From an uncultured Alphaproteobacteria bacterium (GTDB lineage Bacteria > Pseudomonadota > Alphaproteobacteria > Rs-D84), in contig CALXML010000007.1 of assembly GCA_944389465.1 (NCBI GenBank), forward strand, positions 1-50,510: a stretch of 50,510 nt of DNA, read 5' to 3'. This document shows positions 1 through 50,510 of this stretch, piece after piece. The notes beneath the pieces were generated by a model. It was given only the letters and a program-made list of their open reading frames with translations, was not told the origin of the DNA and did no database searches. Position 1 is the first letter of the stretch. Each line of letters begins with the position of its first letter. The translations under genes and the position numbers were made by a program.

Positions 1-851
1 ACAGAATTTATTTTTTCAAATAATATCTTTTTTGCATCGCCATATCCCAGTCCCCCGCGTTCAAAGCGAGCACGCAAATCCGCTGTTTCCGTGGTATTCG
101 CAAAATGTTTATATAATTGAAAGATTGTTGATTCATCCGGATTTTTAGGTTCGTCTGGTAATTTGCTGTCCGTGATAATGCGCATAATTTTCTTTTTTAA
201 TTCGGATTCAGGCGCGAACAATGGAATCACATTATCATAAGATTTGCTCATTTTCCGACCGTCCAGCCCCGGAATTATTCCGGTATCCGCACCAATAATT
301 GGTTCGGGCAATTTGAATGTTTCGCCATATATGTGATTGAAATATCCGGCGATATCACGCGCAAATTCAACATGCTGTTTTTGGTCGGCACCAACCGGCA
401 CAACATCAGTATCATACAGCAATATATCCGCCGCCATCAGTATCGGATATGTATACAGCCCCATATTAACACCGGCATCAACATCCACCCCAGCGGCAGT
501 GTTTTTTTCAACAGCGGCCTTGTACGAATGGGCACGATTCATTAATCCTTTGGGCGTGACATTCATTAACATTGTGGATAATTGCGATACTTGGACTATA
601 TCAGATTGGCGAAATAATACGGCGTTATTCAAATCCAGCCCCAATGCCATCAATATTGCGGCAATTTCATATGTATGTTTGCGAATATCATTTGGATTGT
701 GCACAATATTTAGTGCGTGTAAATCAGCAATAAAAACAAAAGTTTTATTTGTATGCGACATTTCAACCAATGGTTTCAATGCACCGACATAATTGCCCAT
801 ATGTGGTGTGCCCGTTGGTTTAATGCCTGTTAATACGATTTTTTCCGACAT
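1..851 (-). CDS. trpS: Tryptophanyl-tRNA synthetase, C-terminus cut by window edge
   Basis: Charges tRNA-Trp with tryptophan in the cytoplasm. The gene starts at 851 and runs off the left edge, leaving about 283 codons. The translated start MSEKIVLTGIKPTGTPHMGN carries the class Ic HIGH-type motif of TrpRS (TG-x-P-H-M-G-N-Y). The KMSKS loop is present as K-M-S-K-S-Y-D-N near residue 200, after the Asp-Gln-Lys-Gln-His-Val-Glu nucleotide-binding stretch typical of TrpRS. The start is supported by AAAAGGAATTTAT just upstream. A terminator for rpsD lies between rpsD and this gene, so trpS probably has its own promoter or depends on read-through. No defect is seen in the visible part. Identity is confident. 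Confidence 0.95.
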   Translation of the reverse strand, partial: MSEKIVLTGIKPTGTPHMGNYVGALKPLVEMSHTNKTFVFIADLHALNIVHNPNDIRKHTYEIAAILMALGLDLNNAVLFRQSDIVQVSQLSTMLMNVTPKGLMNRAHSYKAAVEKNTAAGVDVDAGVNMGLYTYPILMAADILLYDTDVVPVGADQKQHVEFARDIAGYFNHIYGETFKLPEPIIGADTGIIPGLDGRKMSKSYDNVIPLFAPESELKKKIMRIITDSKLPDEPKNPDESTIFQLYKHFANTTETADLRARFERGGLGYGDAKKILFEKINS

Positions 852-904
852 TATAAATTCCTTTTGATGTTATATGATAACTTGTTTCAAAAACCTTTGC
901 CAGT

Positions 905-935
905 AAAAAGAAATCCCGCCGAAATCGGCGGGATT
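905..935 (-). terminator. Intrinsic terminator after rpsD
   Basis: On the minus strand a perfect 10-bp stem AATCCCGCCG/CGGCGGGATT with a 4-nt loop is followed by TTCTTTTTA. It lies 20 bases past the rpsD stop and separates rpsD from trpS. Confidence 0.85.
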
Positions 936-954
936 AAATTCACAGAATTTTTTA

Positions 955-1587
955 TTAACGTGAATAAAATTCAACGACCAATTCCGGAAACATCTGAACA
1001 GGATATGGAACATCTGCAAACAACGGTACGCGTGTGAATGTTGCAGTAAAGTTCGCACTGTCCACATTAATATAGTCCGGCCATTGACGTTCAGCAGATT
1101 CCAATGCCAAAACAACCAATGGCATTTGCTTTGCTTTTTCACTGACAGTGATAACATCACCGGGTTTTACCTGATAAGATGCAATTTTAACACGTTTGCC
1201 ATTAACATAAATGTGACCATGGCTGACCAATTGGCGGGCTGAAAAGACCGTTGGTGCCAATTTAGCACGATATACAACCGCATCCAAACGGCGTTCCAGC
1301 AAACCAATCAAATTATCTGGGGTGTCACCACGCATATTGTTTGCTTCCAAATAATATGCACGGAACTTTTTTTCACCGATGTTACCATAGTAACCCTTTA
1401 ATGTCTGTTTTGCACGCATCTGTTTTGCGTAATCAGATGAATTGCCACCACGTGAAGTTGGGCCATGTTGACCGGGTTTATATTTACGTTTGTTAAATGG
1501 GGATTTAGCCTGACCCCACAAGTTAACGCCCAAACTGCGGCCGATTTTTAACTTTCTGGTGTTGCGCTTTGCGCCTGCTCTTGCCAT
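955..1587 (-). CDS. rpsD: 30S ribosomal protein S4
   Basis: Primary 16S rRNA-binding protein that nucleates 30S assembly at the five-way junction of the 5' domain; in several bacteria it also represses its own mRNA. The product is 210 aa, slightly longer than the usual 200-206. The basic N-terminus and the K-P-G-Q-H-G-P stretch near residue 37 are typical, as is the S4 RNA-binding domain (R-R-L-D-A-V-V-Y-R, then [13 protein letters not shown]) in the second half. The start ATG at 1587 follows AAAAGGATAAAATT. It is a single-gene unit with a terminator right behind it. The 175-base leader upstream may hold regulation. Confidence 0.97.
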
Positions 1588-1762
1588 AATTTTATCCTTT
1601 TATTTTGGTTTTTGTTTGTGCCAGACACTTCACAGAATCCTTATCACGGATATGACCAAAATACATATCGCTTATTCAGTTCTGGTTATCCAGCGGGGTT
1701 CAGTTTATATTGTTTTTTGCAAAAAATCAAGTAAAAACCGATTTTATCGCAATAATAACAAT
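1588..1762 (-). promoter_or_regulatory. rpsD leader with weak promoter and two small hairpins
   Basis: Non-coding stretch between lemA and rpsD. On the minus strand TATAAA (1704-1709) has a TTGATT box (1725-1730) 15 bases upstream, a suboptimal spacing. The presumed transcript then holds CTGG-ataa-CCAG (1682-1693) and GATATG/CATATC (1649-1669). S4 is known to autoregulate in other bacteria, but I see no recognised S4-binding fold, so regulation here is an inference. Confidence 0.35.
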
Positions 1763-2302
1763 TTAAAACTTTACCTGTGGGGTGGCCTTTTCAGATTCTT
1801 TCATTTCAAACATTTTTTCTGGCGTTATATTAAACATACGCGCAACTATGTTTGATGGGAATTGGTCTATTTGTGTATTCAGCCCCATTACAACATTGTT
1901 ATAAAACTGACGGGCGGCCTGAATTTTAGTTTCAGTATCCGTTAATTCGCGCTGTAATTCCAAGAAATTTTCATTCGCACGCAAAGTTGGATAATTTTCA
2001 GAAATCGCAAATAAATTTTTTAATGTTTCCGTCAGTTTATTTTCAGCATCGCCGCGGTCCGCACCACCCGCCGCCATGGCCGCATCACGCGCCCGCGTGA
2101 CAGATTCCAATGTTTCACGTTCGTGCTTTGCCGCGCCACGCACAGTTTCTATTAAATTCGGGATTAAATCGTAACGGCGTTTCAGTTGCGTATCAATGGT
2201 GGACCAAGCCTCTTGCACTTGATTTTTACGGGCAACCAGACCGTTATATACCAAAATAAAATACAACAAAACAACAGCAATAATGGCGATTGTAATCCAC
2301 AT
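1763..2302 (-). CDS. lemA: LemA family membrane-anchored protein
   Basis: LemA proteins are anchored by one N-terminal helix with a helical, probably periplasmic domain; their biochemical role is not settled. The 179-aa product begins with a hydrophobic segment (residues 3-18, ITIAIIAVVLLYFILV), followed by the family signature N-x-L-V-x-x-x-N-x-V-x-x-A-W-S-x-I-D-x-Q-L-K-R-R-x-D-L-I-P-N-L at 20-52. Further helices contain the N-E-N-F-L-E-L-Q-x-E-L-T-D-T-E conserved block. LemA is often beside a TPM-domain or M48 protease gene; neither is next to it here. The start follows AAAAAGGAGTTATCTG. It is transcribed toward rpsD, apparently as a single gene. Confidence 0.92.
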   Translation of the reverse strand: MWITIAIIAVVLLYFILVYNGLVARKNQVQEAWSTIDTQLKRRYDLIPNLIETVRGAAKHERETLESVTRARDAAMAAGGADRGDAENKLTETLKNLFAISENYPTLRANENFLELQRELTDTETKIQAARQFYNNVVMGLNTQIDQFPSNIVARMFNITPEKMFEMKESEKATPQVKF

Positions 2303-2377
2303 CAGATAACTCCTTTTTATGTATGGTTTATATTCTATATGCAGTGTCCATTAAAAGCAAAGGTTTTATTTTTTGTA

Positions 2378-2407
2378 TTGCAAATGAATTTTCGTTGTGA
2401 TTATAAT
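2378..2407 (+). promoter_or_regulatory. Promoter of structured RNA copy 1
   Basis: TTGCAA (2378-2383) and a consensus TATAAT (2402-2407) separated by 18 bases. The predicted start near 2414 falls exactly at the first hairpin of the RNA element, which supports both calls. Confidence 0.65.
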
Positions 2408-2413
2408 AATTAC

Positions 2414-2582
2414 CGTCAATGGGCGTTCCATTGATGGGGTGTAGTAACCCGTGCAATTGTCAGCGATGACATAAAATATCGCCTCCACTTTCGGGTTGGA
2501 GGGTTGTGAATATACAGAATAAGCAACACTATATTGCATAGTTACTAACCTCCAACCACCTAAAATTTTTTGGTGGTTTTTT
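2414..2582 (+). ncRNA. Structured RNA element, copy 1 (leader of secreted-protein cassette)
   Basis: One of three related RNAs in this window. Elements in order: 5' hairpin TCAATGG/CCATTGA (2416-2434); conserved box GGGGTGTAGTAACCCGT (2436-2452); hairpin TGTCA/TGACA (2458-2471); segment CCTCCA (2482-2487); GGTTGGAGG (2494-2502); core GAATATACAGAATAAGCA; hairpin ACTAT/ATAGT; CCTCCAACC (2549-2557); terminator AACCACC/GGTGGTT with a T-run (2554-2582). TAGTAAC (2442-2448) can pair with GTTACTA (2541-2547). The gene for a small secreted protein starts at 2612 with its Shine-Dalgarno GGAGG at 2601-2605, complementary to the CCTCC strand. It could be a cis-acting attenuator or a stand-alone RNA. No known family is recognised. 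Confidence 0.75.
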
Positions 2583-2611
2583 CATTCGCAATGAAAAAAA
2601 GGAGGTTTAGA

Positions 2612-3034
2612 ATGAAAAAACATTTATTAATTGCGGGCCTGATTTGTGTGGCCACAATTCCACCGACGTTTGCCGTCACCAAATGCGTAAAGTTAAATTC
2701 ATCAACAACGTGTACAAGTCGCTCTGGCGCGTTCGGGCAGTCAAATTGGTCAGCAACCTGTGGCGGTATAGAAATTCAGGGTGTTGCATTTTGCGGTTCG
2801 CAAGATGGCGGTTCAATTGGTGCAACATCCGAAAAAGTTATGACCAGTTCAACCAGTGACGATAACAAAAATTGTTGGTGCAAAATGGTTTCACCAGCGG
2901 TTTCGTCGTGGGTGTTCAACGTCTCGGCCGAGTCCGCCGGCGCTTGCGCGTACCTTTGCGCGTACAACTGTGCGAGCCGCGCTCAGTCCGATGCGTCTTT
3001 CCGGTCTGGATTGTTTGGCAGTCTGTCTGACTAA
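2612..3034 (+). CDS. Small secreted Cys-rich protein, cassette copy 1, first gene
   Basis: Function unknown. The 140-aa product has a clear signal peptide (MKK, hydrophobic core LLIAGLICVATI, likely cleavage after T-F-A), then a Cys-rich mature part of about 120 residues: T-K-C-V-K-L, S-T-T-C, A-T-C-G-G, A-F-C-G-S-Q, then C-W-C-K-M and a C-A-x-L-C-A-x-N-C-A run near the C-terminus, ending F-R-S-G-L-F-G-S-L-S-D. The even spacing suggests disulfides in the periplasm or outside the cell. I chose ATG at 2612 over the upstream in-frame ATG because it follows AAAGGAGG and gives a signal peptide of the same length as the paralogue at 20963. The two paralogues share N- and C-termini and differ in the middle. 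It follows a structured RNA with a terminator. Confidence 0.8.
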   Translation: MKKHLLIAGLICVATIPPTFAVTKCVKLNSSTTCTSRSGAFGQSNWSATCGGIEIQGVAFCGSQDGGSIGATSEKVMTSSTSDDNKNCWCKMVSPAVSSWVFNVSAESAGACAYLCAYNCASRAQSDASFRSGLFGSLSD

Positions 3035-3047
3035 ATGGGGGGCAAAT

Positions 3048-3326
3048 ATGAAACGAATTTTTATATTATTTTTTGCAATTACGCCGTGTGCATCATTTGC
3101 CGTCGTGCCATCAACATCATGCCCATCGGGTTATGTAACAATAGAAGAAGAATATTTAATAATATCGGACGGTTCGTGCCCCACCGGATATACGGCCGTT
3201 GGCACGGCGGACAGTTGTCTGATTTCATCACCCGCCGGTTCATGCATAATGTATGCACCGGCAAACACGCAATATACGGACGAATCCGGCACATATGAAT
3301 TTGAACAGGCATGTCCGTTGGAATAA
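3048..3326 (+). CDS. Small secreted Cys-rich protein, cassette copy 1, second gene
   Basis: Function unknown. The 92-aa product starts MKRIFILFFAIT with a signal peptide probably cut after S-F-A, then a short Cys-patterned domain: S-T-S-C-P-S-G-Y, G-S-C-P-T-G-Y, D-S-C, G-S-C-I-M-Y-A, and a C-terminal D-E-S-G-T-Y-E-F-E-Q-A-C-P-L-E. The paired C-P-x-G-Y motifs look like an internal duplication. It begins 13 bases after the stop of the first cassette gene, behind GGGGGG, so the two are almost certainly co-transcribed. The paralogue at 21401-21679 has the same length and layout. A palindromic repeat follows directly. Confidence 0.8.
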   Translation: MKRIFILFFAITPCASFAVVPSTSCPSGYVTIEEEYLIISDGSCPTGYTAVGTADSCLISSPAGSCIMYAPANTQYTDESGTYEFEQACPLE

Positions 3327-3353
3327 CCGATGTCGTACTGTGTCCCCCCCTGT

Positions 3354-3504
3354 GTCATTGCGAGGGCGGGCGCACGCCCGACCGTGGCAATCTTCCTTTG
3401 TCATTGCGAGCAAAGCGAAGCAATCCAGTTAATATAAACTTATTTGCGTCAGCAAATGCGTTTTTATGGATTGCCACGCCACTGACGTGGCCGCGCAATG
3501 ACAA
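3354..3504. repeat. Dispersed palindromic repeat, copy 1
   Basis: Composite inverted repeat built from GTCATTGCGAG...GCAATC units: two units on one strand, a middle AT-rich part with TTTGCGTCAGCAAA, then the inverse GGATTGCCACG...CGCAATGACA. Near copies are at 21700-21845 and, inverted, 28771-28905. Similar GTCATTGCGAG/GCAATCC palindromes are scattered in many bacterial genomes. No open reading frame. Confidence 0.85.
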
Positions 3505-3526
3505 AGGCGGGGAATGGTGAACATAA

Positions 3527-3550
3527 AAAATCCCCCGATTGGGGGATTTT
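3527..3550 (-). terminator. Intrinsic terminator after HU gene
   Basis: AAAATCCCCC-GATT-GGGGGATTTT, a perfect 10-bp stem with flanking T-run on the minus strand, 24 bases past the HU stop. Confidence 0.85.
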
Positions 3551-3573
3551 TATTTGAATCAAAATCAAACGAT

Positions 3574-3846
3574 TTAGTTCAAAGCATCTTTCAAAGCCTT
3601 GCCCGGTTTGAATTTAGGCTGAGTAGAAGCAGGGATTTTGATTGCTTCGCCTGTTTGTGGGTTGCGGCCTGTTGTTGCCTTGCGCTTTGCAGTTGTGAAT
3701 GTTCCAAAACCAACCAAGCGAACTTCGCCTTTCTTTTTCAGAACTTTTGTAACTGTGTTGATGAAAGCGTCCAAGCATGCAGCAGCAGTTGCCTTGGTTA
3801 CTTCAACTTCGTTTGCGATTGCTTCAATCAATTGCTGTTTGTTCAT
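3574..3846 (-). CDS. hup: HU family DNA-binding protein
   Basis: Histone-like nucleoid protein; dimers bend DNA. The product is 90 aa, the standard length, and begins M-N-K-x-x-L-I-E-A-I-A. The DNA-binding arm is intact: G-F-G-T-F at 46-50 and the R-x-x-R-x-G-R-N-P-Q-T-G-E-x-I-x-I-P-A block at about 54-72, with the proline that intercalates in the minor groove. It is monocistronic: terminator 24 bases behind, and a good promoter about 160 bases upstream with a long structured 5' leader. HU versus IHF: the sequence fits HU better. Confidence 0.96.
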   Translation of the reverse strand: MNKQQLIEAIANEVEVTKATAAACLDAFINTVTKVLKKKGEVRLVGFGTFTTAKRKATTGRNPQTGEAIKIPASTQPKFKPGKALKDALN

Positions 3847-3895
3847 TGTGTTTTCTCCTTTCTATAAATTTATATAAGGTGTCCGGCAGTCCCAA

Positions 3896-3987
3896 GCAAT
3901 GCCGGTGGAATGTTTGTTCTGTTATGCGGATATGCGCCGTTTTTATTTTATTGGTTTGCGCAATCCTTTATATTCCACGGGCATTGC
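3896..3987 (-). ncRNA. Long imperfect hairpin in HU gene leader
   Basis: On the minus strand, 16-base arms at 3987-3972 and 3911-3896 are complementary except for one C-C mismatch (8+7 bp). Inside them a second helix pairs 3966-3958 with 3937-3928 (9 bp, one bulged base), with an asymmetric internal loop and an A-rich terminal loop. It lies between the HU promoter and the HU start. It could be a regulatory 5' UTR or a 6S-RNA-like extended hairpin; the sequence does not decide. Confidence 0.5.
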
Positions 3988-4004
3988 CTGTCCTGCTTGT
4001 ACGA

Positions 4005-4033
4005 ATCGTAGAGAATTAGGGCGTTTAAGTCAA
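4005..4033 (-). promoter_or_regulatory. HU gene promoter
   Basis: Minus strand TTGACT (4033-4028), 17-base spacer, TACGAT (4010-4005). Predicted start near 3998 gives a leader of about 150 nt. Confidence 0.65.
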
Positions 4034-4083
4034 GAGTATATTTATATATCTGAAATTTTTCTGAATGTTGACAAAAAATATTT

Positions 4084-4557
4084 TTAATGCACGGCATCCG
4101 AACGAACAGCACGCGCACCGGGGGTATTACTGTCGCACAGAACATATTCGCCAGCCTGTCCATCAATTGTTACCGTACGGAAATAGTTCGGTGTCATCAC
4201 GAACAACAGTACTATGACCGTTGTCCAAAAAGTCATTTTGGTTAATTGCCACGGCTTTTTAAAACTGTCGCGTTTGAAAGAATCGCTTAATAAATTTTGA
4301 TACAGTGCCCAACCCCAACTGAACGCCAGCAACATTATAACCGCGAATAATCCAATTATTAAATATTGTGAAAATGGTTTTATCCCCGCGGAAAAGCCGT
4401 CCCAAAAAGCACTGTCCGTGGGGCATACATATAATGCATTTGCCGCAGAATCGGGTGCCAATGCAATCGGCGCGTTTGGTGATAACTGTAATCCAAACGA
4501 TACAACAATTACGATTGCGACCAGTGCAACAATGGCAAATAACATTAATGGCTTCAT
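4084..4557 (-). CDS. Hypothetical inner-membrane protein, three helices
   Basis: Not recognised. The 157-aa product has a hydrophobic N-terminal segment (residues 4-24), then a probable periplasmic loop with Y-V-C-P-T-D-S-A-F-W-D-G-F, a second helix near 67-87 (L-I-I-G-L-F-A-V-I-M-L-L-A-F), a basic loop S-F-K-R-D-S-F-K-K-P, and a third helix near 108-122. It ends in an outside tail with V-L-C-D-S-N-T-P-G-A-R. One Cys lies in each putative exported part, so a disulfide between loop and tail is possible. It is transcribed divergently from the glycosyltransferase-like gene at 4640 and has no operon partner. Confidence 0.7.
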   Translation of the reverse strand: MKPLMLFAIVALVAIVIVVSFGLQLSPNAPIALAPDSAANALYVCPTDSAFWDGFSAGIKPFSQYLIIGLFAVIMLLAFSWGWALYQNLLSDSFKRDSFKKPWQLTKMTFWTTVIVLLFVMTPNYFRTVTIDGQAGEYVLCDSNTPGARAVRSDAVH

Positions 4558-4639
4558 TTATTTGATTCCTTGAAAACTTTATTATATATTATATCACAAT
4601 TAATTGCTTTTTTATAAACTTTTATTTAGAATCACTATC

Positions 4640-5449
4640 ATGGTGCGCAGAAAAAGTAATATTATTGTCGGATTAACAACATTTCATAACGAAATGCTGC
4701 AAATTTCTGTGCCTGTATTAAGCAAGATTCGCGATAAATTTACTCTGATTATTTATAATGACAATCCCATGACCACATTGACCAAACGCGACATCAGAAA
4801 GTATGGTTATTGTGGCGCGTTGTACGTTATGAACACGAATGAAAATATTGGTGAATTGCGTGCACGTATGGAAATTGTTGATGCTGCACGCGGACTAAAT
4901 CCAGACTGGTTCATATTCTGTAATGATTCTGATTTATTAATTGATGTATCTGTGCCAAATGTGTCTGATGATAATTTTGCTGTTGTTCAAAATGCTTTGG
5001 TAATTCGGCACAGAATTGCAGATTTATTACGCGCCATCAATAACCCAACAGATATTGATGCAGATGGTGAAAACATAGAATTATTACGCCCCAATATGGG
5101 ATTGGTTGGTACACCCATTCGTGCAAAGACTATGTTCGGTCTGTGCCGTTATTTGTCCACCATAACAGAATCTGTTTGTGAAATTGATGATGGTTTGGAC
5201 TTTTATCCGCCATTTGATGCGATAATGTGGAATTTTGTTAACGTATATGCAAAATCTGTAAATCCGAACGCTGTGCCAATTTATATGGACAAGATAAATT
5301 ATATAAAAAATAAAATTGATACAGCACGTATGAAATATGGCCGTTTGGCAAAACCTGTACGCAATGTTAACGAACATTATCGGCGTGCACTGGATAAATA
5401 TACGGCATTGTTAACGGCCGCATTGAATGCCGCCGCCCTGCGGGGCTGA
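4640..5449 (+). CDS. Putative GT-A type glycosyltransferase
   Basis: Probably transfers a sugar to a surface glycan or lipid; acceptor unknown. The 269-aa product opens with the fold pattern of family 2-like GT-A enzymes: a beta strand I-I-V-G-L-T-T-F-H-N-E, a second strand L-I-I-Y-N-D-N-P, then N-E-N-I-G-E-L-R-A-R, and a C-N-D-S-D (residues ~100-104) that fits the metal-binding DxD position. A late D-D-G-L-D-F-Y-P-P-F-D block could be the acceptor/catalytic region. No membrane segment is seen. ATG at 4640 was chosen; an in-frame TTG lies 36 bases upstream and neither has a convincing Shine-Dalgarno. It is isolated between divergent 4084 and alaS. The family call rests on motif order only. 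Confidence 0.6.
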   Translation: MVRRKSNIIVGLTTFHNEMLQISVPVLSKIRDKFTLIIYNDNPMTTLTKRDIRKYGYCGALYVMNTNENIGELRARMEIVDAARGLNPDWFIFCNDSDLLIDVSVPNVSDDNFAVVQNALVIRHRIADLLRAINNPTDIDADGENIELLRPNMGLVGTPIRAKTMFGLCRYLSTITESVCEIDDGLDFYPPFDAIMWNFVNVYAKSVNPNAVPIYMDKINYIKNKIDTARMKYGRLAKPVRNVNEHYRRALDKYTALLTAALNAAALRG

Positions 5450-5557
5450 AGATATAATTTTTGATTTTATTAAATAAATTTAATTACTGAAAATATATTA
5501 TTGAATATGCGGTGGAATGTATATAAAATTGCACCGATAAACAACAGGGATATAAAA

Positions 5558-7615
5558 ATGAAATATAATGATATTCGTAAAACTTTTTTGGATTTCTTTG
5601 AATCGCATGGCCATAAAATTGTGCCATCTGCATCATTAATACCAAATGACCCAACATTGTTATTCACTGTTGCCGGTATGGTTCCATGGAAGGGTATTTT
5701 ACAGGGCACAGAACCTGCATTTGCCCCGCGTGTAGCGGACGTGCAAAAATGCATTCGCGCCGGTGGCAAGCATAATGATTTAGACGAGGTTGGTTTTGAC
5801 GGCCGTCATCATACTTTTTTTGAAATGCTGGGTAATTGGTCTTTTGGTGATTATTTCAAGGCCGGCGCAATTGAAATGTCGTGGGAATTATTAACACAGG
5901 TTTTAAAATTGGACCCCGCACGTATGCGCGTTACAACACACGTCAGTGACGAAGAATCAACCGAAATCTGGCGGCGCGTTGCTGGTAAAGAGGCTATTCG
6001 TTTGGGTGACAAAGACAATTGGTGGTCGGCGGGCGATACCGGCCCATGTGGACCCTGTACTGAAATTTTTTACGATTTTGGCGCAGAATTTGAAAACGAA
6101 GACGACCGTTGGGTTGAAATTTGGAACGACGTATTTATGCAATACGACCGCGATGCAAATGGTAATTTAACACCATTGCCAAAGCAAAATGTTGATACAG
6201 GTGCCGGACTGGAACGTTGGGCGGCATTGCTGCAAAACAAAGTGGACAATTATGATACGGATTTGTTTACCAATCTGATTCATGCCACAGAAGATATTGT
6301 TCACACCAAAAAAACACCTGAAAACACTTCGTCGTTCAAGGTTATCGTGGACCACCTGCGTGCTGTTGGATTTGCCATCGCAGATGGCGTTATCCCCAGC
6401 AATACAGACCGCGGGTATGTAATTCGCCGTATTTTGCGCCGTGCAATGCGTCATGGTCAAATGCTGGGGCATCGTGGGGCTTTGTTATCTAAATTATACC
6501 CCGCGTTAATTACAGAAATGGGTGAAGCGTATCCTGAATTGGCGCGTGAAGAAAAACGCGTTGTTGAAATAATTCAAAACGAAGAAAATGCTTTTGCAGA
6601 TATGTTGCAAAATGGCATAAAATTATTGGATGCAGAAATCCCAAATGTGCAAAATGGTGTGCTGTCTGGTACGGTCGCATTTAAACTGTTTGACACATAT
6701 GGTTTTCCATTGGATTTAACACAAATGATTCTGCGTGAAAAAAATATTGATGTTGATGTTGCGGAATTTGAACGTGCAATGGCCGAACAAAAAGAACGCA
6801 GTCGCGCCAATACCAAGGGCACACGCACACTGTGGGAATCACAAACGCAATTGCCTGCAACAGATGATTCTTATAAATATGCGCCGGATGAAAATCTGAA
6901 ATCACAGGTTCTGGCAATATTGTGCGATGGTGAATTTGTGCAAAATGCAAAATCCGGTACAGAAATAGAGGTTGCATTGGACAAAACAAACTTTTATGGC
7001 ACACAGGGTGGTCAGGTTGGTGACATTGGCGAATTAACCGTAAATGGCAATACGGTTATGACGGTAACAGATACCATACGCGTTGACAATGTTGTTATAC
7101 ATCGTGGCACATTAACGGCTGATTTGTCCGTTGGTGATACCGTGCACACCAAAATTAATATGGCCTCGCGCCAACAAACCGCACGTGCACATACTGCGAC
7201 CCATCTGTTACAGGCGGCGTTACGCCATGTCCTGAACGAAGATGTGGAACAACGCGGGTCCAAGGTTTCGCCTGATTCCGTGCGCTTTGACTTTTCATTT
7301 GGTCGTGCAATGACGACTGATGAAAAACAGGCTGTACAGGATTTGGTAAATAAATGGATTAATGCCGATATGCCGGTAACGCACGAAGAAATGTCCATTG
7401 ATGACGCAAAGAAACGTGGCGCAATGGCACTGTTTGGTGAAAAATATGGCAACACGGTAAAGGTTATAACCGCCGGCGATGTATCATGCGAATTATGTGG
7501 CGGCACACACGTTTATCATACTGGTGAAATTTTGCACGCACGTGTGAACAAAGAAAAATCCATCAGCAGTGGTATTCGTCGTATAACAATGTCCGTTGGA
7601 ACATTGGCTGAATAA
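5558..7615 (+). CDS. alaS: Alanyl-tRNA synthetase lacking the C-terminal C-Ala domain
   Basis: Charges tRNA-Ala and edits Ser/Gly mischarging. The 685-aa product contains the class II catalytic core (motif 1 with P-T-L-L-F-T-V-A-G-M, then F-F-E-M-L-G-N-W-S-F-G-D-Y-F), the tRNA-binding helical middle (R-G-Y-V-I-R-R-I-L-R-R-A), and the editing domain with the zinc ligands H-T-A-T-H and C-E-L-C-G-G-T-H. It stops at G-I-R-R-I-T-M-S-V-G-T-L-A-E, where family members normally continue for about 190 residues with the coiled-coil and DHHA1/C-Ala domain. A terminator 4 bases past the stop shows this is the natural end. The start at 5558 follows AGGGATATAAAA and aligns with the usual N-terminus. Confidence 0.93.
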   Translation: MKYNDIRKTFLDFFESHGHKIVPSASLIPNDPTLLFTVAGMVPWKGILQGTEPAFAPRVADVQKCIRAGGKHNDLDEVGFDGRHHTFFEMLGNWSFGDYFKAGAIEMSWELLTQVLKLDPARMRVTTHVSDEESTEIWRRVAGKEAIRLGDKDNWWSAGDTGPCGPCTEIFYDFGAEFENEDDRWVEIWNDVFMQYDRDANGNLTPLPKQNVDTGAGLERWAALLQNKVDNYDTDLFTNLIHATEDIVHTKKTPENTSSFKVIVDHLRAVGFAIADGVIPSNTDRGYVIRRILRRAMRHGQMLGHRGALLSKLYPALITEMGEAYPELAREEKRVVEIIQNEENAFADMLQNGIKLLDAEIPNVQNGVLSGTVAFKLFDTYGFPLDLTQMILREKNIDVDVAEFERAMAEQKERSRANTKGTRTLWESQTQLPATDDSYKYAPDENLKSQVLAILCDGEFVQNAKSGTEIEVALDKTNFYGTQGGQVGDIGELTVNGNTVMTVTDTIRVDNVVIHRGTLTADLSVGDTVHTKINMASRQQTARAHTATHLLQAALRHVLNEDVEQRGSKVSPDSVRFDFSFGRAMTTDEKQAVQDLVNKWINADMPVTHEEMSIDDAKKRGAMALFGEKYGNTVKVITAGDVSCELCGGTHVYHTGEILHARVNKEKSISSGIRRITMSVGTLAE

Positions 7616-7618
7616 TGC

Positions 7619-7642
7619 AACGCCCCTATTTGGGGCGTTAAT
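7619..7642 (+). terminator. Intrinsic terminator after alaS
   Basis: AACGCCCC-tattt-GGGGCGTT followed by AATTTATTT; immediately behind the alaS stop. Confidence 0.75.
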
Positions 7643-7699
7643 TTATTTAGCCCTTGCATTTGGGTGAAAATATACTAATATTATATGGGTAAGAGAGAT

Positions 7700-7845
7700 T
7701 TGGAACAGCAATTTGTTCCAAAAAACAATCCCCGTTAATTTAATTATTTATTTGATTATTGTACGGGGACAAAACCGCGCCACCAACAGATTCACTACAC
7801 ATAAAGACATTCGTTCTTTATTGGCAATGAATTGCATGGTGGCGC
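7700..7845 (+). ncRNA. Structured 5' region of RNase J gene (three stems)
   Basis: Between alaS and RNase J: hairpin TTGGAACA/TGTTCCAA (7700-7721), helix TCCCCGT/ACGGGGA (7729-7735 with 7763-7769), and helix GCGCCACCA/TGGTGGCGC (7777-7785 with 7837-7845) that encloses AAAGA/TCTTT. All stems are perfect. No T-run follows, so these are not terminators. The region ends 31 bases before the start codon. It is probably the 5' UTR of the RNase gene and could be a target for autoregulation, by analogy with RNase E leaders; a separate small RNA is also possible. Confidence 0.5.
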
Positions 7846-7876
7846 ACAACAGTAACAATACAAAAGGATTTTATTT

Positions 7877-9679
7877 ATGGTAAAAGTTCGTGAAAAACAA
7901 ACAGCACCGGAAACAATTGTTGCCGATACACCAAAAAAGCCGGCAAAAATTTCCGGTGTAAATAAATTTGAAAATGATAAAAATGATGACAAATTGTACT
8001 TTATGGCGTTGGGCGGATTGGAACACGTCGGCCAAAATATGTACGTTTATAAATACAAGGGTAAATATCTGGTTGTGGATTGCGGTATGGGATTTCTGGA
8101 GGAAGAAATTGGTGCCGGCGACGTACAGTACTGTGATACGACTTGGCTGGAAAAGCGCAAAAAGGACGTTGTCGGATTCGTTTTAACACATGGCCACGAA
8201 GACCACATTGGCGCATTAAAATTTGTATGGCCTAAATTCAGAAAGCCTATTTATTGCACCCGTTTTCCGGCGGAAATTTTGCGTCAAACTTTCCGTGGTG
8301 TTGAAATAGATTTTAATCCAGAACGGGATATTATTGAATTTGACCATCACGGTGCAACATTACATTTGGACCCGTTTGAGGTTGAAACTTTCCACGTTTC
8401 CCATTCCGTGCCCGAGGCACAAATGTTAATCATCAAAACGCCAGCCGGCAAGGTTTTACATACGGGCGACTGGACTTTTAATGATGGTAATCCAATAGAA
8501 GACCCCACAGATTACGCACGTCTGCGTGAAATTGGTTCTGACCCAAAACTGTTGGCTTGTATGTGCGATTCAACATCTGCGTCACGCCAAGAACCACAAA
8601 CCACTGAATTGCAAGTTCGTGATACTTTGACTGAAATTATGAAAAACGCACCGGGGCGCGTGTTGGTGACGGGGTATTCTCGTTCAATTGCACGTATGAA
8701 AATGTTTGCCGAGGCCGCCCGTGCCGCCGGACGTGTTGCTGCGATTAAAGAACGCAGTAATCCAAATCCTGTGCCTTTTGTGGGATTGCCAGAATTTCGC
8801 GAAATGGGTATTAATTTTGGCTATCTGGGCAAAGATGAAGTATATCTGCAAAGTGAAATCAAAGATTTGCCCGCAGAAAAACAGGCTATATTCCTGACTG
8901 GTTCACAGGGGGAACAGTTTGCCATGTTAACGCGTTTGTGCCGTGGCCATGTAAAGGAAATGAAATTGCAACCAACTGATACAGTATTATTCAGTGCAAT
9001 TATAATTCCGGGACGTGAACAGGATGTGTCTTATCTGTATAATAAATTGGCACGTATGGGCATAAAAACACATACTATATTTGATACAGACCATCTGCAC
9101 GCCAGTGGACACGCGGGTCGTCCTGAATTTGAACGCTTTTATGATATGGTGCACCCACAGGTATCTGTTCCAATGCACGGCGATTACATTAACGAAATGT
9201 TAAATGGAAAAATGGCAATGGAACGCGGTGGCGCAAAATATATGATGGTTGTTCATAATGGCGAAATGATTGCATTGGCCGATGGCGAAGCACCATATGT
9301 CGCTGAAACAATTGAAACCGGCTTTGTCGTGATGGAGGGCGAAACCGAACGCAGTACGGATGACCCTGTATACAAGGTGCGTAAAAAAATCGCCACCAAT
9401 GGCGCGATATTTGTAACATTGCCTGTGGACAAGCGCGGTTTTCTGAAGGGCACGCCAGAAGTATCCAGTGTTGGTATATTTGAAACTGACGATACAGGAT
9501 TTATGAAACGTCAAATTCAAATAGAAATTACCAAGGCTGTTGATAAATTGACCAAAACAGAACGCAAGGACAGAAATAATTTGATTCGTGCGGTTCAGAT
9601 TGCCACAAATAAAATTGTGCGTGCATCACTGGGGGCGGATAAAAAACCGCAATACAGTGTACATTTCGTACAGAAATAA
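7877..9679 (+). CDS. rnj: Ribonuclease J family (metallo-beta-lactamase/beta-CASP)
   Basis: 5'-3' exo- and endoribonuclease for mRNA decay and rRNA/tRNA maturation. The 600-aa product has a Lys-rich N-terminal extension of about 40 residues before the catalytic fold. Metal motifs are intact: H-G-H-E-D-H-I-G-A at about 96-104, H-V-S-H-S-V-P (motif 3), H-T-G-D-W (motif 4); beta-CASP motifs follow, including T-G-S-Q-G-E and the late G-H-A-G-R-P and P-M-H-G-D. The C-terminal domain with K-x-R-K-K-I-A-T-N-G is that of RNase J, which sets it apart from generic MBL proteins. The start follows AAAAGGATTTTATTT. Length is near the usual 550-600. It is monocistronic with a terminator behind. Confidence 0.93.
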   Translation: MVKVREKQTAPETIVADTPKKPAKISGVNKFENDKNDDKLYFMALGGLEHVGQNMYVYKYKGKYLVVDCGMGFLEEEIGAGDVQYCDTTWLEKRKKDVVGFVLTHGHEDHIGALKFVWPKFRKPIYCTRFPAEILRQTFRGVEIDFNPERDIIEFDHHGATLHLDPFEVETFHVSHSVPEAQMLIIKTPAGKVLHTGDWTFNDGNPIEDPTDYARLREIGSDPKLLACMCDSTSASRQEPQTTELQVRDTLTEIMKNAPGRVLVTGYSRSIARMKMFAEAARAAGRVAAIKERSNPNPVPFVGLPEFREMGINFGYLGKDEVYLQSEIKDLPAEKQAIFLTGSQGEQFAMLTRLCRGHVKEMKLQPTDTVLFSAIIIPGREQDVSYLYNKLARMGIKTHTIFDTDHLHASGHAGRPEFERFYDMVHPQVSVPMHGDYINEMLNGKMAMERGGAKYMMVVHNGEMIALADGEAPYVAETIETGFVVMEGETERSTDDPVYKVRKKIATNGAIFVTLPVDKRGFLKGTPEVSSVGIFETDDTGFMKRQIQIEITKAVDKLTKTERKDRNNLIRAVQIATNKIVRASLGADKKPQYSVHFVQK

Positions 9680-9704
9680 AAAACGGGGCAACGCCCCGTT
9701 TTTT
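9678..9704. terminator. Bidirectional intrinsic terminator
   Basis: A-run, ACGGGGC-aac-GCCCCGT core, T-run. It serves RNase J (plus) and the convergent secreted-protein gene ending at 9743 (minus). Confidence 0.85.
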
Positions 9705-9742
9705 ATACCCGTGCATTTATGTGGTGTGTGATAGTGCGCAAA

Positions 9743-10390
9743 TCATTTACTGTAATAACATGGTGATGGATTGAAAGAATAAGAACCTGTACTGTCACTG
9801 CCACCTGTAATATAGCATCCAGTTATTTGTGTTGTGCCAACCGTGGACGTCCCCGGTGATGGACATTCCGTGCAACTTGGACCAGTCAGACTCAATCCGC
9901 CCGTTCCATAATATCCGGCAAGACATCTGGTTTCCTGACGTTTTGCGCAAAAACATGTATCTGTATTACATGTGGCAACGGTGCGCACCTGACGCACACC
10001 AATCGTTGTCCAATCCGTGGATTCGCAATTATCGCATGTGCCGTCACAATCGTCACCACCACTGATACTGGCGACACATGTGTTATACGTATATGTTTTG
10101 CATCCACTGACGGATACACTGCGCGATTCCATTTTGTATCCTGAACCACATGCGGTACAAGACCTGATTTTGAATGTCGTTGGGTCGCCCATACTTGCAA
10201 CATATGCGTATTTATAACATGTGTCCGTGTAGCGCGCACAATTCGTTGCATCTGATTCCGTTACAGAATCTATTGCGCATGATGTGACGTTGCACAAACC
10301 AATCTCTCCAATATCTAATGCATAACTGTTTTGTGACATTATTGCGCAAATTCCAATCAGGGGTATTAAACCAGCAGACGTGATTTTCAT
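9743..10390 (-). CDS. Secreted Cys-rich protein, 215 aa
   Basis: Function unknown. Signal peptide (MKITSAGLIPLIGICAIM, likely cut after S-Y-A), then a mature part with about 25 Cys residues. Recognisable modules: S-C-T-A-C-G-S-G-Y-K-M, C-D-G-T-C-D-N-C, and C-L-A-G-Y-Y-G-T-G-G...C-T-E-C-P-S-P-G-T-S, a short ephrin-receptor-like/GCC2-GCC3-like Cys repeat. The C-terminus (I-T-G-C-Y-I-T-G-G-S-D-S-T-G-S-Y-S-F...C-Y-Y) resembles that of the divergent gene ending at 11319, so the two are paralogues. Start after AAGAGGATTCAG. No transmembrane anchor is seen, so the protein is released or held by partners. Confidence 0.8.
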   Translation of the reverse strand: MKITSAGLIPLIGICAIMSQNSYALDIGEIGLCNVTSCAIDSVTESDATNCARYTDTCYKYAYVASMGDPTTFKIRSCTACGSGYKMESRSVSVSGCKTYTYNTCVASISGGDDCDGTCDNCESTDWTTIGVRQVRTVATCNTDTCFCAKRQETRCLAGYYGTGGLSLTGPSCTECPSPGTSTVGTTQITGCYITGGSDSTGSYSFNPSPCYYSK

Positions 10391-10461
10391 CTGAATCCTC
10401 TTGAATTTATATTCTTGTTATGCCGCATAAAAACGGTCGGTAAGAAACGTCAAAAATAGTA

Positions 10462-10491
10462 TTGACGTGGGGGCGGAATTTGGGGTAAAAT
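10462..10491 (+). promoter_or_regulatory. Strong promoter before the 10.6-kb secreted gene
   Basis: TTGACG (10462-10467), 18-base spacer, TAAAAT (10486-10491): one mismatch to consensus in each box. Predicted start near 10498. Confidence 0.7.
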
Positions 10492-10518
10492 AAAGTTAAA
10501 CAAATGCCGAAAATAAAC

Positions 10519-10545
10519 CACCGATAAGAATCGGTGTTTTTATTT
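10519..10545 (+). terminator. Start-proximal terminator (possible attenuator)
   Basis: CACCGAT-aaga-ATCGGTG followed by TTTTTATTTTT, about 20 bases after the predicted start of transcription and upstream of the gene it would control. It therefore looks like an attenuator rather than an end-of-gene terminator. Confidence 0.65.
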
Positions 10546-10611
10546 TTGAAAAAATCCCAGATTTCTGCATTTTTTTATTCTCCCATTTCGCCGAAAACAA
10601 ACGGTGGTTTG

Positions 10612-11319
10612 TTGGGGTGTGGACATAATGGTTTTGGAATTAAAAAGGTAATAATAACAATCGGAATTACCTGTGCATTATGTACCGCGGGGCAGGCCTT
10701 TGGTGCATACAGTTGTTATACATCTGCTTCCTCTTTGCCCAGTGGTTATCGCAGTTCATCGTTGGGACAAAAGGGCAGTAATTGTGCCTCTACACAAAGA
10801 ATGTATTGGTGCAGTCCCAATGACCAAGCGTGTGACGGATACACAACGTGTGCCACGTGTCCCAGTGGATATCAAATGTGCGGAGCGAGTGGCAGTGGTT
10901 CAATGTGTAACACCATTACTTATTACGATTGTAAAACATCGTGCAGTACCGGCGGCGGCGACCCAGAAGAGCCAGAAGAACCGAAATGTGAAAAAGACGT
11001 TAACTGTTTTGATGATGAATATTTCACACGTTTTTACAGGGACGGATATCTGCGCAAAACAATCAGGGCCTGTGATAATACGGCAAACGTATGCAGGGAA
11101 GTTGCAGAATTGTATATATGCGATATAGGCTATTACGGCATAGACGGGGCCAATCCCACTGCTTCCAGTTCCGTTGTGTGTAATCGCTGTCCATTAAATG
11201 GGGTAACAAGTAACTCTTCCAGTTCTATTACCGCATGTTATTTGTGGTCAGGCGCAATAGGTGGGGATTCAACTGGTTTGTTCAGTATTTCAGGTGGTAA
11301 TTGTTACTGGGAAGAATGA
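10612..11319 (+). CDS. Secreted Cys-rich protein with ambiguous start / possible A-tract frameshift
   Basis: Function unknown; paralogue of the divergent 215-aa protein. A hydrophobic signal core V-I-I-T-I-G-I-T-C-A-L-C-T-A-G-Q-A-F-G is followed by Cys motifs T-C-A-T-C-P-S-G-Y-Q-M-C-G, an acidic P-E-E-P-E-E-P-K linker, and a C-terminal C-D-I-G-Y-Y-G-I-D-G...C-N-R-C-P-L-N-G-V-T module. No ATG lies in frame ahead of the signal core. The best ATG (10628, behind GGGGTGTGG) reads M-V-L-E-L-K-R-stop because of an A5 run at 10642-10646; with A6 it would read M-V-L-E-L-K-K-V-I-I-T-I-G, a normal signal peptide. The coordinate given uses the in-frame TTG at 10612; an in-frame GTG at 10534 lies inside a terminator and is unlikely. 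Confidence 0.65.
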   Translation: MGCGHNGFGIKKVIITIGITCALCTAGQAFGAYSCYTSASSLPSGYRSSSLGQKGSNCASTQRMYWCSPNDQACDGYTTCATCPSGYQMCGASGSGSMCNTITYYDCKTSCSTGGGDPEEPEEPKCEKDVNCFDDEYFTRFYRDGYLRKTIRACDNTANVCREVAELYICDIGYYGIDGANPTASSSVVCNRCPLNGVTSNSSSSITACYLWSGAIGGDSTGLFSISGGNCYWEE

Positions 11320-11412
11320 TTTTATAATCTTGGTTGTTGGCAATTTTATTCTTTACATATTTTGCCAAAATGAATACAATCATACCGTAAACAAATAAAA
11401 GGAAGGAATAAA

Positions 11413-11934
11413 ATGCCAACAAAACCAGTTAAAAAAACAACTGCAAAAACAACAACGACTGCGAAAAAGCCAGCCGTCAAAAAAACAGTTGCTGCGAAAA
11501 AAACGGCGGCCAAAAAAACAGTAAAACAGGCCACCGCACCACAGGTTAATGAATCAATTGTCGTATCAGAAATGCCAACATGTAAATGTGGGGCAAATTG
11601 CAACTGTGGTCCAGATTGCAAATGCACACGTGGCGGGTCACGTTTTGGACGCTTTATGATTAAACTGATTATGGTTTTAATTATATTTGCATTGGGATTT
11701 GGTGCGGCAAAGTTGCTGGACTGTGACGAATTTCGTGGCCCACGCGTTGATTTTGATAATGGGTGTTTGGATGTTGCATCTGTAAAATGCCCACAATTGC
11801 AGATGGCTTTGCCTGTTATGGATATTAATCAGGATGGTTGCATTACACGTGAAGAATATCGCGCGGTCAAGGCTGAAATGCATCGTCAAATGCGTGCCGC
11901 CAACAGACCGGCCGTTCCTGAAATGCAAGACTAA
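11413..11934 (+). CDS. Lys/Ala-rich, Cys-cluster, single-TM protein with EF-hand
   Basis: Not recognised as a family. The 173-aa product has four parts: a basic low-complexity N-terminus (residues 1-40, K-K-T-x and A-A-K-K repeats, like histone-H1-type tails); a Cys cluster at 56-71, C-K-C-G-A-N-C-N-C-G-P-D-C-K-C, that could bind metal; one transmembrane helix at about 81-101 (M-I-K-L-I-M-V-L-I-I-F-A-L-G-F); and an outer part with a canonical EF-hand loop D-I-N-Q-D-G-C-I-T-R-E-E (positions 1,3,5,6,8,12 all fit). With the basic part inside, the EF-hand would face the periplasm. Start after AAAGGAAGGAATAAA. It is monocistronic. The role is unknown; calcium sensing is only a suggestion. Confidence 0.75.
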   Translation: MPTKPVKKTTAKTTTTAKKPAVKKTVAAKKTAAKKTVKQATAPQVNESIVVSEMPTCKCGANCNCGPDCKCTRGGSRFGRFMIKLIMVLIIFALGFGAAKLLDCDEFRGPRVDFDNGCLDVASVKCPQLQMALPVMDINQDGCITREEYRAVKAEMHRQMRAANRPAVPEMQD

Positions 11935-11948
11935 ATGAATGCATATAA

Positions 11949-11975
11949 ACAAAAATCCGCCAAACGGCGGATTTT
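11949..11975. terminator. Bidirectional intrinsic terminator
   Basis: AAAAATCCGCC-aaa-(C)GGCGGATTTTTT between the convergent ends at 11934 and 11976; T-runs on both sides. Confidence 0.85.
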
Positions 11976-12314
11976 TTATTTTTGTTTTGATTGTTTTTGT
12001 TTCATATGTGCGTGCACATATGCATTAACGGCACGTCGCCAATGTGGCACAGATGCCCGCAACATACGTGCAGTAAATTTGTCGTCTGCAACATCAGACA
12101 TTTTATCAAATGTATAATTTGGAAAATTATAGTTTTTTAAAATATGGTGTGCGCATTCTTTGATTTCATCATTGTTATAAAATTGAAACAAATTTTTACG
12201 TACACGTAAATTCAAGTCCATATTTTGTGTCACAAATAATGCGCGATTGTAATCATATATGGAAATCATTTTTTGAATTAATTCATATCGTTGATAGTAA
12301 GTCATTTCAGACAT
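11976..12314 (-). CDS. Hypothetical 112-aa protein in the smpB operon
   Basis: Not recognised. A soluble, mostly helical protein with no signal peptide or membrane segment; many Tyr/Asn residues (Y-Y-Q-R-Y-E-L, F-Y-N-N-D-E-I) and a basic Q/K-rich C-terminus (H-M-K-Q-K-Q-S-K-Q-K). The start lies 2 bases after the smpB stop, behind AAAGGG inside the smpB end, so it is the last gene of the mtaB-dacA-holB-tatD-smpB operon. A terminator follows at once. Function cannot be inferred from position alone. Confidence 0.7.
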   Translation of the reverse strand: MSEMTYYQRYELIQKMISIYDYNRALFVTQNMDLNLRVRKNLFQFYNNDEIKECAHHILKNYNFPNYTFDKMSDVADDKFTARMLRASVPHWRRAVNAYVHAHMKQKQSKQK

Positions 12315-12316
12315 TT

Positions 12317-12784
12317 TTAACCCTTTAATATGCGTGCTTTACTTTTTTGCCATTCACGCTGTTTAATAGTTTCGCGTTTGTCGGCCCTGTTTTTACCGTA
12401 TCCAACGCCCAACAAAACCTTTAATTTTCCATGGTTATTAAAGTATAATTTTAACGGCACAATGGTTGCGCCACGTTCCTGTAATTTTCCAATCAGGCGG
12501 TTAATTTGCGCACGATGCAATAACAGTTGTCGTGGCCGACGTTCATCAAAATTAACAATACGTGCAGCGGTTGGCAATTTTTGTATTTCAATCCCCGCCA
12601 AATACAGGTCGCGTCCACGGCGTTGCACAAAGCCATCAACAATGGTCACCAAACCATAACGGATGGATTTTATTTCCGCGCCGGTTAATGAAATGCCGGC
12701 CTCTATTGTATCTTGAATAGAGTAACTGTATCGCGCCTTGCGATTTTCAGAAACCTGACCAAATTTTATTATTTGACGTGGCAT
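12317..12784 (-). CDS. smpB: SsrA-binding protein SmpB
   Basis: Binds the tRNA-like domain of tmRNA and delivers it to stalled ribosomes in trans-translation. The 155-aa product has the conserved N-terminal pattern (N-R-K-A-R-Y-x-Y-x-I-x-D-T-I-E-A-G-I-x-L-x-G-x-E-I-K-S-I-R), the K-L-Y-F-N-N-H-G-K-L-K-V-L-L-G-V-G-Y-G-K block and a basic C-terminal tail (D-K-R-E-T-I-K-Q-R-E-W) that reads the empty mRNA channel. It overlaps tatD by 16 bases. The partner tmRNA is partly visible at the right end of the window. Confidence 0.97.
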   Translation of the reverse strand: MPRQIIKFGQVSENRKARYSYSIQDTIEAGISLTGAEIKSIRYGLVTIVDGFVQRRGRDLYLAGIEIQKLPTAARIVNFDERRPRQLLLHRAQINRLIGKLQERGATIVPLKLYFNNHGKLKVLLGVGYGKNRADKRETIKQREWQKSKARILKG

Positions 12785-13527
12785 TTTGGATATAAGTTCA
12801 TTGTGTTTTGGTACAGTATAGATTCTAAATCAGCCAATTGCAAGCCGTGAATTTCCGCCATTACACGTGCCGTATCAACAACAAATGCCGGTTCACACGT
12901 TTTTCCACGATGTGGAACAGGGGCGCAATATGGACTGTCTGTTTCAATTACAATGCGGTCAATTGGAATTTTTGCAAAAGTTTCACGAATTTCAGCCGCA
13001 TTTTTGAATGTTAAAATACCACTGGCGGAAAAATAAAATCCACGGTCCAACATTTTTTTTGCCAAATCCCATGAACTGGTAAAACAGTGCATAACCCCAC
13101 GTACATCGCCGGTTAAAATGGCGGCAGTATCAGTTTCGGCTTCACGCGTATGTATTGCCACGGGCAGGGCATATTTACGTGCCAATTCCAATTGCTGTTC
13201 AAATAATTTTATTTGTGCTGTGCGTGGTGCAGTGCATTCATGATAATCCAAACCAATTTCACCAACCCCAACCACACGCGGATGCGTCAGTATTTGTTCT
13301 GTTAAATATTCTGATGCATCCACGCCCGCATATTCAGGATGAATGCCCGTTGTTGCAAAAATATTTGGATGTGTTTCAGCAATTTTAACCGCCGCCGCAA
13401 CATCGTTTGGATTGGCACTGGGGCATATTATCATTCCGACGCCAACATCAGACGCACGTGCGATAACGGCATCAATATCATCGGCGACATATGTATCTGT
13501 TAAATGACAATGGGTATCTATAAACAT
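12769..13527 (-). CDS. tatD: TatD family metal-dependent hydrolase/DNase
   Basis: TIM-barrel hydrolase; family members have 3'-5' exonuclease or D-aminoacyl-tRNA deacylase activity. The 252-aa product shows all metal-binding landmarks: M-F-I-D-T-H-C-H-L at the start (HxH), G-E-I-G-L-D-Y, P-V-A-I-H-T-R-E-A, M-H-C-F-T-S-S and I-E-T-D-S-P-Y near the end. It overlaps smpB by 16 bases downstream and holB by 10 bases upstream, so translation is probably coupled. Which substrate this member uses is not visible. Confidence 0.93.
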   Translation of the reverse strand: MFIDTHCHLTDTYVADDIDAVIARASDVGVGMIICPSANPNDVAAAVKIAETHPNIFATTGIHPEYAGVDASEYLTEQILTHPRVVGVGEIGLDYHECTAPRTAQIKLFEQQLELARKYALPVAIHTREAETDTAAILTGDVRGVMHCFTSSWDLAKKMLDRGFYFSASGILTFKNAAEIRETFAKIPIDRIVIETDSPYCAPVPHRGKTCEPAFVVDTARVMAEIHGLQLADLESILYQNTMNLYPKCHVK

Positions 13528-14420
13528 TTTTTTATTTGCATAATTATTTTAAAAACAGCCGTTTCCGGTTCCAGATTAATTTTGGCAATATCTGCAATTG
13601 CGTGCGTTGCAATTGGATATAAATCAGCCAATCCAAACGCCGCGATTGCATCCAATAATATCCCGTGCAGGGCAGGTACAGGTGCAATTTTTTTTGCAAT
13701 TGCCAATGCGTCCACACTGTTACCAGATGGATTATTAAAAAAATTCATCAGTTCGTCATATATTGCGTCACTGCCTGATTTTTTCAAACTGGCAATTCGG
13801 CCAAAACTGCCGTTGGCCAATCGCAGTGTTTCATCACTGACATTTGCATCAGGCATAAAAGTATCACACAACTGGCGTAATTGACCGATGGTCAGTGGCC
13901 GCATTTTTTCAACGCGTGCGCGTGAACGAACCGTTGGCAGCACAGATGCCAATTGATGAACAATCAACAAAAACAACGTGTTTGCGGGCGGTTCTTCCAG
14001 TAACTTTAATAATGCATTTGATGCCGCGGTGTTTAATTCGTCAACAGAATCAATTAATATAACGCGCCACCCATCTGACATAGATGACATCTGCATTTTT
14101 TCAATCATTGCGCGAACGGTATAAACAGAAATGCTTTTGCCATCTGGTTTTGGTTTGCCGTCTTTATCAATATTTCTGGATATATCAATGATAAAAAAGT
14201 CGCCCACATTACCGTAAACCAGTTTGGCAATTTTATATGCCATTGTGGCCTTGCCAATGCCACGTGGTCCGGCCAACATCCATACGGGGTGCACTGGGTG
14301 CGCATTGCGATTTTCCCACGCATTTAAAAAATCAGACATAACATCGCCATGCCCGACCAACACATCATTGTCAATCGGGTCCGGAAAGTTATAAGAATTA
14401 GTCTGTTTTCGTGGTGCCAT
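13518..14420 (-). CDS. holB: DNA polymerase III delta' subunit
   Basis: Clamp-loader subunit of the replicase. The 300-aa product carries an AAA+ fold with a Walker A (G-P-R-G-I-G-K-A-T, residues ~49-57), a D-E-L-N...A-L-L-K-L-L-E-E-P-P block typical of gamma/delta' subunits, and T-V-R-S-R-A-R, where the usual SRC motif reads S-R-A. It lies between dacA and tatD; overlap with dacA is a 1-base TAATG junction. A holB-tatD neighbourhood is common in bacteria and supports delta' over gamma/tau. Confidence 0.9.
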   Translation of the reverse strand: MAPRKQTNSYNFPDPIDNDVLVGHGDVMSDFLNAWENRNAHPVHPVWMLAGPRGIGKATMAYKIAKLVYGNVGDFFIIDISRNIDKDGKPKPDGKSISVYTVRAMIEKMQMSSMSDGWRVILIDSVDELNTAASNALLKLLEEPPANTLFLLIVHQLASVLPTVRSRARVEKMRPLTIGQLRQLCDTFMPDANVSDETLRLANGSFGRIASLKKSGSDAIYDELMNFFNNPSGNSVDALAIAKKIAPVPALHGILLDAIAAFGLADLYPIATHAIADIAKINLEPETAVFKIIMQIKKCL

Positions 14421-15595
14421 TAATCAATTCCAAATATTACACGCAGATTTTTTATAACGCGTCCAAAAAATTGTGTCTTTTTAACAGTGCTTTGTGCAAC
14501 CAATGGTGCACGTGCGATTTCAACACCATTTTTTTGCGCGATAATTTCGCCTATCTTGTCACCCTGTTTCACAGGTGCGGGCAAGGGGTCGTTATAACGC
14601 GCAATAACGCGTATGCCGATTAATCCGTCTGATTTTGGAACAGTTATAACAAACGGTTTTTCAACTGTGGCAATTACGTTGTTTTCGCGACCATACCATA
14701 CGGGAATGGCGGCAATTTTATCGCCAGCATTATAAAAAGTATGGTTGGTTGTCGTTGAATAGCCGTATTCCAATAACTTTTTCATTTCTGATGCCAATGC
14801 ATCGTGATTTTTACCATTGTACCCATTAATAACGCCAATTAATCGCCGGCCACCAATTTCAGCACTGGCCACCATACCATAACCACCGTCATCTGTGTGG
14901 CCTGTTTTTAATCCGTCCGCCCCAGACATAATGAACAGCAATTTATTATAATTTACTGTATGCGTACGCCCCCATTCACGACACCAATCGCTTTGATATT
15001 CTTTGAATTGGAAACGTTTGGTTGCAAACATAGGATATAAATCCGGATAATCAGAAATAATATGCTGGGCCAAAACAGCCAATTCACGACTGGTCATTAA
15101 ATTATTAGGATTTGGTAAACCACTGGCATTACCAAAAGTAGATTGACTCATCCCGATTGAACGTGCCTTTTGTTGCATTAATTCGGTAAATGCAGATTCA
15201 GAACCAGCCAATTTTTCCGCGATAACCACAGACGCGTCACCACCAGATAACACAATTACACCCAATATGGCGTCCCTGACACTGATGGTTTGACCAGCGA
15301 CCAAACAAACCTTGCTGGCGGGATACCACAAGGGGCTTTCGTAATCAGCATTTTCACTGACGGTTAATCTGTCGTCCAATGATATATTTCCAGCCTTGAT
15401 TTCGTCAAACAGCACGGTCAACGTCATTAATTTTATCATTGATGACGGTGGCATTAACGTATCTGCATTTTTTGCGACAATTTCAGTGCCTGAATCATAG
15501 TCTATTAAAAAAGCCGATTTTGCGCGCGTAGAAAAATCCGCGTGCGCAGTTGTTGTTATTAATGATAATAACAGGATAAATAATTTCTTTTTCAT
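14420..15595 (-). CDS. dacA: D-alanyl-D-alanine carboxypeptidase (PBP5/DacA type)
   Basis: Trims the terminal D-Ala from peptidoglycan stem peptides. The 391-aa product has a signal peptide (MKKKLFILLLSLITTTAHA), the acylation motif S-M-I-K (residues ~52-55), the third motif K-T-G in D-G-L-K-T-G-H-T-D-D, and the C-terminal PBP5-type beta domain (P-V-K-Q-G-D-K-I-G). The second motif, normally S-x-N, reads S-G-G in V-L-S-G-G-D-A-S; this is odd and may affect activity. The C-terminus V-I-K-N-L-R-V-I-F could be an amphipathic membrane anchor. It is in the mtaB operon and overlaps holB by one base. Confidence 0.92.
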   Translation of the reverse strand: MKKKLFILLLSLITTTAHADFSTRAKSAFLIDYDSGTEIVAKNADTLMPPSSMIKLMTLTVLFDEIKAGNISLDDRLTVSENADYESPLWYPASKVCLVAGQTISVRDAILGVIVLSGGDASVVIAEKLAGSESAFTELMQQKARSIGMSQSTFGNASGLPNPNNLMTSRELAVLAQHIISDYPDLYPMFATKRFQFKEYQSDWCREWGRTHTVNYNKLLFIMSGADGLKTGHTDDGGYGMVASAEIGGRRLIGVINGYNGKNHDALASEMKKLLEYGYSTTTNHTFYNAGDKIAAIPVWYGRENNVIATVEKPFVITVPKSDGLIGIRVIARYNDPLPAPVKQGDKIGEIIAQKNGVEIARAPLVAQSTVKKTQFFGRVIKNLRVIFGID

Positions 15596-15641
15596 GGTGA
15601 TAAAATATTAGCAACTCTAAATCATATTGCCAACAGATTTT

Positions 15642-16868
15642 TTAAGCAATTTCGCCAATGTACATATCGTCTTGAATTTTCAGTAATTTTACATTGCATA
15701 TTGTGCGGGCGGGTACAGCGTTCCCGATGATTTTTACATCTATGTCATGTGGGGTGCGGGCGATGTTGTTTTCTTCCACCAATACGGAAACAGTTTGCCC
15801 CAGTGCCACAGTCATAAATTGATGCCGAATTTCGTTCGCCATTTGCGTTATTTGATGAACACGTTTTTTTGAAATACTGCGATTAACTTGGTTTGGCATA
15901 TTAAAAGCCTTGGTATCTGGACGCGCAGAAAAAGGAAACGCATGTATTTTAATCGGACGTGCAATGCGCACTAAATCCAGTGTTTCTTTAAACAGTTCAT
16001 CTGTTTCAGACGGAAAACCGCAAATAATATCCCAACTGAATGTTATGTCATTGCCTGCATATTCAACTATGCGACGAACAGTATCTGCCGAATGTCGGCG
16101 ACCCATTGCGCGTAAAATAGTATCAGAACCAGACTGCATAGACAAATGCATATGTGGCATCATACGTTTATCTGTACGCATTAAATCAATGATTTTAAAT
16201 ATTTCAGGCACCGCAGGGTCAAAAGATGAAATTCGCAACCGGCGAATTTCTGGCACGTCATTCAATAAATTTCTGCAAACATCGCTGATTAGCATTCCGT
16301 CACGTGCATAACTGGCGGTGTCAACACCGGTTAAAACAATTTCATAAAATCCGTTTTGTATTGCCACACGAACATCAGATAAAATGTCTGTATATGGGAA
16401 CGATACGGCCGGCCCGCGCAACAGACGTGTTACACAATATGCGCATTTATGATTACAGCCATTTTGAACCTGTATGAATTGTTTGGACAGTTTGGCAGAT
16501 TGATGATTAAAAGTATCTATGCGTGGTGTGGTAAAATGACAGGGTGCGGCGGCCAATGCGTTTATATATGCATCTGTGTTCATTTTATCGCTGTTTTTAA
16601 TAACAATCGCATTTGGTATTTGGTAAAACAAATCTGGATTACGTGTTGCCGCACATCCCGTAACAAATATTGGCGCATTGGGATTTTCACGGGCCAGTTT
16701 TCGTACAGTCTGTCCCGATTGACGCTCGGCTTCGCCTGTTACGGCACATGTATTCACCAACACCGCCGCATCCATAACACCGGCCAGTTTTTGTTGGATT
16801 TTTTCAGCCTCCAGCGCGTTCAACCGACACCCCAGCGATAAAATTTTAATATTATTGTTTTCTGCCAT
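15642..16868 (-). CDS. mtaB: tRNA t6A37 methylthiotransferase MtaB
   Basis: Radical SAM enzyme that adds the 2-methylthio group to t6A at position 37 of ANN-reading tRNAs. The 408-aa product has the N-terminal MTTase domain with three cluster Cys (S-L-G-C-R-L-N, N-T-C-A-V-T, T-G-C-A-A-T), the radical SAM C-N-H-K-C-A-Y-C, and a C-terminal TRAM domain (G-Q-T-V-S-V-L-V-E). G-C-R-L-N in the first motif points to MtaB rather than MiaB or RimO. ATG at 16868 follows AAGGTAAAAATA; a 32-residue in-frame extension upstream looks non-coding. It is first in the operon to dacA, 46 bases away. Confidence 0.93.
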   Translation of the reverse strand: MAENNNIKILSLGCRLNALEAEKIQQKLAGVMDAAVLVNTCAVTGEAERQSGQTVRKLARENPNAPIFVTGCAATRNPDLFYQIPNAIVIKNSDKMNTDAYINALAAAPCHFTTPRIDTFNHQSAKLSKQFIQVQNGCNHKCAYCVTRLLRGPAVSFPYTDILSDVRVAIQNGFYEIVLTGVDTASYARDGMLISDVCRNLLNDVPEIRRLRISSFDPAVPEIFKIIDLMRTDKRMMPHMHLSMQSGSDTILRAMGRRHSADTVRRIVEYAGNDITFSWDIICGFPSETDELFKETLDLVRIARPIKIHAFPFSARPDTKAFNMPNQVNRSISKKRVHQITQMANEIRHQFMTVALGQTVSVLVEENNIARTPHDIDVKIIGNAVPARTICNVKLLKIQDDMYIGEIA

Positions 16869-17008
16869 TATTTTTACCTTGGGCTGAATTATACCGCGCC
16901 CCCGCATTGTTTCAATAATAAAAAATTGCTTTATTATTCCAAGTGCGGTAATGCAAGATTCCACTGGAACATATACTTATACTGACGAATATTTTTATAC
17001 CAATTAAC

Positions 17009-17031
17009 AAAATCCCCGCAATGGGGATTTT
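17009..17031 (+). terminator. Orphan terminator-like hairpin before rpoZ
   Basis: AAAATCCCC-gcaat-GGGGATTTT with further T-runs, located between the divergent mtaB and rpoZ starts. No plus-strand gene ends before it, so it terminates either an unrecognised short plus RNA or read-through, or acts in the rpoZ leader. Confidence 0.5.
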
Positions 17032-17112
17032 ATAATCATTTTTTTCTTGCTTTTTTGTCGGACTTGGGGCATCATATCGTGGTTAGAAACGTTTTCAACA
17101 AAGGATTTTATA

Positions 17113-17487
17113 ATGGCCCGTATAACAAATTCAGATACATTACCATTTGTGGAAAGTCGTTATGAACTGGGGATGTTGGCATCCCAACGTGTGCGCGATT
17201 TAAACGGTGGTGCCGAACCCGTCGTGGACAAGGGCAATGATAAACCAACCGTTGTCGCATTAAGGGAAATCGCCACAGGTAAACTGGATGTTGAAAATTT
17301 GCGTCATGAATTTATTCAATCGTACAAGGACACGCCCGCCGTGGCCGAGGACGAAGAATCATTGGAAATCGCCTCTGCCGAGGACCCCAAACTGCGTGAA
17401 ATTGATGCAGAATTGGAAAACACATTGATTGCGGACCCCGTTGAACCCGAAGAAACCGAGGATACCGCCGATTTATCAGCAGAATAA
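17113..17487 (+). CDS. rpoZ: RNA polymerase omega subunit
   Basis: Small core-polymerase subunit that helps fold beta'. The 124-aa product begins M-A-R-I-T with the family pattern ([18 protein letters not shown], then [14 protein letters not shown]). After residue 70 it has an acidic tail rich in Glu/Asp, as in other alphaproteobacterial omegas. The start at 17113 follows AAAGGATTTTATA, the same ribosome-binding context as the RNase J gene. tRNA-Ser begins 8 bases after its stop. Confidence 0.92.
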
Positions 17488-17494
17488 AAAATCC

Positions 17495-17585
17495 GGAGAC
17501 GTCGCATAGTTGGTCTAGTGCGCTACATTGGAAATGTAGTATACCCGCAAGGGTATCAAGGGTTCGAATCCCTTCGTCTCCGCCA
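17495..17585 (+). tRNA. tRNA-Ser (GGA)
   Basis: Complete class II tRNA: acceptor GGAGACG/CGTCTCC, anticodon arm CTACA-TTGGAAA-TGTAG with anticodon GGA, a long variable arm (TACCC/GGGTA), T-arm AAGGG-TTCGAAT-CCCTT, discriminator G and encoded CCA. It lies 7 bases past the rpoZ stop with no terminator between, so it is probably excised from the rpoZ transcript. Confidence 0.97.
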
Positions 17586-17590
17586 GATAT

Positions 17591-17620
17591 AAAAAAATAT
17601 CCCCACGGGGGTATTTTTTA
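17591..17620. terminator. Bidirectional intrinsic terminator
   Basis: AAAAAATATCCCC-acg-GGGGGTATTTTTT with one T-G wobble; after tRNA-Ser (plus) and after the YjbR gene (minus). Confidence 0.85.
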
Positions 17621-17623
17621 TAA

Positions 17624-18010
17624 TCAGTGCATTTTAACTTTATGTTTCCCTTTCCACACCAGTTCATAACTTTTGTCAATCAGTGCATAAATTTGTGATG
17701 GCTTTACTGTGCCGTCCAATAAAATTGAAATCCAATTGCCGCCCATATGGTATCCGCGTAGAAATCCTGATGCGCCACGTAAAAAATCGTACAGGCCTGC
17801 GTCACATTTTACATTCAAAATATCAACGGATTCAACGCCGCTTAAACCCAATTTGCTGCGCGGGACATCCATCACAACACCATACCATTTATTATTATCG
17901 CTGCGGCGCAATACGGCATAGTTTGGATACCGTCGCCATAAATATTCAGGCGTTGTACCATATTGTTTTTTGACATATTTAAAAATATCATTGCGGTATG
18001 ATTCAGACAT
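17624..18010 (-). CDS. MmcQ/YjbR family protein
   Basis: The CyaY-like fold family of YjbR/MmcQ proteins; DNA binding has been proposed but the role is not firm. The 128-aa product shows the family marks Y-L-W-R-R-Y-P-N-Y-A-V-L-R-R, K-W-Y-G-V-V-M-D-V-P, the D-I-L-N-V-K-C strand, and the C-terminal H-M-G-G-N-W-I-S-I-L-L-D-G-T-V-x-x-x-Q-I-Y-A-L-I-D-x-S-Y-E-L-V. The length is standard. It is a single gene with a shared bidirectional terminator. Confidence 0.85.
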   Translation of the reverse strand: MSESYRNDIFKYVKKQYGTTPEYLWRRYPNYAVLRRSDNNKWYGVVMDVPRSKLGLSGVESVDILNVKCDAGLYDFLRGASGFLRGYHMGGNWISILLDGTVKPSQIYALIDKSYELVWKGKHKVKMH

Positions 18011-18108
18011 TTTTTATCCGGATGATGTATTCGTGTAAATGATAGTCGCAAATTGCGCAAAAGTAAATATTGATTGTTGATTCTGTTGGCGATATATTAA
18101 TTATCACT

Positions 18109-18588
18109 ATGGAAACAAAGACAAACGTTATGCGAATTTTAGACGCCCATCATGTGCCATATAAATCATATTCATATGTTGGCACGGGCGCAACCAGCGG
18201 TGTGGATGTTGCCACTGCGCTGCATCAGAATCCTGCACAGGTTTTTAAAACATTGGTAACGGTGGCGCGTTCTGGTAATCATTATGTTTTTATGTTGCCG
18301 GTTTGTGCGGAACTGGATTTGAAACGTGCGGCCATGGCTGTCGGGGAAAAGTCAGTTGATATGCTGAAATCGCGTGAATTGTTGGCTCTGACCGGATATA
18401 TCCATGGCGGGTGCAGTCCAATTGGTATGAAAAAGCAATTCAAGACAGTCGCCGACACGTCCGCCAAAAATTTTGAAACAATTATATTCAGTGCTGGCCG
18501 TATAGGGTATCAGGTTGAAATATCGCCAAATGATTTAGAAAAAATTATCAGTGTTTCTTTTTTTGACCTGTGCGCACAACAGAATTAA
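18109..18588 (+). CDS. ybaK: Cys-tRNA(Pro)/Cys-tRNA(Cys) deacylase YbaK
   Basis: Hydrolyses mischarged Cys-tRNA-Pro. The 159-aa product matches YbaK in length and landmarks: H-x-V-P-Y-x-S-Y, V-F-K-T-L-V with the catalytic-site Lys, the V-C-A-E-L-D-L-K-R-A-A strand, and the G-Y-I-H-G-G-C-S-P-I-G-M-K-K loop with the conserved Gly-Gly. ATG at 18109 is chosen from family length; upstream TTAATTATCACT has no Shine-Dalgarno. Its last 41 bases overlap the 3' end of the convergent hydrolase gene. Confidence 0.92.
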   Translation: METKTNVMRILDAHHVPYKSYSYVGTGATSGVDVATALHQNPAQVFKTLVTVARSGNHYVFMLPVCAELDLKRAAMAVGEKSVDMLKSRELLALTGYIHGGCSPIGMKKQFKTVADTSAKNFETIIFSAGRIGYQVEISPNDLEKIISVSFFDLCAQQN

Positions 18589-19456
18589 AAAACTGTAAAA
18601 TGTCTTGTTGTACCTGCTTGTAATTAGTTTCCATTAACAATTCATGTCGTGCCCCAGAATATATTATTATGTTTAAATTTTCTGCATGGCCAGATTTATA
18701 CATTTTATACAAAGACGTTGCTAAATTACTGTTCAGACTTACTAAATCGCGACTGCCACTGATAATCAGTATTGGCAAATTTGTATTTACATATCCCGAT
18801 AAATGCATCAAATTTTTAAACAGTGAATAATAAAATCCATAAGAAAAATATTTTGCGCGCATTGGGTCTGCATCATGTATGGCGGCCTGTTTTTCATCGC
18901 GTGTCAGTTTGCTGGGGCCACCTGTTTTATTTCTGATTGGTGAAAAATATTCTATAAATCGTGCGGGCGCATTTGGACCAAACAATTTCATCCCGACAAA
19001 GGCACATATCAACGCCGGAATAATCAGCGGCATTGGATATTTCGCTGAACCCGACAAACAAACACCTGCGGCGACCAAATCAGGTTCTTCCATAATTTTT
19101 TGTGTAATAAAACTGCCATAACTGTGTCCGAATATTAACACGGGCAGTTTATATTTTTTCTTTAAATATTTTGATATAGCAATTTCATCTGCAACCGTTG
19201 CAGCGAATAAATCAGAATCACCATCTGGTTGACCAATTTTGGATATATCAGATGCAGTCCGCCCGTGTGCACGATGGTCATCACCAAATACAATATAGTT
19301 GTGTTGGTTCAAAAATTTTGCAAACCTGTCGTATCGTCCGACGTGCTCGTCCATTCCGTGAATAATTTGAACAACCGCGACGGGCTTTTTTACATTATCC
19401 CACAGGGAACAAAATAAAACCTTTCCATCACGTGCAGTAAATTTTACTTCATGCAT
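18548..19456 (-). CDS. Alpha/beta hydrolase, monoacylglycerol-lipase-like (S33)
   Basis: Probably hydrolyses a lipid ester, by likeness to the serine aminopeptidase S33/lysophospholipase group. The 302-aa product carries H-G-M-D-E-H, D-D-H-R-A-H-G-R-T, nucleophile elbow G-H-S-Y-G-S, acid in I-S-G-S-R-D-L-V, and catalytic His in S-G-A-R-H-E-L-L. The order and spacing fit the family well. A hydrophobic stretch (P-L-I-I-P-A-L-I-C-A-F-V-G) in the cap region may contact membrane. ATG at 19456 has AAAAAAGGTACGTT upstream; an ATG 24 bases earlier has none. It overlaps ybaK tail to tail. Confidence 0.87.
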   Translation of the reverse strand: MHEVKFTARDGKVLFCSLWDNVKKPVAVVQIIHGMDEHVGRYDRFAKFLNQHNYIVFGDDHRAHGRTASDISKIGQPDGDSDLFAATVADEIAISKYLKKKYKLPVLIFGHSYGSFITQKIMEEPDLVAAGVCLSGSAKYPMPLIIPALICAFVGMKLFGPNAPARFIEYFSPIRNKTGGPSKLTRDEKQAAIHDADPMRAKYFSYGFYYSLFKNLMHLSGYVNTNLPILIISGSRDLVSLNSNLATSLYKMYKSGHAENLNIIIYSGARHELLMETNYKQVQQDILQFFNSVVRTGQKKKH

Positions 19457-19533
19457 AACGTACCTTTTTTGCGCTTGCATTTATTTTACACTGCGATTCC
19501 ATATAAATGTCACAGGTATGTTTTCTTTTTATG

Positions 19534-20694
19534 TTATATGTATTCGCCGGCCACACGTCCACTGGCCCATGCCCAGTGCAAATTAAATCCACCCAAATCG
19601 CCTGCAATATCCAATACTTCACCAGCAAAAAATAATCCTGCACACAGTTTAGATTCCATTGTTTTTGATGAAATTTGCGTGGTGTCAACACCGCCACGTA
19701 CAACTTCGGCACTGGCCAGACCATGCAGTTTAATTTTGTTATATGGTATAATGATATGATTTACTTTATCGGCAATAATGCGTAAATCAGAATCGCGATA
19801 GTCTGCGATATTTTTTACATCGCCACAAATCCATTTTGCCACACGTATGGGTAAATATTCAGATAAAATACTTGCGACATTTTTCCTGCCAGATTTTTGC
19901 TTTGCATTCCGCAGAATTTCATATACATCCACATCTGGTGACAAATTTATTACCAGTTCATCAAAATCACGAACAGTCGCGCGATATACGGCCGGTCCAC
20001 CAATTCCAAAATGTGTAAACAGCATTGAATCGTTAATTTTTTCTTTGCCAACTGTTATTTGCGCATTAACAGAAATTCCGGCCAGTTCAGATGAAAAACA
20101 ATCCGTTGCAATCGCACACAGGGCGGGGCGCACAGGAATAATTTTATGTCCAAACTGCTTTGCAATTTTATAACCAATATCGGATACCCCCAATGTATGG
20201 AAAGACGTCCCGCCACTGGCAATTAATACGGAATGACAGGAAAAATCTGGGCCTGCAGTATGGATTAAAAAAGTATCACCCGTATGTTCAATGCCCGTGA
20301 CGTTGGTGTTGATAAAAATATCAGTGCCACGCATATCATCGTATAATGCGCGGACAATTTTTTCTGCACCATCCGAACAAAAATATTGTCCAGATGCCTT
20401 TTCAACCCATTTAATATTATGCGATGTCGCCCAACGCAGTATATCCGATGATGTAACACGGGCAATTGCGCCACGCACAAAGTCAGGATTTTTACCAAAA
20501 TACCGATTAACCGATACGGCGTCATTTGTAAAGTTGCAACGCCCACCACCAGATACGGCAACTTTGCGTGCACATTGCCCGCCCATATCCAGTATTGCCA
20601 CATTGCGACCGCGTCCAACGGCCGCACCTGCCGCCGCCATTCCGGACGCCCCCGCACCAATAATGACAACATCATAATGTTTCATAAGTGACAT
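19534..20694 (-). CDS. HI0933/BaiN-type flavoprotein oxidoreductase
   Basis: NAD(P)/FAD-dependent oxidoreductase of the HI0933 family; physiological substrate generally unknown. The 386-aa product begins with the FAD dinucleotide fold (D-V-V-I-I-G-A-G-A-S-G-M-A-A-A), then the family hallmark S-G-G-G-R-C-N-F-T-N at about 49-58, A-S-G-G-T-S-F, F-T-H-F-G-I-G-G-P-A, and the C-terminal L-F-F-A-G-E-V-L-D-I-A-G-D-L-G-G-F-N-L-H-W-A-W-A-S-G-R-V-A-G. All the usual family motifs are present. A second ATG three codons in is equally possible; neither has a clear Shine-Dalgarno. It is transcribed away from RNA element copy 2. Confidence 0.9.
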   Translation of the reverse strand: MSLMKHYDVVIIGAGASGMAAAGAAVGRGRNVAILDMGGQCARKVAVSGGGRCNFTNDAVSVNRYFGKNPDFVRGAIARVTSSDILRWATSHNIKWVEKASGQYFCSDGAEKIVRALYDDMRGTDIFINTNVTGIEHTGDTFLIHTAGPDFSCHSVLIASGGTSFHTLGVSDIGYKIAKQFGHKIIPVRPALCAIATDCFSSELAGISVNAQITVGKEKINDSMLFTHFGIGGPAVYRATVRDFDELVINLSPDVDVYEILRNAKQKSGRKNVASILSEYLPIRVAKWICGDVKNIADYRDSDLRIIADKVNHIIIPYNKIKLHGLASAEVVRGGVDTTQISSKTMESKLCAGLFFAGEVLDIAGDLGGFNLHWAWASGRVAGEYI

Positions 20695-20721
20695 TGTATA
20701 ATGATAAATTACAAAAATCTA

Positions 20722-20750
20722 TTGCTTGGCATAAATATTTTATATACACT
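20722..20750 (+). promoter_or_regulatory. Promoter of structured RNA copy 2
   Basis: TTGCTT (20722-20727), 17-base spacer, TACACT (20745-20750). The predicted start near 20757 falls just before the 5' hairpin, as in copy 1. Confidence 0.55.
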
Positions 20751-20756
20751 ACATAT

Positions 20757-20937
20757 CAGCACAGAGTGTTCCTGTGTTGGGGTGTAGTAACCCGTTAAAC
20801 TAGCGTCAGCAATCTGACGAAAAAAATCTCCAATCTATCTTTGGTTGGAGGGCTTGCGAATATATTGAATAAGCAGCACTATTCTAGTTTATAGTTACTA
20901 ACCTCCAACCACCTGAATTTTTTCGGTGGTTTTTTCA
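20757..20937 (+). ncRNA. Structured RNA element, copy 2 (leader of secreted-protein cassette)
   Basis: Same plan as copy 1 with changed but still paired bases: 5' hairpin CACAG/CTGTG (20760-20776); identical box GGGGTGTAGTAACCCGT (20779-20795); hairpin CGTCAG/CTGACG (20804-20819); CTCCAATC (20828-20835), which can pair with GGTTGGAG (20843-20850); core GAATATATTGAATAAGCA; hairpin ACTAT/ATAGT; CCTCCAACC (20902-20910); terminator AACCACC/GGTGGTT plus T-run. TAGTAAC (20785-20791) pairs with GTTACTA (20894-20900). The Shine-Dalgarno AGGAGG of the next gene lies at 20951-20956. Confidence 0.75.
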
Positions 20938-20962
20938 TTCGCAATGAAAAAGGAGGTTTAGA

Positions 20963-21385
20963 ATGAAAAAACATTTATTAATTGCTGGCCTGATTTGTAT
21001 GGCCACAATCCCACCGGTGTCTGCCGTCACCAAATGCGTAAAACTGTCATCATCAACAACGTGTTCCAATTATTCTGGCGCAACAAGTCAATCAAATTGG
21101 TCCGTAACATGCGGTGGCGTATCAGTACAGGGTGTTGCCTTCTGTGGCTCGCAGAGTGGTGGCTCACAGGGTGCAACATCCACCACTGTCACAATCAGTT
21201 CAACGGTTGATAATAACAAATATTGTTGGTGTAGAATGATATCACCTGCGGTGTCGCAATGGGTTTTCTACAGCGAATACGAGTCGCACAGAGTTTGCGC
21301 CAGTGATTGCGCGCAATACTGTGCGTACTATGGTTTGACCTTTGCGGCCTTCCGGTCTGCATTGTTCAGTAATCTGTCCGATTAA
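20963..21385 (+). CDS. Small secreted Cys-rich protein, cassette copy 2, first gene
   Basis: Paralogue of the 2612-3034 gene, exactly the same length (140 aa). The signal peptide MKKHLLIAGLIC...V-S-A is almost identical, and Cys positions are kept (T-K-C-V-K-L, T-C-G-G, A-F-C-G-S-Q, C-W-C-R-M, then a C-A-x-D-C-A-x-Y-C-A run). The middle and the residues between the late Cys differ most (E-S-H-R-V against E-S-A-G-A), which suggests diversification on a fixed disulfide frame. Strong AAAAAGGAGG before ATG. Function unknown. Confidence 0.8.
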   Translation: MKKHLLIAGLICMATIPPVSAVTKCVKLSSSTTCSNYSGATSQSNWSVTCGGVSVQGVAFCGSQSGGSQGATSTTVTISSTVDNNKYCWCRMISPAVSQWVFYSEYESHRVCASDCAQYCAYYGLTFAAFRSALFSNLSD

Positions 21386-21400
21386 ATGTGGGGTGCGAAC

Positions 21401-21679
21401 ATGAAACGAATTTTTATATTATTTCTGACAATTGCGCCGGCTGGCGCATTTGCCGCCGCACCGTCAACATCGTGCCCATCTGGTTATATCAAGGTGGTGG
21501 AAGAATATATGGATATTGCAGACAGTTCTTGCCCCACCGGATACACATCCGCCGGCACGGCAACCAGTTGTTTGGTATCAAACCCATCTGGTTCGTGTAT
21601 AATGTATGCACTAACCGGTGTCAGTTATACGGACGAATCCGGTACATACGAATATACGTCCGCATGCCCGTTGGAATAA
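21401..21679 (+). CDS. Small secreted Cys-rich protein, cassette copy 2, second gene
   Basis: Paralogue of the 3048-3326 gene, same 92-aa length. Signal peptide MKRIFILFLTIAPAGAFA, then S-T-S-C-P-S-G-Y, S-S-C-P-T-G-Y, T-S-C-L, G-S-C-I-M-Y-A and the C-terminal Y-T-D-E-S-G-T-Y-E-Y-T-S-A-C-P-L-E. An in-frame ATG at 21386 would add five residues; the copy-1 gene cannot use that position because it is out of frame there, so 21401 is the likely start, behind GGGGTGCGAAC. It is co-transcribed with the preceding gene. Function unknown. Confidence 0.8.
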   Translation: MKRIFILFLTIAPAGAFAAAPSTSCPSGYIKVVEEYMDIADSSCPTGYTSAGTATSCLVSNPSGSCIMYALTGVSYTDESGTYEYTSACPLE

Positions 21680-21699
21680 CCATGTCATTCCGCACCTTT

Positions 21700-21845
21700 G
21701 TCATTGCGGGGGGCGCAGCCCGACCGTGGCAATCTTCTTTTGTCATTGCGAGCAAAGCGAAGCAATCCAGTCATTATAAACTTATTTGCGTCAGCAAATG
21801 CGTTTTTATGGATTGCCACGCCATCTGCGATGGCTCGCAATGACA
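21700..21845. repeat. Dispersed palindromic repeat, copy 2
   Basis: Same orientation and position relative to the cassette as copy 1: GTCATTGCGGG unit, GTCATTGCGAGCAAAGCGAAG unit, the AT-rich middle with TTTGCGTCAGCAAA, then GGATTGCCACG...CGCAATGACA. Confidence 0.85.
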
Positions 21846-21857
21846 TACAAAAAAACA

Positions 21858-21885
21858 CGAGTAACGAGTTACGAGTAACCAGTAA
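21858..21885. repeat. 7-bp tandem repeat, four units
   Basis: CGAGTAA, CGAGTTA, CGAGTAA, CCAGTAA in direct tandem, between the palindromic repeat and the terminator of the giant gene. Confidence 0.7.
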
Positions 21886-21886
21886 C

Positions 21887-21911
21887 AAAAACGGGGCATT
21901 GCCCCGTTTTT
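21887..21911 (-). terminator. Intrinsic terminator after the giant gene
   Basis: AAAAACGGGGC-att-GCCCCGTTTTT, one base past the stop codon of the giant gene; symmetric T-runs could also act on the plus strand. Confidence 0.85.
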
Positions 21912-21912
21912 G

Positions 21913-24900
21913 TTACCACATTGTATAACCATCCTTACATGTGCGGACGCACTTCTTTCTGCTGTCGTCCCATATCATTGTACCGGTTTCATCCTCGTAT
22001 TCTGTCATTGGACAAATTGGTACACATTCATTGTATTCCAGATTATACAGTTCACCTTGGTACATACATGATGCGATTTCACATCCTTGTACGTAACTGC
22101 TGGCGGCCAGTTTACCCAAAACGCTGTAACGGTTTTTGCATTCGCCACATTGTTTTGTATGTTCGTTTGTTTCAGATGGGTCATTGGTATACCCCGGATT
22201 ACATTTGGTTGCGATACATTCACCCCAACCATTCTTTGCTGTATCCCATTCTTTATACCCAGAACCATTTTCAACCTCGCATGGCTGAACATCTGGCACG
22301 CACGCATTAGACGACAGATGATAACCATATTCGCATTCTTTGATTATGCATGAACCAAAGGCTTGCTTTTGTTTATCCCATGTACGTTCAGCACTGATTG
22401 CATTTGGTACGGTACATTCCTGAACGTCGGGTTCACATTGGTCGCCATTCGGATGATACCCCAGTACGCATTCAGCAACCAAGCACGCCCCACCATCCTT
22501 GTACGATATTGCGAAATCGCGATTGCACTTTTCACAAACACCGTCTTTCATTTCATAACCTGCATTACACGATGTTTCAATACATACGCCATCAACAATT
22601 TCACATGGATTTCCGGTTGTTGATTGTCCTTCGTACACGCATTCATTTGGATAGAATGCCTTGTCACTTACCGGTATGGCCGTTCCATTGATTACTTCAT
22701 CTGCCTCACATTTCTGATAGCATCCGCTTTCATCCTTGGCCCCAGACAATGACAGTGACCATTCGCCATTACCCAAATCCGCACAAGACTTTACATCGTC
22801 GCCCGGATTTTCAGGGTCAGTTTCGCCATCACAGAAACTTCCCGCGGGGCATTCTGCGCATACGCCGTTGTCCAATGTGAATCCGGCCACACAGCGTTTG
22901 ATTTCGCATGTGTCTGTGGACTGATAGTAATCGCGTCCAACCATTGTGGCGGCATTTTCATCCAACGCACATTCGCGCCAGCACATTGCCACATCTTCTG
23001 TGCCGGAATCAGAATTTGGATATAATCCATCTGTCAGTGATGCACAGGTGTGTTCTTCGCCATCGGTACATACACTGCCGGCAGGACAGTCAATACATGT
23101 GTTGCCCACCTGTGAAAATCCTTCGTTACATTGTGTTACATAACATGTCTGGCAGTCAGCGGTATAATTTTTATCCGCATCGTCATAGTTACATGTTTGT
23201 TCACCAACACCATTTTCAATCTGACACATCATATCCACGCGATAGCATTCTGTGACAGACGCACTGGTTGTTGTTGCGGTTGTGCCATCAGGATATTGTG
23301 GGCATTGATAACGTGCTGTATCAACCGCCGGACTGTAATACCCCGTGCCAGCCGCCATACAGTCATCTGGCAATACCAAATGGTCATAGTAATAACCTGC
23401 GTCACAACTGGTCATTGTTGGTGCCTCGCAACCGGACGCGTACACCGCATCTGCACCGTCACCACTGGTGTAATAGCACAAATATTCACCTGTTCCATGT
23501 TCAGCCTCGGTATAAGGCAGACCATCTTTATAGCACAACAGGATATTGTCTGATGTTTCTCCCTTGGTTTTACCATTCGCAGGGCAGGCATGACGTTCTG
23601 TGTCCCCAGATGCGCTGTAGTAATTTTGCGTCACAGCAACACAGTCTGTATCATCCGGTGATTCCAGCCAGTACCCACCACGGCAACTGTTAATAACCTT
23701 GGTATCACAGTCGCGCTGGTATACTGCGGATGCACCGTCCCCGCTGGAATAGAAGCAGCGTTGTGTTCCAGAACCATATACCGCTTCGTACGTCAGTCCT
23801 GTCTTAAAGCACTGCTGAACCATTGTTGCGGTTGTCGTATCCGTATTGCCACCGTTCGGACACTGGGTACGGGTGGTGATATCTTCACCGCTGTAGTATC
23901 CGTTGCCAACGGCCGCACAGTCCGGATTTTCATTTTCAGCATCCTCCAGCCAGTAACCCTCATCGCATACGTTGATTACCTTGTCCCTGCAGTTGGCGGT
24001 GTATGCCTTTGTATCTTCGTCATAGTCACAGGTTTGTGTCCCGTCACCATGTGTTGCAGCATACGCCAGTTTGGTTTTGTAACATTGTGTCACAGACTGT
24101 GCACCACTGGTTGATACACCATTGTCAGGACATGCCGTCATACCTTCTGGTGCGCCGCCATCGGTTGCAAAGTTTCCACCCTCGCAGTAATGATTTGCGT
24201 CACAAGTATTACATTGTGTCCCTGTGCCGGAATAATATGTTCCTGCATCACAATGCGTTGTCCCCACAGACCATCTGGCATAGATTGTTGACGGTTCGGT
24301 TGTTGTGAATGTCAGTGCATTTTCAGACATTTGGAACGAACCATTTGCCGACACAATCTGGATTCCGCCGGATGTTTCGCTGTAATATCCAGCAAATTCA
24401 TATCCGGTCTTGGTCGGGGCAGTTGTCAGTTTGGACACTGGTGTTGTTGCCGTATCATTGCTGAACCAACCAGTTGCATATTTCAGATACACGGTTTCTG
24501 GCGCGCCATCTGTATCTGCATTTTGGTGATTCAGATTGATTGTGTAAACGTTTGGCGTCCACATTGCATACAATTCTATGTCACTGCCGTCAGCAGATAT
24601 ATTAACGGTTGTTTCTTCGCCAGCGTAATAGCAAGACCCAGTCCCCGCGGCATTTGTGCACCATCTGTTGCCGGTGGTGTACCCGTCACGCGTCAGTCCT
24701 GTTGTGGCCGGCAAAGTGCATGAACCACTGTCAAATGTGCATTCTATGCTGGCCGCCACGTTGCCACTGCCACCATTTTTATTCAGGGTTACAGTGTACG
24801 TCTTTGCATCGCACGATGGATTTGCAGAATTGTTGTTCGTGATATTATATCCCGTTTCACAAGTGATGGCATAAGAGCACGCTGCATATTCATCTGCGCT

Positions 24901-27900
24901 GATACCGTTAACAGTATTTTCCTTGGCAGCAATGGACGTTGAATTTGCAACATCATCCTTGGACAAATCGCACGCCATATAGCAATCAGTATAACTGTCT
25001 GCATATTCAGTGGATTCAACCGCGCCACCCGTTGGATTAGTGGGGCAGGCCACCTGTTCCACCGCACCATCTGGACTGTAAAATCCGCTGGTTGTGCCAC
25101 TGCACAGGAATGCGTTTTGTTGTGCATACCAGTATCCAGCATCACAGGATTCTACCTTTTGAATTGTACATCTGTCGTATGTTTGGCTGCTGGTCTGATA
25201 ATTACACTTGGCCGATGCAACACCGTTTTCAAATCCGTCATATGGATTGAAAATCTTGTAACATTGTGTTGGCGATGTTGCGCCCGCATCAGATTTACCA
25301 CCATCTGGACATTCTTGGACAGTGCCGTCACCGGGGCAGTAATGGTCAGCAGGACACTTTGATGGGTCGCTGAAGACACATTCTGGGTTGGCAGTTCCGT
25401 TGCCTGTTGCACTGTAATTTTCGTCACAGGTCGCATTATAAGTACATTCCTTGTACCCAGATGTCCCATTGTGATATGCCGGACCGGTTGACGTGGTTGT
25501 ACCGTTTTCAATGGTTATGCTGGCCGGACAGGTCTTGTAACAATCTGTCAGTGCAGATGACCCCATCGCAGATGTACCACCATCTGGACACTTTTGTGGT
25601 TCTTTGCCGCCCTCGCAATATGAGCCAGATGGGCAGTCTTCTGGTTCTGATTCATCCGAACCACCGGGGCAATATTGGCCATCTTCACACGGTGTACATG
25701 CCGCGCCCGCCGTGCCGTTTCCGGACGCGACGTATCCCGCATCACAGTCCGCCGTGTATGTACAGGTTGGATATGCACTGCCGGTCCAGTTGACTTTGTC
25801 TTTATCCGCATTTGCTGTACCACCGGTTATCGGCTTGTCCGTACAGGTTTTGTAACACTGACTTTCAGATGTTGCGCCACTGTCGGACGTACCACCGTCA
25901 GGACAGGCAATCGGACCACTGCCATCTTCTGGGCAGTATGAGCCGGCCGGACACGCATCTGGGTCCGCCCATACGCATTCTGGATTTTCACTGGGGCTGT
26001 TTTGCGCGGTGTAGTTTTCGTCGCATACCGCAGTATATGTACAGGCCGGATATGCAGAACCAGTATAGTACGCATTACCATTTGATGTGGCTGTACCATT
26101 ATCAATATCCAATGTCGGTGCACAGGTCTTATAGCAATCGGTTATATCACCCGCACCGGCCGCGGATGTACCACCCGACGGACAGGCCTTTACAATACCT
26201 TCTTCGCAGTATGAACCAGCCGGACATTCTTCTGGTTCGGTGTCATCTGTACCACCCGGGCAGTTCACACCGTCAACACACTTTTCGCACGTTGCGTTTG
26301 CTGTGCCCTGATTCTTGGCGACATAGCCAGCATTACAGGTTGCAGTATATGTACAGGCCGGATATGACGAACCATTATAATTTGGTGTTTCATCAACTGG
26401 CGCGCGTGTTCCACCGGTGACTGAACCACCAGAGCAGGTTATATAGCACGCAGTGTTGCTGGTTGAACCGGTTGGCGATGTTCCCGCACCCGGACAGTCG
26501 GTTCCGCATCCAGCGGTACCGATATTCGCGCTGCCGGTACCCGGACAGAACATACCCGCCGGACAGGTCACGTGTTCGGTGCCGTTATAGTACTTACCAG
26601 CTTGGCACGTGGTTGTTTGCTGTGACCAGCAGGCATATCTGTTTGCGGCACTGGTAAATGTTTCCTGATATATTCCGCTGGTGCAACCCGCAGACGTCCC
26701 CCAACCAGTAAATGCATAGCCGTTACGTGTCAAGCCGGCCCCATTTGGCAGAGTGCACATTTCACCGTGCTTACAGGTTTGTACAGCATCATTTGTGCCG
26801 GTTGAACCATTGACAGTACCGGAACCACCGTTCTTTTTCAGTGTGATTGTATATTCGTCTGGTTCGCATGACAATCCGTCAGCAGATTTATGATAACCAT
26901 CGGCGCATGTAAATCCATCTGGGTCACCGGATTCACCGCACACACCTGAATTGGCCGGACATATTTTGCACCCAGAACCAGATACATAATACCCATCTGC
27001 ACACATTGTCGCCTTGCAGGTTGATGTGCCGCCCTTGGTTACCGTTCCACTGACCGTGGCGGAATTTGCAACATCAGATGTTGTACAGTTACGGTAACAT
27101 ATGCTGTTATTTTGTGAATTACATACGTTATACGTACCCAATGTAAACCCAGACACCCCACTGCACGATACACTGCAATTGGAACATCCTGAACCGTTCG
27201 GGTATTGTGTTGGACCACAGTTACATGTTCCTGCACCCGTTGGGTTGCTTGCACAGGCCGACCATTGTGCAGTCAGTGTAGTATTCCCAGTGGTATTATA
27301 TGTATAACTGCTGTTCGGGTTTGGATAATTGCCACCCCAACTGGTGAAATTATAACCGGGGCGCGTAAATGTATTGGCCGGTTTGGTCGTAAACATAGAT
27401 TTATATGTCACAGTTTGCGTTTGGTCACTGCCCGTGCCACCACCATTTTTATATGTAATGGTATATGTGGCTGGTTCGCACGCAGTTCCAGCAGAATTTT
27501 TAACATATCCCGCATTACACGTGAATGACAAAGTGCACGTTGACGCCGCCGCGCTGCACGAACCGCCATAATACTGTGTGCCGCTGGTCGTTTGCGAACC
27601 GTGTGTACAGGTTGCATTTGCCGGACAACTTTGCTGTGTACAGGCGCGAGTACAGTTCTTGTAACATTTTGATGAACCGCCATCGTTGCCGGCTGCGGAC
27701 AATGTATATGACCCATCACCCACAGAACTGCACGCTGGACAGGTTGTCCCATTATCATAGTAACCCGAATTTGCGGTTACCGCTGCAACTGTTTTTGTAC
27801 AGTCTTTTGGTGTACATGTGCCATCCGTTGCACCATTATAATCCCTGTATTGACATGTTCCGGGGGTACAACTGTTCCACGATGTAACAGATGCGCATCC

Positions 27901-28695
27901 TGATGGTACAGAACCATTTACCTGTGAACCGGTTTTTGTCGTATTTTTGTAACAATATGAACTGTTAATATTTCCACCATCCGAATACGGATATGTCGTT
28001 GGACAGGCTTTTGCAGACCCGCTGTCCAAATAGTAATTAGTAGATGCCGATGTACAGGTTTGTGTTTTTGTACAATTTGTTGGTGTACATGTACCATCCG
28101 TTCCGCCATCATAATCCCTGTATTGACATGTCCCCGGTGTACATGCCGTTAAATTGCGTGCGGCACATCCTGTCGGCATTGCTGGGTCCAGCTGTGAACC
28201 AGTTTTTGTTGCCATCTTGTAACATTGGGTTTTTGCCGACGAACCAGCGTCAGAATTTGGATAGTCAGAGGAACATGAATTTATACCCTGATTGCTGGAA
28301 CTGTAATCGAATGCTCCACCGGGGCAATATGAGCCTGCCGGACAGGTGGCACACGCTGTTTTACTTGCTGGCAAATATGTTCCTGCACTGCAGGTTACTT
28401 TGATAAGAGAACATCCACTGGTTGATGTAGAAGAACCACTTGCTGTTCCGTTTGAACTGTATCCGGTATTACAAGTACACGTTGATGCAGTGCCACCGCT
28501 GGATGTAGAATTTGCACCGCATGGTTTACAACTGTTACCTGCGACTTGTCCGCCACTCATATAATAATTTGCAGTACAAGACGTATATTTTTTATATGTC
28601 GGACAATCATATCCCGCGGCAAATGCAGAATTACCCGCAAAAACAGCAACGAATAATATAGCAAAAAAGCCCAGAAAACAGCGATTTTTCCCCAT
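21913..28695 (-). CDS. Giant secreted Cys-rich repeat protein (about 2260 aa)
   Basis: Probably a surface or released adhesin-like protein; exact role unknown. Signal peptide (MGKNRCFLGFFAILFVAVFAGNS region, cut near A-F-A-A). The mature chain is a string of Cys modules: C-P-A-G-S-Y-C-P-G-G and C-P-x-G-G-T-S...C-Y-K-T-C units (ephrin-receptor-like/GCC2-GCC3 type) repeated many times, two R-D-Y-(D/N)-G-(G/A)-T-D-G-T-C-T-P units, about four InlB-type B-repeat units (for example Y-T-I-T-Y-K-N-G-G-G...R-P-G-Y-N-F-T-S-W) and four G-Y-W/Y-Y modules with a Y-x-S-G-D-G-A motif. The C-terminal 250 residues hold smaller C-N-P-G-Y/C-E-Y-G-Y units and end C-K-D-G-Y-T-M-W. No membrane anchor or sorting motif is visible. 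ATG at 28695 follows AGAGAGGAAATT; it is monocistronic. Confidence 0.88.
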   Translation of the reverse strand: MGKNRCFLGFFAILFVAVFAGNSAFAAGYDCPTYKKYTSCTANYYMSGGQVAGNSCKPCGANSTSSGGTASTCTCNTGYSSNGTASGSSTSTSGCSLIKVTCSAGTYLPASKTACATCPAGSYCPGGAFDYSSSNQGINSCSSDYPNSDAGSSAKTQCYKMATKTGSQLDPAMPTGCAARNLTACTPGTCQYRDYDGGTDGTCTPTNCTKTQTCTSASTNYYLDSGSAKACPTTYPYSDGGNINSSYCYKNTTKTGSQVNGSVPSGCASVTSWNSCTPGTCQYRDYNGATDGTCTPKDCTKTVAAVTANSGYYDNGTTCPACSSVGDGSYTLSAAGNDGGSSKCYKNCTRACTQQSCPANATCTHGSQTTSGTQYYGGSCSAAASTCTLSFTCNAGYVKNSAGTACEPATYTITYKNGGGTGSDQTQTVTYKSMFTTKPANTFTRPGYNFTSWGGNYPNPNSSYTYNTTGNTTLTAQWSACASNPTGAGTCNCGPTQYPNGSGCSNCSVSCSGVSGFTLGTYNVCNSQNNSICYRNCTTSDVANSATVSGTVTKGGTSTCKATMCADGYYVSGSGCKICPANSGVCGESGDPDGFTCADGYHKSADGLSCEPDEYTITLKKNGGSGTVNGSTGTNDAVQTCKHGEMCTLPNGAGLTRNGYAFTGWGTSAGCTSGIYQETFTSAANRYACWSQQTTTCQAGKYYNGTEHVTCPAGMFCPGTGSANIGTAGCGTDCPGAGTSPTGSTSNTACYITCSGGSVTGGTRAPVDETPNYNGSSYPACTYTATCNAGYVAKNQGTANATCEKCVDGVNCPGGTDDTEPEECPAGSYCEEGIVKACPSGGTSAAGAGDITDCYKTCAPTLDIDNGTATSNGNAYYTGSAYPACTYTAVCDENYTAQNSPSENPECVWADPDACPAGSYCPEDGSGPIACPDGGTSDSGATSESQCYKTCTDKPITGGTANADKDKVNWTGSAYPTCTYTADCDAGYVASGNGTAGAACTPCEDGQYCPGGSDESEPEDCPSGSYCEGGKEPQKCPDGGTSAMGSSALTDCYKTCPASITIENGTTTSTGPAYHNGTSGYKECTYNATCDENYSATGNGTANPECVFSDPSKCPADHYCPGDGTVQECPDGGKSDAGATSPTQCYKIFNPYDGFENGVASAKCNYQTSSQTYDRCTIQKVESCDAGYWYAQQNAFLCSGTTSGFYSPDGAVEQVACPTNPTGGAVESTEYADSYTDCYMACDLSKDDVANSTSIAAKENTVNGISADEYAACSYAITCETGYNITNNNSANPSCDAKTYTVTLNKNGGSGNVAASIECTFDSGSCTLPATTGLTRDGYTTGNRWCTNAAGTGSCYYAGEETTVNISADGSDIELYAMWTPNVYTINLNHQNADTDGAPETVYLKYATGWFSNDTATTPVSKLTTAPTKTGYEFAGYYSETSGGIQIVSANGSFQMSENALTFTTTEPSTIYARWSVGTTHCDAGTYYSGTGTQCNTCDANHYCEGGNFATDGGAPEGMTACPDNGVSTSGAQSVTQCYKTKLAYAATHGDGTQTCDYDEDTKAYTANCRDKVINVCDEGYWLEDAENENPDCAAVGNGYYSGEDITTRTQCPNGGNTDTTTATMVQQCFKTGLTYEAVYGSGTQRCFYSSGDGASAVYQRDCDTKVINSCRGGYWLESPDDTDCVAVTQNYYSASGDTERHACPANGKTKGETSDNILLCYKDGLPYTEAEHGTGEYLCYYTSGDGADAVYASGCEAPTMTSCDAGYYYDHLVLPDDCMAAGTGYYSPAVDTARYQCPQYPDGTTATTTSASVTECYRVDMMCQIENGVGEQTCNYDDADKNYTADCQTCYVTQCNEGFSQVGNTCIDCPAGSVCTDGEEHTCASLTDGLYPNSDSGTEDVAMCWRECALDENAATMVGRDYYQSTDTCEIKRCVAGFTLDNGVCAECPAGSFCDGETDPENPGDDVKSCADLGNGEWSLSLSGAKDESGCYQKCEADEVINGTAIPVSDKAFYPNECVYEGQSTTGNPCEIVDGVCIETSCNAGYEMKDGVCEKCNRDFAISYKDGGACLVAECVLGYHPNGDQCEPDVQECTVPNAISAERTWDKQKQAFGSCIIKECEYGYHLSSNACVPDVQPCEVENGSGYKEWDTAKNGWGECIATKCNPGYTNDPSETNEHTKQCGECKNRYSVLGKLAASSYVQGCEIASCMYQGELYNLEYNECVPICPMTEYEDETGTMIWDDSRKKCVRTCKDGYTMW

Positions 28696-28770
28696 AATTT
28701 CCTCTCTTTTATATTTCATTCTAGAAAAAATCACATATATCGCGCAAGAGAAAAAATAAAAAAGATAATA

Positions 28771-28905
28771 TATTTGCTGACCACAAATAAGTTTATATTA
28801 ACTGGATTGCTTCGTTTCACTCGCAATGACGAGTTGGGTAACTCGTTACCCGTGTTTTTTATCCTTGTCATTGCGAGGGAGAGCGTACGCCCGACCGTGG
28901 CAATC
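28771..28905. repeat. Dispersed palindromic repeat, copy 3 (inverted, rearranged)
   Basis: The left part is the reverse complement of the AT-rich middle and CAATCCAG end of copies 1 and 2; the right part is a GTCATTGCGAGGGAGAGCG unit ending GACCGTGGCAATCC. A GAGTTGGGTAACTCG palindrome is inserted between. It lies in the 307-base gap between the giant gene and dnaK. Confidence 0.75.
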
Positions 28906-28907
28906 CA

Positions 28908-28933
28908 TAAAAAAATCCGCGCATTCGCGCGGA
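28908..28933 (-). terminator. Second terminator downstream of dnaK
   Basis: Minus strand TCCGCGC-gaat-GCGCGGA followed by seven T; backs up the dnaK terminator at 28957. Confidence 0.75.
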
Positions 28934-28956
28934 CAACATCTGTACTCTGTTCTCTA

Positions 28957-28990
28957 ACAAAAAACGGGGCGTTTGCCCCGTTTTTTGTTG
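28957..28990 (-). terminator. Intrinsic terminator after dnaK
   Basis: Perfect 15-bp stem AACAAAAAACGGGGC/GCCCCGTTTTTTGTT with a 4-nt loop, 12 bases past the dnaK stop. Confidence 0.88.
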
Positions 28991-29002
28991 CAATCCCGTT
29001 TT

Positions 29003-30895
29003 TTATTTCTTTTCAGAAAAATCTGCATCGCGTGCGCCATCATCATTTGGCTTGTCTTCGCCAGATTCTGATTTCGCAGCCTCTTGGGATGCTTTATAAA
29101 CTGCTTCACCCAATTTCATAGATTTTTCTGTCAATGCATCGGTCTTTGTCTTCAGGCTGTCTGCCGTTGCATCGGATTTAGCCAATTCATCAGACAATTC
29201 TTTTTTGGCATCTTCTATGGCCTGCTTTTCATCCGCACTGATTTTGTCGCCATGTTCTTTCAGTGCTTTTTCAACTGTGAACACTGCGGTTTCAGCGTTA
29301 TTTTTAGCCTCGGCCAATTCACGTTTTTTCTTGTCCGCGTCGGCATTTGCGGCGGCTTCGTCAACCATACGCTTGATTTCTTCTTCGGACAGGCCACCAT
29401 CAGATTTAATAGATATTGCCTGTTCTTTGCCTGTGCCTTTATCCTTGGCCGACACGTGTACGATGCCATTCGCGTCAATATCAAAAGAAACCTCTATCTG
29501 TGGCATACCGCGTGGGGCAGGGGCGATACCTTCCAGATTAAATTGCCCCAGCAATTTGTTATCTGCGGCCATATCGCGTTCACCCTGAAATACACGAATT
29601 GTCACAGCAGATTGGTTGTCTTCGGCCGTGCTGAATATTTGTGACTTCTTTGTCGGAATTGTTGTATTGCGGTCAATCAAGCGTGTAAACACACCGCCCA
29701 ATGTTTCAATACCCAATGACAAAGGTGTAACATCCAACAACAATACGTCTTTGACATCACCCTTTAAAACACCGCCCTGAATAGCAGCACCCAATGCGAC
29801 AACTTCATCAGGGTTTACGCCCTTGTGCGGTTCGCGTCCAAAAAATTCTTTTACAGTTTCTTGAACTTTTGGCATACGGGTTTGACCACCGACCAAGATA
29901 ACTTCATTTATCTGGCTTTTATCCAAACCGGCGTCTTTTAATGCCTTGCGACATGGTTCAATAGTTTTTTGAATCAAATCATCAACCAGTGATTCCAATT
30001 TTGCACGTGTTAACGTTGTGTTAAAGTGCTTTGGTCCGGTTGCATCCGCGGTCAAGAACGGCAGGTTAATATCCGTTGATGTTTTGGATGATAATTCAAT
30101 CTTGGCTTTTTCAGCGGCTTCTTTCAGGCGTTGCAATGCCAATTTATCACCAGACAAATCAATACCGGTTTGTGCCTTAAATTCATCAATCAAATACTTT
30201 AAAATACGTGCGTCAAAGTCAGAACCACCCAATGCAGTATCACCGTTTGTGGATTTTACTTCAAACACACCGTCAACAATTTCCAAAATGGAAATATCAA
30301 ACGTACCACCGCCCAAGTCATATACTGCGATTGTGCCGTTTTTATTTTTATCCATACCATATGCCAATGCAGCGGCCGTTGGTTCGTTTACAATACGCAA
30401 AACGTTTAATCCAGCAATACGACCGGCGTCCTTGGTTGCCTGACGTTGTGAATCGTTAAAATATGCCGGTACGGTAATAACAGCATCTGTTACTGTTTCG
30501 CCCAAATACGCTTCGGCATCTTTCTTTAACTTTGCCAAAATCATGGCAGAAATTTGTGACGGGGCATATTTTTTACCCTCTATTTCAACCCACGCGTCCC
30601 CATTGTCACCAGCAACAATTTTATACGGCACACGCCCAGCAATTTCTTTGACCGCCGGACTGTCAAAACGCAATCCCATTAAACGCTTGATTTCATAAAT
30701 AGTATTTTCAGGATTTGTTACCGCCTGATTCTTGGCCGTGATGCCAACCAATTGTTCCCCAGATGATGTCATCGCAACAACAGATGGTGTTGTACGTTGA
30801 CCTTCTGAATTTTCAATAATTTTTGGGTCACTGCCATCCATAAATGCCATGGCGGAATTAGTTGTACCCAAATCAATACCCAATACTTTTCCCAT
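29003..30895 (-). CDS. dnaK: Chaperone DnaK (Hsp70)
   Basis: ATP-driven protein-folding chaperone. The 630-aa product has the complete ATPase domain (G-I-D-L-G-T-T-N-S at the start; [33 protein letters not shown]), the linker [16 protein letters not shown] and the substrate-binding domain with a helical lid. The tail ends D-A-D-F-S-E-K-K instead of the usual EEVDADFEEV-like end. ATG at 30895 follows AAGGAG. dnaJ and grpE are not adjacent. A heat-shock-type promoter lies 43 bases upstream. Adjacent rplY is ended by its own terminator. Confidence 0.98.
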
Positions 30896-30937
30896 TTTTT
30901 ACTCCTTGCAAACTCTGTTTTTCTTTTGCTGATGTAG

Positions 30938-30966
30938 CATATAGTGAACAACAAATATCTTTTCAA
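30938..30966 (-). promoter_or_regulatory. dnaK promoter, alphaproteobacterial heat-shock type
   Basis: Minus strand C-TTGAAA, 17-base spacer, TATATG; read as CTTG-N18-ACTATAT it fits the CTTG-N17/18-CYTATNT heat-shock consensus described for Alphaproteobacteria except at the first base of the -10 box. Leader about 36 nt. Confidence 0.65.
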
Positions 30967-30989
30967 GGCCACAGGAAAAAAATAATAAC

Positions 30990-31018
30990 AAAAAAACCGC
31001 CCAAACGGACGGTTTTAT
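30990..31018 (-). terminator. Intrinsic terminator after rplY
   Basis: Minus strand ACCGTCC-gttt-GGGCGGT (one wobble) followed by TTTTTTT. Confidence 0.8.
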
Positions 31019-31035
31019 TTTTATCTGTGCAAAAT

Positions 31036-31668
31036 TTATTTTTTTGCATCTGCTGCTGGGGCTGCTGTTGCCGCCGCGGCCGCTGTTTTTGCAGACGCGT
31101 CTTCGTCCGGCATTTTACCGCCGATTGTTGCGAATGCCAATTCAGCCTGATGCAATCCCAATTCAACACCATTTGGCAAAACCAAATCAGAACCGTGAAC
31201 AGAATCACCAATGTTCAAATTGGTTAAATCAATTGTAATCTTTTCTGGAATGTCGTGAACCAAACCACGCAAAGCAACCTTACGTACGGCAAAGTTCAAA
31301 ACGCCGCCCAATTTCAAGCCCTTGGAAATTTCAGCATTAATAACTTCTACTGGAACGCTGACGTTAACAGGCTTTTTAACATCAATGCGCTTAAAGTCCA
31401 CGTGAATAACATTGTCTGTTACTGGATGATATTGAATATCCATCAACATGGCATCTTCTTGGCCATTTGCGGTATCAATTTCAAACAATTTTGTACGCAA
31501 ACTGGGCGTTTTTAATAACATTTCAAAATCACGTCCGCTTAATTCAATTGCAACAGGTGCTTTCTTTTCACCATAAATAACAGCGGGGATGTTTTTATTT
31601 TTACGAATGCTACGTGCGGCCCCCTTGCCAGCAGCGTTGCGAATTTCTGCTTTTAATTTAATTGCCAT
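31036..31668 (-). CDS. rplY: 50S ribosomal protein L25/general stress protein Ctc
   Basis: 5S rRNA-binding ribosomal protein. The 210-aa product is the long (CTC/TL5) form: N-terminal L25 domain (G-K-G-A-A-R-S-I-R-K-N-K-N-I-P-A-V-I-Y-G near 13-33) plus the C-terminal beta domain (V-P-V-E-V-I-N...K-G-L-K-L-G-G-V-L...I-T-I-D-L-T-N-L-N-I-G-D-S-V). It ends in an Ala-rich acidic tail. The start follows AAAAGGAATATAAA. It is transcribed after rsmD, with a 98-base gap that holds a 10-bp hairpin. pth, its frequent neighbour, is not here. Confidence 0.95.
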   Translation of the reverse strand: MAIKLKAEIRNAAGKGAARSIRKNKNIPAVIYGEKKAPVAIELSGRDFEMLLKTPSLRTKLFEIDTANGQEDAMLMDIQYHPVTDNVIHVDFKRIDVKKPVNVSVPVEVINAEISKGLKLGGVLNFAVRKVALRGLVHDIPEKITIDLTNLNIGDSVHGSDLVLPNGVELGLHQAELAFATIGGKMPDEDASAKTAAAAATAAPAADAKK

Positions 31669-31698
31669 TTTATATTCCTTTTAATTTAGATATTTTGT

Positions 31699-31728
31699 GT
31701 TGCGTAACCTCCAAGGGTGTTACGCGAC
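31699..31728 (-). promoter_or_regulatory. Hairpin in rplY leader
   Basis: Arms GTTGCGTAAC (31699-31708) and GTTACGCGAC (31719-31728) pair over 10 bp with one wobble; on the minus strand the loop reads ACCCTTGGAG. No T-run follows, so it is not a plain terminator. It could be a regulatory leader structure for rplY. Confidence 0.4.
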
Positions 31729-31766
31729 GCACATTATTTACTAAAATTATTGAAAAATCAAGGTTT

Positions 31767-32330
31767 TTATTCGTCACCACGTTGTAAAAATAAAAAGCGT
31801 GCCCGACCATATACTTTATCGCGCAACACAACCCATTCACGTGGGGCGGGGGTGGTGTGCGTGGCCTCTTGTTCCCAGACTAAAATCGTGCCTGCGCGCG
31901 CCCGACGGGTCAGTGCACGAACAAACGCCACGCCGACATCCGCCGCATCATACGGCGCATCCACAAAAACCAAATCCGCCATCGCGCCATACTTTTTAAC
32001 CGCACAATTTGCGTCAGTTTGTTCCACACTGGCCGCCGGACCAATATTCAGCATGGCCAAATTTTTACGTACTGTTTTAATTGATTCCGGCGCGACATCT
32101 GTAAATATAACACGCGCATTCGGATACCGTGACAGACATTCTATGCCAAACGCACCACTGCCTGCAAACGCGTCCCACACGATAAATTCATCGTTTGGTT
32201 CAAAAAATCCAGACGCCATAATATTAAACAACGCGGCCCGTGCGCGATTTTGTGTTGGGCGCGCACCATTTGGCAAAAATAATTTTCGCCCATGAAAACG
32301 TCCTGAAATAATTTGCAATCTGGAATCCAT
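31767..32330 (-). CDS. rsmD: 16S rRNA (guanine966-N2)-methyltransferase RsmD
   Basis: Methylates G966 of 16S rRNA. The 187-aa product has the N-terminal I-I-S-G-R-F-H-G-R-K-L and the R-P-T-Q-N-R-A-R-A-A-L-F-N-I motif that define RsmD, an SAM-binding D-A-F-A-G-S-G-A-F-G-I-E, and V-F-V-D-A-P-Y at the catalytic DPPY position, where the first Pro is Ala. Length is standard. It is divergent from tadA with only 17 bases between the two start codons. Confidence 0.92.
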   Translation of the reverse strand: MDSRLQIISGRFHGRKLFLPNGARPTQNRARAALFNIMASGFFEPNDEFIVWDAFAGSGAFGIECLSRYPNARVIFTDVAPESIKTVRKNLAMLNIGPAASVEQTDANCAVKKYGAMADLVFVDAPYDAADVGVAFVRALTRRARAGTILVWEQEATHTTPAPREWVVLRDKVYGRARFLFLQRGDE

Positions 32331-32347
32331 ACGATAAAGTGTACATT

Positions 32348-32806
32348 ATGACATTTATGAAGCAAGCATTAATTTCAGCCATCCGCGCCCAATCACACGA
32401 TGATGTGCCAATTGGTGCAGTAATTGTGCGCGACGGCAAAATAATTGCACGTGGTGAAAATCAGGTGCAAAAAAAACAGAATCCAACACTGCACGCGGAA
32501 ATAGTGGCCATTAACCGCGCATGTAAAAAACTGCGGACTAAATTTTTGGATGATTGCGATATTTATGTAACGCTTGAACCATGCGCCATGTGTGCAACGG
32601 CCATATCATTGGCGCGCATTCGCGGCGTTTATTATGCGGCCGCGGACGAAAAGGGCGGCGGCATTGCCAATAACGCCAAAATATACGAAACTGATAAACA
32701 CCTGTGGCGACCAACTGTTACGCAATTACCGGAATATGCCGATGCGTCTGCTAAAATGCTGCGTGAATTTTTCGCATTACGCAGGAAACAAAAAAACGGT
32801 GAATAA
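32348..32806 (+). CDS. tadA: tRNA-specific adenosine deaminase
   Basis: Converts A34 of tRNA-Arg(ACG) to inosine. The 152-aa product has the zinc deaminase signature: P-I-G-A-V-I-V, T-L-H-A-E-I-V-A-I and L-E-P-C-A-M-C-A-T-A-I, in the spacing of TadA, then R-I-R-G-V-Y-Y-A-A. ATG at 32348; an in-frame GTG lies 9 bases upstream. No Shine-Dalgarno is evident. Its stop codon lies inside a bidirectional terminator shared with gpmI. Confidence 0.93.
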   Translation: MTFMKQALISAIRAQSHDDVPIGAVIVRDGKIIARGENQVQKKQNPTLHAEIVAINRACKKLRTKFLDDCDIYVTLEPCAMCATAISLARIRGVYYAAADEKGGGIANNAKIYETDKHLWRPTVTQLPEYADASAKMLREFFALRRKQKNGE

Positions 32807-32820
32807 ATCACCGTTTTTTA
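32790..32820. terminator. Bidirectional terminator overlapping the tadA stop
   Basis: AAAAAACGGTGA-ataaa-TCACCGTTTTTT; the tadA stop codon is in the stem-loop and the gpmI stop is directly beside it. Confidence 0.85.
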
Positions 32821-34296
32821 TTAATCCACCAGCGAATGTCCCGTCATATCGGCCGGCTGGGGAATGCCCAACAATTTCAGCATTGTCGGCGCGATATCAG
32901 CCAATCCGCCATCATGCACGGTATGTGGTTCATTTGATACAACAATAAAGTTCACTGGGTTTGTTGTATGTGCTGTCCACGGCAAATTGTTTTTATCATC
33001 CCACATTTTTTCAGCATTTCCATGGTCTGCCGTGATTAAGACAGTTCCGCCCAAATCCAACACCGTCGGAATCAAGCGCGCCAATTGAGTATCTAAAAAT
33101 TCCATTGCGCGGATGGCTGCGGGCTCTTTGCCAGTATGTCCAACCATATCACCATTTGCATAGTTCAAAATAACAACGTCAAACTGCGACAATTTCGGTA
33201 ACAACGCGTCTGTTATTTCCAACGCGGACATTTCAGGTTTTAAATCAAACGTTGCGACATCTGGGGACGGAATTAAAACTTTTTCCCCACCAGCAAAATC
33301 AATATTGCGTTCCGCATCAAAGAAATAAGTAACGTGATTATACTTTTCTGTTTCAGCAATACGCAATTGGGATTTGCCAGCCTGTGCCAAAACATCGCCC
33401 AACGTATTTTCCACTGGCACGTCCGGCAACAGGGCGGGGCACGATTCGTTTAATCCTTCGCCATATTGTGAAAAACATAACATTTTTGCGCCAGTTTTTA
33501 AAATTGCACGAACTATTTGACGTGCGCGGTCACTGCGATAATTTCCGAACAGGAATCCATCCTTGTCGGTGATTGGTACGTCGCCATTAATCACAGTTGG
33601 GCGAATAAATTCATCAGTTTCACCACGCGCATACGCCATTTGCAACGCGTCATCTATGCTGGCGGCAACATATTCAGATTTAGCCCACGCAATCGCCGCA
33701 GCCGCCAATTCAGTCCGGTCCATATTTTGATTTCTGTCCATTGCATAATACCGCCCAGACAAAGTCCCAAAAAACGCACGCCCATCGTCCAAATACGATT
33801 TCAGCGAATCGCATATCATTGCAATATATTTTGGTGCGGATTGTGGCGGGGTATCGCGGCCATCTGCGATAAAATGAATGCACAGACGTAACCCAGAATC
33901 TAAAATTTTCCGTGCAATAATCATCATATCGCGCACATCAGAATGCACGCGCCCATCAGACATTAATCCTGCCAAATGCACAATGCCGCCCGTGTCACGC
34001 ACAGATGAAATAAAATCGTTCAATGCCGCATTTTTATCCCAGTTTTCCAACTGAAACCGGCGCAGGAATTGATTTACCACACGGCCAGAACCAATTGTTA
34101 TGTGGCCGACCTCGGAATTACCCATTGTGCCATCTGGCAATCCAACAGCGGGCCCACTGGCATCCAATTTTGAATGTGGATATTTGTTTAATAAATCATT
34201 TAAAAAGGGCATTTTGGCCATTTTAACGGCATTATGCAGGTCACTTTGCCCAATTCCGACACCGTCCATAATGCATAAAACAAGCGGTTTTGTCAT
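32821..34296 (-). CDS. gpmI: 2,3-bisphosphoglycerate-independent phosphoglycerate mutase
   Basis: Interconverts 3- and 2-phosphoglycerate in glycolysis using manganese. The 491-aa product has the phosphatase-fold start (P-L-V-L-C-I-M-D-G-V-G-I), the catalytic Ser in M-G-N-S-E-V-G-H, F-I-A-D-G-R-D-T-P-P, F-R-S-D-R-A-like N-Y-R-S-D-R-A-R-Q, and the metal ligands N-G-D-M-V-G-H-T-G and T-A-D-H-G-N-A-E. It ends G-H-S-L-V-D. Slightly shorter than the 510-aa norm, with no missing motif. Start after AAAGGAAATT. Monocistronic. Confidence 0.96.
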   Translation of the reverse strand: MTKPLVLCIMDGVGIGQSDLHNAVKMAKMPFLNDLLNKYPHSKLDASGPAVGLPDGTMGNSEVGHITIGSGRVVNQFLRRFQLENWDKNAALNDFISSVRDTGGIVHLAGLMSDGRVHSDVRDMMIIARKILDSGLRLCIHFIADGRDTPPQSAPKYIAMICDSLKSYLDDGRAFFGTLSGRYYAMDRNQNMDRTELAAAAIAWAKSEYVAASIDDALQMAYARGETDEFIRPTVINGDVPITDKDGFLFGNYRSDRARQIVRAILKTGAKMLCFSQYGEGLNESCPALLPDVPVENTLGDVLAQAGKSQLRIAETEKYNHVTYFFDAERNIDFAGGEKVLIPSPDVATFDLKPEMSALEITDALLPKLSQFDVVILNYANGDMVGHTGKEPAAIRAMEFLDTQLARLIPTVLDLGGTVLITADHGNAEKMWDDKNNLPWTAHTTNPVNFIVVSNEPHTVHDGGLADIAPTMLKLLGIPQPADMTGHSLVD

Positions 34297-34355
34297 AATT
34301 TCCTTTCCTTTTATAAATTTTTTACGGCAAAAAATGTATCACATCAGTTTTTTGA

Positions 34356-34384
34356 TTGCAAAAGAAAAAGAAAAATTGTATATA
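34356..34384 (+). promoter_or_regulatory. Promoter of XRE regulator gene
   Basis: TTGCAA (34356-34361), 17-base spacer, TATATA (34379-34384); about 40 bases of leader before ATG 34431. Confidence 0.55.
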
Positions 34385-34430
34385 TTTGTGTATAGGAAGT
34401 ATTTCTTAACCAAAGAGAGAACAGAAAACC

Positions 34431-34847
34431 ATGAGTGGGAAACCTTTTGAACCAACGGCTGTTGATAAACACATTGGCCAGCGCGTACAGTTGCGCCGCG
34501 TAATGATGGGATTGTCACAAAAAGAACTTGCACGAATTTGTGGGGTCACATTTCAACAAATACAAAAATACGAAAGTGCCGGAAACCGAATATCAGCATC
34601 ACGTCTGTTTGATTTAAGTTCCGCATTGGAAACCCCCATATCGTTCTTTTTCCACGGATTGCCGGGGTATATGCCCGAACCAAATCGCAGTGGTCGCATT
34701 TCGCGTGTGGCGGAACAAACTGAAAACGACCCATTGTCTAAAAATGAATCGTTACAGTTGATAAATCTGTATTGGAAATTACCCAGTGACGAACAACGTC
34801 GCACGATAATGAAAATGTTACGTGCATTAAACGGGGTTGATAATTAA
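34431..34847 (+). CDS. XRE family helix-turn-helix regulator
   Basis: DNA-binding regulator of the type common in Alphaproteobacteria; target unknown. The 138-aa product has the HTH_3 domain at about 15-70: I-G-Q-R-V-Q-L-R-R, G-L-S-Q-K-E-L-A-R-I-C-G-V-T-F-Q-Q-I-Q-K-Y-E-S-A-G-N-R-I-S-A-S-R-L-F-D-L-S. The C-terminal half, with P-S-D-E-Q-R-R-T-I-M-K-M-L-R-A-L, is the short helical tail seen in this chromosomal group. It is divergent from gpmI and has its own terminator. Confidence 0.88.
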   Translation: MSGKPFEPTAVDKHIGQRVQLRRVMMGLSQKELARICGVTFQQIQKYESAGNRISASRLFDLSSALETPISFFFHGLPGYMPEPNRSGRISRVAEQTENDPLSKNESLQLINLYWKLPSDEQRRTIMKMLRALNGVDN

Positions 34848-34871
34848 ACCGCCAATTTTGGCGGTTTTTTT
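34846..34871 (+). terminator. Intrinsic terminator after XRE regulator
   Basis: AAACCGCC-aatttt-GGCGGTTT followed by TTTTTC; begins at the stop codon. Confidence 0.85.
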
Positions 34872-34890
34872 CTTATACGTGTGTTTATAA

Positions 34891-34922
34891 ATAAAACACC
34901 CGCTGTATATTAATACAGCGGG
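34891..34922 (-). terminator. Intrinsic terminator after the secreted-protein operon
   Basis: Minus strand CCCGCTGTAT-taat-ATACAGCGGG, a perfect 10-bp stem, followed by TGTTTTATTT. Confidence 0.75.
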
Positions 34923-34935
34923 CATATATTTATTA

Positions 34936-36180
34936 TCAGTTGGCAACATATGTTGTTTTTTGCAGTGCCGCACTGGATGCGCGCACCACGGTGGCCGTAC
35001 TGCTGACACCATTTTTAACACAATCGCTGTATTCTTCTGCCTCTGCAATCATCCAGCATTGGTTGTTCAGTGGTGTTTCCTTGGATTGATTTGTACCATA
35101 TTGCATATCTGTCTTGTCATATCCGGCCGCCTGAACACAATATCCAGAACCACTGGCGGTTTCATCAAATATATAACCAATATCGCATTGAATACATACG
35201 CCGTCCGCGGGCGATGCGCCACCACGCAGGTTTTCAGTACATGGTTGGCACGTTCTGTCCGTGCTTGACGGGAATGCGTATCCCTTTTCACGACATCTGT
35301 ATGTATAGCAACCCATATTGTCATTATAATCCAGCGACATTGTTGATTCATCAAAACCGTTGCTGGGCCAGTTTGAACACATTTGTGTTAATGCACAGGC
35401 TGTTTCGTCAATTGGTTCACAGTCATTACCCGCTGCATTTGCCGTATATCCATTTTTGCACAGCAAAGTTGCCTCGCCTGTGGGCCATGCCTCTATGCCA
35501 CCACGTTTACTTTTCCATGCTTCACGGCGTGCACGAATAGAAAATGGGGCCGCATACACACCATGACCACTGGGCAACCAATCGGATATGGCCAAAATCA
35601 TATCGTGTTCCTGTCCCTTGTTTGCGCCACATCCCTGATATTCATTCCAATGAAACATTGGTATTGCATCTTCAAATTGTGGGTCACGCGCCATGGTTAA
35701 ATTGTTGAAATCCTCACGACGTATTAATGTGGAATCACATCCAGCTGGTGTTGTGCTTTGGCAACTTTCGCCACCAAACCCCGGTTTGCATAACCAATAA
35801 CATGTTTGTGTCCCTTGGGCTGGTTCTGAATACAATGTCCACGCATTACCTTTTTTCTTTTTTTCCGCATAAATGGTGGTTGGACAAAAACGTGCACCGT
35901 TTTCATTAACTTCACGTGCAACCATCATTAAAATACCCATATCATCCCCCAGTACGCATGCCGATGGTGAATTTGCATCAATACTATAATTTCCCTTACA
36001 GGTATCCTTGTACCGACCAATTGTGGCATTGCCCAAGTTAGACATTTGGCAATATGTCATTATAGGATTTTTCCAACTGCCTTTCAGATTGTTTATTTGT
36101 ACACCACCACCAGCAATCGCAACACACGGAATGATTTGCGTAACCAATAACGATAAAAATATTTTCTTTATATTTATCAT
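34936..36180 (-). CDS. Secreted Cys-rich protein, 414 aa
   Basis: Function unknown. Signal peptide (MINIKKIFLSLLVTQIIPCVAIA), then a mixed region with Cys and aromatic residues (W-L-C-K-P-G-F-G-G-E-S-C, an EGF-like C-x-P-G-F-G-G-x-x-C), F-H-W-N-E-Y-Q-G-C-G, and C-terminal G-Y-T-A-N-A-A-G-N-D-C, C-Q-P-C-T-E-N-L-R-G-G, C-I-Q-C-D-I-G-Y-I-F-D-E-T modules resembling parts of the giant protein. It ends without an anchor (T-T-Y-V-A-N). The start is 15 bases past the stop of the 827-aa secreted protein gene, so the two are co-transcribed. Confidence 0.8.
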   Translation of the reverse strand: MINIKKIFLSLLVTQIIPCVAIAGGGVQINNLKGSWKNPIMTYCQMSNLGNATIGRYKDTCKGNYSIDANSPSACVLGDDMGILMMVAREVNENGARFCPTTIYAEKKKKGNAWTLYSEPAQGTQTCYWLCKPGFGGESCQSTTPAGCDSTLIRREDFNNLTMARDPQFEDAIPMFHWNEYQGCGANKGQEHDMILAISDWLPSGHGVYAAPFSIRARREAWKSKRGGIEAWPTGEATLLCKNGYTANAAGNDCEPIDETACALTQMCSNWPSNGFDESTMSLDYNDNMGCYTYRCREKGYAFPSSTDRTCQPCTENLRGGASPADGVCIQCDIGYIFDETASGSGYCVQAAGYDKTDMQYGTNQSKETPLNNQCWMIAEAEEYSDCVKNGVSSTATVVRASSAALQKTTYVAN

Positions 36181-36195
36181 TTTTTATATATCCAT

Positions 36196-38679
36196 TTACT
36201 TTGCGACATAACAGACTGAATTTTCATAATACCCGCCCATTAATTCCTCGCATTGGGCACGATACCATTCATCGGTAAATGTGCATTCGTCACGCGCAAT
36301 GTCATATGACGCAACCGCGGTTGTCAGGCCGTCATTATAATCCAAACAGCGCAACATAGTTGTATTTTCAACACATTCACCCCATGAAGTATTTTCGTCG
36401 CCACCGTAAACCTTGGTATAAAAGCCAACCAATAAACCACCAGTTCCACGGTCGTCGCGAACATTGGTATATGTATCGTCGTTATCCATCCAATATCCAT
36501 CCAAATCTTCACAAATATCCATTAATTGATAATCCAATTCTTCCTGAATATCAGAAATAGCGCGCGTTATTTGTTCCTGTACAGACGCAATAAATTCAGA
36601 ACTGTCACCACTGGTTGGGTCTGCACAATTTTGATTTGCAAAATTCATAATGGATTCTTCCAGTTCATCTGGTGTTAAATTACGGCAATTCCAAGGATAC
36701 GGCATTTCCCCATTATCCGGTGTGCATAAATCCGTCAAATAATTTTCTATTGCTGTTTCACAGCCCTCGGCCACGCGAACCGTATCCACTGTATCAACAA
36801 ACGCCAACAACGCCGTCAATCCACACGCCTCGTTTGCGGCCGCCCCAGACAAACTGCGTTCAGGAACCTCTAATTCACCACTGGAATTAAACGTACATCC
36901 AGATGTATTTCCATATAATGTGGCACAGGCCAACACCTTATCCTGACACATAGAACGTGCGGCATACGCACTGATTGCGCCGGTGTATTGCGAAGTGGTG
37001 TTATCAAAATCCTGTAATGCACCGGTTTGGGTATCATAACATTCCGCCATTGTATCAACACAGGACATCCGCACTTCTTCCAGTTTTTCATCCTGTGCCT
37101 GTGCAATTTCAATCAATGCCTGACGTTTAAATTCTTCCCATACAACATCAGAAATATCACGACAGGTATCCAGTGCGGATTCTGCAAACATACGTCTGTC
37201 ATCCAAGAAAGCGTTATATTCAGGATTTGCCCCCAATACATCAGACGCATCATTTGATGTATTAACCCCCGGCAACACAATCAAATCAGCCAATTGGAAT
37301 AAACGGGTTGAATAAATCGGTTCCCCAGTACTTTGATTAATATATGCGCCTGTATAATCCAAACAGCGTGCATAATTCGGGCCACACGCGGTTTCTGCCT
37401 GAATTGCGGAACGAACATTTGCAATACATTCGTTAACGTCGGCCGAATTGTGGGACTGGTATTCTTCCAGACGTGCCTCGCGCAGGTATTTTTCAGCGGT
37501 ACGCACGGTTTGTTCCAAACTTTCTTTCTGGGCATTAATATTTTTTTCATACAGGTTGCAATCCTGCGTAATCATAATGCTGTACGCACTGCGTGCCATG
37601 GTTAATGTGGCATTGTTTTCACAAGAATCAGCAATAACCTCCAAACATTGTTTGCTGGCTTCGCTGTATAAATCTTCGCCGGTCAGCGTGGACAAATCAA
37701 CCCCTGTTGACGTGTCAAACAGTGAATTGCCACTGTCACCCCAAATATCACCCAAATCAGATGTGAAATCCACGGTTAACAACCCCAGTGATGTACTGGA
37801 CGAACCCGAAGAAGATGATGCAGAACTTTTCCCAGATAACAAATCATTAATTTCAGACAACATACTGGCCGCGGCACTGGTGTCACGTTTGATTGCGTTT
37901 TCGCCCTCGGTCGCGGTGTACATTGCGGTAACTTCTTCGGCTGATAAATTAACCGCGGTTAAATTATTATCCTGAAATTGTGCCAGCAAATTTAACGCTT
38001 CGTCAATGGCGTTTTCTGTATCACGAAATTCATTATAACGGGCACTGCAAATACATCTGCGATAAGTATCATTTGCATTTGCACAGAATTGGTCCATACA
38101 TGTGGCATATGCCTCGCGACATTGGGCGTATCCGCCACCAATTGCGTCAATATCTGTAAACACGGCCGTTGCGCGGGCATTTGATGCACGTGACGCACCA
38201 ACGACCGAATTAGTCGCCGCCGCGCGTGCCGTACTGGCCGGATTGTGGGTTGCACCACGTACAACATTGGACGATGCCGCACGCGATGTTGTCGCACTGC
38301 GTGCACCAGTGTTTGTACCGGTCGGCACAGTTTGACGCACCACGCCACTGCGTCCGGTTACAACATTATTTCTGGTGTTTGTCTGTGATACTGCCGCAGC
38401 ACGTGAAACAGTCGCACTGGGGCGTGCGGTGGCGGTTGCACTGCGCGAAACAGTGGCAGATGACCGCCCAGACACAGACGTATCACCATCAGATTGCGTT
38501 GAATTAACACGAACAACACGACTGCTGTTTCCGCGCGATGTTGCCGTTGACGCAGAATTTACAACATTTACAGACGCGGCACGCGGATTTGGTGCCTGTT
38601 CAGCAACCGCACCAAACACGGACATTACCGCCGCGAAAACGACAGAAAACTTGCAAAAATCAGCAATGCGTATTTTCAA
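36196..38679 (-). CDS. Secreted protein with Ser/Thr/Arg-rich N-terminal region, 827 aa
   Basis: Function unknown. Begins at a TTG (38679) behind AGAGAG; signal peptide K-I-R-I-A-D-F-C-K-F-S-V-V-F-A-A-V-M-S-V-F-G-A-V-A. Residues ~30-165 are low complexity, rich in S/T/A/R/N/V with recurring A-T-V-S-R and T-x-R units. From ~175 to the end it is acidic and mostly helical with scattered Cys pairs (C-R-E-A-Y-A-T-C, C-A-N-A-N-D-T-Y-R-R-C-I-C, C-V-D-T-M-A-E-C-Y), a poly-Ser patch near 300, and a possible coiled coil (I-N-A-Q-K-E-S-L-E-Q-T-V-R-T-A-E-K-Y-L). No anchor is seen. It is third in a four-gene operon. Confidence 0.8.
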   Translation of the reverse strand: MKIRIADFCKFSVVFAAVMSVFGAVAEQAPNPRAASVNVVNSASTATSRGNSSRVVRVNSTQSDGDTSVSGRSSATVSRSATATARPSATVSRAAAVSQTNTRNNVVTGRSGVVRQTVPTGTNTGARSATTSRAASSNVVRGATHNPASTARAAATNSVVGASRASNARATAVFTDIDAIGGGYAQCREAYATCMDQFCANANDTYRRCICSARYNEFRDTENAIDEALNLLAQFQDNNLTAVNLSAEEVTAMYTATEGENAIKRDTSAAASMLSEINDLLSGKSSASSSSGSSSTSLGLLTVDFTSDLGDIWGDSGNSLFDTSTGVDLSTLTGEDLYSEASKQCLEVIADSCENNATLTMARSAYSIMITQDCNLYEKNINAQKESLEQTVRTAEKYLREARLEEYQSHNSADVNECIANVRSAIQAETACGPNYARCLDYTGAYINQSTGEPIYSTRLFQLADLIVLPGVNTSNDASDVLGANPEYNAFLDDRRMFAESALDTCRDISDVVWEEFKRQALIEIAQAQDEKLEEVRMSCVDTMAECYDTQTGALQDFDNTTSQYTGAISAYAARSMCQDKVLACATLYGNTSGCTFNSSGELEVPERSLSGAAANEACGLTALLAFVDTVDTVRVAEGCETAIENYLTDLCTPDNGEMPYPWNCRNLTPDELEESIMNFANQNCADPTSGDSSEFIASVQEQITRAISDIQEELDYQLMDICEDLDGYWMDNDDTYTNVRDDRGTGGLLVGFYTKVYGGDENTSWGECVENTTMLRCLDYNDGLTTAVASYDIARDECTFTDEWYRAQCEELMGGYYENSVCYVAK

Positions 38680-38739
38680 AACTTACATCTCTCTGTTTGT
38701 ATTTTATCATTTTTTTATGAACTTAATCAACAGCCAATT

Positions 38740-39393
38740 TTATTCAATGCAACAATTTACTGCATTTTTTACCCAATCACCCAAACGACGCACCGCAGAT
38801 TTAGATTCTGTAACCGTTGGCACGGCATTTTCAGCCGTTTTGTGCGGGGCTTTTTCAGCATCCATCATACATTTGTTATAAACATCTGGTGCAACTTTTT
38901 TCACGCCTGTTAAATCAATCAAATCCATATTGATACCCCAGAACAGTGAATACAGTTCATAAGATTTGTTAAATAAATCGTATGCATCCTGTGTGTTGCC
39001 GGCGGACAGAGCCTTGGTTCCAACCTCCATCACACGCATAGATGCGGCCAATAAATGTTTAGAAATGCACCAAACTTCGCCATTTTCAGCGGTTGATTTT
39101 TTAACAATACGCGCCATTAATTCTTTGCGCATATCACGCACAGTATTTATCAAATCATAAAAGCCAGTTTTTTGTGTTTTTGCACCACTAAAGAAGAAAT
39201 GTTCTTCTAATGAAATCAAATTCATCAAAGCAATAGACAAATCTTGGTCAGATGACAAATCCAACGGGTTAACTTTTTTTGATGCGTCAACCTTGGCCAC
39301 CATTTCTTCCAGTGTCATTTTTGATTTTTTTGCACTGGCGGCGTTTTTTTTCACATCTGCTTTTTTTACAACTTTTTCAGATTTTTTTGCCAT
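38740..39393 (-). CDS. Hypothetical 217-aa helical protein
   Basis: Not recognised. Soluble, no signal peptide. Lys/Ala-rich N-terminus (M-A-K-K-S-E-K-V-V-K-K-A-D-V-K-K), like the tail of the 11413 protein, then an all-helical domain: S-I-A-L-M-N-L-I-S-L-E-E-H-F-F-F-S-G-A-K-T, R-D-M-R-K-E-L-M-A-R-I-V, W-C-I-S-K-H-L-L-A-A-S-M-R-V-M-E-V-G-T-K, and A-Y-D-L-F-N-K-S-Y-E-L-Y-S-L-F-W. The spacing suggests a four-helix or TPR-like bundle. It ends V-N-C-C-I-E. Start after AAGGAAGGAAAATT, 30 bases past the CPVC membrane gene; same operon. Confidence 0.72.
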   Translation of the reverse strand: MAKKSEKVVKKADVKKNAASAKKSKMTLEEMVAKVDASKKVNPLDLSSDQDLSIALMNLISLEEHFFFSGAKTQKTGFYDLINTVRDMRKELMARIVKKSTAENGEVWCISKHLLAASMRVMEVGTKALSAGNTQDAYDLFNKSYELYSLFWGINMDLIDLTGVKKVAPDVYNKCMMDAEKAPHKTAENAVPTVTESKSAVRRLGDWVKNAVNCCIE

Positions 39394-39423
39394 AATTTTC
39401 CTTCCTTTCTGTAATTGTAATTT

Positions 39424-39933
39424 TTACATCGTAATTAGCCAGAATATAATTGTTGCAATGATTAAAAAAGACAATGGAACAACAACTTTCTGAAAAGCGA
39501 ACTTTGCATGTCCACCATTTTTGCGTTTGATTTTTACATACCAACGCGCACCCATATAAAAAGCGATTGTTCCCACAATTATACCCAACAGGAATTTATC
39601 AATCCCCCACAGTGTCGCCGCACCAAATTTAACGCTGGGCAATGCGTACACCAACGCCAACAGACCATAGTAAAACACAAATGGCACAACAATTTGCCAA
39701 AAGGCACTTTTAACATTATGTTTTTTCAGCCACCCCGCCGTCCAAAAGAACAATGACAATGTTAACCCACCGGCCCAAATTCCGGTAATAACATCATCAA
39801 CACCCAACAGGCGCATTCCTTCTAATCCCGCGCCAACTGCAACAGTGCACACCGGACACACGGCCATCGCCGCCGGCACAATCATAATTGCCGCAATCAG
39901 TGCAAATAACATTGGTGGCAATAATTTTTTCAT
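39424..39933 (-). CDS. Polytopic membrane protein with exported CPVC motif
   Basis: Unknown function. The 169-aa product starts with a signal/first membrane helix (K-K-L-L-P-P-M-L-F-A-L-I-A-A-I-M-I-V-P-A-A-M-A), directly followed by V-C-P-V-C-T-V-A-V-G-A-G-L-E, which would place a C-x-x-C at the outer face of the membrane; four more hydrophobic segments follow, with basic loops inside. The CxxC suggests a thiol-redox or metal role. It heads a run with two secreted proteins (36196, 34936), so a link to disulfide formation is possible but only inferred. Start after AAGGATAAAAA. Confidence 0.72.
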   Translation of the reverse strand: MKKLLPPMLFALIAAIMIVPAAMAVCPVCTVAVGAGLEGMRLLGVDDVITGIWAGGLTLSLFFWTAGWLKKHNVKSAFWQIVVPFVFYYGLLALVYALPSVKFGAATLWGIDKFLLGIIVGTIAFYMGARWYVKIKRKNGGHAKFAFQKVVVPLSFLIIATIIFWLITM

Positions 39934-40001
39934 TTTTTATCCTTATTATCCTTAGCTTTTTATTCGTTTTTTTAAATCGTACACAAAATCATATTCGTTG
40001 G

Positions 40002-40847
40002 TCAATATGATTTTATCACGCCACGCATATGCGCACTGCGTGCACGTGGATTGTTGGTTATTTCTGTATCGTTTGGCACAACTGTTTTAATTAGACTGAA
40101 TTGCGGTTGTGTAACAATCGGCAAACGTGGGTCGCCCATGGGTGTTGTCCATTCACGGAAAGTGTTTTTTACAATTCGGTCCTCGGTTGAATGGAAAGTC
40201 ACGCAAATACATCGCCCACCAGCATTCAACAAATCAGGCACAGCATTTAATGCACGCACCAGTTCGCCCATTTCATCATTTACCGCAATGCGTAATGCCT
40301 GAAACACTGGGGCAATATCACGTGGGTTATGGATTAAGTTTTTTAATTCAAATGTGGTTTTTGGGGCGACATCTTTGATTGCATGTGCCAATACAGTACT
40401 TTTTTTAACATCCCCATAATCGCGCAGAATTTTTGCCAACGCGTCAACGGACGTATTGCAAATCAGTTCAGCCGCACTGACACCATCGCCCGACATACGC
40501 ATATCCAATGGCCCATCCGAACGGAAAGAAAAACCACGCGATGCAATATCAATCTGCATTGAAGAAATACCCAAATCAAAAACAATTGCATCATATTTTG
40601 CCGGCAGTTCAGAAATATATGAAAAAGGGCGGGGCACAAATTCAAATCGGCCACTAAATTCATCCACCATTTTTTGCGCATCTGCCATAACATTTGGGTC
40701 GCGGTCAAACGCGATAACGCGCGCACCCGCATTTAAGAAAGCCCGCGAATACCCGCCCGCGCCAAACGTGGCATCAACAACCACGCGCCCCGATAAATCG
40801 CCCAGTGCACTTAATACAGCATTTAACAAGACAGGAATGTGTTTCAT
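40002..40847 (-). CDS. rsmH: 16S rRNA (cytosine1402-N4)-methyltransferase
   Basis: Methylates N4 of C1402 in the 16S decoding centre. The 281-aa product (somewhat short; the norm is about 310) has the start H-I-P-V-L-L-N-A-V-L, the SAM motif D-A-T-F-G-A-G-G-Y-S, D-L-G-I-S-S-M-Q-I-D, R-G-F-S-F-R-x-D-G-P-L-D-M-R-M and the C-terminal C-V-T-F-H-S-T-E-D-R-I-V-K, where the usual S-L-E-D reads S-T-E-D. It overlaps dnaE by one base (TAATG). It normally sits in the dcw cluster; here it is beside dnaE, so the cluster is broken up. Confidence 0.94.
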   Translation of the reverse strand: MKHIPVLLNAVLSALGDLSGRVVVDATFGAGGYSRAFLNAGARVIAFDRDPNVMADAQKMVDEFSGRFEFVPRPFSYISELPAKYDAIVFDLGISSMQIDIASRGFSFRSDGPLDMRMSGDGVSAAELICNTSVDALAKILRDYGDVKKSTVLAHAIKDVAPKTTFELKNLIHNPRDIAPVFQALRIAVNDEMGELVRALNAVPDLLNAGGRCICVTFHSTEDRIVKNTFREWTTPMGDPRLPIVTQPQFSLIKTVVPNDTEITNNPRARSAHMRGVIKSY

Positions 40848-43800
40848 TATTCTATTTCAACCCTTATCCCCAGATTAACAAAATCATTTGCGGTTGTCGC
40901 GCCCAATTCCACACCACCGGGCAACGCCATGGTTGCCACTTTGTCAGTGGCGTGTAAATTCAGCACCACACGTGTTGGTCCCGCACGCAGTGACTGTAAC
41001 GCCTTTTTCACATCAGCCAACACACCACCGTCATATATATCCAATGTTATTTTTTTTGCTATTTTTGCCACCCATTGCGTCAGGGGCATAATGGAATCCA
41101 CAAATACAGAAATTCTGTCATCACGACACGATGTTTTTCCAGAAATCAGCACCAGCATTTCATTGCTTAAAATCTGGGCAAAATCAGCCGCAGATTGCCC
41201 GAACGCCACCGCGTCAATATTGCCAAAACTGTCAGATGCATTAATTGTAATCATATCTTTGCCGGTTTTGGTTCTGCGACGTGAAAAAGAACTGACCGTT
41301 GCGGCAATATTAACCGGTTTTCTGTCCCCCAATTCCGCCAGTGTCGCACTGGTCGCCAATCCTGCACGACTGATTAAATGTTTGTATTGGTCCAACGGAT
41401 GCGCAGATATATAAAATCCCAATGCCGACAATTCGTTTTCCAAACGTTGTGCGAACGTCCACGCAGGCGTATTCGGCAAATTCTTTTTTAATCTGTCTTC
41501 GGCAACGTCATCCTCTATTGTATTTGCAAATAAAGACAAAGAATTAGCCCCATCACGTGATTTAGACGCATATGACAATATTGCATCAGCATTCATAAAT
41601 ATTGCCGCACGGTTTGCCTCCAATGAATCCAGAACGCCAACCTTGGCAAACGCTTCCAATATACGCTTGTTCATAATTGGGGCGCATCGTTTTGCAAAAT
41701 CAGTCAGGTTTTTAAATTTGCCATGTGCATTGCGTTCTGCAACTATTGCATCTGTTGCGACCGTGCCAACGCCCTTGATGGCAGCCAATGCATATATTAT
41801 TTTTCCACCGCGCACGGTAAACAATGATTCACTTTCATTAATATCCGGTGCAACAATTTGTATGCCAAAATTGGATTTAGCATCATCAACAAACAACGCC
41901 AATTGGTCGGTGTCATTTAAATTACTGGACATCGCAGCCGCCAAAAATTCCGGCGTGTAATTTGCTTTTAAATACGCACACTGATTTGCGACAATTGAAT
42001 ACGCAATCGCGTGTGATTTGTTAAAAGCATACTTGGCAAATTCCTTGAATTTTTCCCATAATTCTTTGGCCTGTTCACGGTCCAGCGTTTGTTCCTGTTC
42101 GCATCCGTCGTAAAATTTGCCTTCCAGTTCATCCAACATTTTGGCGATTTTTTTACCCATTGCCTTGCGCACGTTGTCCGATTGTCCACGTGTAAAGCCC
42201 GCCAACGCACGTGTTAATTGCATAACCTGTTCTTGGTATACGATAATGCCATATGTTTCTTTTAATATTGGTTCAGCGCGCGGGTGCACATATTCAACTT
42301 TCTCTTCGCCGTGCATACGCGCAATAAATTGCGGAATAAAAGCAATGGGCCCCGGACGATTCAAAGCATTTAATGCAGAAATTTCCAAGAAACTGGTCGG
42401 GTGCATTTTACGCAAAGTCTGTTGAACAAACGGGGCATCAAATTGGAATATGCCTTCGGTTAATCCAGATTGCCATAATTTCATAGTTTTTGGGTCATCT
42501 GTTGGAATTTTATCCAAATCTATGTTTATCCCGCGGGTTTGTTGAATTAACTTTATGGCATATTTTAATATGGCCAACGTTTCCAAACCCAGAAAGTCAA
42601 ACTTGATTAATCCAGAAGATTCCAAATAATGCCCATCAAATTGACACGATGGCAATGGGTTCGCAGGGTCACGATATACCGGCGCAATTTTTGTTGTTGG
42701 TCTGTCACCAATAACAACACCACAGGCATGTTGTCCCAAATTGCGTAATGAGCCCTCCAGTTCTTCGGCAATGGAAACAACCTTGTTCATATCTTCGTCA
42801 GTTTGCAGAATTGTTTGAATTTCAGGCGACGCATCAACCGCATCTTTTAATGTTTTTGCATCCTGTGGAATTAATTTAGACAATCTGTCTGATTTAGAAT
42901 AGGGTATTCCATAAACACGGCCAATATCACGAATCGCACCACGTGCCTGTAAACTGCCGAATGTAATAATGCGGCACACAGAATCATGACCATATTTATC
43001 ACAAATATACGCCAATACGCGTTCAATACCGGTGGGTTCAAAATCCACGTCAAAATCGGGCATAGAAATACGGTCTGGATTTAAAAAACGTTCAAACAGT
43101 AATCCATACTGTAACGGATTAACGTGTGTAATACCCAACGCCCACGCCACAATAGACCCCGCACCAGACCCACGCCCCGGACCAGTTAAAATATCATTAT
43201 GACGACACCAATCAATATAATCCGCAACGATTAAGAAATACCCCGGAAATCCCATATTGATAATAACGCCCAATTCAAATTCAGCCTGTTCATAATATGG
43301 TTTAGTATCCGTAATTCCATGTTGTGCCAAATTTTTTGCCAATCCGGTCATTGTGTGGTCACGCAGCATTTGGCATTCTTGTTCAAAATCATCACCAAAA
43401 CGCGGCAACAGCGGTTTTTCATGCACATTTACCATAAAACCGCATCTGTTGGCAATCACAGTGGTATTGGCGATTGCTTCTGGTAAATCAGAAAACAATT
43501 CCGCCATTTCCGCCCCAGATTTAAAATATTGTTCAGATGATTTACGTGGGCGATTTGGGTCAATAACCTTGGTCTGGCCTAAAACACAACTTAATGCATC
43601 TTCGGCCTCGTAATTTTCAGGTGCTGCAAATTCAACATCATTTGTGGCAACAACAGGGATGTTTAATTCCAATGCAATTTTCAAAAATTCAGGTTCTGTT
43701 TTTATTTCATCATCCAACCCATGCCGCTGAATTTCAATATAAAACCGGTCGCCAAAAATATCCAATAATTGACGTGCAAACGTACGCGCCTGTTCATTTT

Positions 43801-44257
43801 GGTTGTTTAAAATCGCCATGCCAATTGGCCCAGTATGCGCCCCAGACAGACAAATCAATCCACCACTGTGCGATGTTAATTCATCAAAAGTAATATATGG
43901 GCCCAAATGATGATTTTCTTCACGCATATACATAATGCGGCTTAATTCGCACAGGTTTAAATATCCATCGTGATTTTGCGTCAATAAAACAATACGTGAC
44001 AAAGTATTTTGCCGCAGAATTTTTGGGTCCACATTATGCTGGTTTAATGTGATTTCAGTGCCGATTATGGGCTGAATCTTGTTTTTTGGCATAACATCAG
44101 AAAATTCAGCACATCCCGACATCATATTAGTATCCGTCAATGCGCATGCCGACATATTATTTGCAATGCACAGTTCGGGAATTTGCTTGATTTTCAGTGT
44201 TCCCGCCCCAATAGAAATACGCGAATGTGTACGAAGATGAACAAATTGATTTTCCAT
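40847..44257 (-). CDS. dnaE: DNA polymerase III alpha subunit
   Basis: Catalytic subunit of the replicative polymerase. The 1136-aa product has the N-terminal PHP domain (V-H-L-R-T-H-S, A-L-T-D-T-N), the polymerase C-family core with G-P-G-R-G-S-G-A-G-S, catalytic P-D-F-D-V-D-F, and R-R-fingers (Q-E-Q-V-M-Q-L), the HhH part (K-G-V-G-T-V-A-T), and a C-terminal OB fold (R-R-R-T-K-T-G-K-D-M). PHP motif 1 reads T-H-S rather than H-x-H-S-x-S, so the PHP site is probably inactive. ATG at 44257 gives MENQFVHLRTHS; a 13-residue upstream extension is unlikely. Co-transcribed with rsmH. Confidence 0.96.
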   Translation of the reverse strand: MENQFVHLRTHSRISIGAGTLKIKQIPELCIANNMSACALTDTNMMSGCAEFSDVMPKNKIQPIIGTEITLNQHNVDPKILRQNTLSRIVLLTQNHDGYLNLCELSRIMYMREENHHLGPYITFDELTSHSGGLICLSGAHTGPIGMAILNNQNEQARTFARQLLDIFGDRFYIEIQRHGLDDEIKTEPEFLKIALELNIPVVATNDVEFAAPENYEAEDALSCVLGQTKVIDPNRPRKSSEQYFKSGAEMAELFSDLPEAIANTTVIANRCGFMVNVHEKPLLPRFGDDFEQECQMLRDHTMTGLAKNLAQHGITDTKPYYEQAEFELGVIINMGFPGYFLIVADYIDWCRHNDILTGPGRGSGAGSIVAWALGITHVNPLQYGLLFERFLNPDRISMPDFDVDFEPTGIERVLAYICDKYGHDSVCRIITFGSLQARGAIRDIGRVYGIPYSKSDRLSKLIPQDAKTLKDAVDASPEIQTILQTDEDMNKVVSIAEELEGSLRNLGQHACGVVIGDRPTTKIAPVYRDPANPLPSCQFDGHYLESSGLIKFDFLGLETLAILKYAIKLIQQTRGINIDLDKIPTDDPKTMKLWQSGLTEGIFQFDAPFVQQTLRKMHPTSFLEISALNALNRPGPIAFIPQFIARMHGEEKVEYVHPRAEPILKETYGIIVYQEQVMQLTRALAGFTRGQSDNVRKAMGKKIAKMLDELEGKFYDGCEQEQTLDREQAKELWEKFKEFAKYAFNKSHAIAYSIVANQCAYLKANYTPEFLAAAMSSNLNDTDQLALFVDDAKSNFGIQIVAPDINESESLFTVRGGKIIYALAAIKGVGTVATDAIVAERNAHGKFKNLTDFAKRCAPIMNKRILEAFAKVGVLDSLEANRAAIFMNADAILSYASKSRDGANSLSLFANTIEDDVAEDRLKKNLPNTPAWTFAQRLENELSALGFYISAHPLDQYKHLISRAGLATSATLAELGDRKPVNIAATVSSFSRRRTKTGKDMITINASDSFGNIDAVAFGQSAADFAQILSNEMLVLISGKTSCRDDRISVFVDSIMPLTQWVAKIAKKITLDIYDGGVLADVKKALQSLRAGPTRVVLNLHATDKVATMALPGGVELGATTANDFVNLGIRVEIE

Positions 44258-44349
44258 GCCACGACAATAGCAAAAAATCACCCATCGGGGCAACATTAAA
44301 AATAAAAATATTTGTTATGGAAATAAAATACCAGATATGTAATAATTAC

Positions 44350-44504
44350 AGCGCATTGGATGATTACCAATGTGGGGCTTAACAACCTCTTAAAGGATAC
44401 TCCAATATTGGTTGGAGGGTTGCGAATATATTGAATAAGCAACGCTATTTTGTATTTAATAGTTGTTAACCTCCAACCGCCTTTCATCACGGCGGTATTT
44501 TTTG
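44350..44504 (+). ncRNA. Structured RNA element, copy 3 (leader of small HTH gene)
   Basis: Shorter, diverged copy. 5' hairpin CATTGG/CCAATG (44354-44372); TTAACAAC (44379-44386) pairs with GTTGTTAA (44462-44469), replacing TAGTAAC/GTTACTA of copies 1 and 2 at both strands; CTCCAA (44400-44405) can pair with TTGGAG (44412-44417); GGTTGGAGG (44410-44418) with CCTCCAACC (44470-44478); core GAATATATTGAATAAGCA identical to copy 2; hairpin CTATT/AATAG; terminator ACCGCC/GGCGGT plus T-run, again compensated. The small TGTCA-type hairpin is absent. Promoter-like TTGTTA...TATGTA precedes it. An HTH gene starts 27 bases on. Confidence 0.72.
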
Positions 44505-44530
44505 TTTAATAAACAATGGGGGATAAAAAT

Positions 44531-44773
44531 ATGACAGTAATATTATTTGATTCACGCGTGTTGGGTACTGCAATGACACATGGACGTAAAAATGCACGCC
44601 TGCGCCGTGGTGATGCGGCACGAATGTTAAAAATACCATATAAAACATTACGAAAATATGAACAGGGCCAACAAATGATACCAGATGCAATACTGGAAAA
44701 ATTACTGACATATGGATTTACATTATTGTATGCAAAACGTCCAGACTTAAAACAACAGACAGGAATGAAATAA
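44531..44773 (+). CDS. Small helix-turn-helix protein, 80 aa
   Basis: Probably a DNA-binding regulator. The short chain holds an HTH-like segment: R-K-N-A-R-L-R-R-G-D-A-A-R-M-L-K-I-P-Y-K-T-L-R-K-Y-E-Q-G-Q-Q-M-I-P-D-A-I-L-E-K-L-L, with the recognition helix around P-Y-K-T-L-R-K-Y-E. This resembles a minimal XRE-type fold; the basic tail is K-R-P-D-L-K-Q-Q. ATG at 44531 is chosen because GGGGGAT lies before it; an ATG at 44516 would overlap that site. It is preceded by RNA element copy 3 and followed by a terminator. Target unknown; it may share control with the two secreted cassettes through the common leader. Confidence 0.75.
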   Translation: MTVILFDSRVLGTAMTHGRKNARLRRGDAARMLKIPYKTLRKYEQGQQMIPDAILEKLLTYGFTLLYAKRPDLKQQTGMK

Positions 44774-44774
44774 C

Positions 44775-44802
44775 AAAAACGGGGCAAACGCCCCGTTTTA
44801 TA
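44775..44802 (+). terminator. Intrinsic terminator after small HTH gene
   Basis: AAAACGGGGC-aaac-GCCCCGTTTT, same core as the terminators at 9678, 21887 and 28957. Confidence 0.85.
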
Positions 44803-44808
44803 AATAAG

Positions 44809-44885
44809 TGGTGGGTTAGGTAGGACTTGAACCCACGACCAAAGCGTTATGAGCGCTCCGCTCTAACCAACTGAGCTACTAACCC
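44809..44885 (-). tRNA. tRNA with anticodon CAT (Met elongator or Ile2)
   Basis: Complete cloverleaf on the minus strand: acceptor GGGTTAG/CTAACCC, D-arm GCTC/GAGC, anticodon loop CTCATAA, T-arm GTGGG-TTCAAGT-CCTAC, discriminator A and encoded CCA. The acceptor and loop exclude initiator tRNA-type features. The CTTTGGTCG...TTCAAGTCC part resembles E. coli tRNA-Ile2, so lysidine-modified Ile2 is a real alternative to elongator Met. Confidence 0.93.
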
Positions 44886-44979
44886 ACGGGCAACATTATA
44901 TACTATTTCATACTTGTTGCAAGCAATTTTTATTATGTGCTTTATTTTTATTTCTGTATATGCCACCATATGACATGGT

Positions 44980-46260
44980 ATGGCCGAATTAGTAAAAATC
45001 TTAAGCGATATACAACAACAGGCGTTTAATACAATTGAACGTACGGGGGCTAATTTATTAATTCTGGGTCAGGCCGGAACAGGCAAATCCACGTTTGTTA
45101 ATTACCTGAAATCCGCATCGGCAAAGCATATAATTTGTGCATGTCCAACGGCGGTGTCGGCATTGAATGTTGGCGGGCAAACAATACATTCATTGTTTCA
45201 AATTCAGCCACGTGATTTTATTATGCCTGAATTATTAAAATTAAAGGCAAAGCCACGTAATATATTAAATGCCGCCGACGTATTAATTATTGATGAAATT
45301 TCCATGGTTGCGCCTGATTTATTGGATGCCATTGATATATTGGCGCGTATGGCACGTCATAATAACGCACCCTTTGGCGGACTGCAGGTTGTTGCCATTG
45401 GTGATTTGTTTCAATTGCCACCGGTTATAACGCGTGACGCAATGGAATATTATCGCACTGAATATGGGCATGATAATGCGTACTTTTTTGATGCGAATGT
45501 ATATGAACGTGCAAATTTTTTGCGTTATGATTTTGATTTAGTATATCGGCAAAATGATGCCGCGTTATTGGAAAATCTGCGCCGGTTGCGACATAATGAT
45601 TTAACCGCCTTGGATTTTTTTAATAATTGCAAAATAAATGATGCCACGCGCCGTGAAAATGCGGTGCTGATAACGCCTTTCCGTGCGGTCGCAGAACGTA
45701 TAAACGCATCGCGATTAAATCAAATTAATGCGCCTGAAATAACATATACGGGTGAATTAAGTGGTAATTTTTCAGAACGCGATGTCCCAGCACCAATGGA
45801 TTTAACGTTAAAGGTTGGGGCATTGGTCGTTTTTGTAAAAAATGGTGATAAATGGCACAATGGTTCTGTGGGCATTGTGCGTAATTTGGGTGCGCGTGAT
45901 ATAACAGTTGAATTATTAAATAAATCACGTGATGTTGTATCTGTTCGTCCGGAAACGTGGCAAAAAATAGAATATGTTCGTGATGAAAACGACCGTCTGC
46001 AGGAAAATGAAGTCGGCAGTTTTAAACAATTTCCACTGAATTTGGGCTATGCCATGACAATACACAAGGCACAGGGAAAAACACTGGACAGTGTGATTGT
46101 GGATATTTCACGTGGTGCGTTTGCGCATGGTCAAACATATGTTGCATTATCACGCACACGCAATGCCGCTGATATGGACATCGCATCACCACTGCGCCCG
46201 CGCGATGTTATTTTTGATACCCGCGTTTTAAATTTTGTTGACGCAAATCATTCAGCATAA
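44980..46260 (+). CDS. PIF1/RecD-like superfamily 1B helicase
   Basis: ATP-dependent 5'-3' DNA helicase, probably in recombination or replication restart. The 426-aa product has motif I L-G-Q-A-G-T-G-K-S-T, motif Ia P-T-A-V-S-A-L-N-V-G-G-Q-T-I-H-S-L-F (PIF1 type), motif II I-I-D-E-I-S-M-V, motif III A-I-G-D-L-F-Q-L-P-P-V, motif V M-T-I-H-K-A-Q-G-K-T-L and motif VI T-Y-V-A-L-S-R-T-R. All helicase motifs are intact. It lacks long accessory domains. No Shine-Dalgarno precedes ATG 44980. Its last 53 bases overlap the convergent 362-aa gene. Confidence 0.88.
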   Translation: MAELVKILSDIQQQAFNTIERTGANLLILGQAGTGKSTFVNYLKSASAKHIICACPTAVSALNVGGQTIHSLFQIQPRDFIMPELLKLKAKPRNILNAADVLIIDEISMVAPDLLDAIDILARMARHNNAPFGGLQVVAIGDLFQLPPVITRDAMEYYRTEYGHDNAYFFDANVYERANFLRYDFDLVYRQNDAALLENLRRLRHNDLTALDFFNNCKINDATRRENAVLITPFRAVAERINASRLNQINAPEITYTGELSGNFSERDVPAPMDLTLKVGALVVFVKNGDKWHNGSVGIVRNLGARDITVELLNKSRDVVSVRPETWQKIEYVRDENDRLQENEVGSFKQFPLNLGYAMTIHKAQGKTLDSVIVDISRGAFAHGQTYVALSRTRNAADMDIASPLRPRDVIFDTRVLNFVDANHSA

Positions 46261-47296
46261 GTTTATATAATGCATCACCGTTTTCCTGTAACTGGTTGAA
46301 ATTAATATCTTTGCCGTCAACCAATTTTTTGACACTGGGAACTTTATTGCCGGAAACAGCATCTTTTGCAGCGTTCACAATTGCATTACGTTCCGCACCA
46401 AAAATGATTTTTCCATCATCTGTTAATGGATATATTTGTTCGTCTGATGGTAATAAACCCATAATATCGTGTTCCTTGAACGACAGTTGTTTCAAATGAC
46501 CCGCAACAAAAATATTGCCGTATTTAGGTCTGAAATAACATGGAATAATATCAGCAGAATTTTCACAAATCCAATCTGCAAACAAATTGCTGTGGTTTTG
46601 CATCATTGTGTCTTCGGCGGATGCAAAAGATACGGTTGAAAACCGTGGATGTGTCAATGGCGCAACAGGATTATGCTGAATAACCAACAATTCATGCTGA
46701 ATTTTATTAGTATCAGCCGGTGTATATCCCGCATTCAACATATCAGTGTGCATCAAATTCGCCATTTGCCAAATGGCGGCCGCACCATGACAATGTGCAT
46801 AAAATTTCATACGACGCACATTTTGCATTGCAGTGTTTAATTCTAACTTTTGTCCATTATCGTTTATGACACGCGGACGTAAAATGATATTATACAATTG
46901 CTGGATATAATTGGGCAGGGGCTCGTTTTGATTCATATCGCGCACGGTTAAATCATATTCATGTTGTAATATGGGGTGCACCTGTTGACGCAGTCTGCGT
47001 CCGGCGGCCTTGAACAGTTCTGTGCGTTCCAGCGTTGAATCACGTGAACCAAAATTATACACAACAGAATACACATTAACCCCAGAAATTCCATTTTGAT
47101 TTAATAACGTGGAAATTATTTTTGCGTATGAATTTGCACCCTTGTTACCATTTGTTAATTCACCACCAAAAATCACAAAGGCCGGCACGTCAACAGGTAT
47201 TTTATCAACAGTTACACAACCATATTGATTATCGGCTGTTTTTGCAACACGCTGAATAACACTGGCACTGCTGATGGTGTAATTTGAATTGCTCAT
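46208..47296 (-). CDS. Hypothetical 362-aa protein, possibly alpha/beta-hydrolase-like
   Basis: Not recognised. Soluble, no signal peptide. The N-terminal third has strand-like P-A-F-V-I-F-G-G-E-L-T-N-G-N-K-G-A-N-S-Y-A and V-N-V-Y-S-V-V-Y-N-F-G-S. A buried-strand-turn-helix Y-A-H-C-H-G-A-A-A-I-W near residue 168 has the shape of a nucleophile elbow with Cys in the nucleophile position, and later H-E-L-L-V-I-Q-H-N-P-V-A and A-G-H-L could supply acid/His. It starts in a 4-base ATGA overlap with the rimI stop, so it belongs to the lon-tsaB-rimI run. The hydrolase reading is weak. Confidence 0.7.
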   Translation of the reverse strand: MSNSNYTISSASVIQRVAKTADNQYGCVTVDKIPVDVPAFVIFGGELTNGNKGANSYAKIISTLLNQNGISGVNVYSVVYNFGSRDSTLERTELFKAAGRRLRQQVHPILQHEYDLTVRDMNQNEPLPNYIQQLYNIILRPRVINDNGQKLELNTAMQNVRRMKFYAHCHGAAAIWQMANLMHTDMLNAGYTPADTNKIQHELLVIQHNPVAPLTHPRFSTVSFASAEDTMMQNHSNLFADWICENSADIIPCYFRPKYGNIFVAGHLKQLSFKEHDIMGLLPSDEQIYPLTDDGKIIFGAERNAIVNAAKDAVSGNKVPSVKKLVDGKDINFNQLQENGDALYKLMLNDLRQQNLKRGYQK

Positions 47297-47679
47297 AATT
47301 TTTTCTCCATTAAAACGGCATCTGTGCCATCATAGTATTTTGGGCGAATGCCGATTTGAATATATCCTGCATTTTCGTACAGTGCGCGGGCAGGGTGATT
47401 GTTTTCTGCCACTTCCAAAAATATTTTTTTGCCACCGCGTTTTTTTACGTCTGCCTCTATTAACGTTAACATTGCCGCTGCAATGCCACCACGGCGCGCA
47501 TCCGGATGAACGCCAATTGTGATAATTTCAGCCTCGTCCATAACGACACGCCAAACGGCAAAGCCATTCTGGCTGGCGATGATGTCACAACCTGATTTCT
47601 TCAAATCTGCGAAATCATTGGCCGTCCACGGTTTGTGCGGGAAACAGGCACGATGAAGTTTTTCCAGTTCGTTCAACAT
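47293..47679 (-). CDS. rimI: GNAT acetyltransferase, RimI type
   Basis: Probably acetylates the N-terminus of ribosomal protein S18 or other proteins. The 128-aa product shows the GNAT acetyl-CoA motif V-H-P-D-A-R-R-G-G-I-A-A-A-M-L (where the usual R/QxxGxG/A reads R-R-G-G-I-A) and the C-terminal L-E-V-A-E-N-N-H-P-A-R-A-L-Y-E-N-A-G-Y of RimI. Its position one base after tsaB is the common tsaB-rimI pairing and supports the name. Somewhat short compared with the 145-aa norm. Confidence 0.85.
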   Translation of the reverse strand: MLNELEKLHRACFPHKPWTANDFADLKKSGCDIIASQNGFAVWRVVMDEAEIITIGVHPDARRGGIAAAMLTLIEADVKKRGGKKIFLEVAENNHPARALYENAGYIQIGIRPKYYDGTDAVLMEKKL

Positions 47680-48218
47680 TATTTTTTATTTTGTTCGGCA
47701 TAACTGGGGCGCAAATACATCGGCACAACTGGTTCATTATCCCCAGAAACTAATTTTTTATTTACGATTGATACCGCATTTTTTAAATTAAATGGTTTGT
47801 GCCCCACAGTACGTGGCCAATCCATCTGTTTTACTTCTACTTCGTCAATTGACATTGTGCATGGCAACAGTCCATTTGCCGCGACAAAGAAATCCCCACG
47901 TCCCGAATCAATTGCAACAAACGCGTTTGGCGCATCATATAAATACAATTCAAACGCGTTAATCGGAACAACAGGAATGTCCAGCCCCAGTGCCAAACCC
48001 TTGGCATATGCAATGCCCAAACGTATACCTGTAAAACTGCCGGGGCCAACAACAACACCAACCGCCGTCAGTTCAGACCAATTTGCCCCACATTCTTTTA
48101 AAAATTTTTCACATTCTGTGGGCAATGCAACAGATTGCTTGTCCACATCAATGTGTTTGTAATGCGAATCCAATACAAATTCCAAACCATTACCAGCAGT
48201 ATTGATTATCAGAATCAT
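47679..48218 (-). CDS. tsaB: tRNA t6A biosynthesis protein TsaB
   Basis: Partner of TsaD in making threonylcarbamoyl-A37 on tRNAs, upstream of the MtaB reaction also encoded here. The 179-aa product has the ASKHA-fold start I-L-I-I-N-T-A, the diagnostic V-V-V-G-P-G-S-F-T-G-I-R-L-G-I-A-Y-A-K-G-L-A loop near residues 57-78, and A-I-D-S-G-R-G-D-F-F. Shorter than the usual 220-230 aa at the C-terminus. It starts 11 bases past the lon stop, behind AAAGGAACATAAA, and is co-transcribed with rimI. Confidence 0.93.
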   Translation of the reverse strand: MILIINTAGNGLEFVLDSHYKHIDVDKQSVALPTECEKFLKECGANWSELTAVGVVVGPGSFTGIRLGIAYAKGLALGLDIPVVPINAFELYLYDAPNAFVAIDSGRGDFFVAANGLLPCTMSIDEVEVKQMDWPRTVGHKPFNLKNAVSIVNKKLVSGDNEPVVPMYLRPSYAEQNKK

Positions 48219-48229
48219 TTTATGTTCCT

Positions 48230-49984
48230 TTATGCACGTGCACCAAATCCAATACGCTTTGACACCATGGCCGATTTACGCAACGATAATAATTCATCAA
48301 TTTTATCCGGTGTAAATTCAGTCTTTACATCTTCGCCATCATGTTCCAACAATGTGCGACGCAACAAAGCGGTTAATTCACGTTGTAATTCACGTACACC
48401 ATCTTCGGATGTATAGTTTCTGATTAAATGACGCAGTGCATTATCGTCAATTACAACATTTTCAACATTCCACCCCGTGTCATGTGCGGCACGTGCGATT
48501 AAATGTTCACGTGCAATTTGCACTTTTTCATCTTCGCTGTATCCTGCGATTTCAATTATTTCCATACGGTCCTTTAATGCGTTTGACATATTCAAACTGT
48601 TGGCGGTCGCAATGAACAAAACGTTTGACAGGTCAAAGTCAACCTCCAGATAATGGTCACGAAAAGATTTGTTTTGTTCAGGGTCCAAAATTTCCAATAA
48701 TGCAGATTCAGGGTCACCCCGCCAATCACGCCCCATTTTATCAATTTCGTCCAAAACAATCACAGGATTATTTGACTTGCAACGTTTCAGCGCATCCATA
48801 ATGCGTCCTGTTTGTGCACCAATATATGTCTTGCGATGACCACGGAAATGCGCTTCATCTGAAATTCCACCCAGCGAAATACGCTGATATTTACGTCCCA
48901 ACGCATCAGCAATAGATTTGCACAGTGATGTTTTTCCAACCCCCGGTGCCCCAACAAAGCATAAAATACTGCCCTGATTTCCACCGGTTTTTTTCATAAC
49001 AGCAATGTGTTCCAAAATGCGTTCCTTTACCGCATCCATACCAGAATGCTGGGAATCCAAAACAGCACGTGCAGCCTTTAAATCAATCGGCGCAGAATCA
49101 GATTTATTCCACGGCATTGACAATAATTCTTCCAGATAAGTTTTTAACAACCCACCTTCGTTTGACATTGGCGACATACTGCGCATACGCTTCCATTCGG
49201 ACAAAGCCTTTTCTTTTGCATCGCGTGGCATATCAGAACGTTCAATCCGCTTGCGCAGATTTTCAGTATCCATTTCGTCCCCATCACCCATTTCGTGCTG
49301 TATGGCGCGCATTTTTTCCTGTAATATAGCCTCGCGTCGGCCTTTTTCCATTTGTTGATGGATTCTGCGATTAATAGAATCTTCTATTTTTGCCGTTTCC
49401 AACATCAGATTTATTTTTTCCAATAAAATCATCAGTTTTTCACGCCACGATTGCGCACGCAATATACGCACTGCATCATCAGTGCCCATATCCAATGTTT
49501 GAATCACAGAATCAATCAAGGCCGCAATCGGATAATTTTGAATTATGGCACGTATTTTATCCATTTTAAATTTGCGCGACACAGACAATGATTGAATGTT
49601 TTCTATAACCTTGTCACGCAGGGCGATGGTTTGGTCTGATTTACTGTCGTCTGTGATTTCAATTGGCGTTGCGTCCGCCGTAAACATACCCTTTTCAATA
49701 CGTATATCGTTTAAACGCACAACATCAGTGGTGTGTACAATCGCATGCACCGCGCCATCCGGCATACGTAAAACCTGTACAATATCGCCAATTGTTCCAA
49801 TGTCATACAGTTCATCCGGCGCATCCGGATATCCCCAACTGCGTTGTGGGGTTATAACTATCTTTTTATTATCTGTGGCGGCGGCCTCTATACATGCGAC
49901 AGACAATGGCGCATCAATATATACAGGCACCGTCAAATCAGGGTGTACAATTAAATCACGAAAAGGCAAAATATAATTTCTCAT
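48230..49984 (-). CDS. lon: Lon-like AAA+ protein without the protease domain
   Basis: Lon normally unfolds and degrades misfolded proteins. This 584-aa product has the N-terminal substrate domain (L-P-F-R-D-L-I-V-H-P), the coiled-coil part (Q-E-K-M-R-A-I-Q-H-E-M-G), Walker A G-A-P-G-V-G-K-T-S, Walker B V-I-V-L-D-E-I-D-K-M, sensor A-T-A-N-S-L-N and sensor 2 G-V-R-E-L-Q-R-E-L. It ends soon after (R-I-G-F-G-A-R-A), so the Ser-Lys peptidase domain of about 200 residues is absent. tsaB starts 11 bases on, so no remnant is hidden downstream. The ATPase appears intact; an unfoldase or adaptor role without proteolysis is inferred. No Shine-Dalgarno precedes ATG 49984. Confidence 0.9.
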   Translation of the reverse strand: MRNYILPFRDLIVHPDLTVPVYIDAPLSVACIEAAATDNKKIVITPQRSWGYPDAPDELYDIGTIGDIVQVLRMPDGAVHAIVHTTDVVRLNDIRIEKGMFTADATPIEITDDSKSDQTIALRDKVIENIQSLSVSRKFKMDKIRAIIQNYPIAALIDSVIQTLDMGTDDAVRILRAQSWREKLMILLEKINLMLETAKIEDSINRRIHQQMEKGRREAILQEKMRAIQHEMGDGDEMDTENLRKRIERSDMPRDAKEKALSEWKRMRSMSPMSNEGGLLKTYLEELLSMPWNKSDSAPIDLKAARAVLDSQHSGMDAVKERILEHIAVMKKTGGNQGSILCFVGAPGVGKTSLCKSIADALGRKYQRISLGGISDEAHFRGHRKTYIGAQTGRIMDALKRCKSNNPVIVLDEIDKMGRDWRGDPESALLEILDPEQNKSFRDHYLEVDFDLSNVLFIATANSLNMSNALKDRMEIIEIAGYSEDEKVQIAREHLIARAAHDTGWNVENVVIDDNALRHLIRNYTSEDGVRELQRELTALLRRTLLEHDGEDVKTEFTPDKIDELLSLRKSAMVSKRIGFGARA

Positions 49985-49991
49985 AGTGCAT

Positions 49992-50023
49992 TTAATATAA
50001 GGATTTTTTTACAATTTTTCAAG
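49992..50023 (-). promoter_or_regulatory. lon promoter, alphaproteobacterial heat-shock type
   Basis: Minus strand CTTG (50023-50020), 18 bases, CTTATATTAA (50001-49992): fits CTTG-N17/18-CYTATNTNN. Also readable as TTGAAA-17-TATATT. Predicted start at about 49985, right at the ATG. Confidence 0.65.
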
Positions 50024-50029
50024 GACTAT

Positions 50030-50055
50030 AAAAAAGTCCCCAACGGGGACTTTCA
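50030..50055 (-). terminator. Intrinsic terminator after the 75-aa gene
   Basis: Minus strand AAAGTCCCC-gtt-GGGGACTTT followed by TTTTATA; 20 bases past the stop. Confidence 0.85.
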
Positions 50056-50075
50056 TAATCAATCGTCACAAATTA

Positions 50076-50303
50076 TTAACGACGACGACCATACCCGTTG
50101 TATTGGGCACTGTTGCTGGAACGCTTTGATAAATAGCGTGCCGCAATTAATGCCAGCCATTCAAATGCCAACATTCCCAAATAAGCCAATTTTGTGTCAA
50201 TCCCCGGAACCCAACCCAGAATGTAAACAATTTGGGCGACAAAGGAAATATATAAAATTCCAAACATTCCTGTAAAGAATACTTTTTTAACCTTTCCGAA
50301 CAT
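50076..50303 (-). CDS. Small two-helix membrane protein, 75 aa
   Basis: Not recognised. Two membrane helices (about residues 8-30, V-F-F-T-G-M-F-G-I-L-Y-I-S-F-V-A, and 39-57, A-Y-L-G-M-L-A-F-E-W-L-A-L-I-A-A) joined by a short loop G-W-V-P-G-I-D-T-K, with a basic C-terminal tail R-Y-L-S-K-R-S-S-N-S...G-R-R-R on the cytoplasmic side. Start after AAAAAGGTTAAAA, about 40 bases after the tmRNA 3' region. Monocistronic with its own terminator. Confidence 0.7.
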   Translation of the reverse strand: MFGKVKKVFFTGMFGILYISFVAQIVYILGWVPGIDTKLAYLGMLAFEWLALIAARYLSKRSSNSAQYNGYGRRR

Positions 50304-50334
50304 TTTTAACCTTTTTAGTTTATATCACAATTAT

Positions 50335-50510
50335 AAAAGCAAGTGTCGGGTTTCTGTTGACAGGCACCCGACGGCCCCGCAATATGCTGAAACGGATATA
50401 ATTAACAATTGCCAATTATATCCAACCCTTTATTAGGCAGCCATTGCAAGGCGAACGTTGTCGTTCGCAGCGATTCTATCGCCATTCAGTTTTTATTTGG
50501 CTTTTAACGA
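50335..50510 (-). ncRNA. ssrA: tmRNA (ssrA), coding part, apparently permuted; 5' side cut by window edge
   Basis: The minus strand carries a resume region GCGATAGAATC followed by GCT/GCG codons and the tag A-N-D-N-V-R-L-A-M-A-A (50468-50436), then two stop codons. A 10-bp hairpin GGATATAATT/AATTATATCC and a GTCGGGT/ACCCGAC hairpin (50372-50345) follow. There is no T-arm, acceptor stem or CCA between the tag and the next gene, so the 3' end of a conventional tmRNA is missing; this fits the alphaproteobacterial permuted gene, where the acceptor piece is encoded upstream (beyond 50510). Partner SmpB is at 12317. Confidence 0.88.

Follow-up and report, generated by a model that had tools for sequence, protein, structure and literature searches.

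Three similar stretches of DNA recur in a 50,510-nucleotide window from the genome of Candidatus Enterousia, a gut bacterium of the order Rs-D84 with a genome of 0.95 Mb, raising the question of what RNA they encode and what it does there. A first-pass annotation, made from the letters alone, had described them as a three-copy family of structured RNAs with compensatory base changes, laid out as one fold and belonging to no class that it recognized. The elements it named were all recovered where it had placed them: namely, the 5′ hairpins, the long-range helix TAGTAAC/GTTACTA of copies 1 and 2 and its counterpart TTAACAAC/GTTGTTAA in copy 3, the GGTTGGAGG...CCTCCAACC helix, the core GAATATA..GAATAAGCA, and the terminators ACCACC/GGTGGT and ACCGCC/GGCGGT. 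Missed in that reading were the cis position of every copy, the presence of two alternative folds, and the expansion of the family across the genome.

Architecture of the three copies in the window

Each copy is a leader RNA followed by a gene. The parts are listed below, with states I and II denoting the two folds described further on; covariance-model E-values, here and throughout, are rough because calibration was shortened.

2402-2407, + strand: -10 box TATAAT of copy 1, ~8 nt 5′ of the first hairpin
2414-2589, + strand: copy 1 leader RNA (covariance model match, 166 bits, E 5e-44)
2416-2434, + strand: copy 1 P1, 5′ hairpin TCAATGG/CCATTGA
2442-2448, + strand: copy 1 P2 5′ strand TAGTAAC, partner 2541-2547
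2452-2457, + strand: copy 1 P3 5′ strand TGCAAT, partner 2533-2538 inside the P7 loop
2482-2487, + strand: copy 1 strand A, CCTCCA, partner of strand B in the putative terminating fold (state I)
2494-2502, + strand: copy 1 strand B, GGTTGGAGG, partner of A (state I) or C (state II)
2507-2523, + strand: copy 1 conserved P6 loop, TGAATATACAGAATAAG
2529-2541, + strand: copy 1 P7 hairpin CTAT...ATAG, with P3′ (ATTGCA) in the loop
2541-2547, + strand: copy 1 P2 3′ strand GTTACTA
2549-2557, + strand: copy 1 strand C, CCTCCAACC, common to the B:C helix and the terminator 5′ arm
2555-2583, + strand: copy 1 intrinsic terminator ACCACC/GGTGGT and U run
2599-2610, + strand: ribosome-binding site (RBS) of the gene behind copy 1, AAGGAGGTTTAG, complementing the P2′-C junction
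2612-3034, + strand: gene behind copy 1, secreted Cys-rich protein MKKHLLIAGL..., 140 aa, without Pfam family
20757-20942, + strand: copy 2 leader RNA (covariance model, 134 bits, E 5e-35)
20785-20900, + strand: copy 2 P2, TAGTAAC 20785-20791 with GTTACTA 20894-20900, enclosing P3, P4, A:B and P6
20908-20936, + strand: copy 2 terminator ACCACC/GGTGGT and U run
20963-21385, + strand: gene behind copy 2, paralogous secreted Cys-rich protein, 140 aa
44352-44508, + strand: copy 3 leader RNA, a short form without P4 (covariance model, 141 bits, E 7e-37)
44379-44469, + strand: copy 3 P2, TTAACAAC 44379-44386 with GTTGTTAA 44462-44469
44476-44503, + strand: copy 3 terminator ACCGCC/GGCGGT and U run
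44531-44773, + strand: gene behind copy 3, small XRE/HTH protein MTVILFDSRVLG..., 80 aa (HTH_31 E 1e-4, below cut-off)

Directly 3′ of the copy 2 gene lies another ORF, starting with GTG (21388-21843), which possibly belongs to the same leader-controlled operon. The Cys-rich family represented by 2612-3034 and its paralogues is expanded and rich in cysteines, with an invariant CWC.M.SPAVS.WV motif; the protein matched no Pfam family, and its predicted structure (pLDDT 72) had no fold match in PDB or BFVD.

Copy number and distribution

While the three window copies are real, the host genome holds about 37 copies rather than three. A pattern search of this genome found 16 true copies, and pattern matches beyond it include OX097180.1, 'Candidatus Enterousia intestinigallinarum'. 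A covariance model (R1) built from ten host-genome copies, window copies 1 and 3 among them, detected 34 copies at E ≤ 8e-15 and 37 at E ≤ 1e-4, and an extra copy, closer to sRNA-Xcc1, is located at G000:C1:142356. The covariance-model search for homologues that the first-pass annotation had proposed recovered them in nearly all sampled relatives, with leader matches in 91/96 genomes at the level of the genus, 95/95 at that of the family (13/13 genera) and 133/142 across the order Rs-D84. A second, broader model (R2), for which 39 diverse members were used and the sRNA-Xcc1 loci left out of training, matched 39 of 385 genomes sampled across the class Alphaproteobacteria, spanning ~22 families and nearly all 0.9-2.6 Mb in size; in a phylum-wide genome sample, R2 matched the two Enterousia genomes only. 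Members of the GTDB order Rs-D84 have reduced genomes and are thought to be symbionts or parasites (PMC12306168), and the host of the window is likely a symbiont.

Leader copies also lie ~60-430 nt from the ends of host-genome contigs C2, C3, C6 and C13 (e.g., C2:111529-111744 of 111808 and C3:161-337), which suggests that repeated leader-gene units break the assembly. In IMG/VR, the leader is found on four viral-class contigs (L205-L208); on one it precedes a Rha-like phage regulatory protein and on another an ABC-transporter-like protein (names by inspection). A plasmid search queried with an intermediate family member returned no match. The open-access literature text searched gave no account of such leaders in Enterousia, nor of sRNA-Xcc1 as an attenuator.

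Genomic position and downstream genes

Each leader has its own promoter and, judged by position, the RNA is cis-acting. In the host genome, a same-orientation ORF starts within ~30 nt of 36 of the 37 copies, and the genes so placed encode the secreted Cys-rich family (MKKHLLIAGL...), other secreted or surface proteins, and small XRE/HTH proteins. Among 155 unique copies from many genomes, a -10 box with at least 5/6 matches to TATAAT was found in 144, positioned at -11/-12 from the start of P1 in most, so that the promoter ends at the first hairpin; an ATG ORF begins within 60 nt of 134, and the copies without one are mostly upstream members of tandem arrays or are cut by contig ends. A terminator (a hairpin followed by a T run) stands behind strand C in 147/155 Rs-D84 leaders. 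Outside the order, the leader precedes beta-barrel outer-membrane proteins (Pfam match) and, by inspection, lipoproteins, prepilin-like, glycosyltransferase-like and HTH proteins, and others.

Tandem arrays place two or three leaders before one gene (L076:1501-2095, L116:2332-3023, L067:1245-1682, and L074:1501-1921), most copies retaining their own -10 box and terminator. In truncated copies (L106:2776-3117, L135:6173-6350, L136:382-541, and L143:3654-3812), the promoter lies directly 5′ of strand B and the B-P6-P7-C-terminator domain alone is kept; such copies could be a source of free antisense-like RNA.

Two small-HTH clusters account for 43 of the 134 downstream ORFs, a distribution that, together with the conserved P6 loop, would accord with a protein-binding attenuator, in which termination is set by a host or prophage protein, perhaps the small XRE/HTH product itself, bound to P1 or P6. 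However, DNA is the usual target of HTH domains, some leaders have no HTH gene behind them, and the sRNA-Xcc1 loci considered below have no consistent protein partner, so this mechanism is regarded as very improbable.

Two mutually exclusive folds

Covariation was tested in the host genome and in 121 distinct homologues (alignment A5) against 500 shuffles, which retain relatedness, and against sliding controls, in which the covariation score is at most a quarter of that observed. The proposal that this is a functional structured RNA whose paired bases change in compensation has full support, the observed covariation exceeding 500/500 shuffles and all slid controls. Across the 121 homologues, state I (P1, the long-range P2, A:B, P6, and the terminator) has 97.7% of cells paired and both-side changes at 26 of 28 pairs (0/500 shuffles), and state II (B:C, P6, and P7) has 96.7% of cells paired and both-side changes at 12/17 pairs (0/500 shuffles). 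Within alignment A5, P1 is paired in 96% of cells, with both sides changed at all 6 pairs, and P2 in 99%, with both sides changed at 7/7. For P3, which joins the P7 loop to the segment behind P2, the longest Watson-Crick run averages 6.15 nt within a locus versus 3.30 nt across mixed loci. The inner pair of P7 switches from UA to AU (74 versus 39), though P2/P3 exclude P7. In the 121 homologues, the P6 loop core is conserved at 83-98% per position.

As nested folds, P7 is incompatible with P2/P3, and B:C is incompatible with A:B; in addition, the last three bases of strand C (ACC) are common to the terminator. Because these mutually exclusive helix sets both show conserved covariation, two functional folds are indicated. 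The helices that had been laid out as parts of a single structure are thus real, but GGTTGGAGG/CCTCCAACC on the one hand and TAGTAAC/GTTACTA or the full terminator on the other belong to alternative folds. The minimum-energy fold of complete leaders is state I in nearly all copies, and the median cost of state II relative to it is 4.5 kcal/mol in transcripts that lack the terminator 3′ arm and 9.4 kcal/mol once that arm is present, pseudoknots and co-transcriptional kinetics being outside this calculation. State I may be the single stable structure, with state II a folding intermediate.

The near-identical leaders L048 and L049, from two species, differ by a fully compensated P2 (TAGTAAC/GTTACTA versus TCGAAAC/GTTTCGA), as might be expected of a diversifying specificity code.

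That the leaders are a non-functional repeat, a duplicated promoter-terminator cassette riding on expanding gene families, is scarcely credible: paralogous genes do stand behind many copies, but compensatory changes occur at most helix positions, the family extends to ~22 families of the class, and unrelated genes are found downstream.

Relation to sRNA-Xcc1

The window copies had been reported as belonging to no known class, and none of them reaches a gathering score in Rfam; other family members, however, match sRNA-Xcc1 (RF02221). The Rfam search that had been suggested as a check accordingly gave a divided answer, copy 1 having no RF02221 match and no credible Rfam match at all even at E ≤ 10, whereas family member L247 scored 56.2 bits, above the gathering score of 53. 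In Enterousia genome G074, RF02221 matches of 39.7 and 35.2 bits (E 6e-6 and 7e-5) lie inside two R1 matches. The RF02221 match spans the full model length and corresponds exactly to B-P6-P7-C, in the same order and on the same strand. Its Rfam consensus is the state II three-way junction (B:C, P6, and P7), and the leaders share its 9-bp outer stem, its hairpin with the AAUA../..GAAUAA internal loop, and its second hairpin, as well as its multi-copy occurrence upstream of genes.

sRNA-Xcc1 has been reported upstream of symE (PMC12444791), in seven copies in Xylella (PMC12189769), and in Xanthomonas as a discrete, abundant ~88-nt RNA with mapped ends, beginning at the outer stem (PMC2996969). 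RF02221 was found in 55/398 sampled phylum genomes, with up to nine copies each. At 30 sRNA-Xcc1 loci, the next ORF starts mostly 23-60 nt downstream, and the domains encoded there, in the genes tested, include SymE_toxin, Bro-N, KilA-N, Rha, and P22_AR_N. Upstream of sRNA-Xcc1, a P2 strand forms an 8-9 nt Watson-Crick run with the bases just 5′ of strand C at 22/30 loci, compared to 30/870 pairs across mixed loci, and at many loci it is followed by P3 (read by eye). R2 finds five of the sRNA-Xcc1 loci at full length (E 3e-4 to 4e-3). Given the upstream P2/P3 strand and these full-length matches, the RF02221 model appears to capture just the 3′ half of a more extended leader.

The terminator behind strand C sets the two groups apart, being present at 1/30 sRNA-Xcc1 loci versus 29/29 other alphaproteobacterial leaders outside Rs-D84. 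Instead, a terminator-like hairpin with a T run lies between P3 and B at 26/30 sRNA-Xcc1 loci, compared to 59/600 random windows. This hairpin, conserved in the upstream 100 nt of loci L249-L278, is a possible early terminator, and the upstream half of the sRNA-Xcc1 loci might be a separate short decoy RNA.

The published ~88-nt RNA would be equally consistent with a leader fragment and with an sRNA that is processed or transcribed on its own. sRNA-Xcc1 has also been described as trans-acting, and the tandem arrays, where copies carry a promoter and terminator each and some are cut down to the junction domain, would agree with independent small RNAs acting in trans, for which the location before genes would be of secondary importance. 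Such an interpretation is quite improbable for the family, since a same-orientation ORF follows directly, at short and narrow spacing, behind 36/37 host and 134/155 sampled copies, and the RBS co-varies with leader class (CAGGAG with CTCCTG leaders; Fisher p 4.5e-9, paralogous genes included).

The leaders could also constitute a new class of metabolite or second-messenger riboswitch, with a ligand at the conserved P6 loop or three-way junction shifting the terminator balance. A multi-copy surface-protein regulon, the conserved unpaired core, two alternative folds, and an intrinsic terminator would all suit a riboswitch. Nevertheless, sRNA-Xcc1 loci have the same conserved core, and the genes behind them, for prophage antirepressors and SymE, would be unusual targets for a metabolite sensor; nor is any biosynthesis or transport pathway prominent among the downstream genes examined. 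This explanation is considered unlikely. No match to known riboswitch aptamer families was obtained with Rfam models.

Narrower candidates were set aside on grounds of their own. An Hfq-dependent sRNA was rejected, Hfq having not been found in the host genome. Leader-peptide attenuation was rejected by eye because core GTG/TTG frames vary in frame and stop across copies, and P1 loop-core kissing proved inconsistent across copies, also by eye. c-di-GMP sensing was rejected as well: c-di-GMP is unlikely as the ligand because no GGDEF protein (PF00990) was found in the host genome, the control being positive in 8 genomes.

Complementarity to the ribosome-binding site

At sRNA-Xcc1 loci, the P2-P3 sequence recurs between strand C and the start codon; the P7 loop and P2′ are thus antisense to both the 5′ strand and the RBS region. 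The pairing with the RBS region has a median of -17.9 kcal/mol within a locus versus -12.3 kcal/mol with other loci, and 0/20000 permutations were as low (ranks were used for the upstream control in this test). RBS complementarity is moderate in other alphaproteobacteria (-11.7 versus -8.4 kcal/mol) and weak in Rs-D84 (median -10.6 kcal/mol with the own antisense strand versus -9.6). Since the Rs-D84 RBS pairs only slightly better with its own strand, the C4-like step may have disappeared from this order, and output may be through the terminator alone.

Proposed mechanism and significance

It is fairly probable that the leaders form a C4-like cis antisense/attenuator family that has been massively expanded in a likely symbiont. 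Computation supports the homology to sRNA-Xcc1, both folds, the position, the terminator, and, in sRNA-Xcc1 loci, the RBS complementarity. According to the proposed mechanism, each copy would be the 5′ leader of the next gene, starting at its own promoter and ending at an intrinsic terminator ~20-30 nt before the start codon. In state I, the 5′ strand (GGGG-P2-P3) would pair with P3′-P2′ and the CCUCC part of strand C, so that the A:B helix and the terminator form and the gene is off. In state II, which we infer to be the expressed state, B:C would form and close a three-way junction with P6 and P7, strand C would be withheld from the terminator and the Shine-Dalgarno region, and the gene would be on.

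The junction domain B-P6-P7-P2′-C is the part homologous to sRNA-Xcc1, and with the P7 loop and P2′ of sRNA-Xcc1 loci antisense to the RBS and the 5′ strand, the family as a whole would work like C4 of phages P1/P7: an upstream strand would compete for an antisense module carried in the leader of the very gene that it controls. In small-genome Alphaproteobacteria, an intrinsic terminator would have been fused to strand C, and in the Rs-D84 host genome the leader would have spread to ~37 surface-protein and HTH genes. As the terminator is usual and RBS pairing is weak, strand-exchange transcription attenuation is proposed as the main output in Enterousia, and we propose that this attenuation derives from a C4-like antisense leader.

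The P2 and P3 strands show correlated changes in otherwise near-identical leaders. A bolder, speculative extension, to which a low probability is attached, is that the ~37 leaders are insulated switches with a per-leader P2/P3 pairing code, through which each surface or regulator gene is switched independently or singly; this would be an RNA-based analogue of antigenic or phase variation in a symbiont with a reduced genome, originating from a prophage immunity antisense RNA.

RF02221 has so far been known solely as a trans-acting sRNA of 87 nt; these results indicate that it makes up the 3′ half of a longer RNA lying in cis before genes across Proteobacteria. sRNA-Xcc1 thereby gains a testable mechanism, in which a 5′ strand, an antisense strand, and an RBS or terminator would compete. 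A lineage has also been found in which the module has multiplied to tens of copies before cell-surface genes, the host being a likely symbiont with less than 1 Mb of DNA; ~37 copies of one cis-regulatory RNA per 0.95 Mb is an exceptional density.

Comparison with known systems

In some bacteria, the c-di-GMP-I (GEMM) riboswitch precedes surface-protein genes at tens of sites in the genome, with a terminator or the RBS as its output. The leaders resemble it in their many copies before surface-protein genes, but their structure is different and they have no Rfam match to it.

The C4 antisense RNA of phages P1/P7 is present in many copies per Acinetobacter genome (PMC5320573). As with C4 (RF01695; c4-2, RF02944), the antisense module of the leaders lies upstream of, and would be co-transcribed with, the controlled gene; C4 has three stem-loops whose loops complement the RBS region, a logic that the sRNA-Xcc1 loci share. 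The KilA-N, Bro-N, Rha, and P22_AR_N domains behind sRNA-Xcc1 loci likewise represent a C4-like setting. Strand B begins with GG, and A/G-CC follows strand C, an arrangement resembling C4 and tRNA acceptor stems; by analogy, the junction domain may be released in an RNase P-like manner. C4 covariance models had no match at the leader or sRNA-Xcc1 loci searched. In contrast to C4, an extra upstream strand competes for the antisense, a terminator-based variant exists, and RBS pairing is weak in Rs-D84.

The closest relative remains sRNA-Xcc1. Its Rfam model covers an 87-nt 3′ half, whereas the leaders extend to ~155-220 nt with P1, P2, P3, P4, and strand A, and carry an intrinsic terminator fused to strand C. 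The leaders thus represent a new form within an already catalogued, though poorly understood, RNA family, a form that is longer, bears a terminator, and has been greatly amplified.
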